Positions 1 to 64,000 of a DNA stretch of 64,000 nt are shown piece by piece. How positions within the stretch are numbered: the stretch's first letter is position 1; each line of letters begins with the position of its first letter. The notes under the pieces are model-generated. The model saw only the letters and a list, made by a program, of their open reading frames with translations. It was not told the DNA's origin and did not search any database. The DNA comes from Acidimicrobiales bacterium (GTDB taxonomy: Bacteria; Actinomycetota; Acidimicrobiia; Acidimicrobiales; GCA-2861595): assembly GCA_036262515.1 (NCBI GenBank), contig DATAIT010000106.1, forward strand, positions 1-64,000, read 5' to 3'. Made by a program: the position numbers and the translations under genes.

Positions 1-2793
1 GACCATGAACCGCCCCTGCTCCCCGGGCGGGGCCAGCGCGGCGAGCGGCACGTGCTCGGCGCCGGAGGCGTAGTCGACGAGGACGGCGTGGCGGTGGGAG
101 AAGGTGCCCCGGCGGGTGTCCTGCCCGGACAGCCGCACGTCGGAGCCCTCGAGCAGCAGCGACCCGAAGGCCATGGCCTCGCCCAGGGCCCAGTCGACCT
201 CGCCGCCCGCGTACAGCTTGGCCCGGGCGTCGAGCTGGCGGGCCAGCTTGGGATGGACGGTGAAGCCGTCTGGCGCCGAATGCAGGGCGGCGGCGATGCG
301 GTCGAGAGCCTCCCGGCCGACACCGGTCTCCGGCGAGGGCAGGACCTCCGAGGCAGGCGGGTTCACCAGTCGCGTCGGGCGCGGCGGGGCCGACTGTCGG
401 GTCTCGTCGAGCGCCTCCTGGAGTCGCGCCGAGAAGTCGTCGAGGGCCCGCTCGGCCTCCTCCAGCGTGATGTCGCCCCGCTTCACGAGCGTCTCGGTGT
501 ACAGCTTGCGCACCGAGCGCCGGTCCTGGATGCGGCCGTACATCTGCGGCTGGGTGTAGCTCGGCTCGTCGGCCTCGTTGTGCCCGAACCGCCGGTAGCA
601 GACCATGTCGATCACGACGTCCTTGCGGAACGCCTGGCGGAACGCGAATGCCATGCGCGCCACGCGCACGCACGCCTCGGGATCGTCGCCGTTCACGTGG
701 AAGATCGGCGCCTGCACCATCTTCGCCACGTCTGTCGCGTACACCGACGAGCGGGCCGACTCGGGGCTGGTCGTGAACCCGAGCTGGTTGTTGATGACCA
801 GGTGGACGGTGCCGCCGGTGCGGTAGCCGCGAAGAGCCGACAGGTTCAACGTCTCGGCCACCACGCCCTGGCCGGCGAAGGCGGCGTCGCCGTGGATGAG
901 CAACGGCAGCACCGGGTACTCGGTGCCGCGATCGAGCAGGTCCTGCTTGGCCCGGGCCATGCCCTCCACGACGGGGTCGACCGCCTCGAGGTGCGACGGG
1001 TTCGACGCCAGGGACACCGGGATCGCCCGTCCCGACATGCCCACGAACTTGCCGGTGGCCCCCTTGTGGTACTTGACGTCGCCCGACCCCTGCACGGTGT
1101 CGGGGTCGATGTCGCCCTCGAACTCGCGGAACAGCTCGCGGTACGACTTGCCCACGATGTTGGCGAGCACGTTGAGCCGGCCCCGGTGGGCCATCCCGAG
1201 CACGACCTCGACCACGCCGGCGCGGGCCGCCTCGTCGATCACGCTGTCGAGGAGGGGGATGGCCGACTCGCCCCCCTCCAGCCCGAAGCGCTTCTGGCCC
1301 ACGTACCGGGTGTGGAGGAAGCGCTCGAAGGCCTCGGCCGCGTTGAGCCGGGACAGGATGTGGCGCATCTCGTCGCCCGTGAGCGTGGTGTCGACGCCCT
1401 CCACGTGCTCCTGGATCCAGCGCTTCTGGTCGGGCTCCTGGATGTGCATGTACTCGACGCCGACGGTGCGGCAGTAGGCGTCGCGCAGGATCCCGAGGAT
1501 CTCCGACAGCCGGAGCTCGTCCTTGCCGGCCAGCCCCTCGGTGAGGAACTCGCGGTCGAGGTCCCAGATGGTGAGCCCGTAGGTCGCCGGGTCGAGCTCG
1601 GGGTGCATCCGGGGCTCCTTGGCCCCGAGCGGGTCGAGGTCGGCGATGAGGTGGCCGCGCACCCGGTACATGTTGATCACGGTCTGGACGTGCAGCTGCT
1701 TGGTGAGGCGAGACCGCTCCTGGTCGACCGGGTTCACGTCCCGCCGCCAGCGCACAGGCTCGTAGGGAACGTGCATGGCCCGGAAGACGTCGTCGTAGAA
1801 GCCGTCCTCACCGAGCAACAGACCGTGGACGCGGCGCAGGAAGGTGCCCGACTCGGCGCCCTGGATGATGCGGTGGTCGTAGGTGGACGTGAGCGTCACG
1901 ACCTTGCTCACGCCGAGCTGGGCCAGCGCCCGTGGGTCGGCCGCCTGGTACTCCGCCGGGTAGTCGATGGCGCCCACCCCGACGATGGCGCCCTGGCCGG
2001 GCATCAGCCGGGGGACCGAGTGGACCGTGCCGATGGTGCCCGGGTTGGTGAGCGTGACGGTGACCCCGGAGAAGTCGTCTGCCGTGAGCTTGTTCGTGCG
2101 GACCTTGCGGATCAACTCCTCGTAGGCCAGCCAGAAGGACCGGAAGTCGAGCGTGTCGGCGCCGCGGATGCACGGGACGAGCAGCGTCCGGCTGCCGTCG
2201 CTCTTCTCGACGTCGACGGCCAGGCCGAGGCCGAGATGCTCCGGGCGGGCCACCGCCGGCTTGCCGTCGGCGGTGGTGGCGAACGCCGAGTTCATGACGG
2301 GCACGTCGCCGACGGCCCGCACGATGGCCCACCCGATCAGGTGGGTGAACGACACCTTCCCTCCGCCGGCGCGGACGAGGTGGTTGTTCAAGATGGTGCG
2401 GTTCACCTCGAGCAGCCGGGCCGGCACCGACCGGGCGCTGGTCGCGGTGGGAACGCCGAGGCTGGCCTCCATGTTGGCGGCGACGCGCGCTCCGGCGCCC
2501 CGAAGAGGGGTGGTGACGGGGCCGTCGGGTGCCGGCGGAGCGGCGGGCGCAGAGGCCGGGCCGGGTTGGGCGGTCGGGCTCGGGGCGGCGCCCGGTGCGG
2601 GCGCGACGCCTTCGGCCGGGCGCGCTGCCTGGTCCGGCGCACCGTTGGTTCGGCGCTCGATCCGGTAGTCGGCGAAGAACTCCCGCCAGCTCTCGCTCAC
2701 CGACTGCGGGTCGTCCCGGAACTGCTCGTACATCTCGTCCACGAGCCAGTCGTTCGGTCCGAACGAGCCGGTGGGACGTGGGTCCTCTGGCAT
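1..2793 (-). CDS. kgd: Multifunctional 2-oxoglutarate dehydrogenase E1 (Kgd/OdhA/SucA type), 3' end cut by window
   Basis: ThDP-dependent E1 of the 2-oxoglutarate dehydrogenase complex, oxidising 2-oxoglutarate in the TCA cycle. The reverse strand gives a start followed by FGPNDWLVDEMYEQFRDD, the conserved N-terminus of actinobacterial Kgd. A Pro/Ala-rich linker comes next, then an E2-like acyltransferase domain with the TYDHRIIQGAESG motif, then E1 with the ThDP-region GDAAFAGQGVVAETLNLS. This fused E2-E1 layout is the actinobacterial form. 931 codons are visible of an expected ~1,220-1,260, so the C-terminus lies outside the window. ATG at 2793 has an AGGGAG sequence just upstream and a TAGGAT box 10 nt upstream. 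Divergent from ettA. Confidence 0.96.
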   Translation of the reverse strand, partial: MPEDPRPTGSFGPNDWLVDEMYEQFRDDPQSVSESWREFFADYRIERRTNGAPDQAARPAEGVAPAPGAAPSPTAQPGPASAPAAPPAPDGPVTTPLRGAGARVAANMEASLGVPTATSARSVPARLLEVNRTILNNHLVRAGGGKVSFTHLIGWAIVRAVGDVPVMNSAFATTADGKPAVARPEHLGLGLAVDVEKSDGSRTLLVPCIRGADTLDFRSFWLAYEELIRKVRTNKLTADDFSGVTVTLTNPGTIGTVHSVPRLMPGQGAIVGVGAIDYPAEYQAADPRALAQLGVSKVVTLTSTYDHRIIQGAESGTFLRRVHGLLLGEDGFYDDVFRAMHVPYEPVRWRRDVNPVDQERSRLTKQLHVQTVINMYRVRGHLIADLDPLGAKEPRMHPELDPATYGLTIWDLDREFLTEGLAGKDELRLSEILGILRDAYCRTVGVEYMHIQEPDQKRWIQEHVEGVDTTLTGDEMRHILSRLNAAEAFERFLHTRYVGQKRFGLEGGESAIPLLDSVIDEAARAGVVEVVLGMAHRGRLNVLANIVGKSYRELFREFEGDIDPDTVQGSGDVKYHKGATGKFVGMSGRAIPVSLASNPSHLEAVDPVVEGMARAKQDLLDRGTEYPVLPLLIHGDAAFAGQGVVAETLNLSALRGYRTGGTVHLVINNQLGFTTSPESARSSVYATDVAKMVQAPIFHVNGDDPEACVRVARMAFAFRQAFRKDVVIDMVCYRRFGHNEADEPSYTQPQMYGRIQDRRSVRKLYTETLVKRGDITLEEAERALDDFSARLQEALDETRQSAPPRPTRLVNPPASEVLPSPETGVGREALDRIAAALHSAPDGFTVHPKLARQLDARAKLYAGGEVDWALGEAMAFGSLLLEGSDVRLSGQDTRRGTFSHRHAVLVDYASGAEHVPLAALAPPGEQGRFMV

Positions 2794-2803
2794 CTCCCTG
2801 TCG

Positions 2804-2809
2804 ATCCTA
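2804..2809 (-). promoter_or_regulatory. -10 box (TAGGAT) of kgd
   Basis: TAGGAT on the minus strand ends 10 nt before the kgd ATG. The short leader contains AGGGAG, a possible Shine-Dalgarno sequence. Confidence 0.45.
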
Positions 2810-2876
2810 CCGGCCGCCTCCCGCCATCCCGGCGAGCGGCCCGGGTGCCCGCCGGGGCCCGCCCGGCCGTCTCCAC

Positions 2877-2882
2877 TACCGT
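2877..2882 (+). promoter_or_regulatory. -10 box (TACCGT) of ettA
   Basis: TACCGT ends 8 nt before the ettA ATG, so transcription would begin at or within 1-2 nt of the start codon. Confidence 0.55.
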
Positions 2883-2890
2883 CGGGAGCC

Positions 2891-4570
<1,680 letters not shown>

Positions 4571-4591
4571 GGCCCGGCGCCAGCGATCCCG

Positions 4592-4966
4592 GTGACGACC
4601 ACGGCCGTGTCGGTGCGGGCCGTTCGGCGCGTGGTGGTCGTGGTGTGCGTCGCGGGCGTCGCAGGGATGATCGTGGCGTCGGTCAACGACAACAGCGGGG
4701 CCGCCCTCACGTTCGGCCTCGTCACGACGGCCTCGGTGGTGTGCCTCGTGGTGGCCACCGCCGTCACCCGTCCTGCGGGGCTGGCGGGGCCCGGCGGGCC
4801 GGGGTCAGGCGCCCCGGATGCGGTGCCGGGCGCCGCGCCGGTGGACGACGACGTGGCCGCCCGGGTCGAGGATCTGGTCGGCCTCCTGGTGGCGTCGGGC
4901 GCCGACGAGCGGACGGTGCGCTCCCTCGTACGAGAGGCGGTGCGCCTCGGGCGGAGCAGCTCCTGA
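4592..4966 (+). CDS. Small membrane protein of unknown function
   Basis: 124 residues from a GTG start, 21 nt after ettA and probably cotranscribed. Two hydrophobic stretches are visible (about residues 15-30 and 36-58). A Gly/Pro/Ala linker follows, then a charged C-terminal helix of about 40 residues (DDDVAARVEDLVGLLVASG...). This looks like a two-helix membrane anchor with a cytoplasmic tail. I do not recognise a family. Frame usage matches its neighbours and nothing better overlaps it. Confidence 0.6.
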   Translation: MTTTAVSVRAVRRVVVVVCVAGVAGMIVASVNDNSGAALTFGLVTTASVVCLVVATAVTRPAGLAGPGGPGSGAPDAVPGAAPVDDDVAARVEDLVGLLVASGADERTVRSLVREAVRLGRSSS

Positions 4967-5190
4967 GGGCGCGTCCGACGCCGATCCGAGGCGATGAGGA
5001 CGCCGGGGGCAGGTGCACGGCGGACGCACCCACACCCCGGCGTCGGCACAAACCTTCACACCTTCTCGGGCGCGAGTCAATCCCACGAGGCCGCCAAAGT
5101 GGTCAGGGTCGTCCCGCCGCGTCCCCTACGCTCTCCCAGCGCGAGCGTGGAAACGCTCAAAGCGACCATGAGGTCTGCCGATATGAACGC

Positions 5191-5415
5191 ATGGCGAACA
5201 CGACTGTGATGAAGAGCCGGGCCGTCGACCGCCCCGTCGAGCCCGGAAACTCGGCCATGTGCGCCCACTGCGGCGCCCCCGTGAAGTTCGTCGCCCGGGC
5301 GCAACTGCGCCAGGTGATCGCGAACGTCTACGTGGACGGTGTCTGGGACCGGGTGGAGCACTTCCACGCCGACTGCTACGCGGAAGCCGGCCAGCCCTAC
5401 GGGCCGACGAGCTAG
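5191..5415 (+). CDS. Small zinc-ribbon-like protein
   Basis: 74 residues. Cys24-x2-Cys27 (CAHC) pairs with His59-x2-Cys62 (HADC), a plausible single zinc site. The segment between, with IANVYVDGVWDRVEHFHADC, reads like a compact treble-clef or zinc-ribbon protein. It lies alone, after a 224-nt non-coding stretch containing a TACGCT box at about 5129, and is followed by the que operon. Function unknown. The ATG at 5191 is the first plausible start. Confidence 0.7.
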   Translation: MANTTVMKSRAVDRPVEPGNSAMCAHCGAPVKFVARAQLRQVIANVYVDGVWDRVEHFHADCYAEAGQPYGPTS

Positions 5416-5441
5416 CGCACGGCCGGTCGCACCGGCAGCGG

Positions 5442-5447
5442 TAGCGT
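5442..5447 (+). promoter_or_regulatory. -10 box (TAGCGT) of the que operon
   Basis: TAGCGT ends 8 nt before the queD GTG, the near-leaderless pattern seen throughout the window. Confidence 0.55.
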
Positions 5448-5455
5448 TGGGCGCA

Positions 5456-5803
5456 GTGCCCACCCGCGTCACCCGCTCGTTCACCTTCGAAGCCGCCCAC
5501 TACCTGCCCTGGCACCCCGGGCAGTGCCGCAACCTCCACGGCCACAGCTACCGGTTGGAGGTGGCGGTCGAGGGCCCGCTCGACGCCAACGGCGTGGTCG
5601 TGGACTTCGCCGACGTGAAGGCCGTCGTCGATCGCGAGGTCGTCGCCCGCTACGACCACACCCTCCTCAACGACCTCCTCGAGAACCCGACGGCCGAGCT
5701 GGTTGCCGCCGATGCCTGGAAACGACTGGAAGCGGCTGGCCTGCCGCCGGCCTGGGTCCGGCTGTGGGAGACGCCGACCTCCTCGGTGGAGATCGTCCCG
5801 TAG
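5456..5803 (+). CDS. queD: 6-carboxy-5,6,7,8-tetrahydropterin synthase QueD
   Basis: Converts 7,8-dihydroneopterin triphosphate to 6-carboxytetrahydropterin, the second step to preQ0. The PTPS fold is recognisable from zinc ligands His15, His28 and His30 (AAHYL...LHGHSY), the catalytic Cys24 just before the HGH motif, the YDHTLLND segment and the terminal WETPTSSVEI glutamate motif. 115 residues, usual for QueD. The GTG start fits the F-x-AAH N-terminus of the family and the promoter box. Its stop codon is immediately followed by the queC start, so the two are translationally coupled. Confidence 0.93.
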   Translation: MPTRVTRSFTFEAAHYLPWHPGQCRNLHGHSYRLEVAVEGPLDANGVVVDFADVKAVVDREVVARYDHTLLNDLLENPTAELVAADAWKRLEAAGLPPAWVRLWETPTSSVEIVP

Positions 5804-6496
5804 GTGCGGGCCACCGTCGTCGTCCTGTCCGGCGGACTCGACTCCACGGTGTGCATGGCGGTGGCGCGCCGTGACGGGGCCGACGACCTCCTGGCCGTCA
5901 CCTTCGACTACGGCCAGCGCCACCGCATCGAGCTGGACCGGGCCGCCGCCGTTGCCGCCGCCTTCGGCGCCGAGCACCTGGTGACGGCCATCGACATGCG
6001 CGGCTGGGGTGGTTCGGCCCTCACCGACGTCGCCATCGACGTCCCGTCCCCCTCGGCCGGGCCCGGAGGGGGCGGGGCCGGCGGCATCCCGGTCACCTAC
6101 GTGCCGGCACGGAACCTGATCTTCCTCGCCCTGGCCGCGGGCATCGCCGAGGCGCGGGACGCCGGCGCTGTCTACCTGGGCGTGAACGCCCTGGACTACA
6201 GCGGGTACCCCGACTGCCGGCCGGAGTTCGTCGACTCGTTCCGGACCACGGCCGCCCTCGCCCTCAAACGGGGCGTCGAGGGCGATCCGCTCGACGTCCG
6301 GACGCCACTGATCGACGCCACCAAGGCCGACATCGTGCGCCTCGGTCGGGAGTTGGGAGCCCCCCTCGACCTCACGTGGTCGTGCTATCGGGGCGGACCT
6401 CGGCCGTGCGCTGACTGTGACGCCTGCGCGCTGCGGGCCAAGGGGTTCGCCGAGGCCGGGGTCGCCGATCCCTCCCTCGACCCGACCGCGGCCTGA
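5804..6496 (+). CDS. queC: 7-cyano-7-deazaguanine (preQ0) synthase QueC
   Basis: ATP-dependent conversion of 7-carboxy-7-deazaguanine to preQ0. The N-terminal PP-loop SGGLDST lies at about residues 9-15 and FDYGQRHRIEL follows. Zinc cysteines lie in the C-terminal WSCYRGGPRPCADCDAC segment, and YVPARNLIFL and GVNALDYSGYPDCRPEF are family motifs. 230 residues. A Gly/Pro-rich insert lies near residue 85. GTG start directly abuts the queD stop. Confidence 0.95.
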   Translation: MRATVVVLSGGLDSTVCMAVARRDGADDLLAVTFDYGQRHRIELDRAAAVAAAFGAEHLVTAIDMRGWGGSALTDVAIDVPSPSAGPGGGGAGGIPVTYVPARNLIFLALAAGIAEARDAGAVYLGVNALDYSGYPDCRPEFVDSFRTTAALALKRGVEGDPLDVRTPLIDATKADIVRLGRELGAPLDLTWSCYRGGPRPCADCDACALRAKGFAEAGVADPSLDPTAA

Positions 6497-6500
6497 TCGC

Positions 6501-7262
6501 ATGGGAGCCGCCGCCGGCGACGGGGACTCCTCCGTCGCGCCAAACGGGGACTCCTCCGTCGCGCCTCACGGGAGCGGCGCCACGCTGGTCGTCTCCGAGG
6601 TGTTCGGGCCCACGCTGCAGGGGGAGGGCCCGTCGGCCGGGAGGTCGGCGGGCTTCGTGCGCCTGGGCCGGTGCAACCTGGCATGCACGTGGTGCGACAC
6701 CAGCTACACGTGGGACTGGGACCGCCACGATCCGGCCCGGGAGCTGACCACCATGGGAGTGGACGCCGTGCTCGCCCAGCTCGACGCCATGGAGGTCGAC
6801 CGCCTCGTGGTCACCGGGGGCGAGCCGTTGCTCCAGCAGCGCCACCTCCCACCGCTGCTCGAAGGGGCCAAGGAGCGGGGCTGGACGATCGAGCTCGAGA
6901 CCGCCGGCACCGTCGCACCGGCGGCGGCCGTCGAGCTCGTCGACCGCTTCAACGTCTCCCCCAAGCTGGCCAACTCGGGGATGGCGGTCGAGCGCCGCTA
7001 CCGGCCCGACGTCCTCCGGTCGTTCCAGGCGACCGGCCGGGCCGTCTACAAGTTCGTGGCGAGCGGCCCGGCCGACCTCGTCGAGGTCGAGGCGATGGTG
7101 GCCGAGTGCGGCTTGGGCCCGGTGTGGGTGATGCCCGAGGGAACCGACGCCGGGACGGTCGTGGCCCGCATGCGGGAGCTGGCGCCCCACGTGCTGGCCC
7201 GGCGCTGGAACCTCACCCCACGGCTGCACGTGCTGCTCTGGGGCGACCAGCGGGGAACCTGA
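6501..7262 (+). CDS. queE: 7-carboxy-7-deazaguanine synthase QueE (radical SAM)
   Basis: Radical SAM enzyme forming 7-carboxy-7-deazaguanine. The CNLACTWCDTSY motif is the cluster-binding Cys-x3-Cys-x2-Cys. FGPTLQGEGPSAG, VTGGEPLLQ and NVSPKLANSG are typical. 253 residues. The first ~30 residues are a non-conserved extension that contains a tandem copy of GDSSVAP. The ATG lies 4 nt after queC. Together with queD and queC this gives a complete route from dihydroneopterin triphosphate to preQ0. A GTP cyclohydrolase (folE) would have to be elsewhere. Confidence 0.94.
   Translation: MGAAAGDGDSSVAPNGDSSVAPHGSGATLVVSEVFGPTLQGEGPSAGRSAGFVRLGRCNLACTWCDTSYTWDWDRHDPARELTTMGVDAVLAQLDAMEVDRLVVTGGEPLLQQRHLPPLLEGAKERGWTIELETAGTVAPAAAVELVDRFNVSPKLANSGMAVERRYRPDVLRSFQATGRAVYKFVASGPADLVEVEAMVAECGLGPVWVMPEGTDAGTVVARMRELAPHVLARRWNLTPRLHVLLWGDQRGT
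6521..6564 (+). repeat. Tandem 24-bp-period repeat in the 5' end of queE
   Basis: A 20-bp sequence is repeated exactly at 6521-6540 and 6545-6564 and encodes two consecutive GDSSVAP units in the non-conserved N-terminal extension of QueE. Confidence 0.85.
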
Positions 7263-7313
7263 ATCGGGCGTTCGCGCACGGACGCGGCGATGGCGGCGCG
7301 CGATGGTGGGGGC

Positions 7314-8963
7314 ATGCGCAGAGCCCGCCGCTTCTTCGCCGTCGCCCTGGCGCTGGTCGCCGGCCTGGCGATCGCCGTCGTGGCCGCGTGGGCGCTCGAC
7401 ACCAGCCGGTCCGACGGCAAGGTGGCCCGCAACGTCTCGGTGGCCGGCCGGGACGTGAGCGGGCTGGGCCCGGCGAAGCTCGCCCTCGTCGTCGCCGAGG
7501 TGGCCCGGAACTACGGGGCACGGCCCATCCAGGTGGAGGCTCCAGACGGCGGCTTCGCGCTGGAGCCGGGTGAGATCGGGCTCACCGTCGACGAGCCCGC
7601 AACCATCGCCGCCGTCCTCGACGCCGGCCGGACCGGCGACCCGGTGACCCGGATCACCGGGTGGGTGGCATCGTTCCTGAAGGACCGCACGCCGGACGTG
7701 CGTCTTCACGTCGACCGGGCCGCCGTCTACCGGGTCGTGGCCCAGCGCGACACGGGGCGGACGCCGCCCGTTGAGCCCACGGTGAAGGCGGAGAAGAGCC
7801 ACCTGGTGGCCGTCGACGGCATCCCGGGGTTGGGCATCGACCCGGCCTCGGTCCTCGACGCGCTCCCGGACGCTGCGGCCGGTGGCGTTCCGGTGCGGGT
7901 CCGTGTGCAGCGGGGCGCCGTCCCCCCGCGGTTCGACGTGGTGGATGCCGAGCGGCTGGTGGCGGCGGGCGAGGCTGCGACCGAGAAGGCGCTGGCGGTC
8001 ACCGTCGACGGCGCGGCCGGGGAGGTCCCCGCGCCGAAGCTCCGTTCGTGGCTCCGCTCGGTGGCCGACGACACCGGCCTGCGCCTGGCCGTCGACACGG
8101 TACGGGCCACGAGCGACCTGGCCGCCGTCCTGCCTGATGCGGGGACGCCTGCGGTGGAGACCGGCTTCACCGTGGTCGACGGCGTCCCGCAGATCGTCCC
8201 GGGAGCGCCCGGCACGGCGTGCTGCGCGCCCGACGCCGGGGCACAGGTCGACGCCGCCGTGCAGGCCCGCCTGGCCGGCAAGGCGGCCGAGCCGGTCGCC
8301 CTGCCTTCCAGGCGGCGGGACCCGGACTTCACGGTCGAGGAGGCGACGGCCCTCGGGGTCAAGGAGGTCGTGGGCACCTTCACCACCAACCACGCGCCGA
8401 ACCAGCCGCGCGTCACCAACATCCACCACATCTCCGACCTGGTGCGAGGCCAGGTCATCTTCCCCGGCAAGACCTTCTCGGTGAACGACTTCGTGGGCAA
8501 GCGCACCGAGGAGAAGGGGTTCGTGGTCGACCACGTCATCGAGGACGGCAAGTTCACCGAGTCGGTCGGGGGCGGGATCTCCCAGTTCGCCACGACCACC
8601 TTCAACGCCGCGTTCTTCGCGGGCCTGGAGTTCCCCGAGTACCAGTCCCACAGCCTGTACATCTCGCGGTACCCGTTCGGTCGGGAGGCCACGCTGTCGT
8701 ATCCCCATCCCGACCTGAAGATCCGAAACCCGAGCCCGTACGGCGTGCTCATCTGGCCGACCTACACCGGCCGCTCGGTCACTGTCACGCTCTATTCCAC
8801 CAAGTGGGTGGATGCCACCCAGTCGAACCAGACGCGCGAGCAACGGGGGCCGTGCACGCGGGTCCGCACCGAGCGAACCCGCCGGTTCCTGGCCGACGGG
8901 AGCGTGAAGGTGGATTCGGTGAGCGCCCTCTACCGGCCGGCCGAAGGGGTCGACTGCACGTAG
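7314..8963 (+). CDS. VanW family envelope protein with PG-binding-4-type domains
   Basis: 549 residues. An Arg-rich N-terminus and a single hydrophobic segment (about residues 8-29) make a signal anchor, so the rest is outside the membrane. Residues ~40-330 look like two PG_binding_4-type repeats (NVSVAGRDVSGLGPAKLA; GIPGLGIDPASV). The C-terminal half is the VanW domain (VGTFTTNHAPNQPRVTNIHH, FPGKTFSVNDFVGKRT, VGGGISQFATTTFNAAFFAG). The family is linked to wall modification but its reaction is unknown. An in-frame ATG at 7290 is possible; 7314 is preferred because GGTGGGGG precedes it and the signal anchor starts there. Confidence 0.88.
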   Translation: MRRARRFFAVALALVAGLAIAVVAAWALDTSRSDGKVARNVSVAGRDVSGLGPAKLALVVAEVARNYGARPIQVEAPDGGFALEPGEIGLTVDEPATIAAVLDAGRTGDPVTRITGWVASFLKDRTPDVRLHVDRAAVYRVVAQRDTGRTPPVEPTVKAEKSHLVAVDGIPGLGIDPASVLDALPDAAAGGVPVRVRVQRGAVPPRFDVVDAERLVAAGEAATEKALAVTVDGAAGEVPAPKLRSWLRSVADDTGLRLAVDTVRATSDLAAVLPDAGTPAVETGFTVVDGVPQIVPGAPGTACCAPDAGAQVDAAVQARLAGKAAEPVALPSRRRDPDFTVEEATALGVKEVVGTFTTNHAPNQPRVTNIHHISDLVRGQVIFPGKTFSVNDFVGKRTEEKGFVVDHVIEDGKFTESVGGGISQFATTTFNAAFFAGLEFPEYQSHSLYISRYPFGREATLSYPHPDLKIRNPSPYGVLIWPTYTGRSVTVTLYSTKWVDATQSNQTREQRGPCTRVRTERTRRFLADGSVKVDSVSALYRPAEGVDCT

Positions 8964-9029
8964 GCCGCCGGCGACCGGCGGCTCGTCCGCCGCCTCGTCC
9001 TCGGTTCCCGGTAGTTCCCGGAGTGGTGC

Positions 9030-9035
9030 CACAGT
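9030..9035 (+). promoter_or_regulatory. Possible -10 box (CACAGT)
   Basis: CACAGT ends 6 nt before the ATG at 9042. Position and the A2/T6 bases fit the leaderless pattern, but the first base is not T. Confidence 0.3.
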
Positions 9036-9041
9036 GGCCCC

Positions 9042-9938
9042 ATGGACGTCGCCGTCAGCGGTTCGCACGGATTCGTCGGCTCCGCTCTGGTCCCGGCCCT
9101 GACGGCGGCCGGCCACACGGTGCGGCGGCTGGTGCGGGGCACGGCCGCCGTGGGCGAGGTGGCCTGGGACCCCGACGGCGGCACCATCGACGACGCCCGC
9201 CTCGAGGGCGTGGACGCCGTCGTGCACCTCGGCGGTGTGGGCATCGGTGACAAGCGGTGGACGGCGGAGCAGAAGGAGCGCATCCGGTCGAGCCGCGTGC
9301 GGGGTACGGCGGTGCTGGCCAAGGCGCTGGCCGCCCTGCCCACCCCGCCGAGGGTGCTGGTGAGCGGCTCGGCCGTGGGCTACTACGGCGACCGTGGGGA
9401 GGCGATCCTCACCGAGGAGAGCGCCCCGGGTCACGGGTTCCTGGCCGACGTGGTCCGGGCGTGGGAGGACGCCACCGCCCCGGCCGCCCAGGCCGGCGTG
9501 CGGGTGGTGAACCTGCGCAGTGGCATCGTGCAGTCCCCTGCCGGCAGCGCGCTCAAGAAGCAACTTCCGCTGTTCAAGCTCGGACTGGGCGGGCCGCTGG
9601 GCAACGGGAAGCAGTGGGTGAGCTGGATCACGCTCGACGACGAGGTGGCCGCCATCCTCCATCTCCTCGGCGACGACTCGATCGAGGGACCGGTGAACGC
9701 GACCGCACCGGAGCCGGTGACGAGCGCCGAGCTCGCGATCGCGGTGGGCAGGGCGCTGCACCGCCCCGCCGTCCTCCCCGTGCCGAAGGCGGCCCTGCGC
9801 CTGGTCATGGGCAGCCAGATGGTCGACGAGATGCTGACCGCCAGCCAGCGGGCCGTCCCGACCAAGCTGCAGGCCGCCGGCTTCACCTTCCGCCACCCGT
9901 CCATCCAGGCGGCCATGGCGGCCCTCCTCGGGCGGTGA
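9042..9938 (+). CDS. TIGR01777 family NAD(P)-dependent epimerase (YfcH/SULA-like)
   Basis: 298 residues. The N-terminal Rossmann motif is VSGSHGFVGSALV. HLGGVGIGDKRWT, SGSAVGYYGDRG with the Tyr active site, and LRSGIVQSPAGSALKK are characteristic of the TIGR01777 extended SDR group. The C-terminal DUF1731-like part carries PKAALRLVMGSQMVDEMLTASQRAVPTKL. Substrate unknown; homologues affect cell division or plastid shape in other organisms. Stands alone with its own candidate promoter. Confidence 0.92.
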   Translation: MDVAVSGSHGFVGSALVPALTAAGHTVRRLVRGTAAVGEVAWDPDGGTIDDARLEGVDAVVHLGGVGIGDKRWTAEQKERIRSSRVRGTAVLAKALAALPTPPRVLVSGSAVGYYGDRGEAILTEESAPGHGFLADVVRAWEDATAPAAQAGVRVVNLRSGIVQSPAGSALKKQLPLFKLGLGGPLGNGKQWVSWITLDDEVAAILHLLGDDSIEGPVNATAPEPVTSAELAIAVGRALHRPAVLPVPKAALRLVMGSQMVDEMLTASQRAVPTKLQAAGFTFRHPSIQAAMAALLGR

Positions 9939-9996
9939 CGGGCCGGCCCGCCGGGTGCCGGGCGGGGCGGGCCCGGCGGGGCCGGGCGGCACCGGC

Positions 9997-10002
9997 GAGA
10001 AT
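9997..10002 (+). promoter_or_regulatory. Possible -10 box (GAGAAT)
   Basis: GAGAAT ends 6 nt before the ATG at 10009, a G-for-T variant of the TANNNT boxes seen elsewhere. Confidence 0.35.
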
Positions 10003-10008
10003 GCGGTC

Positions 10009-11385
10009 ATGAGGACGGCGGACGTGGCGGTGGTCGGCGGTGGTCCGGCCGGCGCGGCGGCCGCCATCACCCTGGCCCGGGGCGGCCGCACGGTGCTCCT
10101 GGTGGACAAGGCCACCTTCCCGCGGGACAAGTGCTGCGGCGACGGGCTCACGACAGGCGCACTCCGCCGCCTCGAACAGCTCGGCCTGCGCCCCGAGGAG
10201 GTCCCGTCGTGGTACCCGGTCGACGACGTCCACGTGCGCGGGCCGGCCGGGCGGTCGACGACGTTCCCGCTCCCCCGCCGGCAGGGACTGTTCGCGGCGG
10301 TCGCCCGGAGGACCGATCTCGACAGCGCCCTGCTCGACGTGGCCCGCCGGGCCGGCGTGGAGGTCCACGACGGGTGCCGGCTGCGCGGCGTCCGGCTCAC
10401 CCCCGCCGGGGACGCCTTGATCCTGGAGGCCGAGGGCGTCGGCCCGGTCAAGGCCCGCTACGCAGTCGGTGCGGACGGCGTGTGGTCGCCCCTGCGCAAG
10501 GCGCTCGGCGCCACCCACGAGCCCGGGTACCTCGGGGAGTGGCACGCCTTCCGCCAGTACTTCACCGGTGTCGACGAGCAGGCGGCCACCCAGCTGTGGG
10601 TGTGGTTCGAGGCCGATCTGCTCCCCGGGTACGCGTGGTCTTTCCCCTTGGGGAACGGCCGGGCCAACGTCGGCTTCGGCGTCCTGCGCCGGCCGGGCAT
10701 CACCACCCAGCGCATGAAGCAGCAGTGGACCGACCTCCTCGAACGGCCACACATCCGGGAGGCTCTCGGCCCCCACGCCAGGCCCGAGGCGCCGCACAAG
10801 GCGTGGCCCATCCCGGCTCGCGTCGAGCACACGGCGCTGTGGGCGGCCGGCGGGCGGGCCCTGTTCGTCGGCGACGCAGCGCGGGCCACCGACCCCATGA
10901 CGGGCGAGGGCATCGGACAGGCCCTGGAAACCGGGATCCTGGCCGCGGAGGCGATGCTCGGGGCCGGCGCCCTGCGGCCGGCGGCGGCGGCGGCGGCCTA
11001 CGACGCGGCGGTGGCCCGGGGCCTGGCCGTCGACAACCGCCTGGCCGGCTTCCTGTCCCGGGTCGGCATCGCCCACCGCAAGGGTCTCCGCCTCACGCTC
11101 AGGGTCGCCGGCGCCAACGACTGGACCCGGCGCAACTTCGCCCGCTGGCTGTTCGAGGACTATCCCCGAGCCGTCGTCGCCACCCCCCGCCGCTGGCGAC
11201 CGGGGATCTTCACGGGCCCCGGCGCCTATCGCCCCACGCGTTCGCTCCCGAGGGACGAACGCGGGGGACGGGGGACGGCGGCGATGGCGACGACGGGGGG
11301 TGCAGCCTCGGGCGCCGACTCCCGGCTCCCGAGGAACGGCGCCCCGAGCGGGTCCACCCGCCCGTCGGCCCCGGCCAGCCAGTAG
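10009..11385 (+). CDS. Geranylgeranyl reductase family FAD-dependent oxidoreductase
   Basis: 458 residues. FAD binding is shown by GGGPAGAAAAITLARGG near the N-terminus, CCGDGLTTGALRRLEQLG, VGADGVWSPLRKAL and GDAARATDPMTGEGIGQALETG. The family saturates isoprenoid chains such as menaquinone side chains or lipids; substrate is not readable here. The conserved protein ends near position 11220. The last ~50 residues are a low-complexity tail read through the end of the opposing gene, so the two genes overlap tail-to-tail by 160 bp. An earlier ATG at 9955 only adds Gly/Pro residues. Confidence 0.9.
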   Translation: MRTADVAVVGGGPAGAAAAITLARGGRTVLLVDKATFPRDKCCGDGLTTGALRRLEQLGLRPEEVPSWYPVDDVHVRGPAGRSTTFPLPRRQGLFAAVARRTDLDSALLDVARRAGVEVHDGCRLRGVRLTPAGDALILEAEGVGPVKARYAVGADGVWSPLRKALGATHEPGYLGEWHAFRQYFTGVDEQAATQLWVWFEADLLPGYAWSFPLGNGRANVGFGVLRRPGITTQRMKQQWTDLLERPHIREALGPHARPEAPHKAWPIPARVEHTALWAAGGRALFVGDAARATDPMTGEGIGQALETGILAAEAMLGAGALRPAAAAAAYDAAVARGLAVDNRLAGFLSRVGIAHRKGLRLTLRVAGANDWTRRNFARWLFEDYPRAVVATPRRWRPGIFTGPGAYRPTRSLPRDERGGRGTAAMATTGGAASGADSRLPRNGAPSGSTRPSAPASQ

Positions 11386-14300
11386 CCCCACACGCCCGTC
11401 ATCGCCGCCACGCCCACGAGCGGTGTGGCGGCCAGCCGGCCGGCGACCGAGCCCTTGAAGTGGGCGTCGCCGAAGGCGAAGACACCGCCGTCGGCCGACA
11501 CCAGCCAGTAGCCGCGCCCCGACGCGGTGCCGGCGGCGCCGACGACGGGCGAGGCAGGCGGTGCGGCGGCGGTCGACCCGAGGAAGTCGGCGTCGCCGAA
11601 GGCGAAGACACCGCCGTCGGCGCCGATCAGCCGGTAGCCGCGGCCCGACGGCGTGGGCACGAGGGCGACGACTGGCTTCACCGGCGGGCTGGTGAGGGCT
11701 CCGAGAAAGGGGGCGTCGCCGAAGGCATAGACGCCACCGTCGGCCGATGCCAGCCAGTAGCCCTGCCCCGAAGGCGTCGCCGCCATGCCCACGATCGGGG
11801 ACCGGGCCGTGGCGGCGCCCGCCAGCGAGCCGGCGAACACGGCGTCGCCGAAGGCGTACACGCCACCGTCCTCGGTGACCAGCCAGTAGCCGCCCGCCGT
11901 CGGCGTCGGCGCGATGGCGACGACCGGGCTCCGGAGCGCGAGCCCGGCGGCCGAGCCGTGCAAGCGGGCGTCGCCGTAGGCGACGACGCCGCCGGCCGCG
12001 TCCGCCAGCCAGTAGCCACGCGTGCCGGCTGGAGGCCGCTTGTCGAGGACCCACAGGCCGCTGGCACGGTCGGACACCACGATGTGGTCCGGGGTATGGT
12101 CGACGCCGACGACCCGGGGCGGAGCTGCGGGGAGCTCGCCGTCCCCCCGCACCGGTGAGGGCGGGACGAAGGAGGCGACCTCCACCGGTGGCCCGGACGA
12201 CAGGTTGAGGACGCGGAGCCCGTCCGACCCCCAGGCCGCATAGACGCGGCTGCCGTCGACGACCGTGCGCTCCACGGCGAACGAGGCGGCAGGATCGGAG
12301 GGGGTCGTGCCGGCGGCAGACGGGGTCCGGTAGATCTCGACCTGGCGCGGGGCGTCCGGGTCGCTCACGTCGAGGACCCGCAGCCCGGACCACTGGGCCG
12401 GAAGCTCCACCACCTCCCCGCTCACGCCCGTCGTCGACGCGCCGCACGGCGTGGACGGGTCGGTGGGCGGCGGGCACAGCGCCGCGCGCAAGGCGTCGCC
12501 GTCGGGCTTGCGCAGGAGGACGGTGGGGATGGACCCATCCGGCTCCGACGAGTCCGCTTCCGCGCCCGCACCACCCGCCGGCCGCTCGCCGGCGTCCGCG
12601 GCGACGGCCGCCTCCACCCCGGACGGGGCGGCCGCGTCCGCATCGGCCGCGTCGGCGGCGTCGGCGGCGTCGGCGGCGTCGGTCGCGTCGGTCGCGTCGG
12701 CGAGGAAGGTGCCGGCCACGACCAGGCCGAGGGCGCCCGCATGGCGGGCACGGGCCAGGCGCCCGGCCGATGTGCAGCCCTGGCGGGACAGCCCGTGCTG
12801 CGTCGGGGCGAGGGCCCCGTCGACCACGGCGATCCGACCGCCGGGATCGGCGATGTACGGATCGGCCGGGATGACCGTGCCGTCGACGTCCTGGCGGGCC
12901 GGGCACCCGCGTCCGACGTACGCCAGGGTGCCGGCCGTCGGACCGGCGCCGTCCGACCCCTCCGACGGTGGCCGGGCGCACCCCGGCCGGTCGCCGGCGA
13001 CCCCGGACGGCGACTCCAGCCGCAGAGCCCACGCCGACGACCACCAGGCATCCTCCGGCGCCACCGCCAGGCGGCGGTCCCCGGTCTCGACGGCCGCCGG
13101 GTAGGCGGCGCCCGCACCGAGCGCGAGACCCTCGGCGGGACCGGATGCCGGCCCGAGGCTGGAGCTGGTGATGTCGACCAGCGATCCCAGCCGGTCGGCG
13201 GGGGGCTCGGGCGGCGGCGCCAGCCGGACAGGCGAGCACCCGTCGTCGACCGCCGTGTCGTCGTGCCGGGTCCGGAGGGCGGCGAAGCCGAGGGCCACCG
13301 GCGCCACGGGGTGGGAGAGGTCGACGGCGAAGGCCTCGTCGTCGCCCCCCGCCGCCGCCGGCGCGCGCGACAGCGACACGATGCGGCCGTCCTCCAGCTG
13401 CTGGAGGTCGACCGTGCGATCGGTGCGCCCGCACGAGCCGCGCAGGACAGCGGCGCAGGCACCCGCGCCGGTCGGGTCGGCCAGGCGCCGCGGATGGCTC
13501 ACCCGCCCGAGGAACCGTGGCGCGGCGGCGTCCGTGACGTCGTAGAAGACCACGCTCGTCCCACCGTCGCCCGGCGTGCACGGCCCGACGACGGCGGCGG
13601 CGATGTCCCCGGTGAAGGCCGGCGAGCGGACGGAGAGCCCGTCGACGTCCTCAACCCGCTGCTGCGGGCCGAAGGCGACCGTGGCGGCCAGCACCGGATC
13701 GGCCGGGTCGCGGAGGTCCACCACCGACAGCGTCCCGGCGCAGGTCGTCTGGGGCGCCGGGCCGGCGCCGGGCACGGCCACCGCCGGCACGACCGGCCGG
13801 GGCGCCTCGTCACCGCCTGCCACCACCGCTGTCCGGCCGACGACGGCCACGTCGCCGTTGCCGCCGCGGCCGCCCAGGTCGGTGTGCCCGACGACGGTCA
13901 GGTCCTGTTCCTCGGTGGCCGCGGCGGCGGTCGCGGCCGCCGGCACGGCGGCGGCCACGACGGCGGGCACGGCGGCCAGGGCGTCGGCGAGCCAGGCGTC
14001 GAGGCGGGGCTTCGGGTCCACGGCTCCGCCACCGCGGGGGTGCACCTCGAAGTGCACGTGCGGCGAGGTCCCCCTGGCATTGCCGGAATCACCCACGTAG
14101 CCGATGACGTCCCCGGCCTTCACCGCCTGTCCCGTGACCTGGCCGACCTCGTACCGGCTCAGGTGGGCCAGGTAGTAGTAGGTACCGTCCCGCTCCGTCA
14201 CGTAGGCCGACAGACCGCCGACAGGGTTGAAGCTCTGCTTGAGGGTTCCGTTGGCGGGTGCACGGGCCGGCGTCCCGTAGGCGGCGAAGATGTCGGTGCC

Positions 14301-14951
14301 CTCGTGCAAGTGGAGGACGGGCACGAAGCGGGGGTACCACCAGTCGTCCGTGAAGGTCGCCCGCCCGCCGACAGGGAAGCGACCGAACCCGGCCTGCACC
14401 GCCTGCTGCTCCGTGAACCCCATGGCGACGAGGGGGGACAAGGCAGCCAGGAGCCTGGCCGTGCCGTTCGGGGCGGACCGCCGGACCGAGTCGATCTTCG
14501 CCTGGAGGTCGGGTGGGATGACCGGCGTCGCGCCTGGTGGCGGCACCGCTCCATCGCCCCCGACGGCGGGTGGCGCCGTTGCCGGGGGCGCGGTCGGGGG
14601 CAGCGTGGGCGTGGTCCCGGTCGACGGGGGTGGACTCGTCGTGGTCGTGACGGGCGCCTCTTCGAACGCCGGCGGGGCCGTCGTGGCCGTCGCGGGCGGT
14701 GCCGTGGTCTCCGGCGGAACGGTCGTCTCGGGCGGAGCTGTGGTCGAGGTCGAGGTTGACGTCGAGGTCGACGTCGAGGTCGTGTCGTCGGGCAGCTGGG
14801 CGCCGGCGTGACCGGCGCCGGCGACGGCGACGCACGCAGCCAGGACGGCCACCGCGCCGGCACGCACGCCCGCCCGCGCGCCGAGGGCCCCACGGCCGTG
14901 GGCACGGTCCCTGGGCGAGCTACGGCGGGCGCGCCGTTCGGCAATCGTCAT
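11226..14951 (-). CDS. Giant secreted M23 metallopeptidase with LVIVD, PA-like and GYWL/AFGDA repeat domains
   Basis: 1,241 residues. A basic N-terminus and hydrophobic core (about 28-50, ending AGAQ) form a signal peptide; a Ser/Thr/Pro linker runs to ~140. The M23 endopeptidase domain has HEGTD (His216, Asp220), HLS (His263) and HVHF (His298, His300), so zinc ligands are intact. Next comes an LVIVD-like propeller region (LSVVDLRDPADPVL; LRVLDVSDPDAPRQVEIYRT). Within it is a protease-associated-like segment (GRIAVVDGA...GCTSAGRLARARHAGALGLVVAGTF) interrupted by a DAA-rich insert. Six C-terminal repeats of type GYWLxxADGGVxAFGDAxFxGS span residues ~973-1220. Probably a wall-acting enzyme presented on a large surface scaffold. 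GGAGG lies 13 nt before the ATG. Confidence 0.88.
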   Translation of the reverse strand: MTIAERRARRSSPRDRAHGRGALGARAGVRAGAVAVLAACVAVAGAGHAGAQLPDDTTSTSTSTSTSTSTTAPPETTVPPETTAPPATATTAPPAFEEAPVTTTTSPPPSTGTTPTLPPTAPPATAPPAVGGDGAVPPPGATPVIPPDLQAKIDSVRRSAPNGTARLLAALSPLVAMGFTEQQAVQAGFGRFPVGGRATFTDDWWYPRFVPVLHLHEGTDIFAAYGTPARAPANGTLKQSFNPVGGLSAYVTERDGTYYYLAHLSRYEVGQVTGQAVKAGDVIGYVGDSGNARGTSPHVHFEVHPRGGGAVDPKPRLDAWLADALAAVPAVVAAAVPAAATAAAATEEQDLTVVGHTDLGGRGGNGDVAVVGRTAVVAGGDEAPRPVVPAVAVPGAGPAPQTTCAGTLSVVDLRDPADPVLAATVAFGPQQRVEDVDGLSVRSPAFTGDIAAAVVGPCTPGDGGTSVVFYDVTDAAAPRFLGRVSHPRRLADPTGAGACAAVLRGSCGRTDRTVDLQQLEDGRIVSLSRAPAAAGGDDEAFAVDLSHPVAPVALGFAALRTRHDDTAVDDGCSPVRLAPPPEPPADRLGSLVDITSSSLGPASGPAEGLALGAGAAYPAAVETGDRRLAVAPEDAWWSSAWALRLESPSGVAGDRPGCARPPSEGSDGAGPTAGTLAYVGRGCPARQDVDGTVIPADPYIADPGGRIAVVDGALAPTQHGLSRQGCTSAGRLARARHAGALGLVVAGTFLADATDATDAADAADAADAADADAAAPSGVEAAVAADAGERPAGGAGAEADSSEPDGSIPTVLLRKPDGDALRAALCPPPTDPSTPCGASTTGVSGEVVELPAQWSGLRVLDVSDPDAPRQVEIYRTPSAAGTTPSDPAASFAVERTVVDGSRVYAAWGSDGLRVLNLSSGPPVEVASFVPPSPVRGDGELPAAPPRVVGVDHTPDHIVVSDRASGLWVLDKRPPAGTRGYWLADAAGGVVAYGDARLHGSAAGLALRSPVVAIAPTPTAGGYWLVTEDGGVYAFGDAVFAGSLAGAATARSPIVGMAATPSGQGYWLASADGGVYAFGDAPFLGALTSPPVKPVVALVPTPSGRGYRLIGADGGVFAFGDADFLGSTAAAPPASPVVGAAGTASGRGYWLVSADGGVFAFGDAHFKGSVAGRLAATPLVGVAAMTGVWGYWLAGADGRVDPLGAPFLGSRESAPEAAPPVVAIAAVPRPPRSSLGSERVGR
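11290..12030 (-). repeat. Six GYWL...AFGDA...GS protein repeats
   Basis: Six copies of a roughly 41-residue unit with GYWL, ADGGVYAFGDA and FLGS signatures end the M23 protein. The sixth is degenerate (DGRVDPLGAPFLGS). Such units form beta-propeller-like surface domains in Acidimicrobiia and relatives. Confidence 0.85.
12649..12702 (-). repeat. Six tandem 9-bp units inside the M23 gene
   Basis: Six consecutive 9-bp units (four GCGTCGGCG, two GCGTCGGTC on the + strand) encode the DAA/DAT repeats that interrupt the PA-like domain. Period nine keeps the frame, so unit number could vary without loss of function. Confidence 0.85.
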
Positions 14952-15095
14952 CTGATCGTCGGCCTCCGTGTTCCGCCGTTCCGACGGGCCGGCCCCCAGA
15001 GGCAGCCCCGAACCGGGCGATCGCACCCCGGAGCCGTCCACGATAGCGCCCGTGGGGAGGTTCCGATCCCGCCAGGGGGTTGGCGGCGCTCGTCC

Positions 15096-15101
15096 TACGC
15101 T
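15096..15101 (+). promoter_or_regulatory. -10 box (TACGCT) of the SDR gene
   Basis: TACGCT ends exactly 6 nt before the GTG at 15108, predicting a leaderless transcript. Confidence 0.6.
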
Positions 15102-15107
15102 CGGGCC

Positions 15108-16001
15108 GTGAGCGACCTCGGATTCGACGGCAAGGTGGCGGTCATCACGGGCGCGGGCGGCGGCCTCGGGCGCGAGCACGCGCTCCTGCTGGCGGCACGC
15201 GGGGCCCGTGTGGTCGTGAACGACGTGGGCGTCTCGGTGCGGGGCGACGGCGCCGACGAGGCGCCGGCGGCCCGGACGGCCCGGGAGATCGAGGACCTGG
15301 GCGGGGTGGCCGTCGCCGACACGTCGAGCGTGGCCACACCGGAGGGCGGCGCGGCCATCGTCGCCACCGCCCTGGAGGCGTTCGGGCGGATCGACATCGT
15401 GGTCAACAACGCGGGGATCCTGCGGGACAAGTCCTTCCACAAGATGACGCCCGACCTGCTCGAGCCCGTCCTCGGCGTCCACCTCGAGGGCGCCTTCTGG
15501 GTCACGCGCCCGGCCTGGGTGCACATGCGCGAGCAGGGGTACGGCCGGGTCGTCTCGACCACGTCGACCTCCGGCATCCTCGGCAACTTCGGGCAGTCGA
15601 ACTACGGGGCGGCCAAGACCGGCCTCATCGGGCTCACCCGGGTGCTGGCCATCGAGGGCGCCCGCCACAACATCCGGGTGAACGCCATCGCCCCGCTGGC
15701 CCGGACCCGCATGACCGAGGAGATGCTCGGCGCCCTCGACGACCGGCTCGACCCCAGGTTGGTGTCACCGGTGGTGGGGTGGCTGTGTCACGAGGACTGC
15801 CCGGTGTCGGGGGAGGTCTTCGAGGTCGGCGGCGGCCGGGTCTCGCGACTCTTCACCGGCCTCACGCGGGGCTACTTCGATCCGGATCTCACGATGGAGG
15901 CGGTGCGCGACAACTTCGACACCATCCGGGCCGAGGACGGCTACACCACGCCCGGCACCCTCATGGAGGAGCTGGCCGAGCTGTTCAGCCGGTTCTCGTA
16001 G
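15108..16001 (+). CDS. SDR family oxidoreductase, MFE-2-like (R)-3-hydroxyacyl-CoA dehydrogenase type
   Basis: 297 residues. The NAD-binding motif TGAGGGLGREHALLLAARGA with the adjoining VVVNDVG is typical of the dehydrogenase part of MFE-2/HSD17B4-type enzymes. NNAGILRDKSFHKM, a serine stretch (VSTTSTSGILGNFGQ) and the YGAAK catalytic Tyr/Lys follow. A C-terminal extension (TRGYFDPDLTMEAVRDNFDTI) is also seen in that group. Likely oxidises a 3-hydroxyacyl-CoA or steroid/lipid alcohol; substrate unknown. No hydratase or thiolase is adjacent. GTG chosen because of the promoter spacing and family N-terminus. Confidence 0.88.
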   Translation: MSDLGFDGKVAVITGAGGGLGREHALLLAARGARVVVNDVGVSVRGDGADEAPAARTAREIEDLGGVAVADTSSVATPEGGAAIVATALEAFGRIDIVVNNAGILRDKSFHKMTPDLLEPVLGVHLEGAFWVTRPAWVHMREQGYGRVVSTTSTSGILGNFGQSNYGAAKTGLIGLTRVLAIEGARHNIRVNAIAPLARTRMTEEMLGALDDRLDPRLVSPVVGWLCHEDCPVSGEVFEVGGGRVSRLFTGLTRGYFDPDLTMEAVRDNFDTIRAEDGYTTPGTLMEELAELFSRFS

Positions 16002-16063
16002 GCCACCGCCGCGTCCGGCTCCCCGTCCCGCACCCTCCGGCGGCCGCTTCTCTTCCACGTCGG

Positions 16064-16078
16064 CGACACCCAGTGTCG
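16064..16078. terminator. Small hairpin between convergent genes
   Basis: CGACAC and GTGTCG form a 6-bp stem with a 3-nt loop in the 124-bp gap between the converging SDR and lipoprotein genes. No U-tract. Weak candidate. Confidence 0.35.
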
Positions 16079-16125
16079 TGTTGCGGACGAAGAACGGCGC
16101 TGGCCTGGCGCTCGCCGTCGTCGCC

Positions 16126-18522
16126 TCAGGCACTCCGGCGCAGGGGCCATGGCCCGGCCCAGGTGGCGGCGCGGTCGTCGACCAGTCCCCCGACCACCAC
16201 CCGGTCGCCGGCCACGACCACGGAGGTGGCGACCGAGTACCGGTCGGCGACGAAGGGCTTGCCCAGCTCGACGCGGTCCCACGTGGCGCCCGAGTCGCCC
16301 GAGTGCCACATGGCCACGGTGTACGCCCCGAGACGGGAGTCCGTCCCGACGGCGATCACCTCCGGGCCCGCGCCGCTCAGCGCGCTCACGATCTGGGCGT
16401 CGTCGCCGGCCAGCACGGGGGCTTCCACCCGCGCCCACGCCAGCCCGTCGGGCGACGTCCACACGGCGGCGTCGGCCAGGTCGCCGGTGGACACCCCTCC
16501 GGCTGCGACGAACCCCGCCGCCGTGGCTGCGCAGTCGACGATGTTCTGATCGCCCGGACCGCCGAACGACGGCGCCGTCACCTGCTGCCAGGCCCGCCCG
16601 TCGGCCGAGAACCACAGGGCGGCGTCACGGTCGTCGCCGTTGCGGACGGACCCGGCCACGAGGAACCCGCGCCCTCCCGCGCACACCGTGTTGACGATCT
16701 CGTCACCGGGCCCGGTGAGGCCGGGAACGTTCTCCACCACGGACAGGCGCCCGCTGCCGACCTTGGTGAAGATGGCGCCGTCGACGTTGCCGGCGCCGCC
16801 GGAGCCGACGAACGCGTTGCCGGCCACCACCATCCGGTCGTCGCGGGTCGCCACCCCCTCGAAGTAGCGGCTGCCACCCTCGTCGGGGTCGTCGCCCGGG
16901 AGCGAGACCACGTCCTCCTGGCGCCACGCGCCCTTGTCGAGGACGTACGTGGCGAAGGCGTGCCGGCCGCCGGCCGTGCGAGGCGGCGCCAGGCCGCCCA
17001 CCCCCACCACCCGACCGTCCGGGTCGACGCCGACGTCGGAGACGATCACCCGGCGCACGGGCCCGCCGCGGGCAGCCGTCCACGCCAACCCGTCCTCGGA
17101 CGCCAGCACGGTGACCTCGTTGCGCTCGGTCCCGAGAGCCCGGGCGGACCGGGTCACGTCGACGGCGGCCGCGACCTGGTGCCCCGCCGCCGCCACCTCG
17201 ACGCCGGACGGGTCGGGACGGGGTGCGGGAAAGCCCTTTGCCGTCGCCGTCACCTCGGTGTACCGGCCCGCTCGCAGGAGCACGACCCGCGGTGCCCCGT
17301 CGAACGCCGACGCGGCCACGACGTCGTCGCCGCTCGCCGCCAGGAGGTCGAGGTCGAAGTTGTCGGCGGCCGCCGCCTCGCCCGGGAGCGGGATCTCCTG
17401 CCAGGTCGTCCCCTCGCCCGAACCCCACAGGCGGTTGACGGCATCCCCGCCGCCGGTGGCCACCAATCCCCTCGTCACCCTCCGGACGGTGGTGACCTCG
17501 GTGCCGGAGGTGTCGCTCGCCTGACCCAGCTGCTGGAACGTGGCGCCGCCGGGCGCCCAGACCTGCCCGTCCGGCGACAGCCAGGCGGCGGGCGTGCTCC
17601 GCCGGCCGTCGCTCGTCGAGCCGACGGCGAGAAGGCCGCCGTCCAACGCCACGACGTCGTTCACCGACTGGGCCCCGGGCCCGGTGAAGTCGGCGGCCGA
17701 GGCGGCGGCCCGCCAGGCCGTGCCGTCGGGTGAGAACCACACGGCGGCGTCGACGTCGTCGCCCTTGCGCACGCCGCCGACGGCGACGAAGCCCGCGGGT
17801 ACGGCGACGAGGGCGTTGACGAAGGCCTGACCCGACGCCGCGAACACGGCCTCGGCGTCGGGAAGGCGCTCCCACGTGACGCCCGTGGACGACCGCCACA
17901 CCGCCAGCCCGTCCTCGCCCCCCTCCCGGCTGCGCCGGCCCACGGCCACCAGACCGGCGGGACGGGCGGCGACGCCGTCCATCGAGACCTGGCTCCCGCC
18001 GGCCAGGGCGTCGCCGCCGCCCGCTCGGGAGAACCGCCCGTTCTCCTCCACCCACGCCGCCGCCCGCCCTTCGGTGCCGACGAGCTCGCGACCGACGACT
18101 ACCAGGGCGCCGTCGGCTCGGCGGGTGGCGCCGTATCCCTCCGTGCGGACGCCACCGACGGGTGTGGCCTTCCAGGTCAGGGCGTCGTCCGACCGCCACA
18201 CGGTCGCCCGGGGAACCCCGCCGGCGTCGAAGGCGGTACCGGCCACGACCCATCCGGCCCCCGCGCCGGGCGCCAGCACGGCTTTGAGGGTGCCGGACGG
18301 CTCGGCGTCGTTGAGCGCCTCGCTGGTCGACCGGGCCCAGCCGTCGAGCGTCCGCGCCGGCGCCGCGCCACTGCCTCCCCCAGCGCCGCGACCTTCGCCG
18401 GTGGTGGTCGTGCGGGCCGACGCCGAGTCGCCGTCGGTCCCGGAGTCGGTGCAGGCCGCGACCATGGCCACGGCGGCGAGGGCGGCGGCGAGACGGGCGG
18501 CCCGGCGGGGCACCATGGGCAC
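16126..18522 (-). CDS. Large lipoprotein with BNR/sortilin-like propeller repeats
   Basis: 798 residues. The N-terminal signal ends in a lipobox (MVAAC, Cys at about residue 24), and a Gly/Ser/Thr linker follows. The rest is built of many repeats of the form AVWxSxDGxxWxRV (for example AVWFSPDGTAWRA, ALWFSADGRAWQQV, AVWTSPDGLAWARV), spaced 50-60 residues. These resemble BNR/Asp-box propeller blades. Probably a surface binding or scaffold protein; no catalytic residues recognised. First codon GTG at 18522, with an in-frame ATG at 18516. It follows the DoxX stop by 6-12 nt and so may be cotranscribed with it. Confidence 0.8.
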   Translation of the reverse strand: MPMVPRRAARLAAALAAVAMVAACTDSGTDGDSASARTTTTGEGRGAGGGSGAAPARTLDGWARSTSEALNDAEPSGTLKAVLAPGAGAGWVVAGTAFDAGGVPRATVWRSDDALTWKATPVGGVRTEGYGATRRADGALVVVGRELVGTEGRAAAWVEENGRFSRAGGGDALAGGSQVSMDGVAARPAGLVAVGRRSREGGEDGLAVWRSSTGVTWERLPDAEAVFAASGQAFVNALVAVPAGFVAVGGVRKGDDVDAAVWFSPDGTAWRAAASAADFTGPGAQSVNDVVALDGGLLAVGSTSDGRRSTPAAWLSPDGQVWAPGGATFQQLGQASDTSGTEVTTVRRVTRGLVATGGGDAVNRLWGSGEGTTWQEIPLPGEAAAADNFDLDLLAASGDDVVAASAFDGAPRVVLLRAGRYTEVTATAKGFPAPRPDPSGVEVAAAGHQVAAAVDVTRSARALGTERNEVTVLASEDGLAWTAARGGPVRRVIVSDVGVDPDGRVVGVGGLAPPRTAGGRHAFATYVLDKGAWRQEDVVSLPGDDPDEGGSRYFEGVATRDDRMVVAGNAFVGSGGAGNVDGAIFTKVGSGRLSVVENVPGLTGPGDEIVNTVCAGGRGFLVAGSVRNGDDRDAALWFSADGRAWQQVTAPSFGGPGDQNIVDCAATAAGFVAAGGVSTGDLADAAVWTSPDGLAWARVEAPVLAGDDAQIVSALSGAGPEVIAVGTDSRLGAYTVAMWHSGDSGATWDRVELGKPFVADRYSVATSVVVAGDRVVVGGLVDDRAATWAGPWPLRRSA

Positions 18523-18528
18523 CGGAGC

Positions 18529-18906
18529 CTACGGGAGGGGCTGGGCGTGGACGACGGCGGCCGCGCCGGGGTCGGCGCGGCGGGCCTCCATGGCCGCCCA
18601 CCACACGAGAGGCCCCTGCAGCGGCAGCCGCAGCCAGGCGACGACCGGTGACGCCAGCAGCCCGGTGGCCCCGGGTGCACCCCCGTCGAGCGCCATCTGC
18701 ACGTTGGCCGGGAAGACGGCCACGAGGAGGGCGGCGCAGAGCAAGCCTCCAGCCCGGCGGGTGCGGGAGGCGGCCAGCAACGCCGCTCCCACCAGCTCGG
18801 CCACACCGCTGGCGTAGACGTAGAAGCGGGCGTGCCCCAGTGGCCGGGGGACGATGCGCTCGTAGAACTCCGGCGCCACCAGGTGGTAGACGCCGGACCC
18901 GGCCAT
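18529..18906 (-). CDS. DoxX-like small membrane protein
   Basis: At least 125 residues. Hydrophobic helices and the motifs GVYHLVAPEFYERIVP, SGVAELVGAALLAASRTRRAG and VFPANVQMALDGG are those of DoxX/DUF4267-like four-helix membrane proteins. The nearest ATG (18906) falls inside the first helix (LALAILMAGSGVYHL), so true translation may begin upstream at a non-standard codon; no GTG or TTG is close. Downstream of the MBL-fold gene by ~70 nt and directly upstream of the lipoprotein. Function unknown. Confidence 0.7.
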   Translation of the reverse strand: MAGSGVYHLVAPEFYERIVPRPLGHARFYVYASGVAELVGAALLAASRTRRAGGLLCAALLVAVFPANVQMALDGGAPGATGLLASPVVAWLRLPLQGPLVWWAAMEARRADPGAAAVVHAQPLP

Positions 18907-18976
18907 CAGGATGGCGAGCGCCAGTCGGGACGGGATGGGCGCGCCCGGAGGACGCGGCGAACGCAGCGGTCGGTCC

Positions 18977-19660
18977 TCAGCGGCGCAGGCCGGCGAGGCC
19001 GGCGAGGAAGGGGTTGGTGCGGCGCTCGGCGCCGACGGTGGTGGTGGACCCGTGCCCCGGCAGGACGCGCACGTCATCGGCCAGCGGGAGGATCTTGTCG
19101 GACATCGACGCCAGCAGCTGCTCGTGCGACCCGCCCGGCAGGTCGGTGCGGCCGACTGACCCACGGAAGAGGTGGTCACCGCTGAAGAGGATGGGCGATT
19201 CGCCGTCGACCTCAAGGAAGAAGCACGTCGATCCCTGCGTGTGGCCCGGGGTGTGCATGGCCGTGAACGTCATGCCCGCTCCCCGCACCTTGTCCCCGTC
19301 GTCGACGTGCTGGACGACCTCCGGGGGCCGCAGGTCCAGGCCCTCGCGAGCCAGCAGGGGGCCGAGGGCCTCGCTGGTGCCGACGGGATCGAGGAGCATG
19401 TGGCGGTCGGCGTCGTGCAGGTGCACCGGGACGGTGCCCTCCGTGCCGGCGACGACGGTCGAGATCCCGCCCACGTGGTCGACGTGGCCGTGGGTGGCGA
19501 ACAGGGCGACCAGGCGGAGCCCCGACGCGGCCAGCCGCCCGAGAATGGCCGCGGGCTCGGGGGGCGCGTCGACGAGCACGCACTCGCCGCCCGGCCCGTC
19601 GGGCGCCACGATCCAGGCATTGGTCTGCGCCAGCCACAGTGGAAGGCCTTCGACGAGCAT
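18977..19660 (-). CDS. MBL-fold metallohydrolase (glyoxalase II-like)
   Basis: 227 residues. The dinuclear metal motif THGHVDHVGG, the later His of HTPGHTQGSTCF, the Asp of FSGDHLFRGSVGRTD and the His of PGHG are all present, so it should be active. Closest in look to hydroxyacylglutathione hydrolase-like proteins of actinobacteria; the real thioester substrate is unknown. The ATG is supported by the -10 box 7 nt upstream. First gene of a probable minus-strand unit with doxX and the lipoprotein. Confidence 0.92.
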   Translation of the reverse strand: MLVEGLPLWLAQTNAWIVAPDGPGGECVLVDAPPEPAAILGRLAASGLRLVALFATHGHVDHVGGISTVVAGTEGTVPVHLHDADRHMLLDPVGTSEALGPLLAREGLDLRPPEVVQHVDDGDKVRGAGMTFTAMHTPGHTQGSTCFFLEVDGESPILFSGDHLFRGSVGRTDLPGGSHEQLLASMSDKILPLADDVRVLPGHGSTTTVGAERRTNPFLAGLAGLRR

Positions 19661-19667
19661 CGGTTCG

Positions 19668-19673
19668 AGGCTA
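19668..19673 (-). promoter_or_regulatory. -10 box (TAGCCT) of the MBL-fold gene
   Basis: Minus-strand TAGCCT ends 7 nt before the ATG at 19660. Confidence 0.55.
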
Positions 19674-19883
19674 GGCGGCCGGGGGCATGCGCCGGGCCGC
19701 GCAGTGGGCGCGCTAGGTTGACGACAGCAGTTCTCACGCGTTCATCCGATCGCCCCTTGAGGACACGGGAGCGGTACACGGCGGCGAACGGTCGCCGTGC
19801 GGGAGCGCGACCGCACCACCCGTCTCGGCGGGGGCCCGGCCGGACTTCACGGCCACCGGGCTCAGACGTCGACCGAGGTCCAC

Positions 19884-19888
19884 AGGAG
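19884..19888 (+). promoter_or_regulatory. Shine-Dalgarno AGGAG of the MscS gene
   Basis: AGGAG ends 9 nt before the ATG at 19898. This is one of the few genes here with a clear SD; a 5' leader must exist in the 224-bp region 19674-19897, which otherwise holds only a weak TTGACG (19718-19723). Confidence 0.6.
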
Positions 19889-19897
19889 CTTTCCACC

Positions 19898-21028
19898 ATG
19901 CCCATTGCCAGCCTGCTCATGACGTTGGCCGCAACCGCCGCCGGCGTGGCACAGTCGCCCGCCGCCGGGGCGGTGTCGAGTCCGGGCGCGGGCGCCGCCT
20001 GCGGCCCCGTCGAGAACGCCAGCGCCGTGTGCCTGGCCGTGTTCAACGCCACGGGCAACTCGGCGGCCGCCCACGTGGCCCAGACGGTGCTCGTCCTGCC
20101 CTTCAAGATCGGGCTCATCCTGCTCGGGGCGTTCGTGGCGCAACGACTCGTCCGCCGCACCATCCGGCGCCTTGTCCGGGCCATGAGCGGCGAGCGCTCC
20201 CATGCGACCGCCTCGGGGCAACCGGGCGACGTCGGGCCCGTCCGGGAGCACGCGCCGCGCCTCCTGTTCGACGCCAACCATGCGCCGAGCGTGCGCAGGG
20301 CCCAGCGGTCGGAGACGATCGGCGCCCTGTTGCGCAGCGTCAGCGCCGTCGCCATCTGGTCGGTCGCGATCCTCATGGCCATGGCCGAGCTCGGTCTCAA
20401 CCTCGGGCCCCTCATCGCCGGTGCCGGCATCGTCGGGATCGCCCTCGGCTTCGGCGCACAGAACCTGGTGCGCGACTTCGTGTCCGGGGTGTTCATGCTG
20501 GCCGAGGACCAGTACGGCGTCGGGGACGTGATCGACGCGGGGCCGGCGACCGGCAAGGTCGAGGGCGTGAGCCTGCGCACCACCCGCCTGCGCGACGTCA
20601 ACGGAACCGTGTGGCACATGCCCAACGGCGAGATCACCCGCGTCGGGAACAAATCGCAGCAGTGGGCCAGAGCCGTCCTCGACGTCGACGTGGCCTACGA
20701 CACGGACATCCCCCGAGCCACGCAGGTCATCAAGGCCACCGCCGACCGGATCTGGCACGACCAGGGCGGCGACGGCCTCATGCTCGAGGAGCCGGAGGTC
20801 TGGGGCGTCGAGAACCTCGGCGCCGACGGCATCGCCATACGCCTGGTCGTGAAGACGGCTCCGAACGAGCAGCTCACGGTGGCCCGGCAGCTGCGGGCCC
20901 ACATCAAGCAGGCGTTCGACGAAGCGGGCATCGAGATTCCGTTCCCGCAGCGCACCGTCTGGCACCGGATGGAGGATGGCGCGACCACCCTCGTCCCCGT
21001 CGGCAAGGCCGGCGGCGGCGGGGACTAA
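19898..21028 (+). CDS. MscS family mechanosensitive ion channel
   Basis: 376 residues. Hydrophobic N-terminus, a helix around FKIGLILLGAFVAQRLV, and two more helices. The last is the pore helix GPLIAGAGIVGIALGFGAQNLVRDFVSGVFMLAEDQYGVGDVI, whose second half (ALGFGAQNLVRDFVSG) is the diagnostic MscS signature. A cytoplasmic beta/alpha-beta vestibule with LRDVNGTVWHMPNGEI follows. It releases solutes on hypo-osmotic shock. A ~60-residue charged loop lies between helices 1 and 2. Confidence 0.93.
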   Translation: MPIASLLMTLAATAAGVAQSPAAGAVSSPGAGAACGPVENASAVCLAVFNATGNSAAAHVAQTVLVLPFKIGLILLGAFVAQRLVRRTIRRLVRAMSGERSHATASGQPGDVGPVREHAPRLLFDANHAPSVRRAQRSETIGALLRSVSAVAIWSVAILMAMAELGLNLGPLIAGAGIVGIALGFGAQNLVRDFVSGVFMLAEDQYGVGDVIDAGPATGKVEGVSLRTTRLRDVNGTVWHMPNGEITRVGNKSQQWARAVLDVDVAYDTDIPRATQVIKATADRIWHDQGGDGLMLEEPEVWGVENLGADGIAIRLVVKTAPNEQLTVARQLRAHIKQAFDEAGIEIPFPQRTVWHRMEDGATTLVPVGKAGGGGD

Positions 21029-21043
21029 CTTCCGGCGCCCCGG

Positions 21044-21049
21044 TACCGT
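21044..21049 (+). promoter_or_regulatory. -10 box (TACCGT)
   Basis: TACCGT ends exactly 6 nt before the GTG at 21056, in the 27-bp gap after the MscS gene, so the next gene has its own leaderless promoter. Confidence 0.6.
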
Positions 21050-21055
21050 GAAGCG

Positions 21056-22072
21056 GTGCCACCGTTGCAGTTGCCCGGCCTGGAGCTGGCGTGCGTCGGG
21101 GACGACGACTGGCACGCCAGCAGCCGCGTCGGGCCAAACGAGTGGGCCCTGGCCACCGGGTCGCCGCCCGTGCGCAGGGCGCTGCTGGCCGCGGCCGCCC
21201 GGCCCGGGGCACCATCGGGGGTCGTGGCCGCCGCCGTCGACGGTGACGAATCCGCGGCCCTGTTCCGCATAGAGCTGGACGTGTGCGGCGCGTGGGTCAC
21301 CACCGCGTCGAGCGGCGGGCTGCGCCCCGTCGCCGTCCGCCGGGCCGGATGGGTCGATCTCCGCGGCCACGGGCGCGGGGTGGTGGCCGACGACCGCATC
21401 GGACTCGGGCCGGGTGACGCCCTCGTGGTCACCGAGGCGCCGGCGGACGACGACGTCCTCCTCGACTCGCTGCTGCACGTGGCCGGAACGCCGGCCGGGG
21501 ACGTGGCGGCCGGCGCGTGCCTTTCCCGGGTCGTCGTCCTCGTGGTTCCGACGATCTCGGGCGAGGAGGGCATCGAGCGGATCGAGGCGGCGACGGGCCT
21601 GGCCCGCGACCACCTCTCGCTGCCGGGCTACCCCCTGGGTGACCAGCAGCCGGACCTGTGGCACCACCCTCCGGCCCCGCCCCGCGAGGCCCGCCTCCGG
21701 CTGCGGGCCGACACGGCGGAGATCGCCGCCGTGCGCCGGCTGCTGCGACGGCTGCTGTCGAGCTGGCGCCTGGACGCCTTGGTCGAGGACGGCGACGTCG
21801 AGCTGCTCGCCACGGAGACGGCCACCAATGCCGTGCGCCACGCCGGCACGGACGCCACCGTCGTGGTCCGCTACCTGGGTGACCGGATCCGCGTCGAGGT
21901 CGGTGACGGGTCGCGCGTCCTCCCGCGCATCCGCGAGCCCGACGCCGACGCGCCCGGGGGGCGGGGACTGCCGATGGTCGAGGCGCTGTCGTCCGGCTGG
22001 GGCGTGATCGAGACGGTGCAGGGCAAGCGGGTGTGGTTCGAGGTCGCCACCAAGCCACTCCCGGTGGGCTGA
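21056..22072 (+). CDS. Protein with C-terminal RsbW-like ATP-binding (HATPase_c_2) domain
   Basis: 338 residues. The C-terminal ~125 residues are a GHKL ATPase of the anti-sigma/serine kinase type: ELLATETATNAVRHAG is the N-box, EVGDGS the G1-like box and DAPGGRGLPMVEALSSGWG the G2 region. The N-terminal ~200 residues (WALATGSPPVRRALLAAAARPG..., GLGPGDALVVTEA) resemble a degenerate PP2C/SpoIIE-type phosphatase end, as found in actinobacterial SpoIIE-HATPase fusions, but metal-binding aspartates are not evident. Probably a partner-switching regulator of a sigma or anti-sigma factor; none is adjacent. Confidence 0.75.
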   Translation: MPPLQLPGLELACVGDDDWHASSRVGPNEWALATGSPPVRRALLAAAARPGAPSGVVAAAVDGDESAALFRIELDVCGAWVTTASSGGLRPVAVRRAGWVDLRGHGRGVVADDRIGLGPGDALVVTEAPADDDVLLDSLLHVAGTPAGDVAAGACLSRVVVLVVPTISGEEGIERIEAATGLARDHLSLPGYPLGDQQPDLWHHPPAPPREARLRLRADTAEIAAVRRLLRRLLSSWRLDALVEDGDVELLATETATNAVRHAGTDATVVVRYLGDRIRVEVGDGSRVLPRIREPDADAPGGRGLPMVEALSSGWGVIETVQGKRVWFEVATKPLPVG

Positions 22073-22090
22073 GCCTCCCGGGATCGCGCC

Positions 22091-22567
22091 TCACGGGCCG
22101 GAAGCCGTTCCCCGCCCGCGCCGCCCCACGGACGGACGGCGCTCCTTGCGCCACACGAACCGCAGGCCCGACCAGTTGTCGTCGAGGGCGGCCACCTTGG
22201 TGTCGACCAGCCCGGTGGGGAGGAGTTCGTCTCGCAGCGACTGCTCGGTGACGTCGCTCACATGGCCGCCCGCCTTGCGCGGCCACGCGAGCCACAGGGA
22301 TGAGTCGGCACCGAGGGCGCCGACCAGGCGGGCCGACGACCGCCGCAGCTCCTGTCGTGAGGACACGAAGGCGATGATGACGTCGGGCGCCCGGCGCAGG
22401 TCGCGGCGGATCTCGACGCCGGGATCGAGGTCAGGGATCGCCCACCCCGGCGGTGCGCCGAGCAGCGTGACGGTGTGGCCGGCCTTCACGCCGAGCTTCC
22501 TGGCCATCGGCGTTCCCGAGTACCCGGCCGGCCGGTCGGTAGCGTCGGAATGCTCGTATCTCGGCAC
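22091..22567 (-). CDS. DUF3052-like protein
   Basis: 158 residues from GTG at 22567 (start not certain; an upstream in-frame start exists at 22585). The segments AGYSGTPMARKLGVKAGHTV, LLGAPPGW, VIIAFVSSRQELRRS, LWLAWPRKAGG and GLVDTKVAALDDNWSGLRFVWR match the pattern of actinobacterial DUF3052-type proteins of unknown function. No membrane segments; ends in a basic tail. Convergent with the RsbW-like gene (18-bp gap) and divergent from the CHAT gene. Confidence 0.75.
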   Translation of the reverse strand: MPRYEHSDATDRPAGYSGTPMARKLGVKAGHTVTLLGAPPGWAIPDLDPGVEIRRDLRRAPDVIIAFVSSRQELRRSSARLVGALGADSSLWLAWPRKAGGHVSDVTEQSLRDELLPTGLVDTKVAALDDNWSGLRFVWRKERRPSVGRRGRGTASGP

Positions 22568-22593
22568 CTCGTCCCCTACTCCCAAGAGCAGAA

Positions 22594-22599
22594 TATGCT
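22594..22599 (+). promoter_or_regulatory. -10 box (TATGCT) upstream of the CHAT operon
   Basis: TATGCT is followed by GAAGGGGA, a Shine-Dalgarno-like stretch, and then the 14-codon leader ORF at 22616. No convincing -35. Confidence 0.5.
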
Positions 22600-22615
22600 G
22601 ACGAAGGGGACTGCG

Positions 22616-22660
22616 ATGGACAAGACGGAAGCAACGGGTGCGACCGGGGTGGTCTCCTGA
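22616..22660 (+). CDS. Short leader peptide overlapping the CHAT gene
   Basis: A 14-residue ORF (MDKTEATGATGVVS) with its own GAAGGGGA upstream. Its TGA shares the A with the ATG of the CHAT gene (stop 22658-22660, start 22660), the classical coupling geometry. It probably delivers ribosomes to the next start, which has no SD of its own. Not long enough to judge by composition. Confidence 0.4.
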   Translation: MDKTEATGATGVVS

Positions 22661-24981
22661 TGACGTGCCTCGACTTCGAGCTCAAGGTCGGCGTCCCCTC
22701 CGGCCGCACCGTCCCGCTGTCGGTGCTCGGCTCCCCGGCCGGCGAGGGTCGCGTCGACATGACCTTCCCGTACGACAGCCTGGCCCTGGAGAACCGCCTC
22801 CAGTCGCTGCAGCTGGCGCTTCTGGCATCCGGACCCACCCGCCGCCGGTTGACCCCCGAGTACGAGCAGGCGGTGCAGTCGTTCGGGTCCGAGATGTTCG
22901 ACGCGCTGTTCACCGGCGACGTCCGGTCGCTGTTCGACCGCAGCCGCCAGGAGGCGGTCCGCCGGGGGGCTGACCTGCGCATCCAGCTGCGGTTCGACTC
23001 GGCGGACATGGCCGCCCTGCCGTGGGAGTTCCTCTACGACGCCCGGCGGGGCGAGTACCTGTGCTTGTCCACCACGACGCCGGTGGTGCGCTACGTCGAG
23101 CTGGCCGAGCCGCAGGAGCCTCTCGCCGTGGCACCGCCGCTCCGCCTCCTGGCCATGGCCGCCAGTCCGTCGGACCTCCCCGCCCTCGACGTGCAGCAGG
23201 AGCGGGCCCGCATGGAGACCGCTCTCGGCCGGCTCGACGGCCGCTTCGAGCTGCACTGGGTCGAGGGGCAGACGTGGCGCGACCTCCAGGGCGCCCTGCG
23301 CGCCGGGCCCTGGCACGCGTTCCACTTCGTGGGCCACGGCGGCTTCGACGCCAACCTCGGGGAGGGTGTCATAGCCCTCACCGCCGACGGCGGCGGCACC
23401 CATCGGCTGTGCGCAACCGACCTGGGCCGGTTGCTGGGCGACCACCACCCGCTGCGTTTGGCGGTGCTCAACGCGTGTGACGGCGCGCGTGCGGACCGCA
23501 TGGACGTGTTCTCCAGCACGGCCGCCGTCCTCGTGCGGCGGGGCACGCCGGCCGTGGTGGCCATGCAGTACGAGATCACCGACAGGGCGGCGGTGGAGCT
23601 GTCACGGGCGTTCTACGGGGCCCTGGCCGCCGGGCTGCCGGTCGACGAAGCCCTCGGCGAGGCTCGCAAGTCGGTGGCGCTGGCCGTGCCCGGCACCCTC
23701 GAGTGGGGCACACCCGTGCTCTACCTCCGGGCACCGGAAGGCCGCATCTTCGACCTCGACACCACCGACACCGTCCCGCTGCGAGGCTCTCGGGCGCCGG
23801 CTCCCGTTGCCGGCCCGGCGGCGCCGCTCACGACCGGGCTTCCGGTCGTCGCGAAGGCGGAGCCGGCCGGTGGCGCCGCCGAGCCCACCGCCAGGCCCCA
23901 AGCGACCGCCCGCCCGCCCGGGCCTGCGAGCAAGCAGCGGAAGCTGCTCCTCGCCGGCGCGGCGGCGGCGGGTGCGCTCCTCGTCGTGGTGGTCATCTCG
24001 CTGCTCAGCCGGCCCGACAAGGCGACCGGCGGCGGCACGTTCGAGCTGGCCGTCGAACGCGAGGGCGGCTACGTCACCCACGCCGTGAGCGTCCCGAAGG
24101 ACACCATCCTTCTCGTGGAGGTCAACCCGTCCGACGACCTCGACCCCGACGTGGGTGCCGGCACGGACGTCGCCACTGGTCGCGATCTGGCGCTGTACCT
24201 GAAAGACGCCAACTACGACCGGGCCCGCTTCCGCGGGCTCCTGGCGGACTACGGCTACGACCCCGCCGGCAAGGTCCTCGTGGCCCGCACGGACGAACGG
24301 GCGAGCGGCGAGCGGGAGCGGCTCCTCGTCACGGCACCGCACGGAGGGCACTTCGACATCGTCGTGGCCGGCGCGGACGACTCCGCCGGGTCGTTCGAGC
24401 TGGAGGTGACCGCTGTTCGGTTCCCCGCCGACGGCGACGGCACGGTGTACGTCGACGACCTCGTGGACGACGCACGGGTGCGCCGCTTCATCAGCCAGGA
24501 TTCGCGTACCGATCTGGCCGAGACCGGTTCCATCCAGCGGGGCTTCGACCCCAACGCCGGCGACGAGGGCGACGCTGACGGCGGCGCCGGCGACGAGGGC
24601 GACGTCACGGAGCCGCTCTCGGTCCACGTCTCGGTACCGGCAGCCGGCGGATGGACCGACGCCGGGGTCGACGTGGCCGACGGGTACGAGCTCACCTTCT
24701 CCGCCTCGGGCGAGGTCTTCGACGACCTGGAAGGCAACCCTGGGCAGAGCTACGACCCCGACGGCGTCGCCGACCCGGACGGCCGCCATGCCGGCGATCC
24801 GTTCCGGCAGTTCGACCACGCCGCCCTGCTCGGCAAGATCGGTGAGGACGGCGACCCGTTCCTCATCGGTTCCGATCGCGAGCTCACCGCCGAGCAGGAG
24901 GGCCGGCTCTTCCTCGGCGTCAACGACGGCCGGCTCGACGACAACGGTGGCTCCTTCGAGGTCGACATCGACGTGGCGTAG
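22660..24981 (+). CDS. Membrane-anchored CHAT (caspase-like) protease with extracytoplasmic lectin-like C-terminus
   Basis: 773 residues. Residues ~1-150 are an N-terminal all-purpose CHAT-associated region with the PWEFLYD motif. Residues ~160-365 form the CHAT peptidase with the catalytic pair His226 (FVGHGG) and Cys273 (LNACDG) and the FYGALAAGLPVDEALGEAR helix. A Pro/Ala linker leads to one membrane helix (about 429-450). Residues 451-773 would be outside: a beta-rich segment with Asp-rich linker, then a LecA/PA-IL-like domain (LTFSASGEVFDD, ALLGKIGEDGDPFLIGSD, GRLFLGVNDGRLDDNGGSF). CHAT proteases act in bacterial conflict and regulated proteolysis. Here the protease would face the cytoplasm and the sensor the outside. 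No obvious substrate gene adjoins. Confidence 0.85.
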   Translation: MTCLDFELKVGVPSGRTVPLSVLGSPAGEGRVDMTFPYDSLALENRLQSLQLALLASGPTRRRLTPEYEQAVQSFGSEMFDALFTGDVRSLFDRSRQEAVRRGADLRIQLRFDSADMAALPWEFLYDARRGEYLCLSTTTPVVRYVELAEPQEPLAVAPPLRLLAMAASPSDLPALDVQQERARMETALGRLDGRFELHWVEGQTWRDLQGALRAGPWHAFHFVGHGGFDANLGEGVIALTADGGGTHRLCATDLGRLLGDHHPLRLAVLNACDGARADRMDVFSSTAAVLVRRGTPAVVAMQYEITDRAAVELSRAFYGALAAGLPVDEALGEARKSVALAVPGTLEWGTPVLYLRAPEGRIFDLDTTDTVPLRGSRAPAPVAGPAAPLTTGLPVVAKAEPAGGAAEPTARPQATARPPGPASKQRKLLLAGAAAAGALLVVVVISLLSRPDKATGGGTFELAVEREGGYVTHAVSVPKDTILLVEVNPSDDLDPDVGAGTDVATGRDLALYLKDANYDRARFRGLLADYGYDPAGKVLVARTDERASGERERLLVTAPHGGHFDIVVAGADDSAGSFELEVTAVRFPADGDGTVYVDDLVDDARVRRFISQDSRTDLAETGSIQRGFDPNAGDEGDADGGAGDEGDVTEPLSVHVSVPAAGGWTDAGVDVADGYELTFSASGEVFDDLEGNPGQSYDPDGVADPDGRHAGDPFRQFDHAALLGKIGEDGDPFLIGSDRELTAEQEGRLFLGVNDGRLDDNGGSFEVDIDVA

Positions 24982-24992
24982 CCGGCCGGCCG

Positions 24993-26201
24993 TCAGACGC
25001 GCTCCGCTCCGCCGGCCGGGCGCGGCGGCACCCGCACCTCGAGGTACACGGCCTTGGCCGCGCCGACCAACGGGACGGCCAGCAGGGCGCCGACGACGCC
25101 GCCGGCGGACACGCCGACGAGGGCCGCCGTCATGGTGGCCAGGGGCGAGAGCTTGACCGCCTGGCCCACGAGCAGGGGGCCGAGGACGTTGTTCTCGATC
25201 TGGAGGTAGACGACGAAGAACCCGGCGCACGCCAGCCCGGTGCCCGCCCCCTGGGTGAAGGCGAGGAGCACGAACGGGATACCGCCGGCCGCTCCGCCGA
25301 CCTGGGGAACGAGGTCCCACAACGCGACCCAGGCGGCCGCCAGCGGTGTGAGGGGCACGCCGAGGACGAGCCCGATGACGAGCACGGCGATGCCGGCCAC
25401 GGCCGCCACGAGGAGCGATCCGGCGACGTAACGACCCACCACCTCGTAGGCAACCGCCGCCGTCCGCTCGGCTTGCGGTCGGTAGGACGGCGGGACCAGG
25501 CGGCGGGCGCCGAACAACAGTCGCTCGCCGTCGACGAGCAGGGTCAAGGCGAACAGCACCGTGACGGCGGCGGCCAGCATCCCGTCGGCCGCCGACCGGG
25601 CGGCCCGCTGCAAGGGGGTGGTGTCCCCGGCCAGTCGCTCGGGAAGGTCCCGGACGGCCCGTTCGAACCGCTCGGGCACACCGGCCTTCTCGAGGTCGTC
25701 GCCCACCACCGGCAGGTCGCCGAGCTCGGCCACGACCGACGGCAGCTCGGCGCCGAGGTCGCGCGCCTGGCGGAGGGCGGGCGGCACCAGCAGCAGGCCG
25801 AGCAGGACGGCGGCCGACGCAGCCAGGGCAACCACGACGGCGACCGCGTTCGCACGCCCGATCGGCAGTCGCCGGCGAACCAGGGCGACGAGCGGGTTGA
25901 GGGCCAGGGCCAGGATCACGGCGACGGCGAGGGCGGCGCTGGTGCGGCGGGTGGAGCCGATGAGCGCGCTCAGCGTCACCAGCGCGACGAAGGCCGCGAG
26001 CACCGTCGCCACCGAACGCCAGTCGAGGTCGACCACCCGCACGGCGGGAGCGGCAGAGACGTCGGCAGCCGGCGCAACCGTCGCCGACGCGGCGGGCTCG
26101 GTGGGCGCCGGGAGGGTGGCCGGGGAAGCGTCGGCAGGAGCCGGCGGGCGGGGCGGGCGGGGCGGGGGCAGCGGCGCAGGCAGCTCCTCGGCCGGGCCCA
26201 T
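24993..26201 (-). CDS. AI-2E family transporter (PerM-like)
   Basis: 402 residues. A Pro/Ala-rich cytoplasmic N-terminus is followed by two helix pairs, a soluble middle region (LGAELPSVVAELGDLPVVGDDL...) and four or five further helices. ALWDLVPQVGGAAGGIPFVLLA and VYLQIENNVLGPLLVG are AI-2E/UPF0118 signatures. Proposed exporters or Na/H antiporters; substrate unknown. Its start is 20 bp from that of a second family member on the other strand. Confidence 0.9.
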   Translation of the reverse strand: MGPAEELPAPLPPPRPPRPPAPADASPATLPAPTEPAASATVAPAADVSAAPAVRVVDLDWRSVATVLAAFVALVTLSALIGSTRRTSAALAVAVILALALNPLVALVRRRLPIGRANAVAVVVALAASAAVLLGLLLVPPALRQARDLGAELPSVVAELGDLPVVGDDLEKAGVPERFERAVRDLPERLAGDTTPLQRAARSAADGMLAAAVTVLFALTLLVDGERLLFGARRLVPPSYRPQAERTAAVAYEVVGRYVAGSLLVAAVAGIAVLVIGLVLGVPLTPLAAAWVALWDLVPQVGGAAGGIPFVLLAFTQGAGTGLACAGFFVVYLQIENNVLGPLLVGQAVKLSPLATMTAALVGVSAGGVVGALLAVPLVGAAKAVYLEVRVPPRPAGGAERV

Positions 26202-26209
26202 GGCCCCGA

Positions 26210-26215
26210 TACTGT
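26210..26215 (+). promoter_or_regulatory. -10 box (TACTGT) of the + strand AI-2E gene
   Basis: TACTGT ends exactly 6 nt before the ATG at 26222. It overlaps the minus-strand -10 box. Confidence 0.6.
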
Positions 26216-26216
26216 A
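26211..26216 (-). promoter_or_regulatory. -10 box (TACAGT) of the - strand AI-2E gene
   Basis: Minus-strand TACAGT ends 9 nt before the ATG at 26201; an alternative CAGTAT lies 7 nt before. It overlaps the opposing box by five bases. Confidence 0.45.
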
Positions 26217-26221
26217 CGGCG

Positions 26222-27253
26222 ATGGCGGCACCAGCAGCCACCGAACGGCTGCGCCTCACCACCCGTTCGGCCGTCACCGCAGTGGCCCTGCTCGGGATGA
26301 CGCTCGGGCTGCTCGGCTTGGTCGCCGCATCGAGGCGCGTCCTCGGGTGGATGGCTGCCGCCGCCACCATCGCCGGACTCGTGCATCCCCTCGTGGCGAG
26401 GCTCGGGCGGCGGGTTCCTCGAGGGGTGGCGGTCGCGGCCGTCGTGCTGGTCTCGCTGGCCACGGTGGGCCTGGCCGCCTACCGCGTCGTCGACGACGTC
26501 CGGGACCAGACGGACCGCCTCCGCACGTCTGCCCCGGCCGCGGCGCGCAGGCTCGAGCGCGACGACGGGCGCGTCGGCGAGCTGGCACGCGAGGCGAAGC
26601 TGGCCGAGCGCACGCAGCGCTTCGTGGACGAGGTACCCGAGCGGTTGCGCGGCGGGACGCCGGCGCAGGCCCTCCGCTCGGCGGCGACGAGGGGCGTCGC
26701 CTACCTGGCCACCGGGATCCTGTCGATCTTCTTCCTGGTCCACGGGCCCAAGCTGGCGGCCGGCGCCGCCCGCCAGATCCGCGACACGGCGCAGCGGGCT
26801 CGCGTCGAGCGGGTGGCGGACGCCGCTTTCACCCGCGGCTTCGGGTACGCGCGCGGCACCCTCGCCATGGCGATCCTGGCCGGCGTGGTGGGCCACGCCG
26901 TGGCGTCTGCCGCCCACATCCCGGGCGCCGCCCCGCTCGGCTTGTGGATGGGCTTGTGGGACGCCGTTCCCTACTTCGGGGCGGTGCTCGGCGCCCTGCC
27001 CATCGTCGTGCTCGGCGGGGTCGGGCACCCCGAGCGCGGCGTCACCCTCGCCCTCGTGTTCGTCGCCTACGAGGTGGTCGAGACGCTCCTTCTCCAGCGG
27101 CGACTCGAGCGCCGCACCGTGCGCGTCGGCCCATTCCTCACGTCGGCCAGCGCGTTCGCAGGGCTCGAGCTGTACGGACTCGGCGGCGCCGCCCTCGCCG
27201 TCCTCGCCACCGCACTGACGGTTGCCGCCCTCGACGAGCTGGCTCCCGCCTGA
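26222..27253 (+). CDS. AI-2E family transporter, divergent paralogue
   Basis: 343 residues, same family and topology as its divergent neighbour but shorter and distant in sequence: two N-terminal helix pairs, a soluble loop (RLRTSAPAAARRLERDD...), then LGLWMGLWDAVPYFGAVLGALP and VAYEVVETLLLQRRLERRTV, the AI-2E signatures. The conserved glutamate-containing YEVVE segment corresponds to YLQIENN in the neighbour. Function unknown. Confidence 0.88.
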   Translation: MAAPAATERLRLTTRSAVTAVALLGMTLGLLGLVAASRRVLGWMAAAATIAGLVHPLVARLGRRVPRGVAVAAVVLVSLATVGLAAYRVVDDVRDQTDRLRTSAPAAARRLERDDGRVGELAREAKLAERTQRFVDEVPERLRGGTPAQALRSAATRGVAYLATGILSIFFLVHGPKLAAGAARQIRDTAQRARVERVADAAFTRGFGYARGTLAMAILAGVVGHAVASAAHIPGAAPLGLWMGLWDAVPYFGAVLGALPIVVLGGVGHPERGVTLALVFVAYEVVETLLLQRRLERRTVRVGPFLTSASAFAGLELYGLGGAALAVLATALTVAALDELAPA

Positions 27254-27258
27254 GGCGG

Positions 27259-27264
27259 TAGCGT
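27259..27264 (+). promoter_or_regulatory. -10 box (TAGCGT) of the AIM24 gene
   Basis: TAGCGT ends 7 nt before the ATG at 27272. Confidence 0.6.
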
Positions 27265-27271
27265 CCGCGCC

Positions 27272-27997
27272 ATGAACGTCGAGGTGAGACACAACCCGTC
27301 ATTCGCAGCGGCGCGGGTCACCCTGGCCGGCGGTGAGCAGCTGCGCGGTGAGTCCGGGGCGATGATGGCGATGTCGCAGGGCGTGTCGCTCCAGTCGAGC
27401 ACGCAGGGCGGGGTGCTCAAGGGGTTGAAGCGGTCGTTCCTCGGCGGTGAGAGCCTGTTCATCTCCACGTTCACCGCCCCGCCGGCCGGAGGCTGGGTCG
27501 ATGTCGCCCACCATCTGGCGGGCGACATCGTCGTGTCCGAGCTGCACCCCGACAAGCCCCTGTCGATCACCAAGGGCTGCTGGCTGGCGTCGTCGGAGGG
27601 CGTCGAGCTCGACACGAAGTGGGGCGGGTTCAAGAACCTGTTCGGCGGCGAGGGCGGGTTCCTCGTCCGCGCCTCGGGAGCGGGAACGGTCCTGCTCGCC
27701 TGCTACGGCGCCATCGACACCATCACCCTGGCAGTCGGGGAGACGGTGACCATCGACACCGGCCACGTGGTCGCCTTCGACCCTTCCACCACGAGCGCCA
27801 TCCGGAAGGTGGCGGGCGGCATGGTGCAGACGTTGAAGTCGGGCGAAGGCCTGGTCTTCGACTTCACCGGCCCGGGCTGGGTCATGACGCAGACCCGCAA
27901 CCCGTCCGCCCTCGAAGCGTGGATCCGCAGCGTGATGCCGGGCGAGACGGGAGGCGCGGCCGGCGGCGTCCTCGGCGGTCTCCTCGGAGGGCGCTGA
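27272..27997 (+). CDS. TIGR00266/AIM24 family protein
   Basis: 241 residues of beta-rich repeats. EVRHNPSFAAARVTLAGGEQLRGESGAMMAMS, GGESLFISTFTA, LDTKWGGFKNLFGGEGGF and GGMVQTLKSGEGLVFDFTGPG are hallmark AIM24/TIGR00266 segments. The family forms cupin-like beta barrels; its biochemical role in bacteria is unknown, and the mitochondrial member affects inner-membrane organisation. Gly-rich C-terminus. ATG supported by the promoter box. Confidence 0.92.
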   Translation: MNVEVRHNPSFAAARVTLAGGEQLRGESGAMMAMSQGVSLQSSTQGGVLKGLKRSFLGGESLFISTFTAPPAGGWVDVAHHLAGDIVVSELHPDKPLSITKGCWLASSEGVELDTKWGGFKNLFGGEGGFLVRASGAGTVLLACYGAIDTITLAVGETVTIDTGHVVAFDPSTTSAIRKVAGGMVQTLKSGEGLVFDFTGPGWVMTQTRNPSALEAWIRSVMPGETGGAAGGVLGGLLGGR

Positions 27998-28015
27998 GCT
28001 CCGGCACCCGGGCGC

Positions 28016-28441
28016 TCAGGCGCCGAGCAGTTCCTTCGCCTCCTGGCGGTAGCGAGCGGCCTCCGACAGCCGCCGGGCCGGATCGCCGCCGCTCAGCCGC
28101 ATGAACTCGGCCATGAGCTCCTCGGTGAGCGCCTGCTCCTCCCGGATGACACGGCGATGCTCCACGTTGGCTTCCTCGAGAGCCGACTCCAGGTTCGCCT
28201 CCGCCTTGGCCAGCCACCGCGCCGACTGGATGAGGAAGGCGCTGCGCCTCTCGTGGTCGTCGCGCGCCTTCTGCAGGCGCTGTTCGGCCACGCGCCGCGA
28301 GCACAGGCCGCGCATCCGCCGGCAATAGCCCTCCCGGCCGGTGTCCCGGCTCAGGGCCCTGCCGTAGTTGATGTGTGCTTCCTTGAAGTTGCCCTGGCGG
28401 AACTGCTCGTCGGCCACCTCGATGAAGTTCTCGTCGCTCAT
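28016..28441 (-). CDS. Helical/coiled-coil protein with TPR-like start
   Basis: 141 residues. The N-terminus (ADEQFRQGNFKEAHINYGRAL) reads like one TPR hairpin. The remainder is highly charged and helical (SAFLIQSARWLAKAEANLESALEEANVEHRRVIREEQALTEEL), likely a long coiled coil. A good Shine-Dalgarno AGGAAG lies 6 nt before the ATG (28448-28453 on the + strand). Convergent with AIM24, 18 bp apart. No family recognised. Confidence 0.75.
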   Translation of the reverse strand: MSDENFIEVADEQFRQGNFKEAHINYGRALSRDTGREGYCRRMRGLCSRRVAEQRLQKARDDHERRSAFLIQSARWLAKAEANLESALEEANVEHRRVIREEQALTEELMAEFMRLSGGDPARRLSEAARYRQEAKELLGA

Positions 28442-28549
28442 CCGCTGCTTCCTGTCCGCCGGCCGGGCACGATGGCTTGCGGGCACCGCCAGTATCTCCG
28501 ACAGCCGAGCCCCGGAAACAATCGACACCGCCCGGCAGCCTTGATCGGC

Positions 28550-28555
28550 GAGGAT
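28550..28555 (+). promoter_or_regulatory. Possible -10 box (GAGGAT)
   Basis: GAGGAT ends 6 nt before the ATG at 28562, a G-for-T variant of the common box. Confidence 0.3.
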
Positions 28556-28561
28556 GTCGCC

Positions 28562-28942
28562 ATGGAGGTCCTCTCGAGCCGGGTGATCTACCGAGCCGTG
28601 GACTTCGACCGCATGCGATCGTTCTACGAGGAGACGCTCGGCCTGCACGTGTACCGGGAGTACGGCGCCGGCGGGACGGTGAGCGGCATCGTCCTCTTCC
28701 TCGGCGGAGGGTTCCTCGAGATCACCGCCGGCGGAGGACCGCCCCGACCGGTCACGCTGTGGCTCCAGGTGCCGGACGTCGGCCACGAGGAGGACGTGCT
28801 GCGCCGAGCCGGCGTGGTGGTGACGAAGGTCGCCGAGCGCATGCCGTGGGGACTCGTCGAGTGCTGGGTCGAAGACCCCGAGGGCAACGAGCTCCGCCTC
28901 GTGGAGGTTCCGGAGGACCACCCCCTCCGCCGTCGCCTCTGA
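28562..28942 (+). CDS. VOC family (glyoxalase/bleomycin resistance) protein
   Basis: 126 residues, one VOC module made of two beta-alpha-beta-beta-beta units: VDFDRMRSFYEETLGLHVYREY and LEIT in the first, LWLQVPDVGHEEDVLRRAGV and CWVEDPEGNELRLVEVP in the second. Such proteins bind a divalent metal and act as glyoxalases, dioxygenases or thiol transferases; the substrate cannot be read. Followed directly by a strong hairpin. Confidence 0.88.
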   Translation: MEVLSSRVIYRAVDFDRMRSFYEETLGLHVYREYGAGGTVSGIVLFLGGGFLEITAGGGPPRPVTLWLQVPDVGHEEDVLRRAGVVVTKVAERMPWGLVECWVEDPEGNELRLVEVPEDHPLRRRL

Positions 28943-28946
28943 CCGC

Positions 28947-28991
28947 TTCCGAGGAGATGGCTCCCCATTCTGGGGAGCCATCTCCTCGGGA
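28947..28991. terminator. Long near-perfect hairpin, bidirectional terminator
   Basis: A 20-bp stem pairs 28947-28966 with 28972-28991 with a single G-T wobble and a 5-nt loop. The inner 16 bp (GAGGAGATGGCTCCCC) are perfect. It lies between the converging VOC gene and glycosyltransferase. No T-run follows on either side. Confidence 0.8.
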
Positions 28992-29018
28992 CAGGCGGTT
29001 GACGACGGAAGCGGCGAT

Positions 29019-29887
29019 CTACCTCCCTGGGAGACGGCGGGAGACCTCCTCTGCCAATCGCCCGGCCGACATCGAGAAGGACCGGACCCACTGGCCCCGG
29101 CCCACGGGGCTGAACAGATAGCGAGGCAGGACGCACAACAGGCGTGCCTGCTTGATCGCGAGCTTGCCTGCGGTCGGCGGGCGATCCCCGTGGCAACGGG
29201 CGAGGAACGTCTCGGCCCGGCCGTAGGCGAACATCTGCTTCGCCTGGCCCTGCAGCGTCGAACGAAGTCGGTAGTGCATCACCGCCTTGGGCGCGAAAGG
29301 CGATGGTGTACCCGGCGGTTCGCACGCGCCACGACAGGTCGATATCGTCACCGGCCGCGGTCGAAAGGTGCTCGTCACATCCACCGGCGGCGGCGAACAC
29401 GTCCCTCCAGATGGCCACGTTGGCACCGTGCACTGCGGGCCCTGGGAAAGGCAGGCGGTCCTTGGGATACTCCGGCCGCCACTGGCGCACCACTTCGTCG
29501 TTGATCTCGGATATGTCGGCGAACCCGCCGACGATGTCGGCAGTCTCGGCAACGGCGACGAGTTCCGCCAGCCAGCCGGGGTCGGCTCGATCATCTGCAT
29601 CAAAGAACACGATCAGGTCGCCCTCGGCCGCGCCCGCCCCGACATTCTTGGCGTAGGCCGGGCCGGATCTCTCCAGAGCAGGGACGACTCGCGCCCTGAT
29701 GCCCGTGGCTTCGGCCATCGCCACATCGATACTGCTGTCCGTGCAGCCGTTGTCGACAATGACGAGCTCCCAGTCGCCGCTGTAGGTCTGCTTGGCGAGC
29801 GAGCGAACCTGTTCGGCGATGGTGGCAACGCCGTTTCTTCACGCACAGCACGACCGACACCGTCGTCACACGGCGGATCTGCGGCAC
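29019..29887 (-). pseudogene. GT2 family glycosyltransferase with two single-base frameshifts
   Basis: Conceptual product about 288 residues once two shifts are corrected. It starts PQIRRVTTVSVVLCVKNG, then WELVIVDNGCTDSS, the DXD-type FFDADDRADPGWL, VHGANVAIWRDVF and AAGDDIDLSWRV, a complete GT-A fold of family 2. The first shift lies at the A-triplet opposite 29834-29836 (AAGAAACGG where AAGAACGG would stay in frame). The second is opposite 29296-29298 (GCCTTTCGC where GCCTTCGC would). Both are one extra base in an A/T triplet, and 869 nt equals 289 codons plus two. The gene is intact otherwise, has its own promoter box and is less GC-rich than its surroundings. Sequencing error, recent decay and recoding are all possible. 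Confidence 0.8.
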
Positions 29888-29894
29888 GGCCGAA

Positions 29895-29900
29895 ACCGTA
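29895..29900 (-). promoter_or_regulatory. -10 box (TACGGT) of the glycosyltransferase
   Basis: Minus-strand TACGGT ends 7 nt before the GTG at 29887. Confidence 0.5.
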
Positions 29901-29957
29901 TCGGGAGTCGGCCTGCGATCTCGACGGAAGGCCGCTGTGGCTCGCGCCCGGGCTGGT

Positions 29958-31502
29958 CTATCGCGGCGGTGCGCCCCAGCCGCCGCCGCCTGGGGTCAGC
30001 ATGCGCAGGACGTCGCCGGCCCGGAGGCGCACGGTGCACTTGTCGAGGAGACGCTGGGCGCGCTCCTCGTCACCGCCCGGCAGCAACCAGCCCTCGCCGG
30101 GAGCACCGGGCTCGCCCCCGGCCAGTCCCCATGGACGGGACGCGCGCCGCTCGGTGATCAACGACGCGACGCACGGCACCAATACCTGCAGGTCGCGCTC
30201 GATGCCTTCGCCGCCCGGCGCCAGGCCGGCGCCTCCCGATCCCCGCCTCAGCCGGTAGCGCAGGACCCGCACCGGATACGCCCGCTCCAGCGCTTCGACG
30301 GGCGTGTTCCTGGTGTTGGTCATGGCCGTGTGCACGCCGCTCATGCCGGCCCGTCCGGGCCGCCCGCCCTGGCCCCCTGCCACCGTCTCGTAGTACACCC
30401 AGCCGTCGCCCCCGAGCAGCAGATTGTTCATCGTCCCCTGGCTGGCGGCACCGACGCGGGCGGGCACCACCTGGGCCAGCGCTCCCAGGCAGACGTCGGC
30501 CACCCGCTGGCTGACCTCCACGTTGCCTGCGCCCACGGCCACCGGGGGGATGGCGGCGACGACCGAACCGGGGCGGACCACCACGTGCACCGGGCGCAGC
30601 GCGCCGCCGTTGCCGGGGATGGTCGGATCGGTCACCGTCCGGATGGCGAACGCCACCGCGCTGGCGGTCACCGCCTCCACCGCGTTCACGTTCCCCGGCC
30701 TCTGGGGGTCGGTCCCGGTGAAGTCGAACATCGCCTCGTCGCCGGCGACGGTGAGGGTGAGCACGATGCGCGACGGCGACTGCTGGGCGAGACGCGGACC
30801 GCTCGAGTCGAGCACGTCCTCGAACCGCCAGGTGCCATCCGGCAGATCGGCCAGCGCGGCGCGCATGCGGCGCTCCCCGTAGGCGACGACCTCGTCCAGC
30901 GGCTGGTCGGCCATGGCGGCCAGGCGCTCGACCCCGACCCTGTTGGCACCCAGCTGGGCGTCGAGGTCGCCGCCCCGTTCCTCCGGGGTGCGGGAGTTCG
31001 CAAGGAGGAGCGCGGCGACCTGCTCGGTGAAGATCATCGGAGGGATGCGCAGACCCTCCTGGGAGATCTCCTCCGCCTCGGGCGGCATCGATCCGGGCGC
31101 CATGCCGCCGACGTCGGCATGGTGGGCCCGGTTGGCGGCCCAACCCACCAGCCGGCCGTCGACGTGGCACGGCGCCACCAGCGTGACGTCGTTGAGGTGG
31201 GTGCCGCCGGCGAAGGGGTCGTTGAGGATCACCTGCTGGCCGGGACCGACGTCGAGGGCGAGCGCAGACCGCACGGACGCCGGCATCGAGCCCAGATGGA
31301 CGGGGATGTGCTCGGCCTGCACCAGCAACTCCCCGTCGGCGGTGAAGAGGGCGGCGGAACAGTCGGCCCGTTCCTTGATGTTCGGACTGAAGGCCGACCG
31401 GCGGAGCACCGCCCCCATCTCCTCGGCCACCCCGGTCAACCGGCAGACGAGCACCTGCAACGACGCCGGATCGAGCACCGTGTCGTCCGCCGGGTCGCTC
31501 AC
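29958..31502 (-). CDS. hyuB: Hydantoinase B/oxoprolinase family protein (HyuB)
   Basis: 514 residues. Beta-type subunit of the ATP-dependent hydantoinase/5-oxoprolinase/acetone carboxylase superfamily. Segments LRRSAFSPNIKERADCSAALF, AEHIPVHLGSMPASV, NDPFAGGTHLNDVTLVAP, FDFTGTDPQRPGNVNAV and RRGSGGAGLAPGGEGIERDL are typical. The GTG start overlaps the hyuA stop by four bases (GTGA), so the two are coupled and form a heteromeric enzyme. Natural substrate not predictable. Confidence 0.92.
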   Translation of the reverse strand: MSDPADDTVLDPASLQVLVCRLTGVAEEMGAVLRRSAFSPNIKERADCSAALFTADGELLVQAEHIPVHLGSMPASVRSALALDVGPGQQVILNDPFAGGTHLNDVTLVAPCHVDGRLVGWAANRAHHADVGGMAPGSMPPEAEEISQEGLRIPPMIFTEQVAALLLANSRTPEERGGDLDAQLGANRVGVERLAAMADQPLDEVVAYGERRMRAALADLPDGTWRFEDVLDSSGPRLAQQSPSRIVLTLTVAGDEAMFDFTGTDPQRPGNVNAVEAVTASAVAFAIRTVTDPTIPGNGGALRPVHVVVRPGSVVAAIPPVAVGAGNVEVSQRVADVCLGALAQVVPARVGAASQGTMNNLLLGGDGWVYYETVAGGQGGRPGRAGMSGVHTAMTNTRNTPVEALERAYPVRVLRYRLRRGSGGAGLAPGGEGIERDLQVLVPCVASLITERRASRPWGLAGGEPGAPGEGWLLPGGDEERAQRLLDKCTVRLRAGDVLRMLTPGGGGWGAPPR

Positions 31503-33370
31503 CTGGTCATCACCCACGAGCCGCCGGGACCCACGTCGGCTCGCCATCCCGGGGCGACCCACACGGTGCAGTCGTCCTCGGCCAGGACGGCGGGACCCTC
31601 GACCGGACGGCGGGTCGGGCCCGGCGGAGCAGGCAGGCGGTCGAGCGGCACCGCCGGCGGCAGACGGGCGGTGGCCCGCAGGGCGGTGACCTCGATCCGC
31701 GCCCCCGGCCGGGCATAGCCGTTGCGGCGTCGGTGCTCGCCCTCGAACGCGGCCACGGACGCAACCGTGAGCTCGTGGCTCTGGCCCGCGTAGCGGCAGT
31801 CCAGCGCCAGCTCGACCTCCACCGGCGGACGCTCCCCGACCGTGACGGTGCCGCGTGCCGTGCGATGGTCGACCATCACCCGGCCCGGGGTGTCGGCCCC
31901 CACGCCCAGCAGCCGGCGGGCGGCGGCGCGGGCCAGCGTGAAGCGGGCGTCGCTCAGCCCGTCGTGGTCCCCCGGCGTCGGCCACGACCGGACGAGCACG
32001 GCGTGGCGGGGCGACGCGAGCAGCCCGGCTGCGGACAGCACGCCCGCCCGCGGCGGGACGACGACCGTGGGCATCCCGAGCGCGTCGGCCAGGGCGCACG
32101 CGTGCAAGGGTCCGGCGCCGCCGAAGGCGACCAGGGCGAGCGACCGGGGATCGACTCCGCGCTCCACACTCACCTTGCGCACCGCCTGTTCCATCGCCGA
32201 GTCCACGACCGCGAGCACCCCCTCGGCGGTCACGCCGACGCCGTCGAGAGCGGCCAGGGCGGCGTCCACGTCGAGGGCGCCGATGCCCGGGAGAACGGCG
32301 TCGTGCGGTATCCGCCCGGCGATGAGGTCGGCATCGGTGACCGTCGCCACGGCCCCACCGCGCCCGTAGCACGCCGGCCCGGGGACGGCACCCGCGCTCT
32401 GGGGGCCGACGCGGAGCGCGCCGCCCGCGTCGATGCGGGCGATGGAGCCGCCGCCCGCCCCGATCGTGTGGATGTCGAGGGCCGGCAGGCGGACGGGGTA
32501 GCCCGCCACGGTGCGCTCCGCGGCCGGAGCCGGCGCCCCGTTCACCACCAGGCACACGTCGGTGCTCGTCCCGCCCATGTCGAAGCACACGGCGTCGGGG
32601 AAGCCGGCCGCCACGGCGGCGGCCGCGGCGGCCCGCACACCGCCGGCCGGGCCCGACAGCAGCAGGGTCGCGGGCCGGGCCATGGCCTCCCCAAGGCGCA
32701 CCAATCCACCGGCGGAGGTCATCACCACCACCTCGCCCGCCGACCCGGCGAGGCGCCCGAGGTAGGCCTGGCACGCGGGTCCCAGCGCAGCGTCCACGAC
32801 GGTGGTGACCGTGCGCTCGTATTCCCGGAACTCGGGCGACACCTCGTGCGAGCAGGCGACCTCGAGGCCGCGGTCGCGCAGCACGGCCGCCACCTCCCGC
32901 TCGTGGCGGCCGTCGAGATCGGCGTGCAGCAGGCACACGGCGACCACCGCCACCTCGGCAGGAACTGCAGGCACGGCGCCCGGGTCCACCGGCTCGAGCT
33001 CCACGCCGTCGGCGCCCAGCCGGCCGCCTGCTTCGAGGCGCAGCTCGCGCGGGACGAGCGCGGGCGGGCGGTCGGCCCACGGGTCGTAGAGGGAGGGCCG
33101 GTCCTGGCGGGCGATCTCGATGACGTCGGCCAGCCCCCTCGTGGTCACCAGAGCCACGCACGCGCCCGTGCCCTCCAACAGCGCGTTGGTGGCGACCGTC
33201 GTCCCGTGGGCCAGCAGCTCCGGCGGCGCGGCCGAGCCCGCGCCCACCGCCGCCAGCCCGCCGGCCACGGCCTCCGCCGGGTCGGCGGGGGTGGAGAGCA
33301 CCTTGGCGATGCGCCCGTCATCGCACACCACGTCGGTGAACGTCCCACCGGTGTCGACACCGACGCGCAT
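31499..33370 (-). CDS. hyuA: Hydantoinase/oxoprolinase subunit A (HyuA)
   Basis: 623 residues, ATP-binding subunit of the ASKHA fold. The N-terminal phosphate loop MRVGVDTGGTFTDVV, LAHGTTVATNALLEGTG, CFDMGGTSTDVCLV and GAGGGSIARIDAGGALRVGPQSAG are diagnostic. It phosphorylates or activates a cyclic amide or related substrate, with HyuB completing the ring opening. A -10 box ends 7 nt before the ATG. The nearby genes give no hint of the pathway. Confidence 0.93.
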   Translation of the reverse strand: MRVGVDTGGTFTDVVCDDGRIAKVLSTPADPAEAVAGGLAAVGAGSAAPPELLAHGTTVATNALLEGTGACVALVTTRGLADVIEIARQDRPSLYDPWADRPPALVPRELRLEAGGRLGADGVELEPVDPGAVPAVPAEVAVVAVCLLHADLDGRHEREVAAVLRDRGLEVACSHEVSPEFREYERTVTTVVDAALGPACQAYLGRLAGSAGEVVVMTSAGGLVRLGEAMARPATLLLSGPAGGVRAAAAAAVAAGFPDAVCFDMGGTSTDVCLVVNGAPAPAAERTVAGYPVRLPALDIHTIGAGGGSIARIDAGGALRVGPQSAGAVPGPACYGRGGAVATVTDADLIAGRIPHDAVLPGIGALDVDAALAALDGVGVTAEGVLAVVDSAMEQAVRKVSVERGVDPRSLALVAFGGAGPLHACALADALGMPTVVVPPRAGVLSAAGLLASPRHAVLVRSWPTPGDHDGLSDARFTLARAAARRLLGVGADTPGRVMVDHRTARGTVTVGERPPVEVELALDCRYAGQSHELTVASVAAFEGEHRRRNGYARPGARIEVTALRATARLPPAVPLDRLPAPPGPTRRPVEGPAVLAEDDCTVWVAPGWRADVGPGGSWVMTR

Positions 33371-33377
33371 GGCGGCG

Positions 33378-33383
33378 ACCCTA
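33378..33383 (-). promoter_or_regulatory. -10 box (TAGGGT) of hyuAB
   Basis: Minus-strand TAGGGT ends 7 nt before the hyuA ATG. Confidence 0.55.
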
Positions 33384-33427
33384 CCGACAGCAGCGCCGTG
33401 GCAGGGACCCTCCGCCGGGCCCACCCG

Positions 33428-34468
33428 TCAGACGGAGGGCTCGACCACCCACACCTCCTCTTCACCCAGATGCTCCTTGAGCGTCCGCACGGCCCGGCCG
33501 ACGGCTGCGTCGGCGCCGTCCCAGACCACCACCGCCTCGGCGGCATGGCGGGCCAGCCAGGTGTCGCGGCGGCTCATGGCCCCGGCAACGCCCTGCCGTG
33601 TGGCCGGGGCCGTGGCCTGGAGCAGGACCTGCGCCTGCGCGCCGTCGAGCAATTGCCGGAAGTGCCGGCGCACGTCGGCCGGCCACGGGGCGTCCTGATC
33701 GGGGAACGCGAGCACGGCGACGTACGGCACGCCCGCTTCCGCCGCCGCCTCGACCGCCAGCTGCTCGGCCCCGAGGCCCATCCCGCTGAGCACGACGAGG
33801 TCGGCGTGCAGCTCCCTTTTCGCGGTGAGGATCTCGGCCAGTCGCCGGCGCACCCCGGTGGCGGTGTCGTTCGGCCCGTAGCCGCCGAGCCCGGGTGGGC
33901 GCAGCCCGGCCACGAGGAGCAGGTGACCCTCGGGCACGCCGGCCACGGTGGTGCCGGCGTCAGCCGATGCCGGCACCCGTGCCGATCCGCCCGCCGCACG
34001 GAGGTCGGCCGGACCGAGCAGCTCGGGCGTGCCATCGCCCCGCCTGCCCTCCTGGGTGCGGGCCGCCTCCACGGCCAGACGGTCGACCAGGTCGTTCATC
34101 ACGTCGGCCGAGTGGCCCTTGACCCACGTGAACCGCACGCGGCCGGGTTCGGCCTGCACGGCGCTGATCAACGGCTCCCACAGGTCGCGGTTGGCCACTG
34201 GTTGGCGGGCCTTGTTGGTCCAGCCCCGGGCGACCCAGCCCTCCCACCACCGGTCGTTGAAGCACTTGACCACGTAGGTGGAATCGCTCACCACCTCCAG
34301 CGGGCCTTCGTGGGCCAACACCGCTTCCAGGGCGGCCTTGACCTCCATCCGCTGGTTGGTGGTCGTCGGATCCGGACCGCTGGCGTACGACCCGCCCGGC
34401 ACCGCCCAGGCCCAGCCTCCCGGACCCGGGTTCCCGATGCAGGCCCCGTCGGTGTACACCCGAGTCAC
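33428..34468 (-). CDS. RNase HI fused to a SLOG-like (YpsA/DUF1273-type) domain
   Basis: 346 residues from a GTG start. Residues 1-135 are a complete RNase HI with the four catalytic acids Asp7 (YTDGACIGNPG), Glu42 (QRMEVKAALEAV), Asp62 (SDSTYVV) and Asp129 (DLVDRLA), and WVKGHS. After a ~40-residue linker, residues ~182-345 form a Rossmann-like domain: LLVAGLRPPGLGGYG, LVVLSGMGLGAEQLAVEAAAEAGVPYVAVLAF, and AAEAVVVWDG. This is the pattern of SLOG proteins of the YpsA/DprA superfamily, which bind nucleotides or nucleic acid. The first half degrades RNA in RNA-DNA hybrids; the role of the second is unknown. Divergent from aceE, 107 bp away. Confidence 0.85.
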   Translation of the reverse strand: MTRVYTDGACIGNPGPGGWAWAVPGGSYASGPDPTTTNQRMEVKAALEAVLAHEGPLEVVSDSTYVVKCFNDRWWEGWVARGWTNKARQPVANRDLWEPLISAVQAEPGRVRFTWVKGHSADVMNDLVDRLAVEAARTQEGRRGDGTPELLGPADLRAAGGSARVPASADAGTTVAGVPEGHLLLVAGLRPPGLGGYGPNDTATGVRRRLAEILTAKRELHADLVVLSGMGLGAEQLAVEAAAEAGVPYVAVLAFPDQDAPWPADVRRHFRQLLDGAQAQVLLQATAPATRQGVAGAMSRRDTWLARHAAEAVVVWDGADAAVGRAVRTLKEHLGEEEVWVVEPSV

Positions 34469-34563
34469 GATCCCGCCATCCTGCCCTGCGGGGACGAACT
34501 TCTCACGTCGGACGGGGGCGACCCGACGCCTGCGACGGCGTATGCGAGTACGGGCGGCTGCGC

Positions 34564-34569
34564 GAGCAT
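34564..34569 (+). promoter_or_regulatory. Possible -10 box (GAGCAT) of aceE
   Basis: GAGCAT ends 6 nt before the aceE ATG; position fits, first base deviates from TANNNT. Confidence 0.35.
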
Positions 34570-34575
34570 GGTGGT

Positions 34576-37278
34576 ATGGCAGACCCGGTCATCTTCGACG
34601 GATTCGCGCACCAGCTGCCCGACATCGACCCGGAGGAGACGAGCGAGTGGCTCGATTCGTTCGACGCCATCGTCGAGTCTCGGGGCAAGGGCCGGGCCCG
34701 GTACCTCCTCATGAAGCTCCTGGAGCGGGCCCGGGCGCAGCAGGTCGGGTTCCCGGCCACCGTCTCCACGCCGTACGTGAACACCATCCCGCCCGACCAG
34801 GAACCGTGGTTCCCCGGCGACGACCACATCGAGCGCCGGATCCGGGCCTACATCCGGTGGAACGCGGCGGTCATGGTTTCGCGGGCGAACACGGTGTCCA
34901 AGGGGATCGGGGGGCATCTGGCCACCTACGCCAGCTCGGCCAGCCTGTACGAGGTCGGCTTCAACCACTTCTTCCGCGGTCGCGACGACGGCATGCCCGG
35001 CGACCAGGTCTACTTCCAGGGCCACGCCGCCCCCGGGATCTATGCCCGCGCCTTCCTCGAGGGCCGCCTCGGCGAGGAGCAGCTCAACCACTTCCGCATG
35101 GAGCTCGGCGGCACGGGGCTGTCGTCGTACCCCCATCCGCGGCTGATGCCCGACTTCTGGGAGTTCCCCACGGTGTCGATGGGACTCGGGCCCATCAACG
35201 CCATCTACCAGGCCCGCTTCAACAGGTACCTGCACAACCGGCGCATCGTCGACACGAGTGACGCCAAGGTCTGGTGCTTCCTCGGCGACGGCGAGATCGA
35301 CGAGCCGGAGTCGCTGGGCGCCCTCACGCTGCCGGCGCGCGACGCGCTCGACAACCTCATCTTCGTCGTCAACTGCAACCTCCAGCGCCTCGACGGCCCC
35401 GTGCGCGGCAACGGCAAGATCATCCAGGAGCTCGAGGCCGTGTTCCGGGGCGCCGGCTGGAACGTCATCAAGGTGATCTGGGGCACCAAGTGGGACGAGC
35501 TGCTCGCCCGCGACGTCGACGGCGTGCTGCTCCACCGGATGAACACCACCGTCGACGGCGAGTACCAGAAGCTGTCGGTGGAGAGCGGGGCGTACATCCG
35601 CGAGCACTTCTTCGGGCCCGATCCCCGGCTGCGGAAGATGGTCGAGCACCTGAGCGACGATGAGCTGCGCACCCTGCCGCGAGGCGGGCACGACTACCAC
35701 AAGCTCTACGCCGCCTACAGCGCGGCCGTGGAGCACCAGGGTGCACCCACCGTCATCCTGGCCAAGACGGTGAAGGGATGGGCGCTCGGACCCCAGATCG
35801 AGGGCCGCAACGCCACCCACCAGATCAAGACGATGAGCAAGGAGCAGCTGCTCACGCTCCGCGACCGGCTGTACCTGCAGGACCAGGTTCCCGACGAGGC
35901 CCTGAAGGGCAGGTTCCCGCCGTACTACCGGCCGCCGGAAGGCTCGCCCGAGCACGAGTACCTCATGCAGAGGCGCCGGGCCCTCGACGGGCCCCTGCCC
36001 CGCCGGTCGTTCAAGTGGAAGGCGCTGCCCTCGCCCGACAAGAAGGTGTTCGCCGAGTTCGCAGAGGGGTCGAAGGGCCGCGAGTTCTCCACCACAATGG
36101 GCTTCGCCCGCCTGGCCCGCAACCTCCTGCGGGACAAGGGCATGGGCGGGCGCGTGGTGCCCATCATCCCCGACGAGGCCCGCACCTTCGGCATGGACGG
36201 CCTGTTCAAGGAGTTCTCGATCTACGCCCCGTTCGGGCAGAAGTACGAGCCCGTCGACGCCGCCACCCTGTCGTTCTACAAGGAGGACCGGTCGGGACAG
36301 ATCCTGGAGGAGGGCATCACCGAGGCCGGTTCGATGGCGTCGTTCACGGCTGCGGGGACGGCGTACGCCACGTGGAACACCCCGATGGTGCCCTTCTACA
36401 TCTTCTATTCGATGTTCGGCTTCCAGCGCACCATGGACCTGATCTGGGCCTTCGGCGACATGCGCGGCCGGGGCTTCATGCTCGGTGCCACGGCCGGGCG
36501 CACCACCCTCAACGGGGAGGGCCTCCAGCACCAGGACGGTCACTCGCTGCTGCTCGCATCGGCCGTCCCCAACGTGGCCGCCTACGACCCGGCGTTCGCC
36601 TACGAGGTGGCCGAGATCCTCCGCTACGGCATCGACGCCATGTACGGCGAGGTTCCCGAGGACCGCTTCTACTACCTCACCCTCTACAACGAGAACTACG
36701 TGATGCCGGCCAAGCCCGAGGGGGTCGACGAGGGCATCATCCGAGGGCTCTACCGGTTCGCGGCCGGACCGGAGGGGCCCGGTCGGCGGGCCACCATCCT
36801 GTTCAGCGGCAGCGCGTACCGGGCCGCCCTCGAAGCACAGCGGCTCCTGGCCGAGCACCACGACGTGGCCGCCGAGGTCTGGAGCGCCACGTCGTACAAG
36901 GCCCTGCGAGAGGACGCGCTGTCGGCCGAGCGCTGGAACCGGCTGCACCCCACCGAGTCGTCCCGGACCGCGTACGTCACCGAGGCCCTCAGCGGGGCCG
37001 ACGGGCCCTTCGTGGCCGTCACCGACTTCATGAAAACGGTGTCCGACCAGGTTGCACGCTGGGTCCCCGGTCACTTCACCGCCCTCGGCACCGACGGCTA
37101 CGGCCGGTCCGACACCGTCGACGGACTCCGCCGCCACTTCGAGGTCGACGCCGGCCACGTCGTGGTCGCCGTGCTCAAGGCGCTGGCGGACACCGGCGAG
37201 GGCAAGGCCGAGGACGTGGCCGACGCCATCGCCCGCTACGAGCTCGACGCCGACGCCATCGACCCCAGGGTCGCCTGA
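34576..37278 (+). CDS. aceE: Pyruvate dehydrogenase E1, homodimeric type (AceE)
   Basis: 900 residues. ThDP-dependent decarboxylation of pyruvate and transfer to lipoyl-E2. The N-terminal half has GFPATVSTPYVNTIPP, GGHLATYASSASLYEVGFNHFFRG, the ThDP-binding GDGEIDEPESLGAL...NLIFVVNCNLQRLDGPVRGNGKI region, and AKTVKGWALG. The C-terminal half has FGMDGLF, EEGITEAGSMASF and SVTDFMK-like AVTDFMKTVSDQVARWVPG. Length and order equal E. coli AceE. No E2 or E3 gene is near; in actinobacteria AceE commonly shares these with Kgd, whose gene is also in this window. Confidence 0.97.
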   Translation: MADPVIFDGFAHQLPDIDPEETSEWLDSFDAIVESRGKGRARYLLMKLLERARAQQVGFPATVSTPYVNTIPPDQEPWFPGDDHIERRIRAYIRWNAAVMVSRANTVSKGIGGHLATYASSASLYEVGFNHFFRGRDDGMPGDQVYFQGHAAPGIYARAFLEGRLGEEQLNHFRMELGGTGLSSYPHPRLMPDFWEFPTVSMGLGPINAIYQARFNRYLHNRRIVDTSDAKVWCFLGDGEIDEPESLGALTLPARDALDNLIFVVNCNLQRLDGPVRGNGKIIQELEAVFRGAGWNVIKVIWGTKWDELLARDVDGVLLHRMNTTVDGEYQKLSVESGAYIREHFFGPDPRLRKMVEHLSDDELRTLPRGGHDYHKLYAAYSAAVEHQGAPTVILAKTVKGWALGPQIEGRNATHQIKTMSKEQLLTLRDRLYLQDQVPDEALKGRFPPYYRPPEGSPEHEYLMQRRRALDGPLPRRSFKWKALPSPDKKVFAEFAEGSKGREFSTTMGFARLARNLLRDKGMGGRVVPIIPDEARTFGMDGLFKEFSIYAPFGQKYEPVDAATLSFYKEDRSGQILEEGITEAGSMASFTAAGTAYATWNTPMVPFYIFYSMFGFQRTMDLIWAFGDMRGRGFMLGATAGRTTLNGEGLQHQDGHSLLLASAVPNVAAYDPAFAYEVAEILRYGIDAMYGEVPEDRFYYLTLYNENYVMPAKPEGVDEGIIRGLYRFAAGPEGPGRRATILFSGSAYRAALEAQRLLAEHHDVAAEVWSATSYKALREDALSAERWNRLHPTESSRTAYVTEALSGADGPFVAVTDFMKTVSDQVARWVPGHFTALGTDGYGRSDTVDGLRRHFEVDAGHVVVAVLKALADTGEGKAEDVADAIARYELDADAIDPRVA

Positions 37279-37338
37279 GCCCCTCTCCGCGTGCAAGAGG
37301 CGGGCGGTGCGGGCGGCATCGACCGCGGGACCCGGTCG

Positions 37339-37344
37339 TAAGCT
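37339..37344 (+). promoter_or_regulatory. -10 box (TAAGCT)
   Basis: TAAGCT ends exactly 6 nt before the ATG at 37351. Confidence 0.6.
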
Positions 37345-37350
37345 CGTCGC

Positions 37351-38040
37351 ATGCCCAAGGTGAAGCTGCACCTCGCCCAGAATCCCGCAGCCGACGCCCT
37401 GCTCTCCGCCGATCCGCTGGCCCTGCTCATCGGGATGGTCCTCGACCAGCAGATCCCGCTGGAGAAGGCGTTCACGAGCCCGTTGGACCTGAAGGAGCGC
37501 CTGGGAGGCCGCCTCGACGCCGGCGAGATCGCGGCCATGGACCCCGACGAGCTGGCCACCGTCTTCGCCACCCCCCCGGCACTGCACCGGTTCCCGCGCG
37601 CCAACGCCAAGCGGGTGCAGGACCTCTGCCGCATCGTGGTTGACCAGTACGGTGGCAAGGCGGCCAAGGTCTGGAAGACGGCTGGCGACGGCACCGAGCT
37701 CCTCCGGCGGATCAAGGCGCTCCCCGGTTTCGGCGAGCAGAAGGCCCGAATCTTCGTGGCCCTGCTCGGCAAGCAGCTCGGCGTGCAGCCGGCCGGCTGG
37801 CAGGACGCGGCAGGCCCCTTCGGGGAAACGGGCTCGTTCATGTCGGTCGCCGACATCGAAGGCCCCGAAAGCCTGGTGCGGGTCCGCCGGTTCAAGCAGG
37901 AGCGCAAGGCGGCGGCCCGAGCGGCGGCCGAGATGGCCGCCGCCGCGGCCGACGACGCCGCCGCATCTGCGGCGACGGCCCGCTCGGCGGCGAAGCAGGC
38001 GAGCGCCGCCGCAGCAGCCGCCTCGGCCGCACCCGAGTAA
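37351..38040 (+). CDS. HhH-GPD family base-excision repair-like protein with Ala-rich tail
   Basis: 229 residues. IGMVLDQQIPLEKAF resembles the glycosylase LxQQ region and LRRIKALPGFGEQKARIFVALLGKQL is the helix-hairpin-helix plus following helix. The aspartate expected ~20 residues after the hairpin in active glycosylases is not obvious. It matches the uncharacterised actinobacterial HhH-GPD family TIGR03252 as I recall it. The last ~50 residues are almost pure Ala with Lys/Arg/Asp, a flexible tail. Followed by a terminator. Confidence 0.85.
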   Translation: MPKVKLHLAQNPAADALLSADPLALLIGMVLDQQIPLEKAFTSPLDLKERLGGRLDAGEIAAMDPDELATVFATPPALHRFPRANAKRVQDLCRIVVDQYGGKAAKVWKTAGDGTELLRRIKALPGFGEQKARIFVALLGKQLGVQPAGWQDAAGPFGETGSFMSVADIEGPESLVRVRRFKQERKAAARAAAEMAAAAADDAAASAATARSAAKQASAAAAAASAAPE

Positions 38041-38055
38041 GGAGACCGGAGCGCG

Positions 38056-38096
38056 GAGGGGGCAGGCCGCCCCCGGGCGGGGGGGCCTGCCCTCTT
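38056..38096 (+). terminator. GC-rich hairpin after the HhH-GPD gene
   Basis: GGGCAGGCC (38060-38068) pairs with GGCCTGCCC (38084-38092). Five more pairs (38070-38074 with 38079-38083) lie inside past one bulged G, leaving a GGGC loop. The stem ends at CTCTT. Intrinsic terminator without a real U-tract, 16 nt after the stop. Confidence 0.75.
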
Positions 38097-38124
38097 GACC
38101 GCGCGCCGCCATCGTGCGTCCACT
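38095..38124 (+). promoter_or_regulatory. Promoter of the RR-cyclase gene (TTGACC-18-TCCACT)
   Basis: TTGACC at 38095-38100 and TCCACT at 38119-38124, 18 nt apart; the -10 ends 6 nt before the ATG at 38131. One of the few promoters here with a visible -35. Confidence 0.5.
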
Positions 38125-38130
38125 GCACCC

Positions 38131-39450
38131 ATGGCGCAGGACCGGATCACCGTCTTCTTGGCCGACGACAACCTCCTCGTGCGCGAAGGCGTACGTGCGC
38201 TGGTCGGCCTGGAGGCCGACCTCCAGGTCGTGGGCGTGGCCGCCGACTACGACGAGCTCCTGGCCCGGGCCGAACCCCTGGAACCCCAGGTCCTGGTCAC
38301 CGACATCCGCATGCCGCCCACCTTCCAGCAGGAGGGAATCAACGCGGCCAAGGAGCTGCGCAAGCGCCATCCCGGGACGGGCGTGGTGGTGCTCTCCCAG
38401 TACGACGACCCGGAGTACGCCATCTCGCTGCTGGGCGAGGGGCGGGCCGGCTACGCCTACCTGCTCAAGGACCGCATCGCCGAGGGCGACCAGCTGGCCC
38501 GGGCCATCCGGGAGGTGGCGGGCGGCGGCTCGATGCTCGACCCCGCCATCGTCCAGGCCCTGGTCAACCCGGTGGCAGGCAAGGACGGCGATCTCACGGA
38601 GGACGAGGACGAACTGCTCCGAATGGTGGCCGCGGGCAAGCCGATGAAGGCCATCGCCGCCGTGCGGGCCACTACGGCCGAAGCGGTGTCGAACTCGGTG
38701 GAGCGCCTGTTCCTCAAGCTGGCCCAGCAGGCGAGCGGCGGCGGCGAGGGGCCGCTGCGGCGGCTGCGCATGCTGCACCAGGCCATCGTCGATCGTGAGG
38801 AGCAGGGGGAGACGCTCAGCCGCCTGCTCCCGGGCGGCCTGGCCGAGAAGCTGCGTCGTGAGGGGCGGCGCATCGGCGAGACGGAGACCCTCGACGTCAC
38901 CGTGCTCATGTCCGACATCCGGGGCTACTCGACCATCGCCGAGCACGCCGATCCGAGTGTGCTGGCCGGCCAGCTGAACGAGCATCGGGCGGAGATGAAC
39001 CGGGCCATCCTCGACGTGGGCGGCACGGTGATGCAGTTCGTGGGCGACGCCGTGATGGCGGTGTTCGGCGCCCCGTTCCCGCTCGAGGACCATGCCGACC
39101 GGGCCCTCACGGCCGCCTACGCCATGCACGCCGGCCAGGCCGAGGTGAACCGCCGGTGGGCGGAGCAGGGCCGCCCCGCATTCGAGCTCGGGATCGGCCT
39201 CAGCACCGGCGAGGTGGCGGCCGCCCTTCTCGGGTCCGAGGAGCGCCTCGAGTACACGATGGTGGGCGACACGGTGAACCTGGCCCAGCGCCTCCAGCAG
39301 TGGGCCGGTCCCGGCGAGACGGTGGTGAGCCAGCCCAGCGCCGACGCGCTCGAGGCGGCCGTCCACCTCGAACCGCTCGACCCGGCACTGGTGAAAGGGA
39401 GGGACACACCGGTGCGCGCCTACCGGGTCCGGGCCGCGGTCGCGCCGTGA
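38131..39450 (+). CDS. Response regulator with class III nucleotide cyclase output
   Basis: 439 residues. Receiver domain 1-130 with acidic pair D12-D13, phospho-acceptor Asp58 (LVTDIRMPP) and Lys113 (LLKDR). Residues ~150-198 look like a decayed LuxR-type helix-turn-helix (LTEDEDELLRMVAAGKPMKAIAA). Residues ~250-430 are a class III cyclase: metal-binding Asp262 (LMSDIRGYST) and Asp306 (QFVGDAVMAVFGAP), and transition-state Asn383 and Arg387 (GDTVNLAQRLQ). The usual adenine-selecting Lys position appears to be Gln302, so ATP or GTP specificity is open. Phosphorylation would control synthesis of a cyclic nucleotide. First of three regulator genes in a row. Confidence 0.9.
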   Translation: MAQDRITVFLADDNLLVREGVRALVGLEADLQVVGVAADYDELLARAEPLEPQVLVTDIRMPPTFQQEGINAAKELRKRHPGTGVVVLSQYDDPEYAISLLGEGRAGYAYLLKDRIAEGDQLARAIREVAGGGSMLDPAIVQALVNPVAGKDGDLTEDEDELLRMVAAGKPMKAIAAVRATTAEAVSNSVERLFLKLAQQASGGGEGPLRRLRMLHQAIVDREEQGETLSRLLPGGLAEKLRREGRRIGETETLDVTVLMSDIRGYSTIAEHADPSVLAGQLNEHRAEMNRAILDVGGTVMQFVGDAVMAVFGAPFPLEDHADRALTAAYAMHAGQAEVNRRWAEQGRPAFELGIGLSTGEVAAALLGSEERLEYTMVGDTVNLAQRLQQWAGPGETVVSQPSADALEAAVHLEPLDPALVKGRDTPVRAYRVRAAVAP

Positions 39451-39496
39451 GCAACGGGTGTCCAACGGGATCCGGGTCGGGACCGGGGCCGTGCAA

Positions 39497-39502
39497 TAGC
39501 CT
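39497..39502 (+). promoter_or_regulatory. -10 box (TAGCCT)
   Basis: TAGCCT ends exactly 6 nt before the ATG at 39509. Confidence 0.6.
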
Positions 39503-39508
39503 CGCCCG

Positions 39509-40177
39509 ATGCCGATCCGGCTCGTGCTCGCCGAGGACCACTACCTGGTCCGCGAGGGGGTGCGGCGCTTGATCGAGACCGAGCCCGAGCTCGACCTGGT
39601 GGCCTCGTGCGACGACCTCTCGTCGCTGCTGGCCGCCATCGACGAGCACCGCCCCGACGTCGTGCTGACCGACATCCGGATGCCGCCGACGGGCACCGAC
39701 GAGGGCCTCAAGGCGGCGGACCACCTCCGCCAGCTGCTGCCCGACGCCGGCGTGGTCGTGCTCAGCCAGTACGCCGACCCGCAGTACGCGCTGGCGTTCC
39801 TGGAGCACGGGTCGAAGGGCCGGGCGTACCTGCTCAAGGAGCGGGTCTCCGACATCGAGCAGCTCTTCGGCGCCATCCGGGCCGTGCACCGGGGCGAGTC
39901 GTTCATCGACTCGAAGGTGATCGACGCGCTGGTGGCGGCGCGCTCGCAGTCGGCCGCGTCCCCGCTGCGCCACCTCACGCCGCGGGAGGGCGAGATCCTC
40001 TCCGAGATGGCCCAGGGGAAGAACAACGCGGCAATCGCCTCCACGCTGATCCTGTCCGAGCGGGCCGTCGAGAAGCACATCGGGTCGATCTTCTCCAAGC
40101 TCGGCGTGAGCGAGGAGCAGGACGTCAACCGCAGGGTGAAGGCGGTGCTCGTCTTCCTCGCCGATCAAAAGGGCTGA
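39509..40177 (+). CDS. NarL/FixJ family response regulator
   Basis: 222 residues. Receiver with acidic pair (LAEDHYLVREGVRRL), phospho-Asp in VVLTDIRMPPTGTDEGL and Lys in YLLKERV. C-terminal LuxR-type HTH: LTPREGEILSEMAQGKNNAAIASTLILSERAVEKHIGSIFSKLGV. The receiver is very similar to that of the preceding cyclase regulator (same VREGVR, TDIRMPPT and VVVLSQYADPQYA stretches), suggesting local duplication. Transcription factor; partner kinase possibly the HisKA_3 protein 2 kb downstream on the other strand. Confidence 0.94.
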   Translation: MPIRLVLAEDHYLVREGVRRLIETEPELDLVASCDDLSSLLAAIDEHRPDVVLTDIRMPPTGTDEGLKAADHLRQLLPDAGVVVLSQYADPQYALAFLEHGSKGRAYLLKERVSDIEQLFGAIRAVHRGESFIDSKVIDALVAARSQSAASPLRHLTPREGEILSEMAQGKNNAAIASTLILSERAVEKHIGSIFSKLGVSEEQDVNRRVKAVLVFLADQKG

Positions 40178-40178
40178 C

Positions 40179-40583
40179 GTGGAGAACGGCTCCGCCCCCG
40201 TCACCGTCCTCATCGTCGACGACCAGGTCCTCTTCCGGCGCGCCGCGGCGGCCGTGGTGCGGATCACCCGGGGCTTCGAGCTGGTGGGCGAAGCCGAGTC
40301 CGGCGAAGAGGCGGTGGAGCTGTCGCACCAGCTCGAGCCGTCCATGATCCTCATGGACATCAACATGTCGGGCATCAACGGCATCGAGGCGTCCCGGCGC
40401 ATCACGACCGCCCACCCGGACACCGTCGTCGTACTCCTCTCGACCTACCGCCGGGAGGACCTCCCGTCCGACGCCCACGTGTCGGGCATGGCGGCATACG
40501 TCAACAAGGACGAGTTCGGCCCCCAGGTCCTCACCGACGTGTGGAACGCGGCGCACGGCGCGGGGGCCGCGCCCGGAACCTGA
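40179..40583 (+). CDS. Stand-alone receiver-domain response regulator
   Basis: 134 residues, receiver domain only: [20 protein letters not shown] (acidic pair), phospho-Asp in [20 protein letters not shown], conserved Ser/Thr (LLSTYRRED) and Lys in [10 protein letters not shown]. No output domain. The GTG start lies 1 nt after the stop of the NarL regulator, so the two are coupled. It may act as a phosphate sink, competitor or protein-protein switch. Confidence 0.9.
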
Positions 40584-40595
40584 GGACCGCGCCCG

Positions 40596-41330
40596 ATGGA
40601 CTTCGACTGGGCCGGGATCGTCGAATGCGAGGGGGCCGCCCTCGCCGGCGCCGCCGACATGCACCCGGAGGCGCCTGTCCCCGCCGCGCCCGGCTGGGAC
40701 ACGACCGAGCTGCTGCGCCATGTCGGGCTCATGCACTCCAGGGCCCGTCTTGTCCTCGGGACCGGCACCATGGAGCGACCGACGGTGGAGAACGGGATGC
40801 TTCCCGAGCCGCCTCGCGAGGGCGTCGTCGAGTGGTTCCGAGCCAACCTCGCCGGGCTGGTGGACGACCTCCGCTCCATCGACGACCCGGACCGGCCGGT
40901 CTACGCCTTCTCGCCGGCCCACCAACGGGCCGGGTTCTGGCCCCGCCGCATGGCCCACGAGACCACGATCCACCGGGTCGACGCCGAGCAGGCCGCCGGC
41001 CTGGCGCCGGGCACCATCGCTCCGGCGTTCGCCGTCGACGGGCTCGACGAGGTCTGCTTCGTCTTCGTCCCCGTCGTCGGCTCCGGCCGATCCCCTGGAG
41101 ACGGACGCACCGTCCACCTCCACGCCACGGACGCCGAGGGCGAATGGCTCGTCCGGTTCGCCGAGGGCGAGGTGGTCGCCGAGGCGGGACACGCCAAGGG
41201 TGACGCCGCCGTCCGCAGTTCGGCCAGCGACCTCCTGCTGTGGATCTGGGGACGACTCGATCTCGACCGGCTCGACGTCTTCGGCGACCGAACCGCGGCG
41301 GAGGCACTTCGGGCCGTCACCACCCTGTGA
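40596..41330 (+). CDS. Maleylpyruvate isomerase family mycothiol-dependent enzyme (DinB-like)
   Basis: 244 residues. Helical MDMPI/DinB N-terminal domain with [35 protein letters not shown], and the metal-site motif [17 protein letters not shown] whose two histidines join an N-terminal His. The C-terminal ~90 residues ([16 protein letters not shown]...[11 protein letters not shown]) are the SCP2-like MDMPI_C domain. These enzymes use mycothiol, the actinobacterial thiol. Substrate unknown. Confidence 0.9.
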
Positions 41331-41833
41331 GTGCCGACGGGCGCTCCTCGGCGGGTGGCGGGCCATGGAACGCCCGACTGGCGGCGCCGGAGGACACAGA
41401 CGTCGTCGCCCGGCTCCTCCACGACTTCAACACCGAGTTCGACACGCCCACGCCCGGCCCCGACGTGCTCGCCCGGCGGCTCCGCACGCTGCTCGGCGGC
41501 GATCAGACCCTGGCCATCGTCGCCGGCGAACCGCCCGCCGGCGTGGCCGTGGTGACGCTTCGCCCGAACGTCTGGTACGACGGTCGCGTGGCGCTTCTCG
41601 ACGAGCTGTACGTGGTGCCCCGCCTGCGGGGCCGGGGCGCCGGCTCGGCGATCATGCGGCTCCTTCTCACCATCGCCCGCGACAGGGGTGTCGAGCTCAT
41701 CGAGATCAACGTCGACGAGAGCGACGTGGACGCCCAGCGCTTCTACGAGCGCCACGGCTTCTCCGCCACCTCGACCCCGGGTTCGTCGGAGCGGAGCTTC
41801 TACTACTCCCAGGAGATCTCGACCGGCGGCTGA
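41327..41833 (+). CDS. GNAT family N-acetyltransferase
   Basis: 168 residues. [24 protein letters not shown] starts the fold; [57 protein letters not shown] contains the acetyl-CoA pyrophosphate loop RGRGAG and the C-terminal FYERHGF motif. Acceptor unknown. The GTG at 41327 shares four bases with the previous stop (GTGA), so it is coupled to the mycothiol-dependent enzyme. Confidence 0.9.
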
Positions 41834-41883
41834 CGGTGCCGGTGCCCGGGATTACCGGAGGCGCCAGGACGTTGACCCTGGAC

Positions 41884-42267
41884 ATGCCCGACCTCGAAGC
41901 GAACAAGGCGTCCGTGCAGGCCTTCTACGACCTGATGTTCAACCAGTGCCGGCCCCGGGAGGCGATCGAGCGGTTCGCGGGCGAGACCTACACGCAGCAC
42001 AATCCGCACGTCGGTGACGGCAAGGATGCGTTCGTCGAATACTTCGAGCGGATGGCGAAGGACTACCCCGGCAAGCAGGTCCGATTCGTGCGGGCGATCG
42101 CGGAGGGGGACCACGTCGTCCTGCACTGCCACCAGACCTGGCCGGGCGATCACGACTACGCCGGAATCGACATCTTCCGGCTCGACGACGAGGGCAGGGT
42201 GGTGGAGCACTGGGACGTCCTGCAGGTCATCCCGGCGACGTCTGCGAACGACAACGGGATGCTCTGA
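41884..42267 (+). CDS. SnoaL-like (NTF2-fold) protein
   Basis: 127 residues from ATG at 41884. [54 protein letters not shown] and [34 protein letters not shown] are typical SnoaL-like polyketide-cyclase-fold sequences, often of unknown role. Other starts exist in frame: TTG at about 41872 after a GGAGG, or GTG at 41836. Ends the + strand run and converges with the histidine kinase gene 47 bp on. Confidence 0.85.
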
Positions 42268-42314
42268 GCGGCGCGACTGGACTCGTTCCGGGCCCGCGCC
42301 GGCGTTGGCTGCTG

Positions 42315-44456
42315 CTAGCCGTCGATCGGGATGCGCCCCGAGATGCGGGTGCCCTGGCCCGGTGCCGAGTGGACGGCCAGGCTGCCGCCGATGGCGCCCA
42401 CCCGGTCGCCCATGTTGACGAAGCCGGCGCCGTCGGACTTGCGCTCGGACAGGTCGAAGCCGGCGCCGTTGTCGGCCACCTCGAAGAGCAGGCCTCCCTC
42501 CTCCTCCCAGATGCGCACGGTGGCGGTGGCGCCCTCGCCGGCGTGCTTGCCGGCGTTCTGGAGGGCCTCCAGGCAGCAGAAGTAGACGGCCGCCTCGACG
42601 TCGGCCGGGTGGCGGCCCACCCCCTCGGCCTGGAGGTCGGTGGGCAGGGCGGCGCGGCGGGCCGCCGCACTCAGGGCCTCCACCAGGCCCCGGTCGACCA
42701 GGAGCGGGGGGTAGATGCCGTGGGCCAGGCTGCGCAGCTCCTGCACGGCGTCCTGGATCCCGGTGGCCAGCTCGTCGAGCACCATCTTGGCCGAGTCCGG
42801 GTCTGCTTCGGCCAGCGTCCGGGCCAGGCGGATGTTCACGGCCAGCGCCACCAGGTGCTGCTGGGCGCCGTCGTGCAGGTTCCGCTCGATCTGGCGGCGG
42901 GCCGCGTCCGACGCGGCCACGATCCGGGCCCGGGAGGCCCGCAGCTCTTCGGCCTGGCGGCGCACCTCGTCGAGCGACGCCTGCAGCGCGGAGTCGAGCT
43001 TCACGTTGTGGAGCGCCACCGCGACCTGGCGGGCCAGCTCCACCAGGGCCAGCTCGTCCTCCTCCCGGAAGGCGTCGCCGTCGGGCGGGCGCACCGCCAC
43101 GATGAGCCCGTGGAGCTTCCCCGAGTGCACCATGGGCGCCACCCGCAGGAGGCAGTCCTCGCGTCCCTTGAGGAGCTGGGGCAGCCACACCTTGGCCCAC
43201 GCCGGTCCGGACACGCCGGCCCGGGCCACTACCGCCTCCTCGCTCGGGTTGAGCGTGAGGTGGGCGACCGGGGCGTCGGGCACCGACACGGTGCGCTGGA
43301 AGTCGCCCTCCGACCCGGTCCACACCTCGGCCGCCTGGCGGCCCAGGCTCGTGCGCACGGACTCGGCCACCTGGAGCAGCAGCTCGTCGAGGGGCACGGA
43401 TCGTGACATGCGGCTGCCGAAGGTGCGCAGGACCTCGTCAGGGGGCTCCCGGTCGCCGTAGACGACCCGGTTGGAGAAACGGACCAGCCGCACCCGGGCC
43501 GGCCCGTACAGGATTGCGGCGACGGCGGCGGCCGCCATCGACAAGCCCAGCAGCGGGCGCTCGTCGTCCGTGGGGGTGCGTCCCAGGCCGAGGACGATCA
43601 CCGAGTACACGGCGACGATCACGCCGCTCAGGCCGGCCAGCGAGACGGTGTGGGCGAGAAGGCTGTCGATGCGGCCGATGAGCTGCTTGGACGATCCGAG
43701 GATGAGGGCGATCGGGATGGGCAGGGTCGCCAGCACGGCGATGAGCCCGCCGTCGTCGGGCCAGCCCGAGAACAGGCGCGAGGCCAGGGCCACGAGCGCG
43801 ACCTCGGCTCCGACGACCACGGCCCAGCCGAACCACTGCATGCGCTGGCGCTCGGTGCCCTGCGACCGGCGGTAGCGGTGGTTGGACACCACCAGGCCGG
43901 TGGCGGCGGCCACCGACGCCTCGACGGCCACCGGCCACAGCGGGAGAGACGGCCGGTCGAGCCAGAGGAGCACCCCGACCAGGGCACCGATGGCGTAGGC
44001 AGAGACCACGGCGGTGCGCCGCACCCGGCAGGCACCGTCGGGCAGGCCGAACAGCACGTGCATCGATGCAGCCGGCAGCAGGCCCACGGAGAGGGGCAGC
44101 GCGAGGCGGGCGAGGTCCTCCACGCCGCCGTCGGGCGACGAGGCGATCGCCCCGGCGGCCAGGGCCGCCACCGCACCGACCATGGCGGCGCCGAGCACGA
44201 GGTGGCCGAGGCGTTCACCGGGGCGGCGAACGCTGACCACCACGCCGGCAACCGCCCAGGCCACCACGAGGGCGGCCCGCTCGACGTGCGGGTCCAGGGA
44301 GCCGTTGCCTCGGGCCAGGACGACGCCCGCCACGGCCAGCCCGCTCACCAGGGCGGCGAGGAGACCAGGCAACGGCGAGGCCCGACCGCCGGCGCGCTCC
44401 AGCGGCTCCGGCTCGACGACCAGCCCCTCGGCCACCGTCGTCATGTCGGCGGTCAT
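42315..44456 (-). CDS. Membrane sensor histidine kinase, HisKA_3 (NarL-partner) type
   Basis: 713 residues. The N-terminal ~330 residues contain about nine to ten hydrophobic helices, a multi-pass sensor. A GAF-like region follows (residues ~370-520). HisKA_3 has RRQIERNLHDGAQQHLVALAVNIRLA with the phospho-His, and the C-terminal ATPase has LEALQNAGKHAG (N-box), VADNGAGFD (G1) and NMGDRVGAIGGSL (G2). Such kinases phosphorylate NarL-type regulators; three lie 2-6 kb away. The ATG is 2 nt after the permease stop, so it is in the ABC operon. Confidence 0.92.
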   Translation of the reverse strand: MTADMTTVAEGLVVEPEPLERAGGRASPLPGLLAALVSGLAVAGVVLARGNGSLDPHVERAALVVAWAVAGVVVSVRRPGERLGHLVLGAAMVGAVAALAAGAIASSPDGGVEDLARLALPLSVGLLPAASMHVLFGLPDGACRVRRTAVVSAYAIGALVGVLLWLDRPSLPLWPVAVEASVAAATGLVVSNHRYRRSQGTERQRMQWFGWAVVVGAEVALVALASRLFSGWPDDGGLIAVLATLPIPIALILGSSKQLIGRIDSLLAHTVSLAGLSGVIVAVYSVIVLGLGRTPTDDERPLLGLSMAAAAVAAILYGPARVRLVRFSNRVVYGDREPPDEVLRTFGSRMSRSVPLDELLLQVAESVRTSLGRQAAEVWTGSEGDFQRTVSVPDAPVAHLTLNPSEEAVVARAGVSGPAWAKVWLPQLLKGREDCLLRVAPMVHSGKLHGLIVAVRPPDGDAFREEDELALVELARQVAVALHNVKLDSALQASLDEVRRQAEELRASRARIVAASDAARRQIERNLHDGAQQHLVALAVNIRLARTLAEADPDSAKMVLDELATGIQDAVQELRSLAHGIYPPLLVDRGLVEALSAAARRAALPTDLQAEGVGRHPADVEAAVYFCCLEALQNAGKHAGEGATATVRIWEEEGGLLFEVADNGAGFDLSERKSDGAGFVNMGDRVGAIGGSLAVHSAPGQGTRISGRIPIDG

Positions 44457-44458
44457 CC

Positions 44459-46822
44459 CTATTCGCTCCGCAGGGCCATGGCGGGCTGCACGCCCGCCGC
44501 CGAGCGGCCCGGCAGCGCGGCCAGGAGGTTGGCGGCCACCACGGTGGCCGGGGCGACGAGCAGCACCGTGACCAGGGGCACCACCGGCTCGGGGACGATC
44601 CCGAGCTCGCCGGCGAACACCCGCCACGCCCACTGCCCGGCCGCCAGGCCCAGCGGCATGGCACAGATCAGGGCCACGAGGACGAGCGACGTGGCCTGCC
44701 AGCCGACGGCGGCGCGGACCTGGCGGCGGACGAACCCGAGCGTCTTGAGGATGGCCAGATCACGGCGCCGGCGCCGGACGCCGGTCATGAGCGTGTGGCC
44801 CAAGGTCCCGGCCGCCACCACCACGAGGAGGGCCGACAGGATGCCCGGCAGCTTGTCGACACGAGCGAAGTCGGCCACGCCCTTGGGCGGCTCGGCCCGG
44901 AACACGCCAAAGCCGAGCCGCTCGGCGAAGGCCTCGGCCTCCCTGCGGGGAACGGCGTCGGAGTACCGCACGGCGTACAGGTTCACCGGCGCGTCGGGAA
45001 CGAGCCGGCGGAGCCCGTCGCCGGTCACGAGGATGCCCTCACCCAGGGCGATGCCGGCGTCGGAGCCCCCCACACTCGGCAGCACGCTCCGTCCCACGAT
45101 CCGCATCTGCTCGTGCCGGTCGCCGACCACCACGTCGACGGTGTCGCCGATCGATCGGCCGGTGGCGTGCAGTGTCTTCGTGCCGAGCGCCAGCTCGGTC
45201 TCGTCCTGCGGGGCCCTGCCCTCGACGACCGGCGGGAGCACCGACCCCTTCACCGGCTCGAAGGCCACCGCACGCGCCCGGGCACCCGCCACCGTCATCT
45301 CGGCGTAGCTCATCGACGACGCCTCGGCGACCGCCCTCTCGTCGGTGAGCGCAGGAATGACCCGGTCGCTGGTGTCCTCGTCGAACGGCGAGCCGAGCAC
45401 GGCGTCCCAGTCCCACCCGTACAGGCGGGGTGTGGTGAGCAGGCGGTGGAGACTCGACCCGAACGTGAAGGCCGCCAGCACGGCGGCCAGGGAGACGGTG
45501 GTGCCGACCAGGGCGGCCCGCGTGGGCACCGCCGTGCGGCCCCGGCCGGGCTCGAGCGCCATGCGCACACCGGTCAGGGTGCTGGCGGGCACGCCGGCCC
45601 GGGCCAGGCTGCCCACGGCGCGCGACGGGAGCGCCCCGACGCCCGCCGCCGTCTGGCTCCCCTCGGTCCACCACCGGCTGACCCGCCATGCCGGCCAGGC
45701 GCCGGCAAGCACCATCACGACGACGAGCCCCAGCATCCCGGCCAGGACCATCCGTCCGTCGACCCAGCCTGCGGGGTGCGGGTCCGTCTCCCGGCCCAGC
45801 CCGAAGACCAGGAGCGGCGCGGCAACCGCGGACACGACCGCAGCCAGCACGGCGCCGGGGACGGCGATGAACAGGGTCCGGACCACCGAGGTCGCCCACA
45901 GCTGCGGACGGGTGACGCCGAGGGCCCGCAGCGCCAGGTGGTCCACCGCCTCCTCGGCCGCCTCCCGGCCCAGGGCCTGCGCGAGGATCACGAGCGACGC
46001 CAGCGCGGCGAGGAGCCCGAAGGTCCGCAGCGCCACCGCCTGGACGTGGAGGGTGCGGTTGATCTCCGTCGCCACCTCGTCCGCCGTCCCAAAGCTCACG
46101 GGCGTGTCCCCGGCGATCCGCTCCACCCCGTTCTTGAACGAGGCCAGGTCGGCTGCGCCCCGTTTGAGCCTCACGGCCAGCAGGTCGACGGTGGCGATCT
46201 GGTCGCCGTACTCGCGCCCGAAGGCCGGCGTGAGCCGCAGCGTCGAGTCGGTGACGAACTCCCCCTGGCCGGCCTCGATGCCGACGATGTGGACGGTGAC
46301 CGTGGGGCCCGCCGGCTCCAGGTCCCGGCCCTCGAACGCCGATTCGAGTTGATCGGGGCTGAGGGCGCGGAGGGTGACGCTGCTCCCGACCTTCAATCCC
46401 GTGATCCGCTTCGCCGGCGGGGTGATCGAGGCTTCGTCGACCTTGGTGGGATCGGGTCGCCGCCCCTCCAGCAGCTTGGGCCGGTCGATGGTGCCGGCGG
46501 CGGCGTCGACCGTGTAGACGGGGTCCAGGTCGGACTCGCCGTTCTCTCCCACCAGCCAGGCGAAGGACGCCTCCCCGGCGACCGCCACCTCCGGGAGCCG
46601 GCGGACCCTCGAGAAGTCGATCGGGTCGGCCGCGTTGAACATGGTGAGGTCGGCGCCGCTGCTCCAGACCCGGAAGCGGTCGTAGGCGGACTCGGTCCTG
46701 TCGGCCGCCGCCAGGCTGGCGAGGACCGCCCCGCCGGCGACGCCGACGAGCAGCGCCAGCACCACCCATGCCCGAAGGCGCAAGCGCGCCGCGGCCCGCA
46801 GCCGCAGCAACGCAGCCGCCAC
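44459..46822 (-). CDS. FtsX/MacB-type ABC transporter permease
   Basis: 787 residues from GTG. One N-terminal helix (WVVLALLVGVAGGAVLASLAAADRT), a ~240-residue extracytoplasmic MacB-like domain, three helices, a second soluble domain and three C-terminal helices. The duplicated FtsX layout (LGVTRPQLWA and LGFVRRQVRAAV loops) ends with NLLAALPGRSAAGVQPAMALRSE. It belongs with the ATPase 4 nt upstream. Exporters of this kind move peptides or lipids or work as mechanotransmitters; substrate unknown. Confidence 0.9.
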   Translation of the reverse strand: MAAALLRLRAAARLRLRAWVVLALLVGVAGGAVLASLAAADRTESAYDRFRVWSSGADLTMFNAADPIDFSRVRRLPEVAVAGEASFAWLVGENGESDLDPVYTVDAAAGTIDRPKLLEGRRPDPTKVDEASITPPAKRITGLKVGSSVTLRALSPDQLESAFEGRDLEPAGPTVTVHIVGIEAGQGEFVTDSTLRLTPAFGREYGDQIATVDLLAVRLKRGAADLASFKNGVERIAGDTPVSFGTADEVATEINRTLHVQAVALRTFGLLAALASLVILAQALGREAAEEAVDHLALRALGVTRPQLWATSVVRTLFIAVPGAVLAAVVSAVAAPLLVFGLGRETDPHPAGWVDGRMVLAGMLGLVVVMVLAGAWPAWRVSRWWTEGSQTAAGVGALPSRAVGSLARAGVPASTLTGVRMALEPGRGRTAVPTRAALVGTTVSLAAVLAAFTFGSSLHRLLTTPRLYGWDWDAVLGSPFDEDTSDRVIPALTDERAVAEASSMSYAEMTVAGARARAVAFEPVKGSVLPPVVEGRAPQDETELALGTKTLHATGRSIGDTVDVVVGDRHEQMRIVGRSVLPSVGGSDAGIALGEGILVTGDGLRRLVPDAPVNLYAVRYSDAVPRREAEAFAERLGFGVFRAEPPKGVADFARVDKLPGILSALLVVVAAGTLGHTLMTGVRRRRRDLAILKTLGFVRRQVRAAVGWQATSLVLVALICAMPLGLAAGQWAWRVFAGELGIVPEPVVPLVTVLLVAPATVVAANLLAALPGRSAAGVQPAMALRSE

Positions 46823-46826
46823 TCGC

Positions 46827-47549
46827 CTAGCCCTGGGCGAGGGTGCGGAAGGACTCCGCCTCTTCCTCGTCCGCCCCGTCGTCGAGACGGCCGTCGCGCA
46901 TGGTGACGATGCGATCGGCGGCGGCGGCCACGTCGCGGTCGTGGGTCACGAGCATGATCGCCTGGCCCTCCCGGTGGAGGCGACGGAACAGCTCGAGGAC
47001 CTCCATGCCGCCGGCCGAGTCGAGGGCGCCGGTGGGCTCGTCGGCCAGCAGCAGCGTGGGCTGGTTGGCCAGGGCTCGGGCGATGGCCAGGCGCTGGCGC
47101 TGACCGCCCGACAGCACACCCGGTGCGCTCTTGGCCTTGTCCGCCAGGCCGAGGAGGTCGAGCAGGTCGCGGGCCCGGCTCTCGGCCTGCTTGCGCGAGG
47201 AGCCGGCGATCACGGCGGGGAGGGTCACGTTCTCCAGGACGCTCATGCCCTCGAGCAGGTTGAAGAACTGGAACACGATCCCGATGTGGGCACGGCGGAT
47301 GCGGGCCAGCTGGTTCTCGTCCTTGCCGGCGAGGGACTCCCCGGCCAGGACGATCTGGCCGTCGCTCGGCGTGTCGAGGCCGGCGATCAGGTTCAGCAGC
47401 GTGGACTTGCCACACCCGGAGGGTCCCATCACGGCGACGAACTCGCCGTCCTGCAGGGTGAAGTCGACGCCTCGAAGGGCCCGCACCGGGACCCCCTCCG
47501 ACTCGTACGTCTTCCGCAGGCCCGTTGCCTCGACGACCGTCACCGCCAT
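46827..47549 (-). CDS. ABC transporter ATP-binding protein (MacB/LolD type)
   Basis: 240 residues. Walker A GPSGCGKST, Q-loop FQFFNLLEGMSVLENV, signature LSGGQRQRLAIARALA, Walker B LLLADEPTGALDS and the switch His in LVTHDRDVA. AAGGGGG immediately before the ATG is a Shine-Dalgarno. First gene of an ATPase-permease-histidine kinase operon on the minus strand. The kinase in the same transcript suggests that transport or substrate binding is tied to signalling. Confidence 0.95.
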   Translation of the reverse strand: MAVTVVEATGLRKTYESEGVPVRALRGVDFTLQDGEFVAVMGPSGCGKSTLLNLIAGLDTPSDGQIVLAGESLAGKDENQLARIRRAHIGIVFQFFNLLEGMSVLENVTLPAVIAGSSRKQAESRARDLLDLLGLADKAKSAPGVLSGGQRQRLAIARALANQPTLLLADEPTGALDSAGGMEVLELFRRLHREGQAIMLVTHDRDVAAAADRIVTMRDGRLDDGADEEEAESFRTLAQG

Positions 47550-47660
47550 CCCCCTTCAGTTGGGTGCTTCCATTTGGCCCCACATGGGTCCGGCATTCAA
47601 GTGTGCCGCCCCCCGTCACCTCGTGCGGCCAACCCCCCGCCCCGCCACCGGCTGCCGCCC

Positions 47661-47689
47661 TTGCCGGCGGGAACGGCAGCGGGCACAGT
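47661..47689 (+). promoter_or_regulatory. Promoter TTGCCG-17-CACAGT
   Basis: TTGCCG at 47661-47666 and CACAGT at 47684-47689, 17 nt apart, upstream of the + strand permease. A GGGAGG Shine-Dalgarno follows before the ATG at 47707, giving a short conventional leader. Confidence 0.5.
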
Positions 47690-47706
47690 CTGGCCGGGAG
47701 GTGGAC

Positions 47707-50076
47707 ATGGCGCGGTCGGAGCGGGGAGCGCAATGGGGCGCCGGAGTCCGCCTGTGCGCCCGATCCGAGCTCCGGCGCCGCTGGCGGGCCCTGGTGTCCC
47801 TCGGCGTCATCGCCGGGCTGGCCGCCGGCCTCACCCTGGCCGCCGTGGCCGGAGCCCGCCGGACCTCGACGGCCTACGAGCGCAACCGGGCGGCGACGGC
47901 CGCCCCGGACGCGCTGGTGTTCGCAACCCAGGTCGGCATCGAGGACCAGGACTACTCGGCCGTGCTCGACCTTCCCGAGGTGGTGGACGGCGGGACCTTC
48001 AACCTGGCACCGGTGGGCATCAAGGAGCACCCGATGGGCGCGCTGGCGCCCGGCGACGACCACCTCTACCGCACGCTCAGCCGCCCGCTGCTCGTCGACG
48101 GCCGGCTCCCGGATCCCGAGCGGGAGGACGAGATCGTCGTCAACCGCGAGGCCGCGTCGCGGTACGGACTGCACGTGGGGCAGCACCTGACGGTGGTCGG
48201 CTCCACCGACATCACCGACTTCTTCCGCGACGTGACGCCGAGCGGCCCACCCGAGGTGCGGGCCACGGTGGTCGGCATCGGCGACTCGACGATCGACGCC
48301 GTGTTCCTGCCCGACCAGCCGGGCTTCGTGCCGAGCGCCGCCTTCCTCGCCCGGTTCCCGGAGGTGCCGCGGTTCCCCAACCTCGTGGTGCGCCTGCGCC
48401 CCGGCACCGACGTCACGGCGTTCCACCGCCGCGCCTCCGCCGCCCTCGGCCTCCCCGACGTCCCGGTGCGCGACCTCGCCGAGGACCGCAAGCGGGTCTC
48501 GCACGGCACCGACCTCGAGCGCACCGGCCTTCTCCTGTTCGCCGGCGCCGCGCTGCTCGCCGGCCTGGTCCTCGTCGGGCAGGCGCTCACTCGCACGGTG
48601 TACGCCATGGCCGAGCCGGTCCTGTCGCTCCGAGCCCTGGGGCTGACCAACTCCGAGCTCGTCGGCGCCCTGGTCCTGCCCCTGGCCCTGACCGCCGTCG
48701 TGGCCGGGGGCGTGGCCGTCGCCGGTGCCGTGCTGTTCTCGGAACGGTTCCCGGTGGGCCTGGCCAGGAGGCTGGAGCCGGACCTCGGCGTGCACGCCGA
48801 CTGGTGGGTCCTGGCCCCCGGCGCCGCCCTCGTGACGCTGGTGATCCTGGCCGGCGCCGCCTATGCCGCCTTCCGCTCCACCCGCCGCCTGCGGTCCGAC
48901 GAGCCCGTCGCCACCCGCTCGTCGGTGGCGGGGTGGGCCCGGCGCGCCGCGCCGGTGCCCGTGGCCATCGGGATGGGCCTGGCCCTCGAGGGGGGTCGGG
49001 GCCGGCGGTCGCTCCCGGTGCGTCCCGCCCTGGCGGGCGCCGTGATCGGCGTCGTCGGCGTCATCGGCGCCCTCGGCCTGGTCAAGGGGATCGACGACGC
49101 CCTGGCCAGCCCGTCGCGCTCGGGGCAGGTGTGGGACGCCTACGTCGCCCCCACCGAGGAGCACAACGGGGACTCCCTGGGCACCGCCCTCACCGAGGAG
49201 GCCGGCGTGGGCGCCGTCGCCGCGTTCGACCGCGCTCCCCTCGACGTGGACGGCGACGGGCTGCCCGTGTACGCCATCGACGCCGTCAAGGGCCATCTGT
49301 CGTTCGTCGTCCTCGAGGGCAGGGCGCCGGCCCGCGACGACGAGGCCGCCATCGGCCCGGCGTCGGCCAAGGCGCTGGGCAAATCCATCGGCGACACCGT
49401 CACGGTGAGCAGCACCAAGGGCACGGAGCACCTTCGGATCGTGGGATCGGCCCTCCTGGCCCAGACGCCGCACACGGAGTTCGACCAGGGTCTTTGGACC
49501 ACGCCCGGCGGGTTGGCCGAGGTGGACGACCGGCCGCCCGAGGGCATCGACGTCGAGTTCGTGGTGAAGGCGAAGCCCGGAGTGGGCCACGACGACCTCG
49601 TGCAGCACCTCCAGAGCGTCTACGGCGACGTCGGGGAGGCGACGTACCCGCAGGACGTCCTGCTGCTGCGCAACGTCCGGACGCTGCCCCGGGCCCTGGC
49701 CCTGTTCCTCGTGCTGCTGGCCGTCGCGGCGGTGACCCACGCCCTCCTCACCGCCGTCCGCCGGAGGCGCCACGACCTGGCCGTCCTGCGGGCCATGGGG
49801 TTCCGGCCGCGCCAGAACGCGCTGTGCATCCTGAGCCAGTCGATGACCATCGCCGCGGTGGGCCTCGTCGTGGGACTCCCGCTGGGTGCGGTGGCCGGTC
49901 GGCTGGCGTGGCGATGGGTGGCGGACGCGACGCCGCTCGTCTACGTGGCCCCGCTGGCCCTGGTCGCCGTGGGCCTGGCCGCGCCGGGCGCGCTGGCGAC
50001 CGCCAACCTGCTGGCCGCCGTGCCCGCCCGCCGGGCCGCCCGGCTGCGCCCCGCCGAGGTGCTCCGCTCGGAATAG
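47707..50076 (+). CDS. FtsX/MacB-type ABC permease, divergent paralogue
   Basis: 789 residues with the same layout as the minus-strand permease: N-terminal helix (LVSLGVIAGLAAGLTLAAVAGARRTSTAYERNRAA), MacB-like domain, three helices, second soluble domain and three C-terminal helices ending NLLAAVPARRAARLRPAEVLRSE. The two end in the same LRSE motif and are clearly paralogues. It has no ATPase of its own, so it probably uses the divergently encoded one. Start ATG at 47707 with GGGAGG; GTG at 47701 also possible. Confidence 0.9.
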   Translation: MARSERGAQWGAGVRLCARSELRRRWRALVSLGVIAGLAAGLTLAAVAGARRTSTAYERNRAATAAPDALVFATQVGIEDQDYSAVLDLPEVVDGGTFNLAPVGIKEHPMGALAPGDDHLYRTLSRPLLVDGRLPDPEREDEIVVNREAASRYGLHVGQHLTVVGSTDITDFFRDVTPSGPPEVRATVVGIGDSTIDAVFLPDQPGFVPSAAFLARFPEVPRFPNLVVRLRPGTDVTAFHRRASAALGLPDVPVRDLAEDRKRVSHGTDLERTGLLLFAGAALLAGLVLVGQALTRTVYAMAEPVLSLRALGLTNSELVGALVLPLALTAVVAGGVAVAGAVLFSERFPVGLARRLEPDLGVHADWWVLAPGAALVTLVILAGAAYAAFRSTRRLRSDEPVATRSSVAGWARRAAPVPVAIGMGLALEGGRGRRSLPVRPALAGAVIGVVGVIGALGLVKGIDDALASPSRSGQVWDAYVAPTEEHNGDSLGTALTEEAGVGAVAAFDRAPLDVDGDGLPVYAIDAVKGHLSFVVLEGRAPARDDEAAIGPASAKALGKSIGDTVTVSSTKGTEHLRIVGSALLAQTPHTEFDQGLWTTPGGLAEVDDRPPEGIDVEFVVKAKPGVGHDDLVQHLQSVYGDVGEATYPQDVLLLRNVRTLPRALALFLVLLAVAAVTHALLTAVRRRRHDLAVLRAMGFRPRQNALCILSQSMTIAAVGLVVGLPLGAVAGRLAWRWVADATPLVYVAPLALVAVGLAAPGALATANLLAAVPARRAARLRPAEVLRSE

Positions 50077-50090
50077 GTCCCCGCTCGATC

Positions 50091-50140
50091 GTTCTGGCAG
50101 CGGAAACCGACCGGTGGCGGTCGGTTTCCGCTGCCAGAAC
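50091..50140. terminator. 22-bp perfect inverted repeat, bidirectional terminator
   Basis: 50091-50112 is the exact reverse complement of 50119-50140, with a 6-nt loop. It lies between the converging permease and flavoprotein genes. No T-run follows in either direction. Confidence 0.8.
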
Positions 50141-50150
50141 GCCTGACCCG

Positions 50151-51917
50151 CTACTCGACCAGGCGGCCGCGCAGGTCGGCGTCCCACTCCCGCTCCAGCC
50201 AGGCGTGCAGCTCGGCGGGCACGGGCGGGACCGGCTCTGGCGTCACCGGCTCGAGCGTGCCGGCGGCGGCGTCGGCGAAGCGGGCGGTGAAGTTCACCTG
50301 GAGGGCGGGGTCGAGGTCGGGGTGGTCGCTGCGGTTGTGGCAGCCCCGCGTCTCCTTCCGGGCGAGGGCCCCGAGCATGGTCGCCTGGGCCAGGGCGATG
50401 CCGGCACGCAGGTCGAGCAGCTGGGCCAGGTCGCCCCATCCTTCGGCGCTGGGACGGACATCGATGTCGGGAAGGACGCCTCGCAGGGAGGTCAGCTCCG
50501 CCAGGCCGGCGTCGAGCCCTGCCGCGGTGCGCACCACGCCACAGTGCTCCCAGAGCAGGTTGCGCACGTGGCGCTGGGCGGGACGGGCCAGCTCGGTGCC
50601 CGGCTTCACCAGGGCGTCCAGCTCGGCGTCGGCATCCCGAATCGCACTGCGGGGGCGCAGGGAGATGTCGGTCCCCTCCACGAAGGCAGCTGCCGCGGCG
50701 CCCGCCTTGCGGCCGTAGACGACGGTCTCGGTGAGCGAGTTGCCCCCGAGCCGGTTGGCGCCGTGGAGGCCGGCCGTGCACTCGCCGGCGGCAAAGAGGC
50801 CGACGACGTCGGTCGCATGCGTGACCGGGTCCACCACCAGGCCGCCCATCGTGTAGTGGGCCGTGGGCGCCACCTCCATGGGGCTGGCCGAGATGTCGAG
50901 TAGCTGGAGCTCGATGAACTGGCGGTACATCCTGGGCAGGCGCTCGAGGATGTATGACTTCCCCCGGTGGCTGATGTCGAGGAACACGCCCCCGTTGGGG
51001 CCGCCCCGACCCTCCGCGATCTCCGTGTAGTTGGCCAGCGCCACCCGGTCGCGGGTGCTCAGCTCCATGCGGGCGGGGTCGTAGCGCGTCATGAACCGCT
51101 CGCCGGCCGCATTGAACAGGCGGCCGCCCTCGCCCCGCACCGCCTCGGTGACCAGGGTGCCGGCTGCGTCCTCGGGCGCCACCATGCCGGTGGGGTGGAA
51201 CTGCACCAGCTCGAGGTCCTTCACCCGGCAGCCGGCCTGCATGGCCAGGTGGATGCCGTCGCCGAAGTTCTCGTCCCGCCGCGACGAGCTGCGCCGCCAC
51301 AGCCGGGTGTGGCCGCCGGTGGCCAGCACCACCGCGTCGGCCAGAAAGGCGGTGCGGCTGCCGTCGTGCAGGTCGAAGGCCAGGGCACCGAAGCAGGCCC
51401 CGTCGATCACCAGCAGGCGGGCGACGTACTGGTCCTCGATCACCGGGATGTCGAGCTGCCGGGCCTTGGCGGCCAGGGTGGTCATCATGGCCCGACCGGT
51501 CCAGTCGCCGGCGTAGCAGGTGCGCCGCCATCGGTGGGCGCCGAAGAAGCGCTGGTCGAGGTCGCCTCCGTCCGTGCAGGCGAACGGGCAGCCCCATTCG
51601 GCCAGCTCGCGGACCGCCCGCGGCGCGTCGCGCACCACCGTCTCCACGATCCGGGGGTCGCCCAGGAAGTAGCCCTCCTTCACGGTGTCGGCGAAGTGCT
51701 GCTCCCAGCAGTCCTCGGGGTCCCGGGTGCCGAGAGCGGCGTTGATGCCCCCGGAGGCGAGCACCGTATGGGCGTCGAGCCGGCTGCGCTTGCTGAGCAC
51801 GAGGACCTCGCTGCCCGCCTGCTTGGCCTCGATGGCGGCCCGCACACCGGCGCCGCCGGCGCCGATCACGAGCACGTCGACCGGATGGGTGCGCAGCGTC
51901 ATCCGGACGGTTCCCAT
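50151..51917 (-). CDS. FAD-binding fumarate reductase/succinate dehydrogenase-type flavoprotein (or L-aspartate oxidase)
   Basis: 588 residues from ATG at 51917 (in-frame ATG at 51902 also possible). The FAD-binding N-terminus is DVLVIGAGGAGVRAAIEA; ASGGINAALG, the dicarboxylate-site QFHPTGMVAP and EAVRGEGGRLFNAAGERFM, and HYTMGGLVVDP are family motifs. RTCYAGDWTGRAMM favours the SdhA/FrdA-like branch. No iron-sulfur or membrane subunit adjoins, so a soluble role such as aspartate oxidase is possible. Divergent from thiS. Confidence 0.85.
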   Translation of the reverse strand: MGTVRMTLRTHPVDVLVIGAGGAGVRAAIEAKQAGSEVLVLSKRSRLDAHTVLASGGINAALGTRDPEDCWEQHFADTVKEGYFLGDPRIVETVVRDAPRAVRELAEWGCPFACTDGGDLDQRFFGAHRWRRTCYAGDWTGRAMMTTLAAKARQLDIPVIEDQYVARLLVIDGACFGALAFDLHDGSRTAFLADAVVLATGGHTRLWRRSSSRRDENFGDGIHLAMQAGCRVKDLELVQFHPTGMVAPEDAAGTLVTEAVRGEGGRLFNAAGERFMTRYDPARMELSTRDRVALANYTEIAEGRGGPNGGVFLDISHRGKSYILERLPRMYRQFIELQLLDISASPMEVAPTAHYTMGGLVVDPVTHATDVVGLFAAGECTAGLHGANRLGGNSLTETVVYGRKAGAAAAAFVEGTDISLRPRSAIRDADAELDALVKPGTELARPAQRHVRNLLWEHCGVVRTAAGLDAGLAELTSLRGVLPDIDVRPSAEGWGDLAQLLDLRAGIALAQATMLGALARKETRGCHNRSDHPDLDPALQVNFTARFADAAAGTLEPVTPEPVPPVPAELHAWLEREWDADLRGRLVE

Positions 51918-51977
51918 CGGTGGCGACTCACGGCCCAACCCTTGCGCGGATCGGCGGAGGGCGAAAGCGGGCCCGGC

Positions 51978-51983
51978 TACCGT
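51978..51983 (+). promoter_or_regulatory. -10 box (TACCGT) of thiS-thiE
   Basis: TACCGT ends exactly 6 nt before the thiS ATG. No TPP-riboswitch-like leader is possible on a transcript starting here. Confidence 0.6.
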
Positions 51984-51989
51984 CGGGGC

Positions 51990-52190
51990 ATGCGGGTGAC
52001 GGCCAACGGCGACGCGGTCGACCTCGCCGACGGGGCCACCGTCGCCGATCTGCTCGTGGCACTCGGACTGGGCGGCAAATGGGTCCTCGTCGAGCGCAAC
52101 GGCACGCCCGTCCGCCGGGCCGAGCTCGCCTCCACCGGCCTGGCCGACGGCGACCGGCTCGAGCTGGTGCGGGCGGTCGCGGGTGGGTGA
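51990..52190 (+). CDS. thiS: Sulfur carrier protein ThiS
   Basis: 66 residues, beta-grasp fold: MRVTANGDAVDLADGATVADLL, VERNGTPVRR, DGDRLELVRAVAGG. The C-terminal Gly-Gly is the site that is adenylated and thiocarboxylated to carry sulfur for thiazole formation. Overlaps thiE by 8 bp. thiG and thiF are not in the window. Confidence 0.93.
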   Translation: MRVTANGDAVDLADGATVADLLVALGLGGKWVLVERNGTPVRRAELASTGLADGDRLELVRAVAGG

Positions 52191-52917
52191 CGGCGCCGGC
52201 GGCCGGCGTGGCGGCCCGGCCGCTCCGGCTCGAGAGGGACCGGCCGGCCGGACAGGAGCGCGGCGGCACGGAACCGCTGACCTGAGCCGCCTGGCCGGGC
52301 GGCGCCTGTACCTGTGCACAGCCGACCGCCAGGATCTGGCCGCGTTCGTGGCGGCGTGCATCAGCGGTGGCGTCGACATCGTGCAGCTGCGGGACAAGCG
52401 CCTCGACGCCCGGCCCCTGCTGGCGCGGGCGGCCGTCGTCGCCGCCGTCTGCAGGGACGCGGGCGTGCCCTTCATCCTGAACGACCGGCCCGACCTGGCC
52501 CTGGAGGCGGAGGCCGACGGGGTGCACGTCGGCCAGGACGACGCGCCGCCCGCTCTGGCCCGGAGGATCCTCGGCCCCGGCGCCATCGTCGGCTACTCGA
52601 CCCACGCCGAGACCGAGCTCGACGCCAGCGTGGGCGAGCCGGTCGACTACGTGTCCGCCGGTCCGGTGACGGAGACCCCCACCAAGCCAGGCCGTCCCGG
52701 GACCGGCCCGGGCTACATCGCCTATGCCGCAGCCCACGCCGGACGGCCCGTCTACGTCACCGGCGGCGTCACGCCCGACACCCTGGCTCCGCTGGTGGCA
52801 GCCGGTGCCCGGCGGTTCGTGGTGGTGCGCTGGCTCACCGAGGCCGCCGACCCGGAGAGGAACGCACGGGCCCTGTCGGCCGCCCTCGACCACCTCCTGC
52901 CGCCGGCTCAGGAGTAG
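52183..52917 (+). CDS. thiE: Thiamine-phosphate synthase ThiE
   Basis: 244 residues. TIM-barrel enzyme joining HMP pyrophosphate and thiazole phosphate. LYLCTADRQDLAAFVAACISGGVDIVQLRDK, FILNDRPDLALEAEADGVHVGQDD, VDYVSAGPVTETPTKPGRPGTG and PVYVTGGVTPD are conserved. The first ~35 residues (Gly/Arg-rich) are outside the normal fold. The GTG at 52183 overlaps thiS; no better start precedes the conserved part, so the extension may be real. Confidence 0.92.
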   Translation: MGDGAGGRRGGPAAPAREGPAGRTGARRHGTADLSRLAGRRLYLCTADRQDLAAFVAACISGGVDIVQLRDKRLDARPLLARAAVVAAVCRDAGVPFILNDRPDLALEAEADGVHVGQDDAPPALARRILGPGAIVGYSTHAETELDASVGEPVDYVSAGPVTETPTKPGRPGTGPGYIAYAAAHAGRPVYVTGGVTPDTLAPLVAAGARRFVVVRWLTEAADPERNARALSAALDHLLPPAQE

Positions 52918-52956
52918 GCCTGCGCCCGCGGGCACGGCGCACCCCGGCGGCGCGGA

Positions 52957-53715
52957 TCAGGTTTGGCGGTCGAGCCAGCCGAGGAGGACGGCGATGGCGC
53001 GGGGATCGTGCCGCAGCCGGCTGCCGGCGCTGGCGAGGACGCGCAGCTCGGCCTCACCGTCGGTGGCGTCGGCCAGGGCGCGGGCGTCCATGTGCGAGAC
53101 GACGTCGTCGTCGGCGCCGTGCACCAGGAGGACCGGGCGGGGCGGCACCTTGCCCACCAGGCTGATCGGTCGGATGTCGTGCAGCTCGCGCGCCCACTTT
53201 GAGAAGTCGGGGGGAAACTTCGGGTTGCGCACCACGCCGATGCTGCGCCCGTGCTGGAGGAACCACCGGGGGTCGGCACTCCACGCGTCGAAGTCGGCCG
53301 GCGCCGAGAAGGCGGCCACTCCGCCCACCCGCTCGTCCTCGCCGGCGGCGCACAGGGACAACCCGCCGCCCGCGCCGAAGCCGGCCAGCCAGACCCGGTC
53401 GACGTCGGTGTGGGTGAGCAGGTGGTCGACGGCCGCCCGCAGGTCGCCCAGCCAGCCGCCGAGCGAGAAGTCGCCCTGGGACTCGCCGGTCCCGCGGAAG
53501 TTGAACGTGAGCACGACCCACCCGGTGTCGGCCGCCACCCGATCGGCCAGGTTCGGGTAGCTGCGAGCGGTGCTGGCCGCCCCGCCGGGGCCGGCCGGGA
53601 AGCCGTGGCAGATCACGAGCCCATGGCGCGCCAGGCCGGGACCACCTGACGACGCCGCCGGGCGGGCCAGGTGACCACACAATGTGAGGCCGTCGGAGAC
53701 GATGGCCGTGTCCAC
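52957..53715 (-). CDS. Alpha/beta-hydrolase fold protein lacking the nucleophile serine
   Basis: 252 residues. VICHGFPAGPGG (oxyanion region), FNFRGTGESQGDFSLGGWLGDLRAAVDHL and VLLVHGADDDVVS are standard for small dienelactone-hydrolase-like proteins. At the nucleophile elbow the usual GxSxG reads GFGAGG, with Ala115 in place of Ser. It may therefore be a binding protein or use another residue. Start GTG at 53715 chosen because a TACGGT box ends 7 nt upstream; GTGs at 53718 and 53724 are alternatives. Confidence 0.85.
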   Translation of the reverse strand: MDTAIVSDGLTLCGHLARPAASSGGPGLARHGLVICHGFPAGPGGAASTARSYPNLADRVAADTGWVVLTFNFRGTGESQGDFSLGGWLGDLRAAVDHLLTHTDVDRVWLAGFGAGGGLSLCAAGEDERVGGVAAFSAPADFDAWSADPRWFLQHGRSIGVVRNPKFPPDFSKWARELHDIRPISLVGKVPPRPVLLVHGADDDVVSHMDARALADATDGEAELRVLASAGSRLRHDPRAIAVLLGWLDRQT

Positions 53716-53722
53716 CACGTTC

Positions 53723-53728
53723 ACCGTA
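53723..53728 (-). promoter_or_regulatory. -10 box (TACGGT)
   Basis: Minus-strand TACGGT ends 7 nt before the GTG at 53715. Confidence 0.5.
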
Positions 53729-53761
53729 CGCCCGCCGGGTGACCGATGGTGAGCAATTGGG

Positions 53762-53995
53762 TCAGATGACCCGGCAGCGGCGGCACGCCCGATAGCCGCG
53801 ATTGGCGGCCTCGACCGGCGTGTCGGGCCCGAACGTGGCCGCCTTGCCGGACTCGACCACCTCGTCGATGCGACATCCGGGGACGGCGGCATCGAGGTCG
53901 TGCACGACCATCGTGCGCTTGTCGCCGAGCCAGCGGACGGATGCGAAGCGAAGGGGGCGGGAGGCCCTCACGCCCGGCGACTGCGACCCGGCCAT
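53762..53995 (-). CDS. Small Cys-containing protein, possible metal-binding
   Basis: 77 residues from ATG at 53995. A basic N-terminus, then VHDLDAAVPGCRIDEVVESGKAATFGPDTPVEAANRGYRACRRCRVI. The terminal ACRRC and an internal Cys suggest metal binding; the AANRGYRACRRC end resembles Ada-type metal-binding tails. No family recognised. A shorter start at ATG 53911 is possible. Transcribed away from the structured intergenic region at 54141-54231. Confidence 0.55.
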   Translation of the reverse strand: MAGSQSPGVRASRPLRFASVRWLGDKRTMVVHDLDAAVPGCRIDEVVESGKAATFGPDTPVEAANRGYRACRRCRVI

Positions 53996-54140
53996 GCCCC
54001 GCCGGCCGGCCGTCACGCGAACGGGGGGGCGCTCGCGCACCCCCTCGTCCGGGAAGAATCGCTGGAAAGGACCCGAGTACCGGACTGCGTCGGAAGGGAC
54101 CAATCTCCGACCGGCGCCTCGAGTGGTGTCTGGCTGGGTT

Positions 54141-54231
54141 TCGCCGGGTGGTCCAGCTGCCGCGTCAGCGGCCAGCCACCTCCAGGGTCCCAAAACGTTG
54201 ACTGTGCAGTTGGACCACCTCCTTTCTCTGG
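54141..54231 (+). ncRNA. Candidate structured RNA with 16S 3'-end-like (anti-SD) tail
   Basis: In the 289-bp gap 53996-54284. GGTGGTCCAGCTGC (54147-54160) pairs with GCAGTTGGACCACC (54206-54219) over 14 bp. In the + strand RNA one pair is G-U, in the minus RNA it is an A-C mismatch. The 23 nt at 54205-54227 match the universal 16S rRNA 3' end at 20 positions, all three differences being transitions, and include CACCTCCTTTCT exactly. Read on the minus strand it is AGAAAGGAGGTGG, an extreme Shine-Dalgarno before a 17-codon ORF. Whether it is a regulatory RNA, a leader or chance cannot be settled here. Confidence 0.35.
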
Positions 54232-54284
54232 TACCGGATATGAAACCACATCCGCACCGCAAAGTTGCGTCAAGATTCGCGCCT

Positions 54285-54731
54285 CTACGGAGCGGGGCGG
54301 TCGTCCGGCGGCACCTCCGGGCCGATGGCGCCGATCGCCTCCAGATAGGTGAGCTGGGCGTCGAGGACGGCGTGCACCTGGACGGCCGTGTAGCTCTCGC
54401 CGACGGCCTGGGCCCGGGCGAGCACGTAGTCGACCGTCTCGGCCCCACCCACGACGACGGGCCCGGCCGAGTCCGCCGAGTGCCCGTTGCCGGAGACGCC
54501 CTTCATCCGGAAGTACTCGAGGTTCCAGTCGATGATCTGGCGCACGTCGGCGTGGCTGAGGACGGCGCTGACCTCGAACGGCAGGTTCTCGGCCACCCAC
54601 TGCACCGCCTCGTCGAGGTCGAAGGTGGGCTGGGGCGGCACGGCATCGAGACGGCGGGCCTCCCGACCGATGACGACGGCCGCGATGGCGAACACGATGG
54701 CCACCACCACGAAGCCGTAGACGACCATCAC
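54285..54731 (-). CDS. Small membrane-anchored protein of unknown function
   Basis: 148 residues from GTG at 54731 (ATG at 54728 is next). One N-terminal helix (VVYGFVVVAIVFAIAAVVIGREARRLDA), then a cytoplasmic helical region with FDLDEAVQWVAENLPFEVSAVLSHADVRQIIDWNLEYFRMKG and a C-terminal TAVQVHAVLDAQLTYLEAIGAIGPEV. This looks like a conserved actinobacterial protein, but I cannot name a function. TACTGT 9 nt before the GTG is a candidate -10 box. Divergent from the MBL-fold gene. Confidence 0.75.
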   Translation of the reverse strand: MMVVYGFVVVAIVFAIAAVVIGREARRLDAVPPQPTFDLDEAVQWVAENLPFEVSAVLSHADVRQIIDWNLEYFRMKGVSGNGHSADSAGPVVVGGAETVDYVLARAQAVGESYTAVQVHAVLDAQLTYLEAIGAIGPEVPPDDRPAP

Positions 54732-54825
54732 CGGGCGCGGACAGTAGCGCGAGGCCCTTCCGGGAGGTCCGGGGAGGGCCGGAGGCCCCCCCGGAGGCGG
54801 TCCTTCTGTACTAGACCGGTCCGCC

Positions 54826-55434
54826 ATGCTCCGCTTCGAGGACGGGCGCGTCGAGGTCCACACCGTCGTGGTGGGCCCACTGTCCACCAACGTGTACATC
54901 CCGCGGTGCAGGCGCACCGGCGCGTCGGTGCTCATCGACGCGGCCGACGACGGCCCGCAGCTGGTGGGGCTGTGCCGCACGCTCGGCGTCGACAAGGTGC
55001 TCGAGACGCACGGCCACCGGGACCACATCGCCGCCGTACCCGCCGTGCGGGCCGCCGGCTACCGGGTCGGCATCGCCGCGGGCGACGCGCACAACCTCGA
55101 CGGCCACGACTTCGAGCTGGTGGACGGGGAGGAGCTCGAGGTGGGCGACCTGCGCCTGCGCACCATCGCCACGCCCGGGCACACCCCCGGCTCGACGTCG
55201 TTCCTGCTGGAGGGCAACCCACCCCTCCTGTTCGGGGGCGACACGCTGTTCCCGGGCGGGCCGGGCGCCACCCGGCCGCAGAACGGGGGCGACTTCCCCA
55301 CCATCATCCGGACGCTCCGGGAGCGGCTGTTCACGCTCGACCCCGACACGATCGTGATGCCGGGCCACGGCGCCGATACCACCATCGGTGCCGAGCGCCC
55401 GCACCTCCAGGAGTGGATCGACCGCGGCTGGTAG
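54826..55434 (+). CDS. MBL-fold metallohydrolase (glyoxalase II/ETHE1-like)
   Basis: 202 residues. VGPLSTNVYIPRCRRTGASVLIDAADD opens the fold; metal ligands in ETHGHRDHIAA, IATPGHTPGSTSF, LFGGDTLFPGGPGATR and MPGHGADTTIG are complete. Resembles hydroxyacylglutathione hydrolase or persulfide dioxygenase-like proteins; substrate not certain. A TACTAGACC stretch 8-11 nt upstream may be its promoter. A different branch from the MBL-fold protein at 19 kb. The nitroreductase gene follows 16 nt on. Confidence 0.9.
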   Translation: MLRFEDGRVEVHTVVVGPLSTNVYIPRCRRTGASVLIDAADDGPQLVGLCRTLGVDKVLETHGHRDHIAAVPAVRAAGYRVGIAAGDAHNLDGHDFELVDGEELEVGDLRLRTIATPGHTPGSTSFLLEGNPPLLFGGDTLFPGGPGATRPQNGGDFPTIIRTLRERLFTLDPDTIVMPGHGADTTIGAERPHLQEWIDRGW

Positions 55435-55450
55435 GCGGCCGGAGCACGGG

Positions 55451-56038
55451 ATGGACGCTGTCGACGCGATTCTCGCCCGCCGGTCCGTCGGGCGGCTCAC
55501 CGAGCCCGCCCCCGCCGGCAACGACCTGGACCTCATCCTGCGGGCCGCGGCCGCCGCCCCCGACCACGGGGAGCTGCGGCCCTTCCGCTTCGTGGTCCTT
55601 GCCGCGGAGGCCAAGGACGCCTTCGGCCAGGTGCTGGCCGACGCCTACGTCGCCCGCTGCGAGGCCTCTGGCTCGACACCCACCCCTGGCCAGCTGGCCA
55701 AGGAGCGCACCAAGCTCGGGCGGGCACCGCTCGTCGTGGTGATGGGCGCCGTGCACCGCGACAGCGACACCATCCCGTGGGACGAGCAGGTCGCTGCGGT
55801 CGCCGCCGCCACCGAGAACGCCCTCATCGCAGCCACCGCCCTGGGCTACGGGTCCATGTGGCGCACCGGTGATGTCGCCTACGACCGCCGGGTGAAGAGC
55901 GCCCTCGGCTTCGGCCCCCACGACGCCATCGTGGCCTTCGTCTACCTCGGGACGCCGCACGACGGCCGGGCCAGGCCGGCCCGCCGGACCGACGTCGACG
56001 ACCTCGTCACCTGGTGGCAGCCGCCTCCGGCGGGCTGA
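55451..56038 (+). CDS. Nitroreductase family flavoprotein (YdjA-like)
   Basis: 195 residues. AVDAILARRSVGRLTEPAP starts the FMN-binding fold; AAAAAPDHGELRPFRFVVL, WDEQVAAVAAATENALIAATALGYGSMWRTGDVAYD and FVYLGTPHDGRARPARR are typical of the short YdjA-type nitroreductases. NAD(P)H-dependent reductase of unknown substrate. GGAG lies 6 nt before the ATG. Probably cotranscribed with the MBL-fold gene. Confidence 0.9.
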   Translation: MDAVDAILARRSVGRLTEPAPAGNDLDLILRAAAAAPDHGELRPFRFVVLAAEAKDAFGQVLADAYVARCEASGSTPTPGQLAKERTKLGRAPLVVVMGAVHRDSDTIPWDEQVAAVAAATENALIAATALGYGSMWRTGDVAYDRRVKSALGFGPHDAIVAFVYLGTPHDGRARPARRTDVDDLVTWWQPPPAG

Positions 56039-56043
56039 GCCCG

Positions 56044-56076
56044 GTCCGCCGGCGTGCGCCCGCCGGCCCGGCGGAC
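56044..56076. terminator. Hairpin between convergent genes
   Basis: GTCCGCCGG (56044-56052) pairs perfectly with CCGGCGGAC (56068-56076), 15-nt loop. It sits in the 46-bp gap between the converging nitroreductase and a membrane-protein gene. No T-run. Confidence 0.5.
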
Positions 56077-56084
56077 GGTCGGCG

Positions 56085-56459
56085 TCAGTCGCGGGTGCGG
56101 CGGCGGCCGCGCGCGATGGCCCACGCCAGGGCCCCGGTGACGGAGCCGAAGAGCACCAGCCCGGAGACCACGAGCAGGATCACCATGCCGAGCAGGGCGC
56201 CGCCGTCGTCCCGCCGGAAGATGATGCCGATGAGGGCGAGGACGAACAGCACGCCGGCGAAGCCGGTCAGGGCCACGGCCACCACCAGGCCCACCCCGGC
56301 CGCCAGGGCCGGCGGGCCGACGTCACGGAGCGCGTCGGCCGCGGCGGCGACGGCGTCCTCGCCCCGCCTCCGGGCCTGATAGGCCCGCAGGCCGACGTAG
56401 GTCACCACGCCCACGACGATGAGGCCGAGCACCTTCCCCGACAGCCCATCGAGCCCCAT
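56085..56459 (-). CDS. Small three-helix membrane protein
   Basis: 124 residues. Helices at about 9-25 (VLGLIVVGVVTYVGLRA), 50-80 (ALAAGVGLVVAVALTGFAGVLFVLALIGIIF) and 90-115 (GMVILLVVSGLVLFGSVTGALAWAI), with a basic C-terminus. Seven nt downstream of the debranching enzyme stop, so likely cotranscribed with it. No family recognised. Confidence 0.7.
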   Translation of the reverse strand: MGLDGLSGKVLGLIVVGVVTYVGLRAYQARRRGEDAVAAAADALRDVGPPALAAGVGLVVAVALTGFAGVLFVLALIGIIFRRDDGGALLGMVILLVVSGLVLFGSVTGALAWAIARGRRRTRD

Positions 56460-56466
56460 GCTCCCC

Positions 56467-58614
56467 TCAGTCCGAGGCGGTGAGCGGATCCCGGGGCACG
56501 GTGATGAGCTCGACCTCCGGCGGCAGCCCCTCGACCTTGACGTTGGCGTCGTCGGCCTGCACCCCCACCCGGCGACCGCCGAGCGGGATGCGGTACACGC
56601 GCAGGCGCCGTATCTCCGGGGGCAGGGCCGGCGACAGCCACACCTTGTCGTGGGGGACCCACGGGTCGAGGCGCAGCAGCGTGCGCAGGAACAGCAGGGG
56701 CGACGCGGCCGCCCACGCCTGCGGCGAGCAGGACGTGGGGTAGCCGACCACGCCGGGGAAGTCGTCCCGGTCGAGGCCGGTGAACAGCTCGGGCAGGCGG
56801 CCGCCCTGGCTGAGGGCGGCGTCGAGCATGCCCATGATGACCCGCTGGGCGTGGTCGACGAAGCCGTAGCGCATGAGGCCGGCGGCGATGATGGCGTTGT
56901 CGTGCGGCCACACCGAGCCGCAGTGGTAGCTGATGGGGTTGTAGCCGCCCATCGTGGTGGCGAGGGTGCGCACCCCCCAACCGCTGAACATGGCCGGCGA
57001 CAGCAGGTGCTCGGCGACCCGCTCCGCCTTGTCCTCGTCGACGATGCCCGTCCACAGGCAGTGCCCCATGTTGGACGCCAGCGAGTCGACCGGCCGCTTG
57101 CTCCCGTCGAGGGCGATGGCGAACCACCCGCGGTCCTCGAGCCAGAAGTCCCGGTTGAACGCCTCCTTCAGGGCCGCCGCCTTCGAGCGGAACCAGTCCT
57201 CGGTGACGACGTCGCCCTCCTCGTGGGCGAAGTGGGCGCGGGCCAGGTAGGCGCCGTACACGTACCCCTGGACCTCGCACAGCGCGATGGGGGGTTTCGC
57301 CACGTCCCCGCTGGCGAAGCGCACGCCGTCCCACGAGTCCTTCCAGCCCTGGTTGATTAGGCCGCGGTCGCTGGCCCGCTGGTACTCGACGTAGCCGTCC
57401 TTGTCCCGGTCGCCGTGCGTCTCGATCCACTCCATGGCCCGGTCGGCGTGGGGCATCAGCTGGTCGACCACCTCGCCGGCCAGACCCCACCTGCGCATCT
57501 CCCCGAGCAGCATGACGAACAGCGGCGTGGCGTCGGCCGTGCCGTAATAGACCTGGCCGCCGCCGAGCGACAGCGACGCCGCCTCGCCGAAGCGCATCTC
57601 GTGGAGGATCTTCCCGGGCTCCTCGTCCTGGCGCGCGTCGACCTTGGTTCCCTGGAACCGGGCGAGCGTCTGCAGCACCCCGAGAGCCAGGTCGGGGTCC
57701 ACCAGCAGGGCCATCCAGGCCGTGAGGATGGAGTCCCGCCCGAACAGCGTCATGAACCACGGCGCGCCCGCCGCCACCACCGTGCGCTCGGGGTAGTCGG
57801 GATCGAAGATGCGCAGGGCGCCCAGGTCCTCGGCGCTGCGGGCCACCGCCCGGCGCAGCCCCTCGTGGTCGGTGTCGACGGCCGGCATCTGCTTGCGCCA
57901 CCGGGCCATGCGCTCCATCGGCTCGGCCCGGCTCACCTGTTCGCCGCACGGATAGCGGGGCTGGATCACCTCGCCGTCGATGACCGGCGTGAGCTGGATG
58001 CACGTCGTCCAGTCGGACTGGGCGGGGACGATGACCTCGAACACGGCGCGACCGGTGCCCAGCTGCGCCTTCCGGCTGAACGACACGCGTGCGGCCCGCC
58101 GGAACGAGCCCTTGCGCACCCGGAACACGAGAGCGCCGCCCTCCTCGACCACGTCGAGCTCGCGGTCGGGATCGGTGCCGGCCCGGCCCTCCTTCACCTC
58201 GAACAGGTGGGCGAAGTCGGCCTCGAGCACCAGCTCGATCGAGCAGTACGCCGGCTCGCCGGCGAAGTTGCGGACGACCAGGTCCTCTCGCATTCCCCGC
58301 CCGATCCAGCGGTGGCGGAACACCAGCAGCGTGCTGTCCGACTGCCCTGCGCGCGGGCGGGTCCGTGAGACGTGGACAGCGCTGAAGGGATCGGGCGTGG
58401 ACGACGCCAGCGGCTCGGGCCGCTGGCCGTTGAGGCGCAGCTCGAACCGTGAGAGGAAGCGGTTGTCCCGGAAGAACAGGCCGTGCGGAGCGCCGGCCGA
58501 CATGTCGCCCGACCGGCCCGAGATGCAGAAGGCCGATCCCTGCACGAGGGTGACGATGCCGTCGTGCTGCCCGAGCGCCACGCTCTCGCCGGTGAAGTTC
58601 CAGGCATCGGCCAC
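56467..58614 (-). CDS. Amylo-alpha-1,6-glucosidase family glycogen debranching enzyme
   Basis: 715 residues. The N-terminal glycogen-debranching domain has HGLFFRDNRFLSRFELRLNG and TLLVFRHRWIGRGMREDLVVRN. The catalytic (alpha/alpha)6 barrel has APWFMTLFGRDSILTAWMAL, DKDGYVEYQRASDRGLINQGWKDSWDGVRF, SNMGHCLWTGIVDEDKA, GYNPISYHCGSVWPHDNAIIAAG and PTSCSPQAWAAASPLLFL. It hydrolyses alpha-1,6 branch points or related glucans. GTG at 58614 chosen because TACGCT ends exactly 6 nt upstream. No other glycogen gene is adjacent. Confidence 0.92.
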   Translation of the reverse strand: MADAWNFTGESVALGQHDGIVTLVQGSAFCISGRSGDMSAGAPHGLFFRDNRFLSRFELRLNGQRPEPLASSTPDPFSAVHVSRTRPRAGQSDSTLLVFRHRWIGRGMREDLVVRNFAGEPAYCSIELVLEADFAHLFEVKEGRAGTDPDRELDVVEEGGALVFRVRKGSFRRAARVSFSRKAQLGTGRAVFEVIVPAQSDWTTCIQLTPVIDGEVIQPRYPCGEQVSRAEPMERMARWRKQMPAVDTDHEGLRRAVARSAEDLGALRIFDPDYPERTVVAAGAPWFMTLFGRDSILTAWMALLVDPDLALGVLQTLARFQGTKVDARQDEEPGKILHEMRFGEAASLSLGGGQVYYGTADATPLFVMLLGEMRRWGLAGEVVDQLMPHADRAMEWIETHGDRDKDGYVEYQRASDRGLINQGWKDSWDGVRFASGDVAKPPIALCEVQGYVYGAYLARAHFAHEEGDVVTEDWFRSKAAALKEAFNRDFWLEDRGWFAIALDGSKRPVDSLASNMGHCLWTGIVDEDKAERVAEHLLSPAMFSGWGVRTLATTMGGYNPISYHCGSVWPHDNAIIAAGLMRYGFVDHAQRVIMGMLDAALSQGGRLPELFTGLDRDDFPGVVGYPTSCSPQAWAAASPLLFLRTLLRLDPWVPHDKVWLSPALPPEIRRLRVYRIPLGGRRVGVQADDANVKVEGLPPEVELITVPRDPLTASD

Positions 58615-58620
58615 GGGCGG

Positions 58621-58626
58621 AGCGTA
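58621..58626 (-). promoter_or_regulatory. -10 box (TACGCT) of the debranching enzyme
   Basis: Minus-strand TACGCT ends exactly 6 nt before the GTG at 58614. Confidence 0.6.
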
Positions 58627-58703
58627 GTTGCGGCCCTGCCCCCACCGACGGTGGCGGCTGTGGTCGAGGCCGCGGACTATTTCCCCTATCCGCGTAGGAG
58701 TAA

Positions 58704-58709
58704 TACACT
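58704..58709 (+). promoter_or_regulatory. -10 box (TACACT) of the suf operon
   Basis: TACACT ends 7 nt before the sufC GTG. CCTA-N6-TAGG at 58685-58698 just upstream is an inverted repeat that could be an operator. Confidence 0.55.
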
Positions 58710-58716
58710 GGAAGGC

Positions 58717-59463
58717 GTGGTGGAACCCGTCTTCGCGGTCGAGGGCCTGCACGTCGAAGCCGACGGGAAGCCGATCCTGAAAGGCCTCGATGTCGCCGTT
58801 CTGCCCGGTGAGGTCCACGCCGTCATGGGCCCGAACGGGTCGGGCAAGTCCACCCTGGCCAACACCATCCTGGGCAACCCCGACTACCGGGTCACCGCCG
58901 GGAGGATCCTCTTCAAGGGCGAGGACATCACGGAGTGGCCCACCGACGTGCGGGGCAAGGCCGGACTGTTCCTCGCCTTCCAGTACCCCGAGGAGATCGC
59001 GGGCGTCCCGGTCATCCAGTTCCTGCGCCAGGCCCTGTCCGCCCGCAAGGGCATCGACCTCTCGGTGCTCGAGCTGCGCCTGGCGATCATGGACTGGATG
59101 AAGAAGCTCGACATGGACCCGTCGTTCGGGGACCGCTACGTCAACGAGGGGTTCTCGGGGGGCGAGAAGAAGCGCAACGAGGTGCTCCAGATGGCCATTC
59201 TCGAGCCCGACATGGCCATCCTCGACGAGACCGATTCCGGGCTCGACATCGACGCCCTCCGCGTCGTCGCCAGGGGCGTCGAGGAGGTTCGGGGCGCCCG
59301 CCCCCACCTCGGCGTGCTCCTCATCACCCACTACCAGCGCATCCTCGACGAGCTCACGCCCGACCGGGTCCACATCATGGTCGACGGGCGCATCGTGGAC
59401 AGCGGCGGGCCCGAGCTGGCCAGGCGCCTCGAGAGCGAGGGCTACGAGGCGTGGAGAGGCTGA
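58717..59463 (+). CDS. sufC: Fe-S cluster assembly ATPase SufC (copy 1)
   Basis: 248 residues. ABC-type ATPase of the SufBCD scaffold. Walker A GPNGSGKST, FQYPEEIAGVPVIQFLRQA, the SufC-specific signature FSGGEKKRNEVLQMAILEPDMAILDETDSGLDIDAL and LLITHYQRIL. Tandem GTG codons start the gene (58717 and 58720). It heads sufC-sufS-sufU-ferredoxin, with no sufB or sufD next to it. A second sufC lies at 63711 on the other strand. Confidence 0.95.
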   Translation: MVEPVFAVEGLHVEADGKPILKGLDVAVLPGEVHAVMGPNGSGKSTLANTILGNPDYRVTAGRILFKGEDITEWPTDVRGKAGLFLAFQYPEEIAGVPVIQFLRQALSARKGIDLSVLELRLAIMDWMKKLDMDPSFGDRYVNEGFSGGEKKRNEVLQMAILEPDMAILDETDSGLDIDALRVVARGVEEVRGARPHLGVLLITHYQRILDELTPDRVHIMVDGRIVDSGGPELARRLESEGYEAWRG

Positions 59464-59470
59464 CCAGGCG

Positions 59471-60703
59471 GTGACCCTCGACGTGGCGCGGCTCCAGAAG
59501 GACTTCCCGATCCTCGACCGGCCCGTGCCGGGCGGCTCCCGGCTGGTGTACCTCGACTCGGCGGCGTCGTCGCAGAAGCCGCAGTCCGTGCTGGACGCGA
59601 TGACGCGCTACTACGAGACCACCCATGCCAACGTGCACCGGGGCGTGTACGGGATCGCCGAGGAGGCCACCCGGCTCATGGAGGAGGCCCGCGACAAGGT
59701 CGCCCGCTTCGTGGGAGCGGCCCAGTCCCGGGAGATCATCTTCGCCAAGAACGGCACGGAGTGCCTCAACCTCGTGGCCCAGGCGTGGGGACGGGCCAAC
59801 CTCCGGGCCGGCGACGCCGTGCTCCTCACCGAGATCGAGCACCACGCCAACCTCGTCCCGTGGCTGATGCTGCGCGAGCAGCTCGGGATCGAGCTGCGCT
59901 ATCTCCCGCTGGGCGACGACGGCCACCTCGATCTCGGCGACCTCGACCGCCTCGTCGACGGCGTCCGCCTGGTGGGCCTCACCGCCATGTCGAACGTGCT
60001 CGGCACGCTCACGCCCGTCCGGCGCATCGCCGATGCCGCCCACGCCGCCGGGGCCGTGGTCGTGGTCGACGGCGCCCAGTACGCCCCGCACCTGCCCACC
60101 GACGTCGACGACCTCGGCGTCGACTTCTTCGCCTTCACCGGCCACAAGCTGCTCGGGCCCACGGGCATCGGCGTGCTCTGGGGTCGCGTTGAGCTGCTGG
60201 AGGCCATGCCGCCGTTCCTCGGGGGCGGCGAGATGATCCGCGACGTCCGCCTCGACGGGTTCACGCCCAACGAGCTGCCCTGGAAGTTCGAGGCCGGCAC
60301 CCCGCCCATCGCCGAGACGGTCGGCCTCGGGGCGGCGGTCGACTATCTGGAGGCCCTCGGCATGGATGCCGTGCGGGCCCACGAGGTGGAGCTCACCGGC
60401 TACGCGCTGCGCACCCTCACCACCCGCTTCGGCGACGACATCACGATCTACGGCCCGTCGGAGCCGGCCGAGCGGGGCGGCGTGATCTCGTTCTCGTTCA
60501 AGGACATCCATCCCCACGACGTCTCGCAGGTGCTCGACCAGTCCGGCGTGTGCGTGCGGGCCGGCCACCACTGCGCCAAGCCGCTCATGCGCCGGCTCGG
60601 CGTGGGTGCCACCGCCCGGGCCTCGTTCTACCTCTACAACGACGAGGCCGACGTCGACGCCCTGGCCGACGCGCTCGACGCCACCTCCGCCTTCTTCTCC
60701 TAG
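59471..60703 (+). CDS. sufS: Cysteine desulfurase SufS
   Basis: 410 residues. PLP enzyme that removes sulfur from cysteine. YLDSAASSQKPQSVLDAM, TEIEHHANLVPW, FFAFTGHKLLGPTGIGVLWGR with the PLP-binding lysine, and the sulfur-carrying cysteine in RAGHHCAKPLMRRLG are all present. Group II desulfurase, the partner of SufU. GTG start 7 nt after the sufC stop; an upstream GGCG is the only SD-like sequence. Confidence 0.96.
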   Translation: MTLDVARLQKDFPILDRPVPGGSRLVYLDSAASSQKPQSVLDAMTRYYETTHANVHRGVYGIAEEATRLMEEARDKVARFVGAAQSREIIFAKNGTECLNLVAQAWGRANLRAGDAVLLTEIEHHANLVPWLMLREQLGIELRYLPLGDDGHLDLGDLDRLVDGVRLVGLTAMSNVLGTLTPVRRIADAAHAAGAVVVVDGAQYAPHLPTDVDDLGVDFFAFTGHKLLGPTGIGVLWGRVELLEAMPPFLGGGEMIRDVRLDGFTPNELPWKFEAGTPPIAETVGLGAAVDYLEALGMDAVRAHEVELTGYALRTLTTRFGDDITIYGPSEPAERGGVISFSFKDIHPHDVSQVLDQSGVCVRAGHHCAKPLMRRLGVGATARASFYLYNDEADVDALADALDATSAFFS

Positions 60704-60718
60704 GAGCAGCGCCACCCC

Positions 60719-61216
60719 ATGGGACTCGAAGACCTCTACCGCGAGATCATCCTCGACCACTACCGCTCGCCCCGGAACCGGGGGGAGCTCGACGCTCCCC
60801 CGGCCGTGCGGGTGGAGGGGTACAACCCGCTGTGCGGCGACGAGGTGGTCGTCTACCTCGACGTGCAGGACGGCGTGGTCGCAGACCTCAAGATCGGCGG
60901 CCAGGGCTGCTCGATCAGCCAGTCGTCGGCCTCGATGATGTCGGCGGCGGTGAAGGGCAAGACCGTGCCCGAGGCGCGCGCCGTGATCCGGGCGTTCAAG
61001 GGGATGATGTCGATCCACGAGCAGCGCCTCGACGCCGACGGCGAGGCCGACGCCGACGCCGAGCGGGCGGCGGCGGAGGTCGCCGAGGTAAAGCTGGGCG
61101 ACCTCGAGGCGCTCCAGGGCGTCGTCCGGTTCCCGGTGCGGATCAAGTGCGCCACCCTGTCGTGGAACACGCTCCAGCAGGGACTCGACGAGGCGGTCAC
61201 CGCCCAGGCCGGATGA
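60719..61216 (+). CDS. sufU: SufU-type sulfur-transfer protein
   Basis: 165 residues. LYREIILDHYRSPRNRG, NPLCGDEVVVYL, KIGGQGCSISQSSASMM and RIKCATLSWNTL supply the three cysteines and the aspartate that bind zinc in SufU. It accepts sulfur from SufS. It has the ~20-residue insert characteristic of SufU as against IscU. AGGAG lies upstream of the ATG. Overlaps the ferredoxin start by four bases. Confidence 0.95.
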   Translation: MGLEDLYREIILDHYRSPRNRGELDAPPAVRVEGYNPLCGDEVVVYLDVQDGVVADLKIGGQGCSISQSSASMMSAAVKGKTVPEARAVIRAFKGMMSIHEQRLDADGEADADAERAAAEVAEVKLGDLEALQGVVRFPVRIKCATLSWNTLQQGLDEAVTAQAG

Positions 61217-61404
61217 AGGTTGCCGTCGACCTCGACCGCTGCCAGGGCAACGGGGTCTGCGCCGGGAAGGCGCCCGAGGTGTTCGAGGTCGGCCCCGACG
61301 GACGCGCCGTCGTCGTCGACCGGGAGCCCCGCCCCCACCTCCACCGCAGCCTGCGCGATGCGGTCAGGCGCTGCCCCACGCAGGCGATCACCGTGGAGGC
61401 CTGA
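61213..61404 (+). CDS. Single-cluster ferredoxin, [3Fe-4S]-like
   Basis: 63 residues. MKVAVDLDRCQGNGVCAGKAP and RRCPTQAI give Cys10, Cys16 and Cys54 with no fourth cysteine in the first motif (CxxxxxC), the pattern of [3Fe-4S] or related ferredoxins of actinobacteria. The ATG shares four bases with the sufU stop (ATGA). In this place it may donate electrons for cluster assembly, in contrast to the usual pairing with cytochromes P450. Confidence 0.88.
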   Translation: MKVAVDLDRCQGNGVCAGKAPEVFEVGPDGRAVVVDREPRPHLHRSLRDAVRRCPTQAITVEA

Positions 61405-61422
61405 GCGGCGCCGCATGGGGAG

Positions 61423-61452
61423 TTCGATTTCTGGGGAACGTTTGTCCATACT
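61423..61452 (+). promoter_or_regulatory. Candidate promoter TTCGAT-18-CATACT
   Basis: TTCGAT (61423-61428) and CATACT (61447-61452), 18 nt apart, would start a leadered transcript about 50 nt before the L,D-transpeptidase ATG. Weak matches. Confidence 0.3.
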
Positions 61453-61457
61453 TGTGC

Positions 61458-61485
61458 GTCGAACCCCCAGCCGATGCGGTTCGAC
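61458..61485 (+). promoter_or_regulatory. Inverted repeat in the L,D-transpeptidase leader
   Basis: GTCGAACC (61458-61465) and GGTTCGAC (61478-61485) are perfect inverted repeats 12 nt apart. They lie at or just after the predicted transcription start and so may be an operator or a leader hairpin. Confidence 0.4.
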
Positions 61486-61510
61486 TTCCCCCAGACCCCG
61501 GGTCTCCCTC

Positions 61511-62530
61511 ATGCCCCTGCACGTCCGCCAGCACAGCTTGATCACGGCCGCCGCGGCGATGTCCCTGGTCCTCACCGGATGCCGAAGCTACGACGGTCCC
61601 CCCGAGGAGGCCGCCGCGGCCGCCACCACGACCACCGCGCCGCCTTCCACCACGACGACCACGACGACCACGACCGTCGCCCCCACCGCCGCCCCCGGGG
61701 CAGCCCAGACCACGGCGACGACGGCGCCGTTGCCCGGCCTCGGCCGAGGAGCCACGGGGCCCGAGGTGCAGGCGCTGGAGGCGCGCCTGGCCGCCCTCCG
61801 CTACGACGTCGGGGCGGTGGACGGCAACTTCGACCTCGCCACGTACCACGCCGTGATGGCGTTCCAGAAGGCGACGGGCATGGCCCGCACCGCGCGCGCC
61901 ACGCCGGACGTCGTCGCCGCCCTCGCCACGGCCGCCATGCCCACCCCCCAGCTGGCCGACGGGGGCCCCGACCGGGTGGAGATCGACCTCCCCCGCCAGA
62001 TCCTCACGCTGTGGCAGGGCGGCCAGCTGGTGCGCACGCTGTCGGTGTCGACCGGCACGGGCAAGCGGTACTGCGTCGACGGGCAGTGCGCCAAGGCCGT
62101 GACCCCCGGCGGATCGTTCAAGATCACCCGCAAGATCAACGGCCTGCGGGTGAGCCGCCTTGGCCAGCTGTACAACCCGCTGTACTTCAACGGCGGCATC
62201 GCCATCCACGGCTCCGGTTCGGTGCCGGCCGGCCCCGCCTCCCACGGGTGCGTGCGCATCCCCATGACGGCGTCGAAGTGGTTCTACGACACCGTGCCCG
62301 TCGGGACGCCGGTGTACGTCCTCGGTGGCGCCCGGGCACCGGTGCCGTTCAACGAGCAGGCGCCCGGCGACGAGACCACCACCACCACGGCGGCCACGGT
62401 CCCGACCACGGTCGTCGACTCCACCACCACGGCTCCGCCCACGACGGTGCTCACGATTCCCACCATCGAGACGACGACGACCACCACGACCACCACGACC
62501 CTGCCGCCCCCACCCCCGCTGCTCCCCTGA
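61511..62530 (+). CDS. L,D-transpeptidase lipoprotein with peptidoglycan-binding domain
   Basis: 339 residues. Signal peptide with lipobox LTGC (Cys24); Thr-rich linker; PG_binding_1 domain (GRGATGPEVQALEARLAALRYDVGAVDGNFDLATYHAVMAFQKATG); YkuD catalytic domain with DRVEIDLPRQILTLWQGG and the active-site HGSGSVPAGPASHGCVRIPM (His and Cys). The Thr/Pro C-terminal tail has a run of ten Thr and then Pro. It forms 3-3 crosslinks or anchors proteins outside the membrane. ATG at 61511 begins the signal sequence. Confidence 0.93.
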   Translation: MPLHVRQHSLITAAAAMSLVLTGCRSYDGPPEEAAAAATTTTAPPSTTTTTTTTTVAPTAAPGAAQTTATTAPLPGLGRGATGPEVQALEARLAALRYDVGAVDGNFDLATYHAVMAFQKATGMARTARATPDVVAALATAAMPTPQLADGGPDRVEIDLPRQILTLWQGGQLVRTLSVSTGTGKRYCVDGQCAKAVTPGGSFKITRKINGLRVSRLGQLYNPLYFNGGIAIHGSGSVPAGPASHGCVRIPMTASKWFYDTVPVGTPVYVLGGARAPVPFNEQAPGDETTTTTAATVPTTVVDSTTTAPPTTVLTIPTIETTTTTTTTTTLPPPPPLLP

Positions 62531-62609
62531 GTTCGCAGGGCACGATCCCGGCCACGCCGGCCGAAGGTTGACGGCCGCGCCGTCCGGGGCGCTTCGCGTA
62601 CAGAAGGTC

Positions 62610-62615
62610 TACAGT
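62610..62615 (+). promoter_or_regulatory. Possible -10 box (TACAGT) before the TetR gene
   Basis: TACAGT lies 62 nt before the GTG at 62678, in the 147-bp gap after the transpeptidase gene; a leadered start would follow. Adjacent GTACA half-sites (62597-62601) could be a TetR operator. Confidence 0.3.
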
Positions 62616-62677
62616 GTCCACCTGGCGACTCCGGATGCCGGGATGTTCGTCGCCGCGGTCGACATTCGAGCCCTCCG

Positions 62678-63439
62678 GTGCCCGCACCGACTTCCCCGGG
62701 GAGTGGCAACACAGCAGTGCCCGATTCTGCAGCCAAGTCGCCCAGCCGGCCGCGGTGGATCACCGACCAGGCTCCCGTGAAGCCGGTCCGCCAGCCGCTG
62801 TCGCGCCGGCGGATCGTGCTCGCCGCCCTGGCCCTGACCGAGAAGGACGGCCTGCCCGGAGTCACCATGCGCAGCGTGGCGGCGTCGCTGCAGGTCACGC
62901 CGATGTCGCTCTACAACCACGTGGCCGACAAGGCCGAGCTCCTCGATCTGATGCTCGACTACGTCCTCGGCGACGTGGTCCGGGCGTCGCAGCACGACGT
63001 CGGCACCTGGGACGAGCGCCTGGGCGCAGTGGCCCGGCGGTACCACGAGCTGTGGAAGCGGCACCCGGTCTTCGCCCAGGTCTACGTGCACGGTGTCACG
63101 GTCGGCCCGTACGGCCTGGCCAACATGGAGCGCATCCTCGGCATCCTTCGGGAGGCCGGCTTCGACGACGCCGATGCGGCCGCCGCCTTCTCCGTCGTCC
63201 GCCACTTCTGCGTGGCCTCGATGCTCGTGGGGCCGGTTCGGCCCGTCGACCGGTCGAAGCGGGGCAGCCGCAGCGACGGCAGCCGCCAGGGCCGCATCGA
63301 CACGTACTTCTCCGCCCTTCCGGTCGACGAGATCCCCAACGTGGCGAGGTCTGCGACGTTCCTCGGTTCGGACTCGTTCGAGTTCGGCCTGGAGGTGCTG
63401 CTGGCCGGGCTGCGGGCACGCGTGACGAAAAGCGGTTGA
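62678..63439 (+). CDS. TetR/AcrR family transcriptional regulator
   Basis: 253 residues from GTG at 62678; GTG at 62777 would give 220 residues and start just before the fold, so the first ~33 residues may not be translated. HTH: LSRRRIVLAALALTEKDGLPGVTMRSVAASLQVTPMSLYNHVADKAELLDLMLDYVLGDV. The remaining helices form the ligand/dimer domain (ERLGAVARRYHELWKRHPVFAQVYV...), similar to the TetR_C-type of tetracycline-like repressors. Target unknown; the transpeptidase and the second sufC are the neighbours. Confidence 0.88.
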   Translation: MPAPTSPGSGNTAVPDSAAKSPSRPRWITDQAPVKPVRQPLSRRRIVLAALALTEKDGLPGVTMRSVAASLQVTPMSLYNHVADKAELLDLMLDYVLGDVVRASQHDVGTWDERLGAVARRYHELWKRHPVFAQVYVHGVTVGPYGLANMERILGILREAGFDDADAAAAFSVVRHFCVASMLVGPVRPVDRSKRGSRSDGSRQGRIDTYFSALPVDEIPNVARSATFLGSDSFEFGLEVLLAGLRARVTKSG

Positions 63440-63454
63440 CATCCGCCCGACGGT

Positions 63455-63619
63455 CTATGAATATACGGCGTACACCTGCTCCAGTGACCTCCGGAGCCCT
63501 ACAGCGACACGACCCGCATCCTGGCTGCGCTCGGCTGTGAGTGGGAGCAGCGGGCCGGCTGTCCGGGGGGAGCCGGCCCGAAGCTTCCAGCCGGCAACGA
63601 TCGAGATCTCGTCCTTCAT
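63455..63619 (-). CDS. Doubtful short ORF
   Basis: 54 residues, MKDEISIVAGWKLRAGSPRT... ending LEQVYAVYS. It lies in the 271-bp gap between the TetR stop and the second sufC, past the hairpin at 63657-63696. The frame stays open further upstream without a clear start. Composition is protein-like, and the region is less GC-rich than average, but I know no relative. Confidence 0.25.
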   Translation of the reverse strand: MKDEISIVAGWKLRAGSPRTAGPLLPLTAERSQDAGRVAVGLRRSLEQVYAVYS

Positions 63620-63656
63620 CCGCTGGCGCACCCGGTGGACCGCAAGGGCGAACGAA

Positions 63657-63696
63657 GCGGCGGCGGGGTTCTTCGTCCCTTGAGCCCCGCCGCCGC
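63657..63696 (-). terminator. 12-bp GC hairpin downstream of sufC copy 2
   Basis: GCGGCGGCGGGG (63657-63668) pairs perfectly with CCCCGCCGCCGC (63685-63696), 16-nt loop. It begins 14 nt after the minus-strand sufC stop at 63711. No U-tract. Confidence 0.65.
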
Positions 63697-63710
63697 CTCG
63701 AGCAGGCGGT

Positions 63711-64000
63711 CTACGCGAAGGGGTCGGCGAACGGGTCGTCGGTGGCCGCCGGCCGGCCTGCCGCACCGGCCCCGGGGCCCTCGTCCTCCCCGTAGGCGGC
63801 GTACCCGGTGCGCTCCAGCTCCTCGGGAAGCTCCGGCCCGCCCGAGGTGACGATGCGGCCCTTGACCAGCACGTGCACCGTGTCGGGGCGCAGCTCGTGG
63901 AGCAGGCGGTTGTAGTGCGTGATGGCCAGGACGCCGAGGGCGTCCTCCGACGTCTGGGCCTCGACGCGGCGCGACACGGCCCGGAGCAGGTCGAGGTCGA
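63711..64000 (-). CDS. sufC: Fe-S cluster assembly ATPase SufC (copy 2), 5' part outside window
   Basis: Only the last ~96 codons are visible: DLDLLRAVSRRV (after the Walker B/D-loop), LGVLAITHYNRLLHELRPDTVHVLVKGRIVTSGG and PELPEELERTGYAAYGEDEGP, then a tail ending DDPFADPFA. The sequence is clearly SufC but differs much from copy 1. Orientation suggests that sufB/sufD lie beyond position 64000, so this would be the scaffold-linked copy. Confidence 0.9.
   Translation of the reverse strand, partial: DLDLLRAVSRRVEAQTSEDALGVLAITHYNRLLHELRPDTVHVLVKGRIVTSGGPELPEELERTGYAAYGEDEGPGAGAAGRPAATDDPFADPFA

Follow-up and report, generated by a model that had tools for sequence, protein, structure and literature searches.

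The region studied here, positions 54141–54231 of the 64,000-nucleotide stretch that was analyzed (the window), lies upstream of a 77-codon ORF on the minus strand (53762–53995) that has no Pfam match. A preliminary description had noted two features in it, a 14-bp stem and a near copy of the 3′ end of 16S rRNA, and had favored a + strand RNA as their source. Here, we describe the RNA to which these features belong and then assess what its reading frame and fold may mean for its function. The coordinates of all elements are collected in Table 1.

Identity and strand of the RNA

Comparison with homologs identifies the observed feature as the 5′ end of an RNA from the minus strand that belongs to the Rfam family RF02471 (Ms_IGR-5). 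Rfam in E-value mode matches this family on the minus strand at 54232–54065 (34.2 bits, E 3.3e-6), and the alignment spans model positions 1–184 of 184, on the right strand and in the right order. The score falls short of the RF02471 gathering score of 45, so the assignment rests on homology to loci of the same order that pass this cut-off (L015, 56.9; L030, 49.1; L018, 46.6; L028, 45.6; L055, 45.9) rather than on the window's own score. The cut-off was exceeded on the homologous strand in four of six relatives tested. At gathering scores, Rfam models gave no match anywhere in the window, and no tRNA or tmRNA was found there.

While the preliminary description named a lack of conservation in relatives as grounds for dismissal, the region proved to be conserved, with blastn homologs in 41 of 59 relatives. 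Folding against shuffled sequences gave z = -3.2 for the + strand and z = -0.2 for the minus strand (0.16 for the 3′ part of the minus strand); these scores do not settle the strand, and conservation does. Because single-sequence folding of the minus strand was uninformative, we relied on comparison among loci. The RNA was assigned to the minus strand because every conserved signal lies there: the promoter element, the start codon with its reading frame, the helices that covary, and the match to Rfam. The + strand RNA favored earlier is not supported.

The likeness to 16S rRNA holds for this lineage. Over 54205–54227, the sequence TGCAGTTGGACCACCTCCTTTCT is three transitions apart from the 16S tail GCGGCTGGATCACCTCCTTTCT (20 of 23 positions equal); this tail was taken from 10 relatives, one of the same family, because the assembly's own 16S rRNA gene is a 5′ fragment without the 3′ end. 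Read on the minus strand, the apparent 16S copy is the complement of a maximal, extended Shine-Dalgarno (SD) sequence. By base pairing with the lineage tail, AGAAAGGAGGUGGUCC would form 16 contiguous pairs, one of them G·U, plus one A-U pair (16–17 in total). The motif GGATCACCTCCTTTCT occurs with two or fewer mismatches at three places in the 3.4-Mb genome, and the window site is the only one with a single mismatch. Among homologs, substitutions in the SD block are almost all A/G or C/U, and pairing to 16S rRNA is kept.

Table 1. Minus-strand elements of the RNA, in window coordinates
Element	Sequence	Position	Strand	Basis or remark
Putative -10 element	TTTCAT	54240..54245	-	-23 from GGAGG
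Predicted transcript, ~215 nt		54018..54233	-	RF02471 match, -10 position, 3′ hairpin
Helix P0, 5′ strand	CCAG	54228..54231	-	extreme 5′ end of RNA
Extended SD	AGAAAGGAGGUGGUCC	54212..54227	-	complements whole single-stranded 16S tail
14-bp stem, SD side		54206..54219	-	beats shuffled loops mainly in acidimicrobial members
Micro-ORF	CUG CAC AGU CAA CGU UUU GGG ACC CUG GAG GUG GCU GGC CGC UGA	54165..54209	-	frame test
Pseudoknot strand in ORF	GGGACC	54186..54191	-	codons 7-8
Helix P0, 3′ strand	CUGG	54182..54185	-	codon 9 plus G of GAG
Helix P2, 5′ strand	GGUGGCUG	54173..54180	-	codons 10-13
Helix P3, 5′ strand	CGCUG	54166..54170	-	last codon and stop codon
14-bp stem, anti-SD mimic		54147..54160	-	apical loop; partner of SD
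Helix P3, 3′ strand	CGGCG	54142..54146	-	register test
Helix P2, 3′ strand	CAGACACC	54125..54132	-	one G·A mismatch in window member
3′ hairpin	UCGGA...UCCGA	54090..54110	-	GGUCCC in loop; fold, alignment, loop position of partners
Pseudoknot strand in loop	GGUCCC	54096..54101	-	loop of 3′ hairpin
Terminator-like GC hairpin		54018..54051	-	11-18 bp hairpin here in every acidimicrobial locus tested

Predicted transcript ends and the micro-ORF

The RNA has a promoter element at a fixed position. A TANNNT motif lies 21–24 nt upstream of GGAGG in 150 of 176 loci, compared to 0–4 in the other upstream 4-nt bins, and TTTCAT is retained at this site in relatives L002–L005 and L021. From the -10 position we infer a 5′ end near 54232–54233 in the window, which places the start of the RNA at or just ahead of helix P0. 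At the predicted 3′ end is a hairpin; the acidimicrobial loci tested all have hairpins of 11–18 bp about 165–230 nt past the SD, with sequences that differ between loci. In the Zixibacteria and three other non-actinobacterial members, a hairpin followed by a U run stands at the 3′ end.

Downstream of the SD, the window contains a CUG at 54209 that opens a frame of 14 codons, followed by the stop codon UGA. The preliminary description had read a 17-codon ORF from a GTG, and the relatives point instead to a start three codons later in the same frame. In our frame test, a start was AUG, GUG, UUG, CUG, AUU, or AUC located 5–14 nt past GGAGG, with an open frame from there into the conserved GAG GUG. 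Such a start was found in the true frame in 58 of the 59 loci identified by blastn or covariance model (1 and 1 in the other two frames), in all 80 named loci from a pattern scan (1 and 0), and in all 18 Zixibacteria loci (0 and 0). The SD core and GAGGTG were part of the scan pattern, so their conservation in the 80-locus set carries no meaning; the frame was left free, and the frame counts stand. SD-to-stop distances range from 51 to 61 with all three phases represented, which shows that the in-frame start is not an effect of fixed length. A short ORF that is selected to be translated is what a dual-function RNA would have.

Across homologs, UUG and AUG predominate as start codons. Acidimicrobial members mostly have CUG at spacing 8, and a few have AUG, AUU, or AUC; based on position and frame, the former, including the one in the window, appear to start at CUG, a rare start codon. 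All members encode GAG GUG. The N-terminal residues of the peptide vary freely, even inside one order, and T-x-E-V is the constant part.

Pairings of the coding strand and distribution of the family

Because an RNAalifold consensus of 38 acidimicrobial sequences gave only a partial structure, we tested the helices one at a time. Helix P0 joins nucleotides -9 to -6 with the codon preceding GAG plus its G. Over 176 sequences, 89% of its cells are paired, compared to 15–62% when the strands are slid against each other, and the 629 paired cells exceed the shuffles (mean 444, maximum 488), although shuffle tests, here and for the pseudoknot, overstate significance since many of the sequences are related. 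More than 10 helix types occur, including CACG/CGUG, CCAG/CUGG, CACA/UGUG, CCGA/UCGG, CUUC/GAAG, CCAA/UUGG, and CGUA/UACG. The pseudoknot links the ORF with the 3′ hairpin loop. Of 176 sequences, 134 contain a Watson-Crick 5-mer partner downstream (shuffle mean 91, maximum 105); the weaker test with one sequence per type gave 21 of 34 (shuffle mean 14, maximum 23). Both partners covary, and the downstream ones are located in hairpin loops, as in GGAAC/GUUCC, GUGAC/GUCAC, AGACC/GGUCU, and UCGACC/GGUCGA. The partner test detected no pseudoknot in its non-actinobacterial loci.

The other two helices involve the second half of the ORF. The P2 partner CAGnCACC of GGUGGCUG is present in nearly all homologs, but because it was picked by complementarity, only compensated changes count as independent, such as GGUGGUGA/UCACCACC in locus L194. 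The RF02471 model pairs the SD segment GGUGGU with GCUGCC; the SD side is invariant, so covariation cannot judge that helix, and in the fold described here GGUGGCUG pairs with CAGnCACC instead. Helix P3 has a register peak of 72% paired, against about 20–50% off the register diagonal, and is also part of the Rfam model, whose stop-codon helix (in the P3 register) and 3′ hairpin were both found in the window. Altogether, covarying pairings tie the ORF both to the start of the RNA and to its 3′ portion. Zixibacteria members (L198–L217) have a variable domain past the stop codon, in which an apical GUUGGG can pair with a UCCCAAC before the 3′ strand of P2, a possible extra or alternative helix.

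The 14-bp stem of the preliminary description is present: as a + strand RNA, GGTGGTCCAGCTGC (54147–54160) and GCAGTTGGACCACC (54206–54219) pair at 14 of 14 positions, with one G·U that is C·A in a minus RNA. In the minus RNA, the SD finds its partner in the apical loop past P3. Because the SD side never changes, the stem is beyond the reach of covariation; its pairing is better than with shuffled loops in 78% of the acidimicrobial members, compared with 28% of the others and 4% of those of the mycobacterial type. The stem is therefore mainly an acidimicrobial elaboration, one that can sequester the SD.

Matches to RF02471 occur in 57 of 297 genomes of the window's phylum, 25 of them above the cut-off, and named hosts include Streptomyces, Mycobacterium, Nocardia, Amycolatopsis, Micromonospora, Cellulomonas, Nocardioides, Frankia, and Acidimicrobiales. 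Among the 99 genomes in the phylum of a Zixibacteria MAG, 33 match, and the 17 that do so above the gathering score put this “Actinobacteria sRNA” in a second phylum. The phylum of a Deltaproteobacteria MAG yielded matches in four of 198 genomes, all weak, and one Sumerlaeota MAG carries the family. By these model matches, the family spans at least two bacterial phyla. An apparent Acidobacteriota locus (L109) is of the same type as the acidimicrobial loci and probably derives from a mis-binned contig. Locus L194 (genome G442), of deltaproteobacterial type and a weak match, has the ORF VTKYPTVICEVVTS and the changed P2 strands given above, which suggests that the family reaches beyond what the model detects; L195 (G448) is also a weak match, and of the two it is L194 that was analyzed in detail. 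The control genomes of E. coli, B. subtilis, and C. glutamicum had no RF02471 match, viral contigs had no match to the search pattern, and plasmids had nothing beyond one 23-nt terminator-like match. A tuberculosis locus sought through neighboring genes was not found.

Proposed mechanism and related systems

We propose, with a probability of roughly 0.55, that the locus encodes a stand-alone structured RNA of the RF02471 family that doubles as a micro-mRNA, with translation of the ORF gating the fold. The RNA would be made from its own promoter, with its 5′ end about 10 nt ahead of the SD, followed by the CUG ORF and closed by the terminator-like hairpin. Through the long SD, it may catch 30S subunits. 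The ORF supplies one strand each of P0, the pseudoknot, P2, and P3, so a translating ribosome would have to pull these strands from their partners; that ribosome and helices exclude each other here is an argument from geometry. The RNA would then alternate between two states, folded when free and unfolded when translated. In acidimicrobial members, the apical anti-SD mimic could mask the SD, and initiation would become conditional. Any control exerted by the two states would most likely act in trans or on the ribosome itself.

Apart from E-V the peptide is poorly kept, and pairing in P0 fixes the codon just ahead of E-V, which argues that what is selected is probably the act of translation, as far as a stop codon inside P3, and not the peptide. 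Tentatively, we extend this reading to the whole family: RF02471 may be a cross-phylum, translation-gated RNA machine in which a maximal SD docks the ribosome and one passage through an ORF of 12–14 codons unfolds a pseudoknotted core, with a peptide that hardly matters. Through such an RNA, the cell could sense its capacity in ribosomes or initiation, in the Acidimicrobiia also by way of non-AUG starts.

A different reading makes the peptide (~12–15 residues, ending T-x-E-V-x-x-x) the product that matters, with RNA structure only regulating its synthesis. The almost unbroken frame, the GAG GUG of every member, an SD as strong as it can be, and published passages reporting ribosome protection of the family RNA in M. 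abscessus and M. smegmatis (PMC4974804) are consistent with this. Against it, the residues ahead of T-x-E-V vary freely within one order, the x codon tracks P0 pairing, and E-V lies within helix P2, so that constraint on the RNA explains much of what is kept in the peptide. We regard a peptide-centered function as unlikely.

It is still less probable that the RNA acts as a 30S trap or decoy, in which the 16–17-bp SD duplex holds 30S subunits or 16S 3′ ends and the ORF merely frees ribosomes. SD substitutions that nearly always retain pairing with the whole tail would fit a decoy, as would an RNA that begins just ahead of its SD, but a pure decoy has no use for a reading frame, stop codon, P0, pseudoknot, or P3, and at one copy per genome it would need extreme abundance.

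Equally doubtful is a role in cis, as leader or attenuator, for the 77-codon gene that follows at 53995. In 18 of 38 acidimicrobial loci, the window's among them, a same-strand 77-codon gene lies closely downstream, past a terminator-like hairpin; the relatives of the ORF in the 17 other loci have 43–77% identity. In the rest of the 38 loci, however, it is absent downstream, and elsewhere the adjacent gene varies with the lineage and frequently converges on the RNA, unlike the constant downstream gene expected of a cis leader. By eye from sequence, a citrate-synthase-like gene converges on the RNA in Streptomyces, a methionine-aminopeptidase-like gene follows it in Cellulomonas, and an aminodeoxychorismate-lyase-like gene lies upstream in Mycobacterium. 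Similar convergent genes downstream of the RNA, nitrobindin-like by eye, were seen in a Mycobacterium (L078) and an Actinomadura (L084) and are possibly a remnant of old synteny. Since neighbors differ between lineages, the RNA is probably stand-alone, with at most a local cis effect in the acidimicrobial clade. The earlier suggestion of a leader with a sequestered extreme SD for this gene thus survives in part: the RNA is on the minus strand and its SD can be sequestered, while that SD serves the RNA's own CUG ORF and not a GTG inside the SD, and the strong hairpin separates it from the gene.

Two further suggestions of the preliminary description did not hold up. A small RNA read from the + strand, whose anti-SD tail would titrate SD-led mRNAs, would account for the better folding of that strand, but it is very improbable, as the promoter element, start, frame, covariation, and Rfam match belong to the other strand and a + transcript would cross the conserved minus promoter. 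We dismiss a decayed 16S rRNA fragment or chance match, for all its 20/23 identity, as the region is conserved in relatives, the SSU rRNA model has no match in the window at the Rfam gathering score, and changes in the motif preserve pairing to 16S rRNA rather than identity with it.

Consistent with the main reading, published passages on the family report RNA-seq support for Ms_IGR-5 in S. lividans (PMC8079986), its own transcription unit in S. avermitilis (PMC8780764), and an Ms_IGR-5/IGR-5 transcript in M. smegmatis (PMC10454040), besides the ribosome protection noted above. As transcripts are already on record for Mycobacterium smegmatis and Streptomyces lividans, these species lend themselves to deletion and probing. 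These passages, among which the original description is not included, make no mention of an ORF in Ms_IGR-5, and an earlier report is possible. Relative to them and to the Rfam entry, the ORF after the SD, the covarying pairings, the fixed -10 element, and the occurrence outside Actinobacteria appear to be new. A family filed as a non-coding RNA of one phylum thus has a reading frame that is kept almost universally, an SD of the greatest practicable length, and covarying structure built from its coding strand. If the translation-gated reading is true, it offers a simple, testable case of an ORF kept for translation rather than its peptide, and a natural set of CUG, AUU, and AUC starts under a strong SD.

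The closest known relative is the RF02471 entry itself, a covariance-model family that shares P3, the 3′ hairpin, and the 5′ extended SD with the window. The entry is typed as an sRNA gene with a title limited to Actinobacteria, pairs its SD as noted above, and has no ORF, P0, pseudoknot, or P2 as described here; the window member, in turn, scores below the gathering score and has an apparent CUG start and an SD-masking apical loop. RF01867 (CC2171, a Caulobacter sRNA) is similar in size and in its 5′ GAAAGGAGGUGAUCC, and in each of four non-actinobacterial genomes it matches best at the Ms_IGR-5-type locus (L080, L090, L101, L126). Its scores of 14–26 bits, with 14.4 bits in the window, stay below its cut-off of 75, and its consensus has no visible GAGGUG block. 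While this co-location is suggestive, the shared letters are mainly those of the extended SD, so we do not claim CC2171 as a superfamily partner.

SgrS/SgrT and RNAIII/hld are structured regulatory RNAs with a translated short ORF that encodes a small protein. They share with this family the combination of structured RNA and short ORF; here, in contrast, every main helix takes one of its strands from the ORF, and conservation of the peptide seems slight. The actinobacterial leader-peptide attenuators, such as leuL and trpL, as presented in passages of PMC8079986, are alike in that a short 5′ ORF is present whose translation can refold the RNA before a terminator, whereas the family described here has neither a regulatory codon run nor a constant downstream gene.
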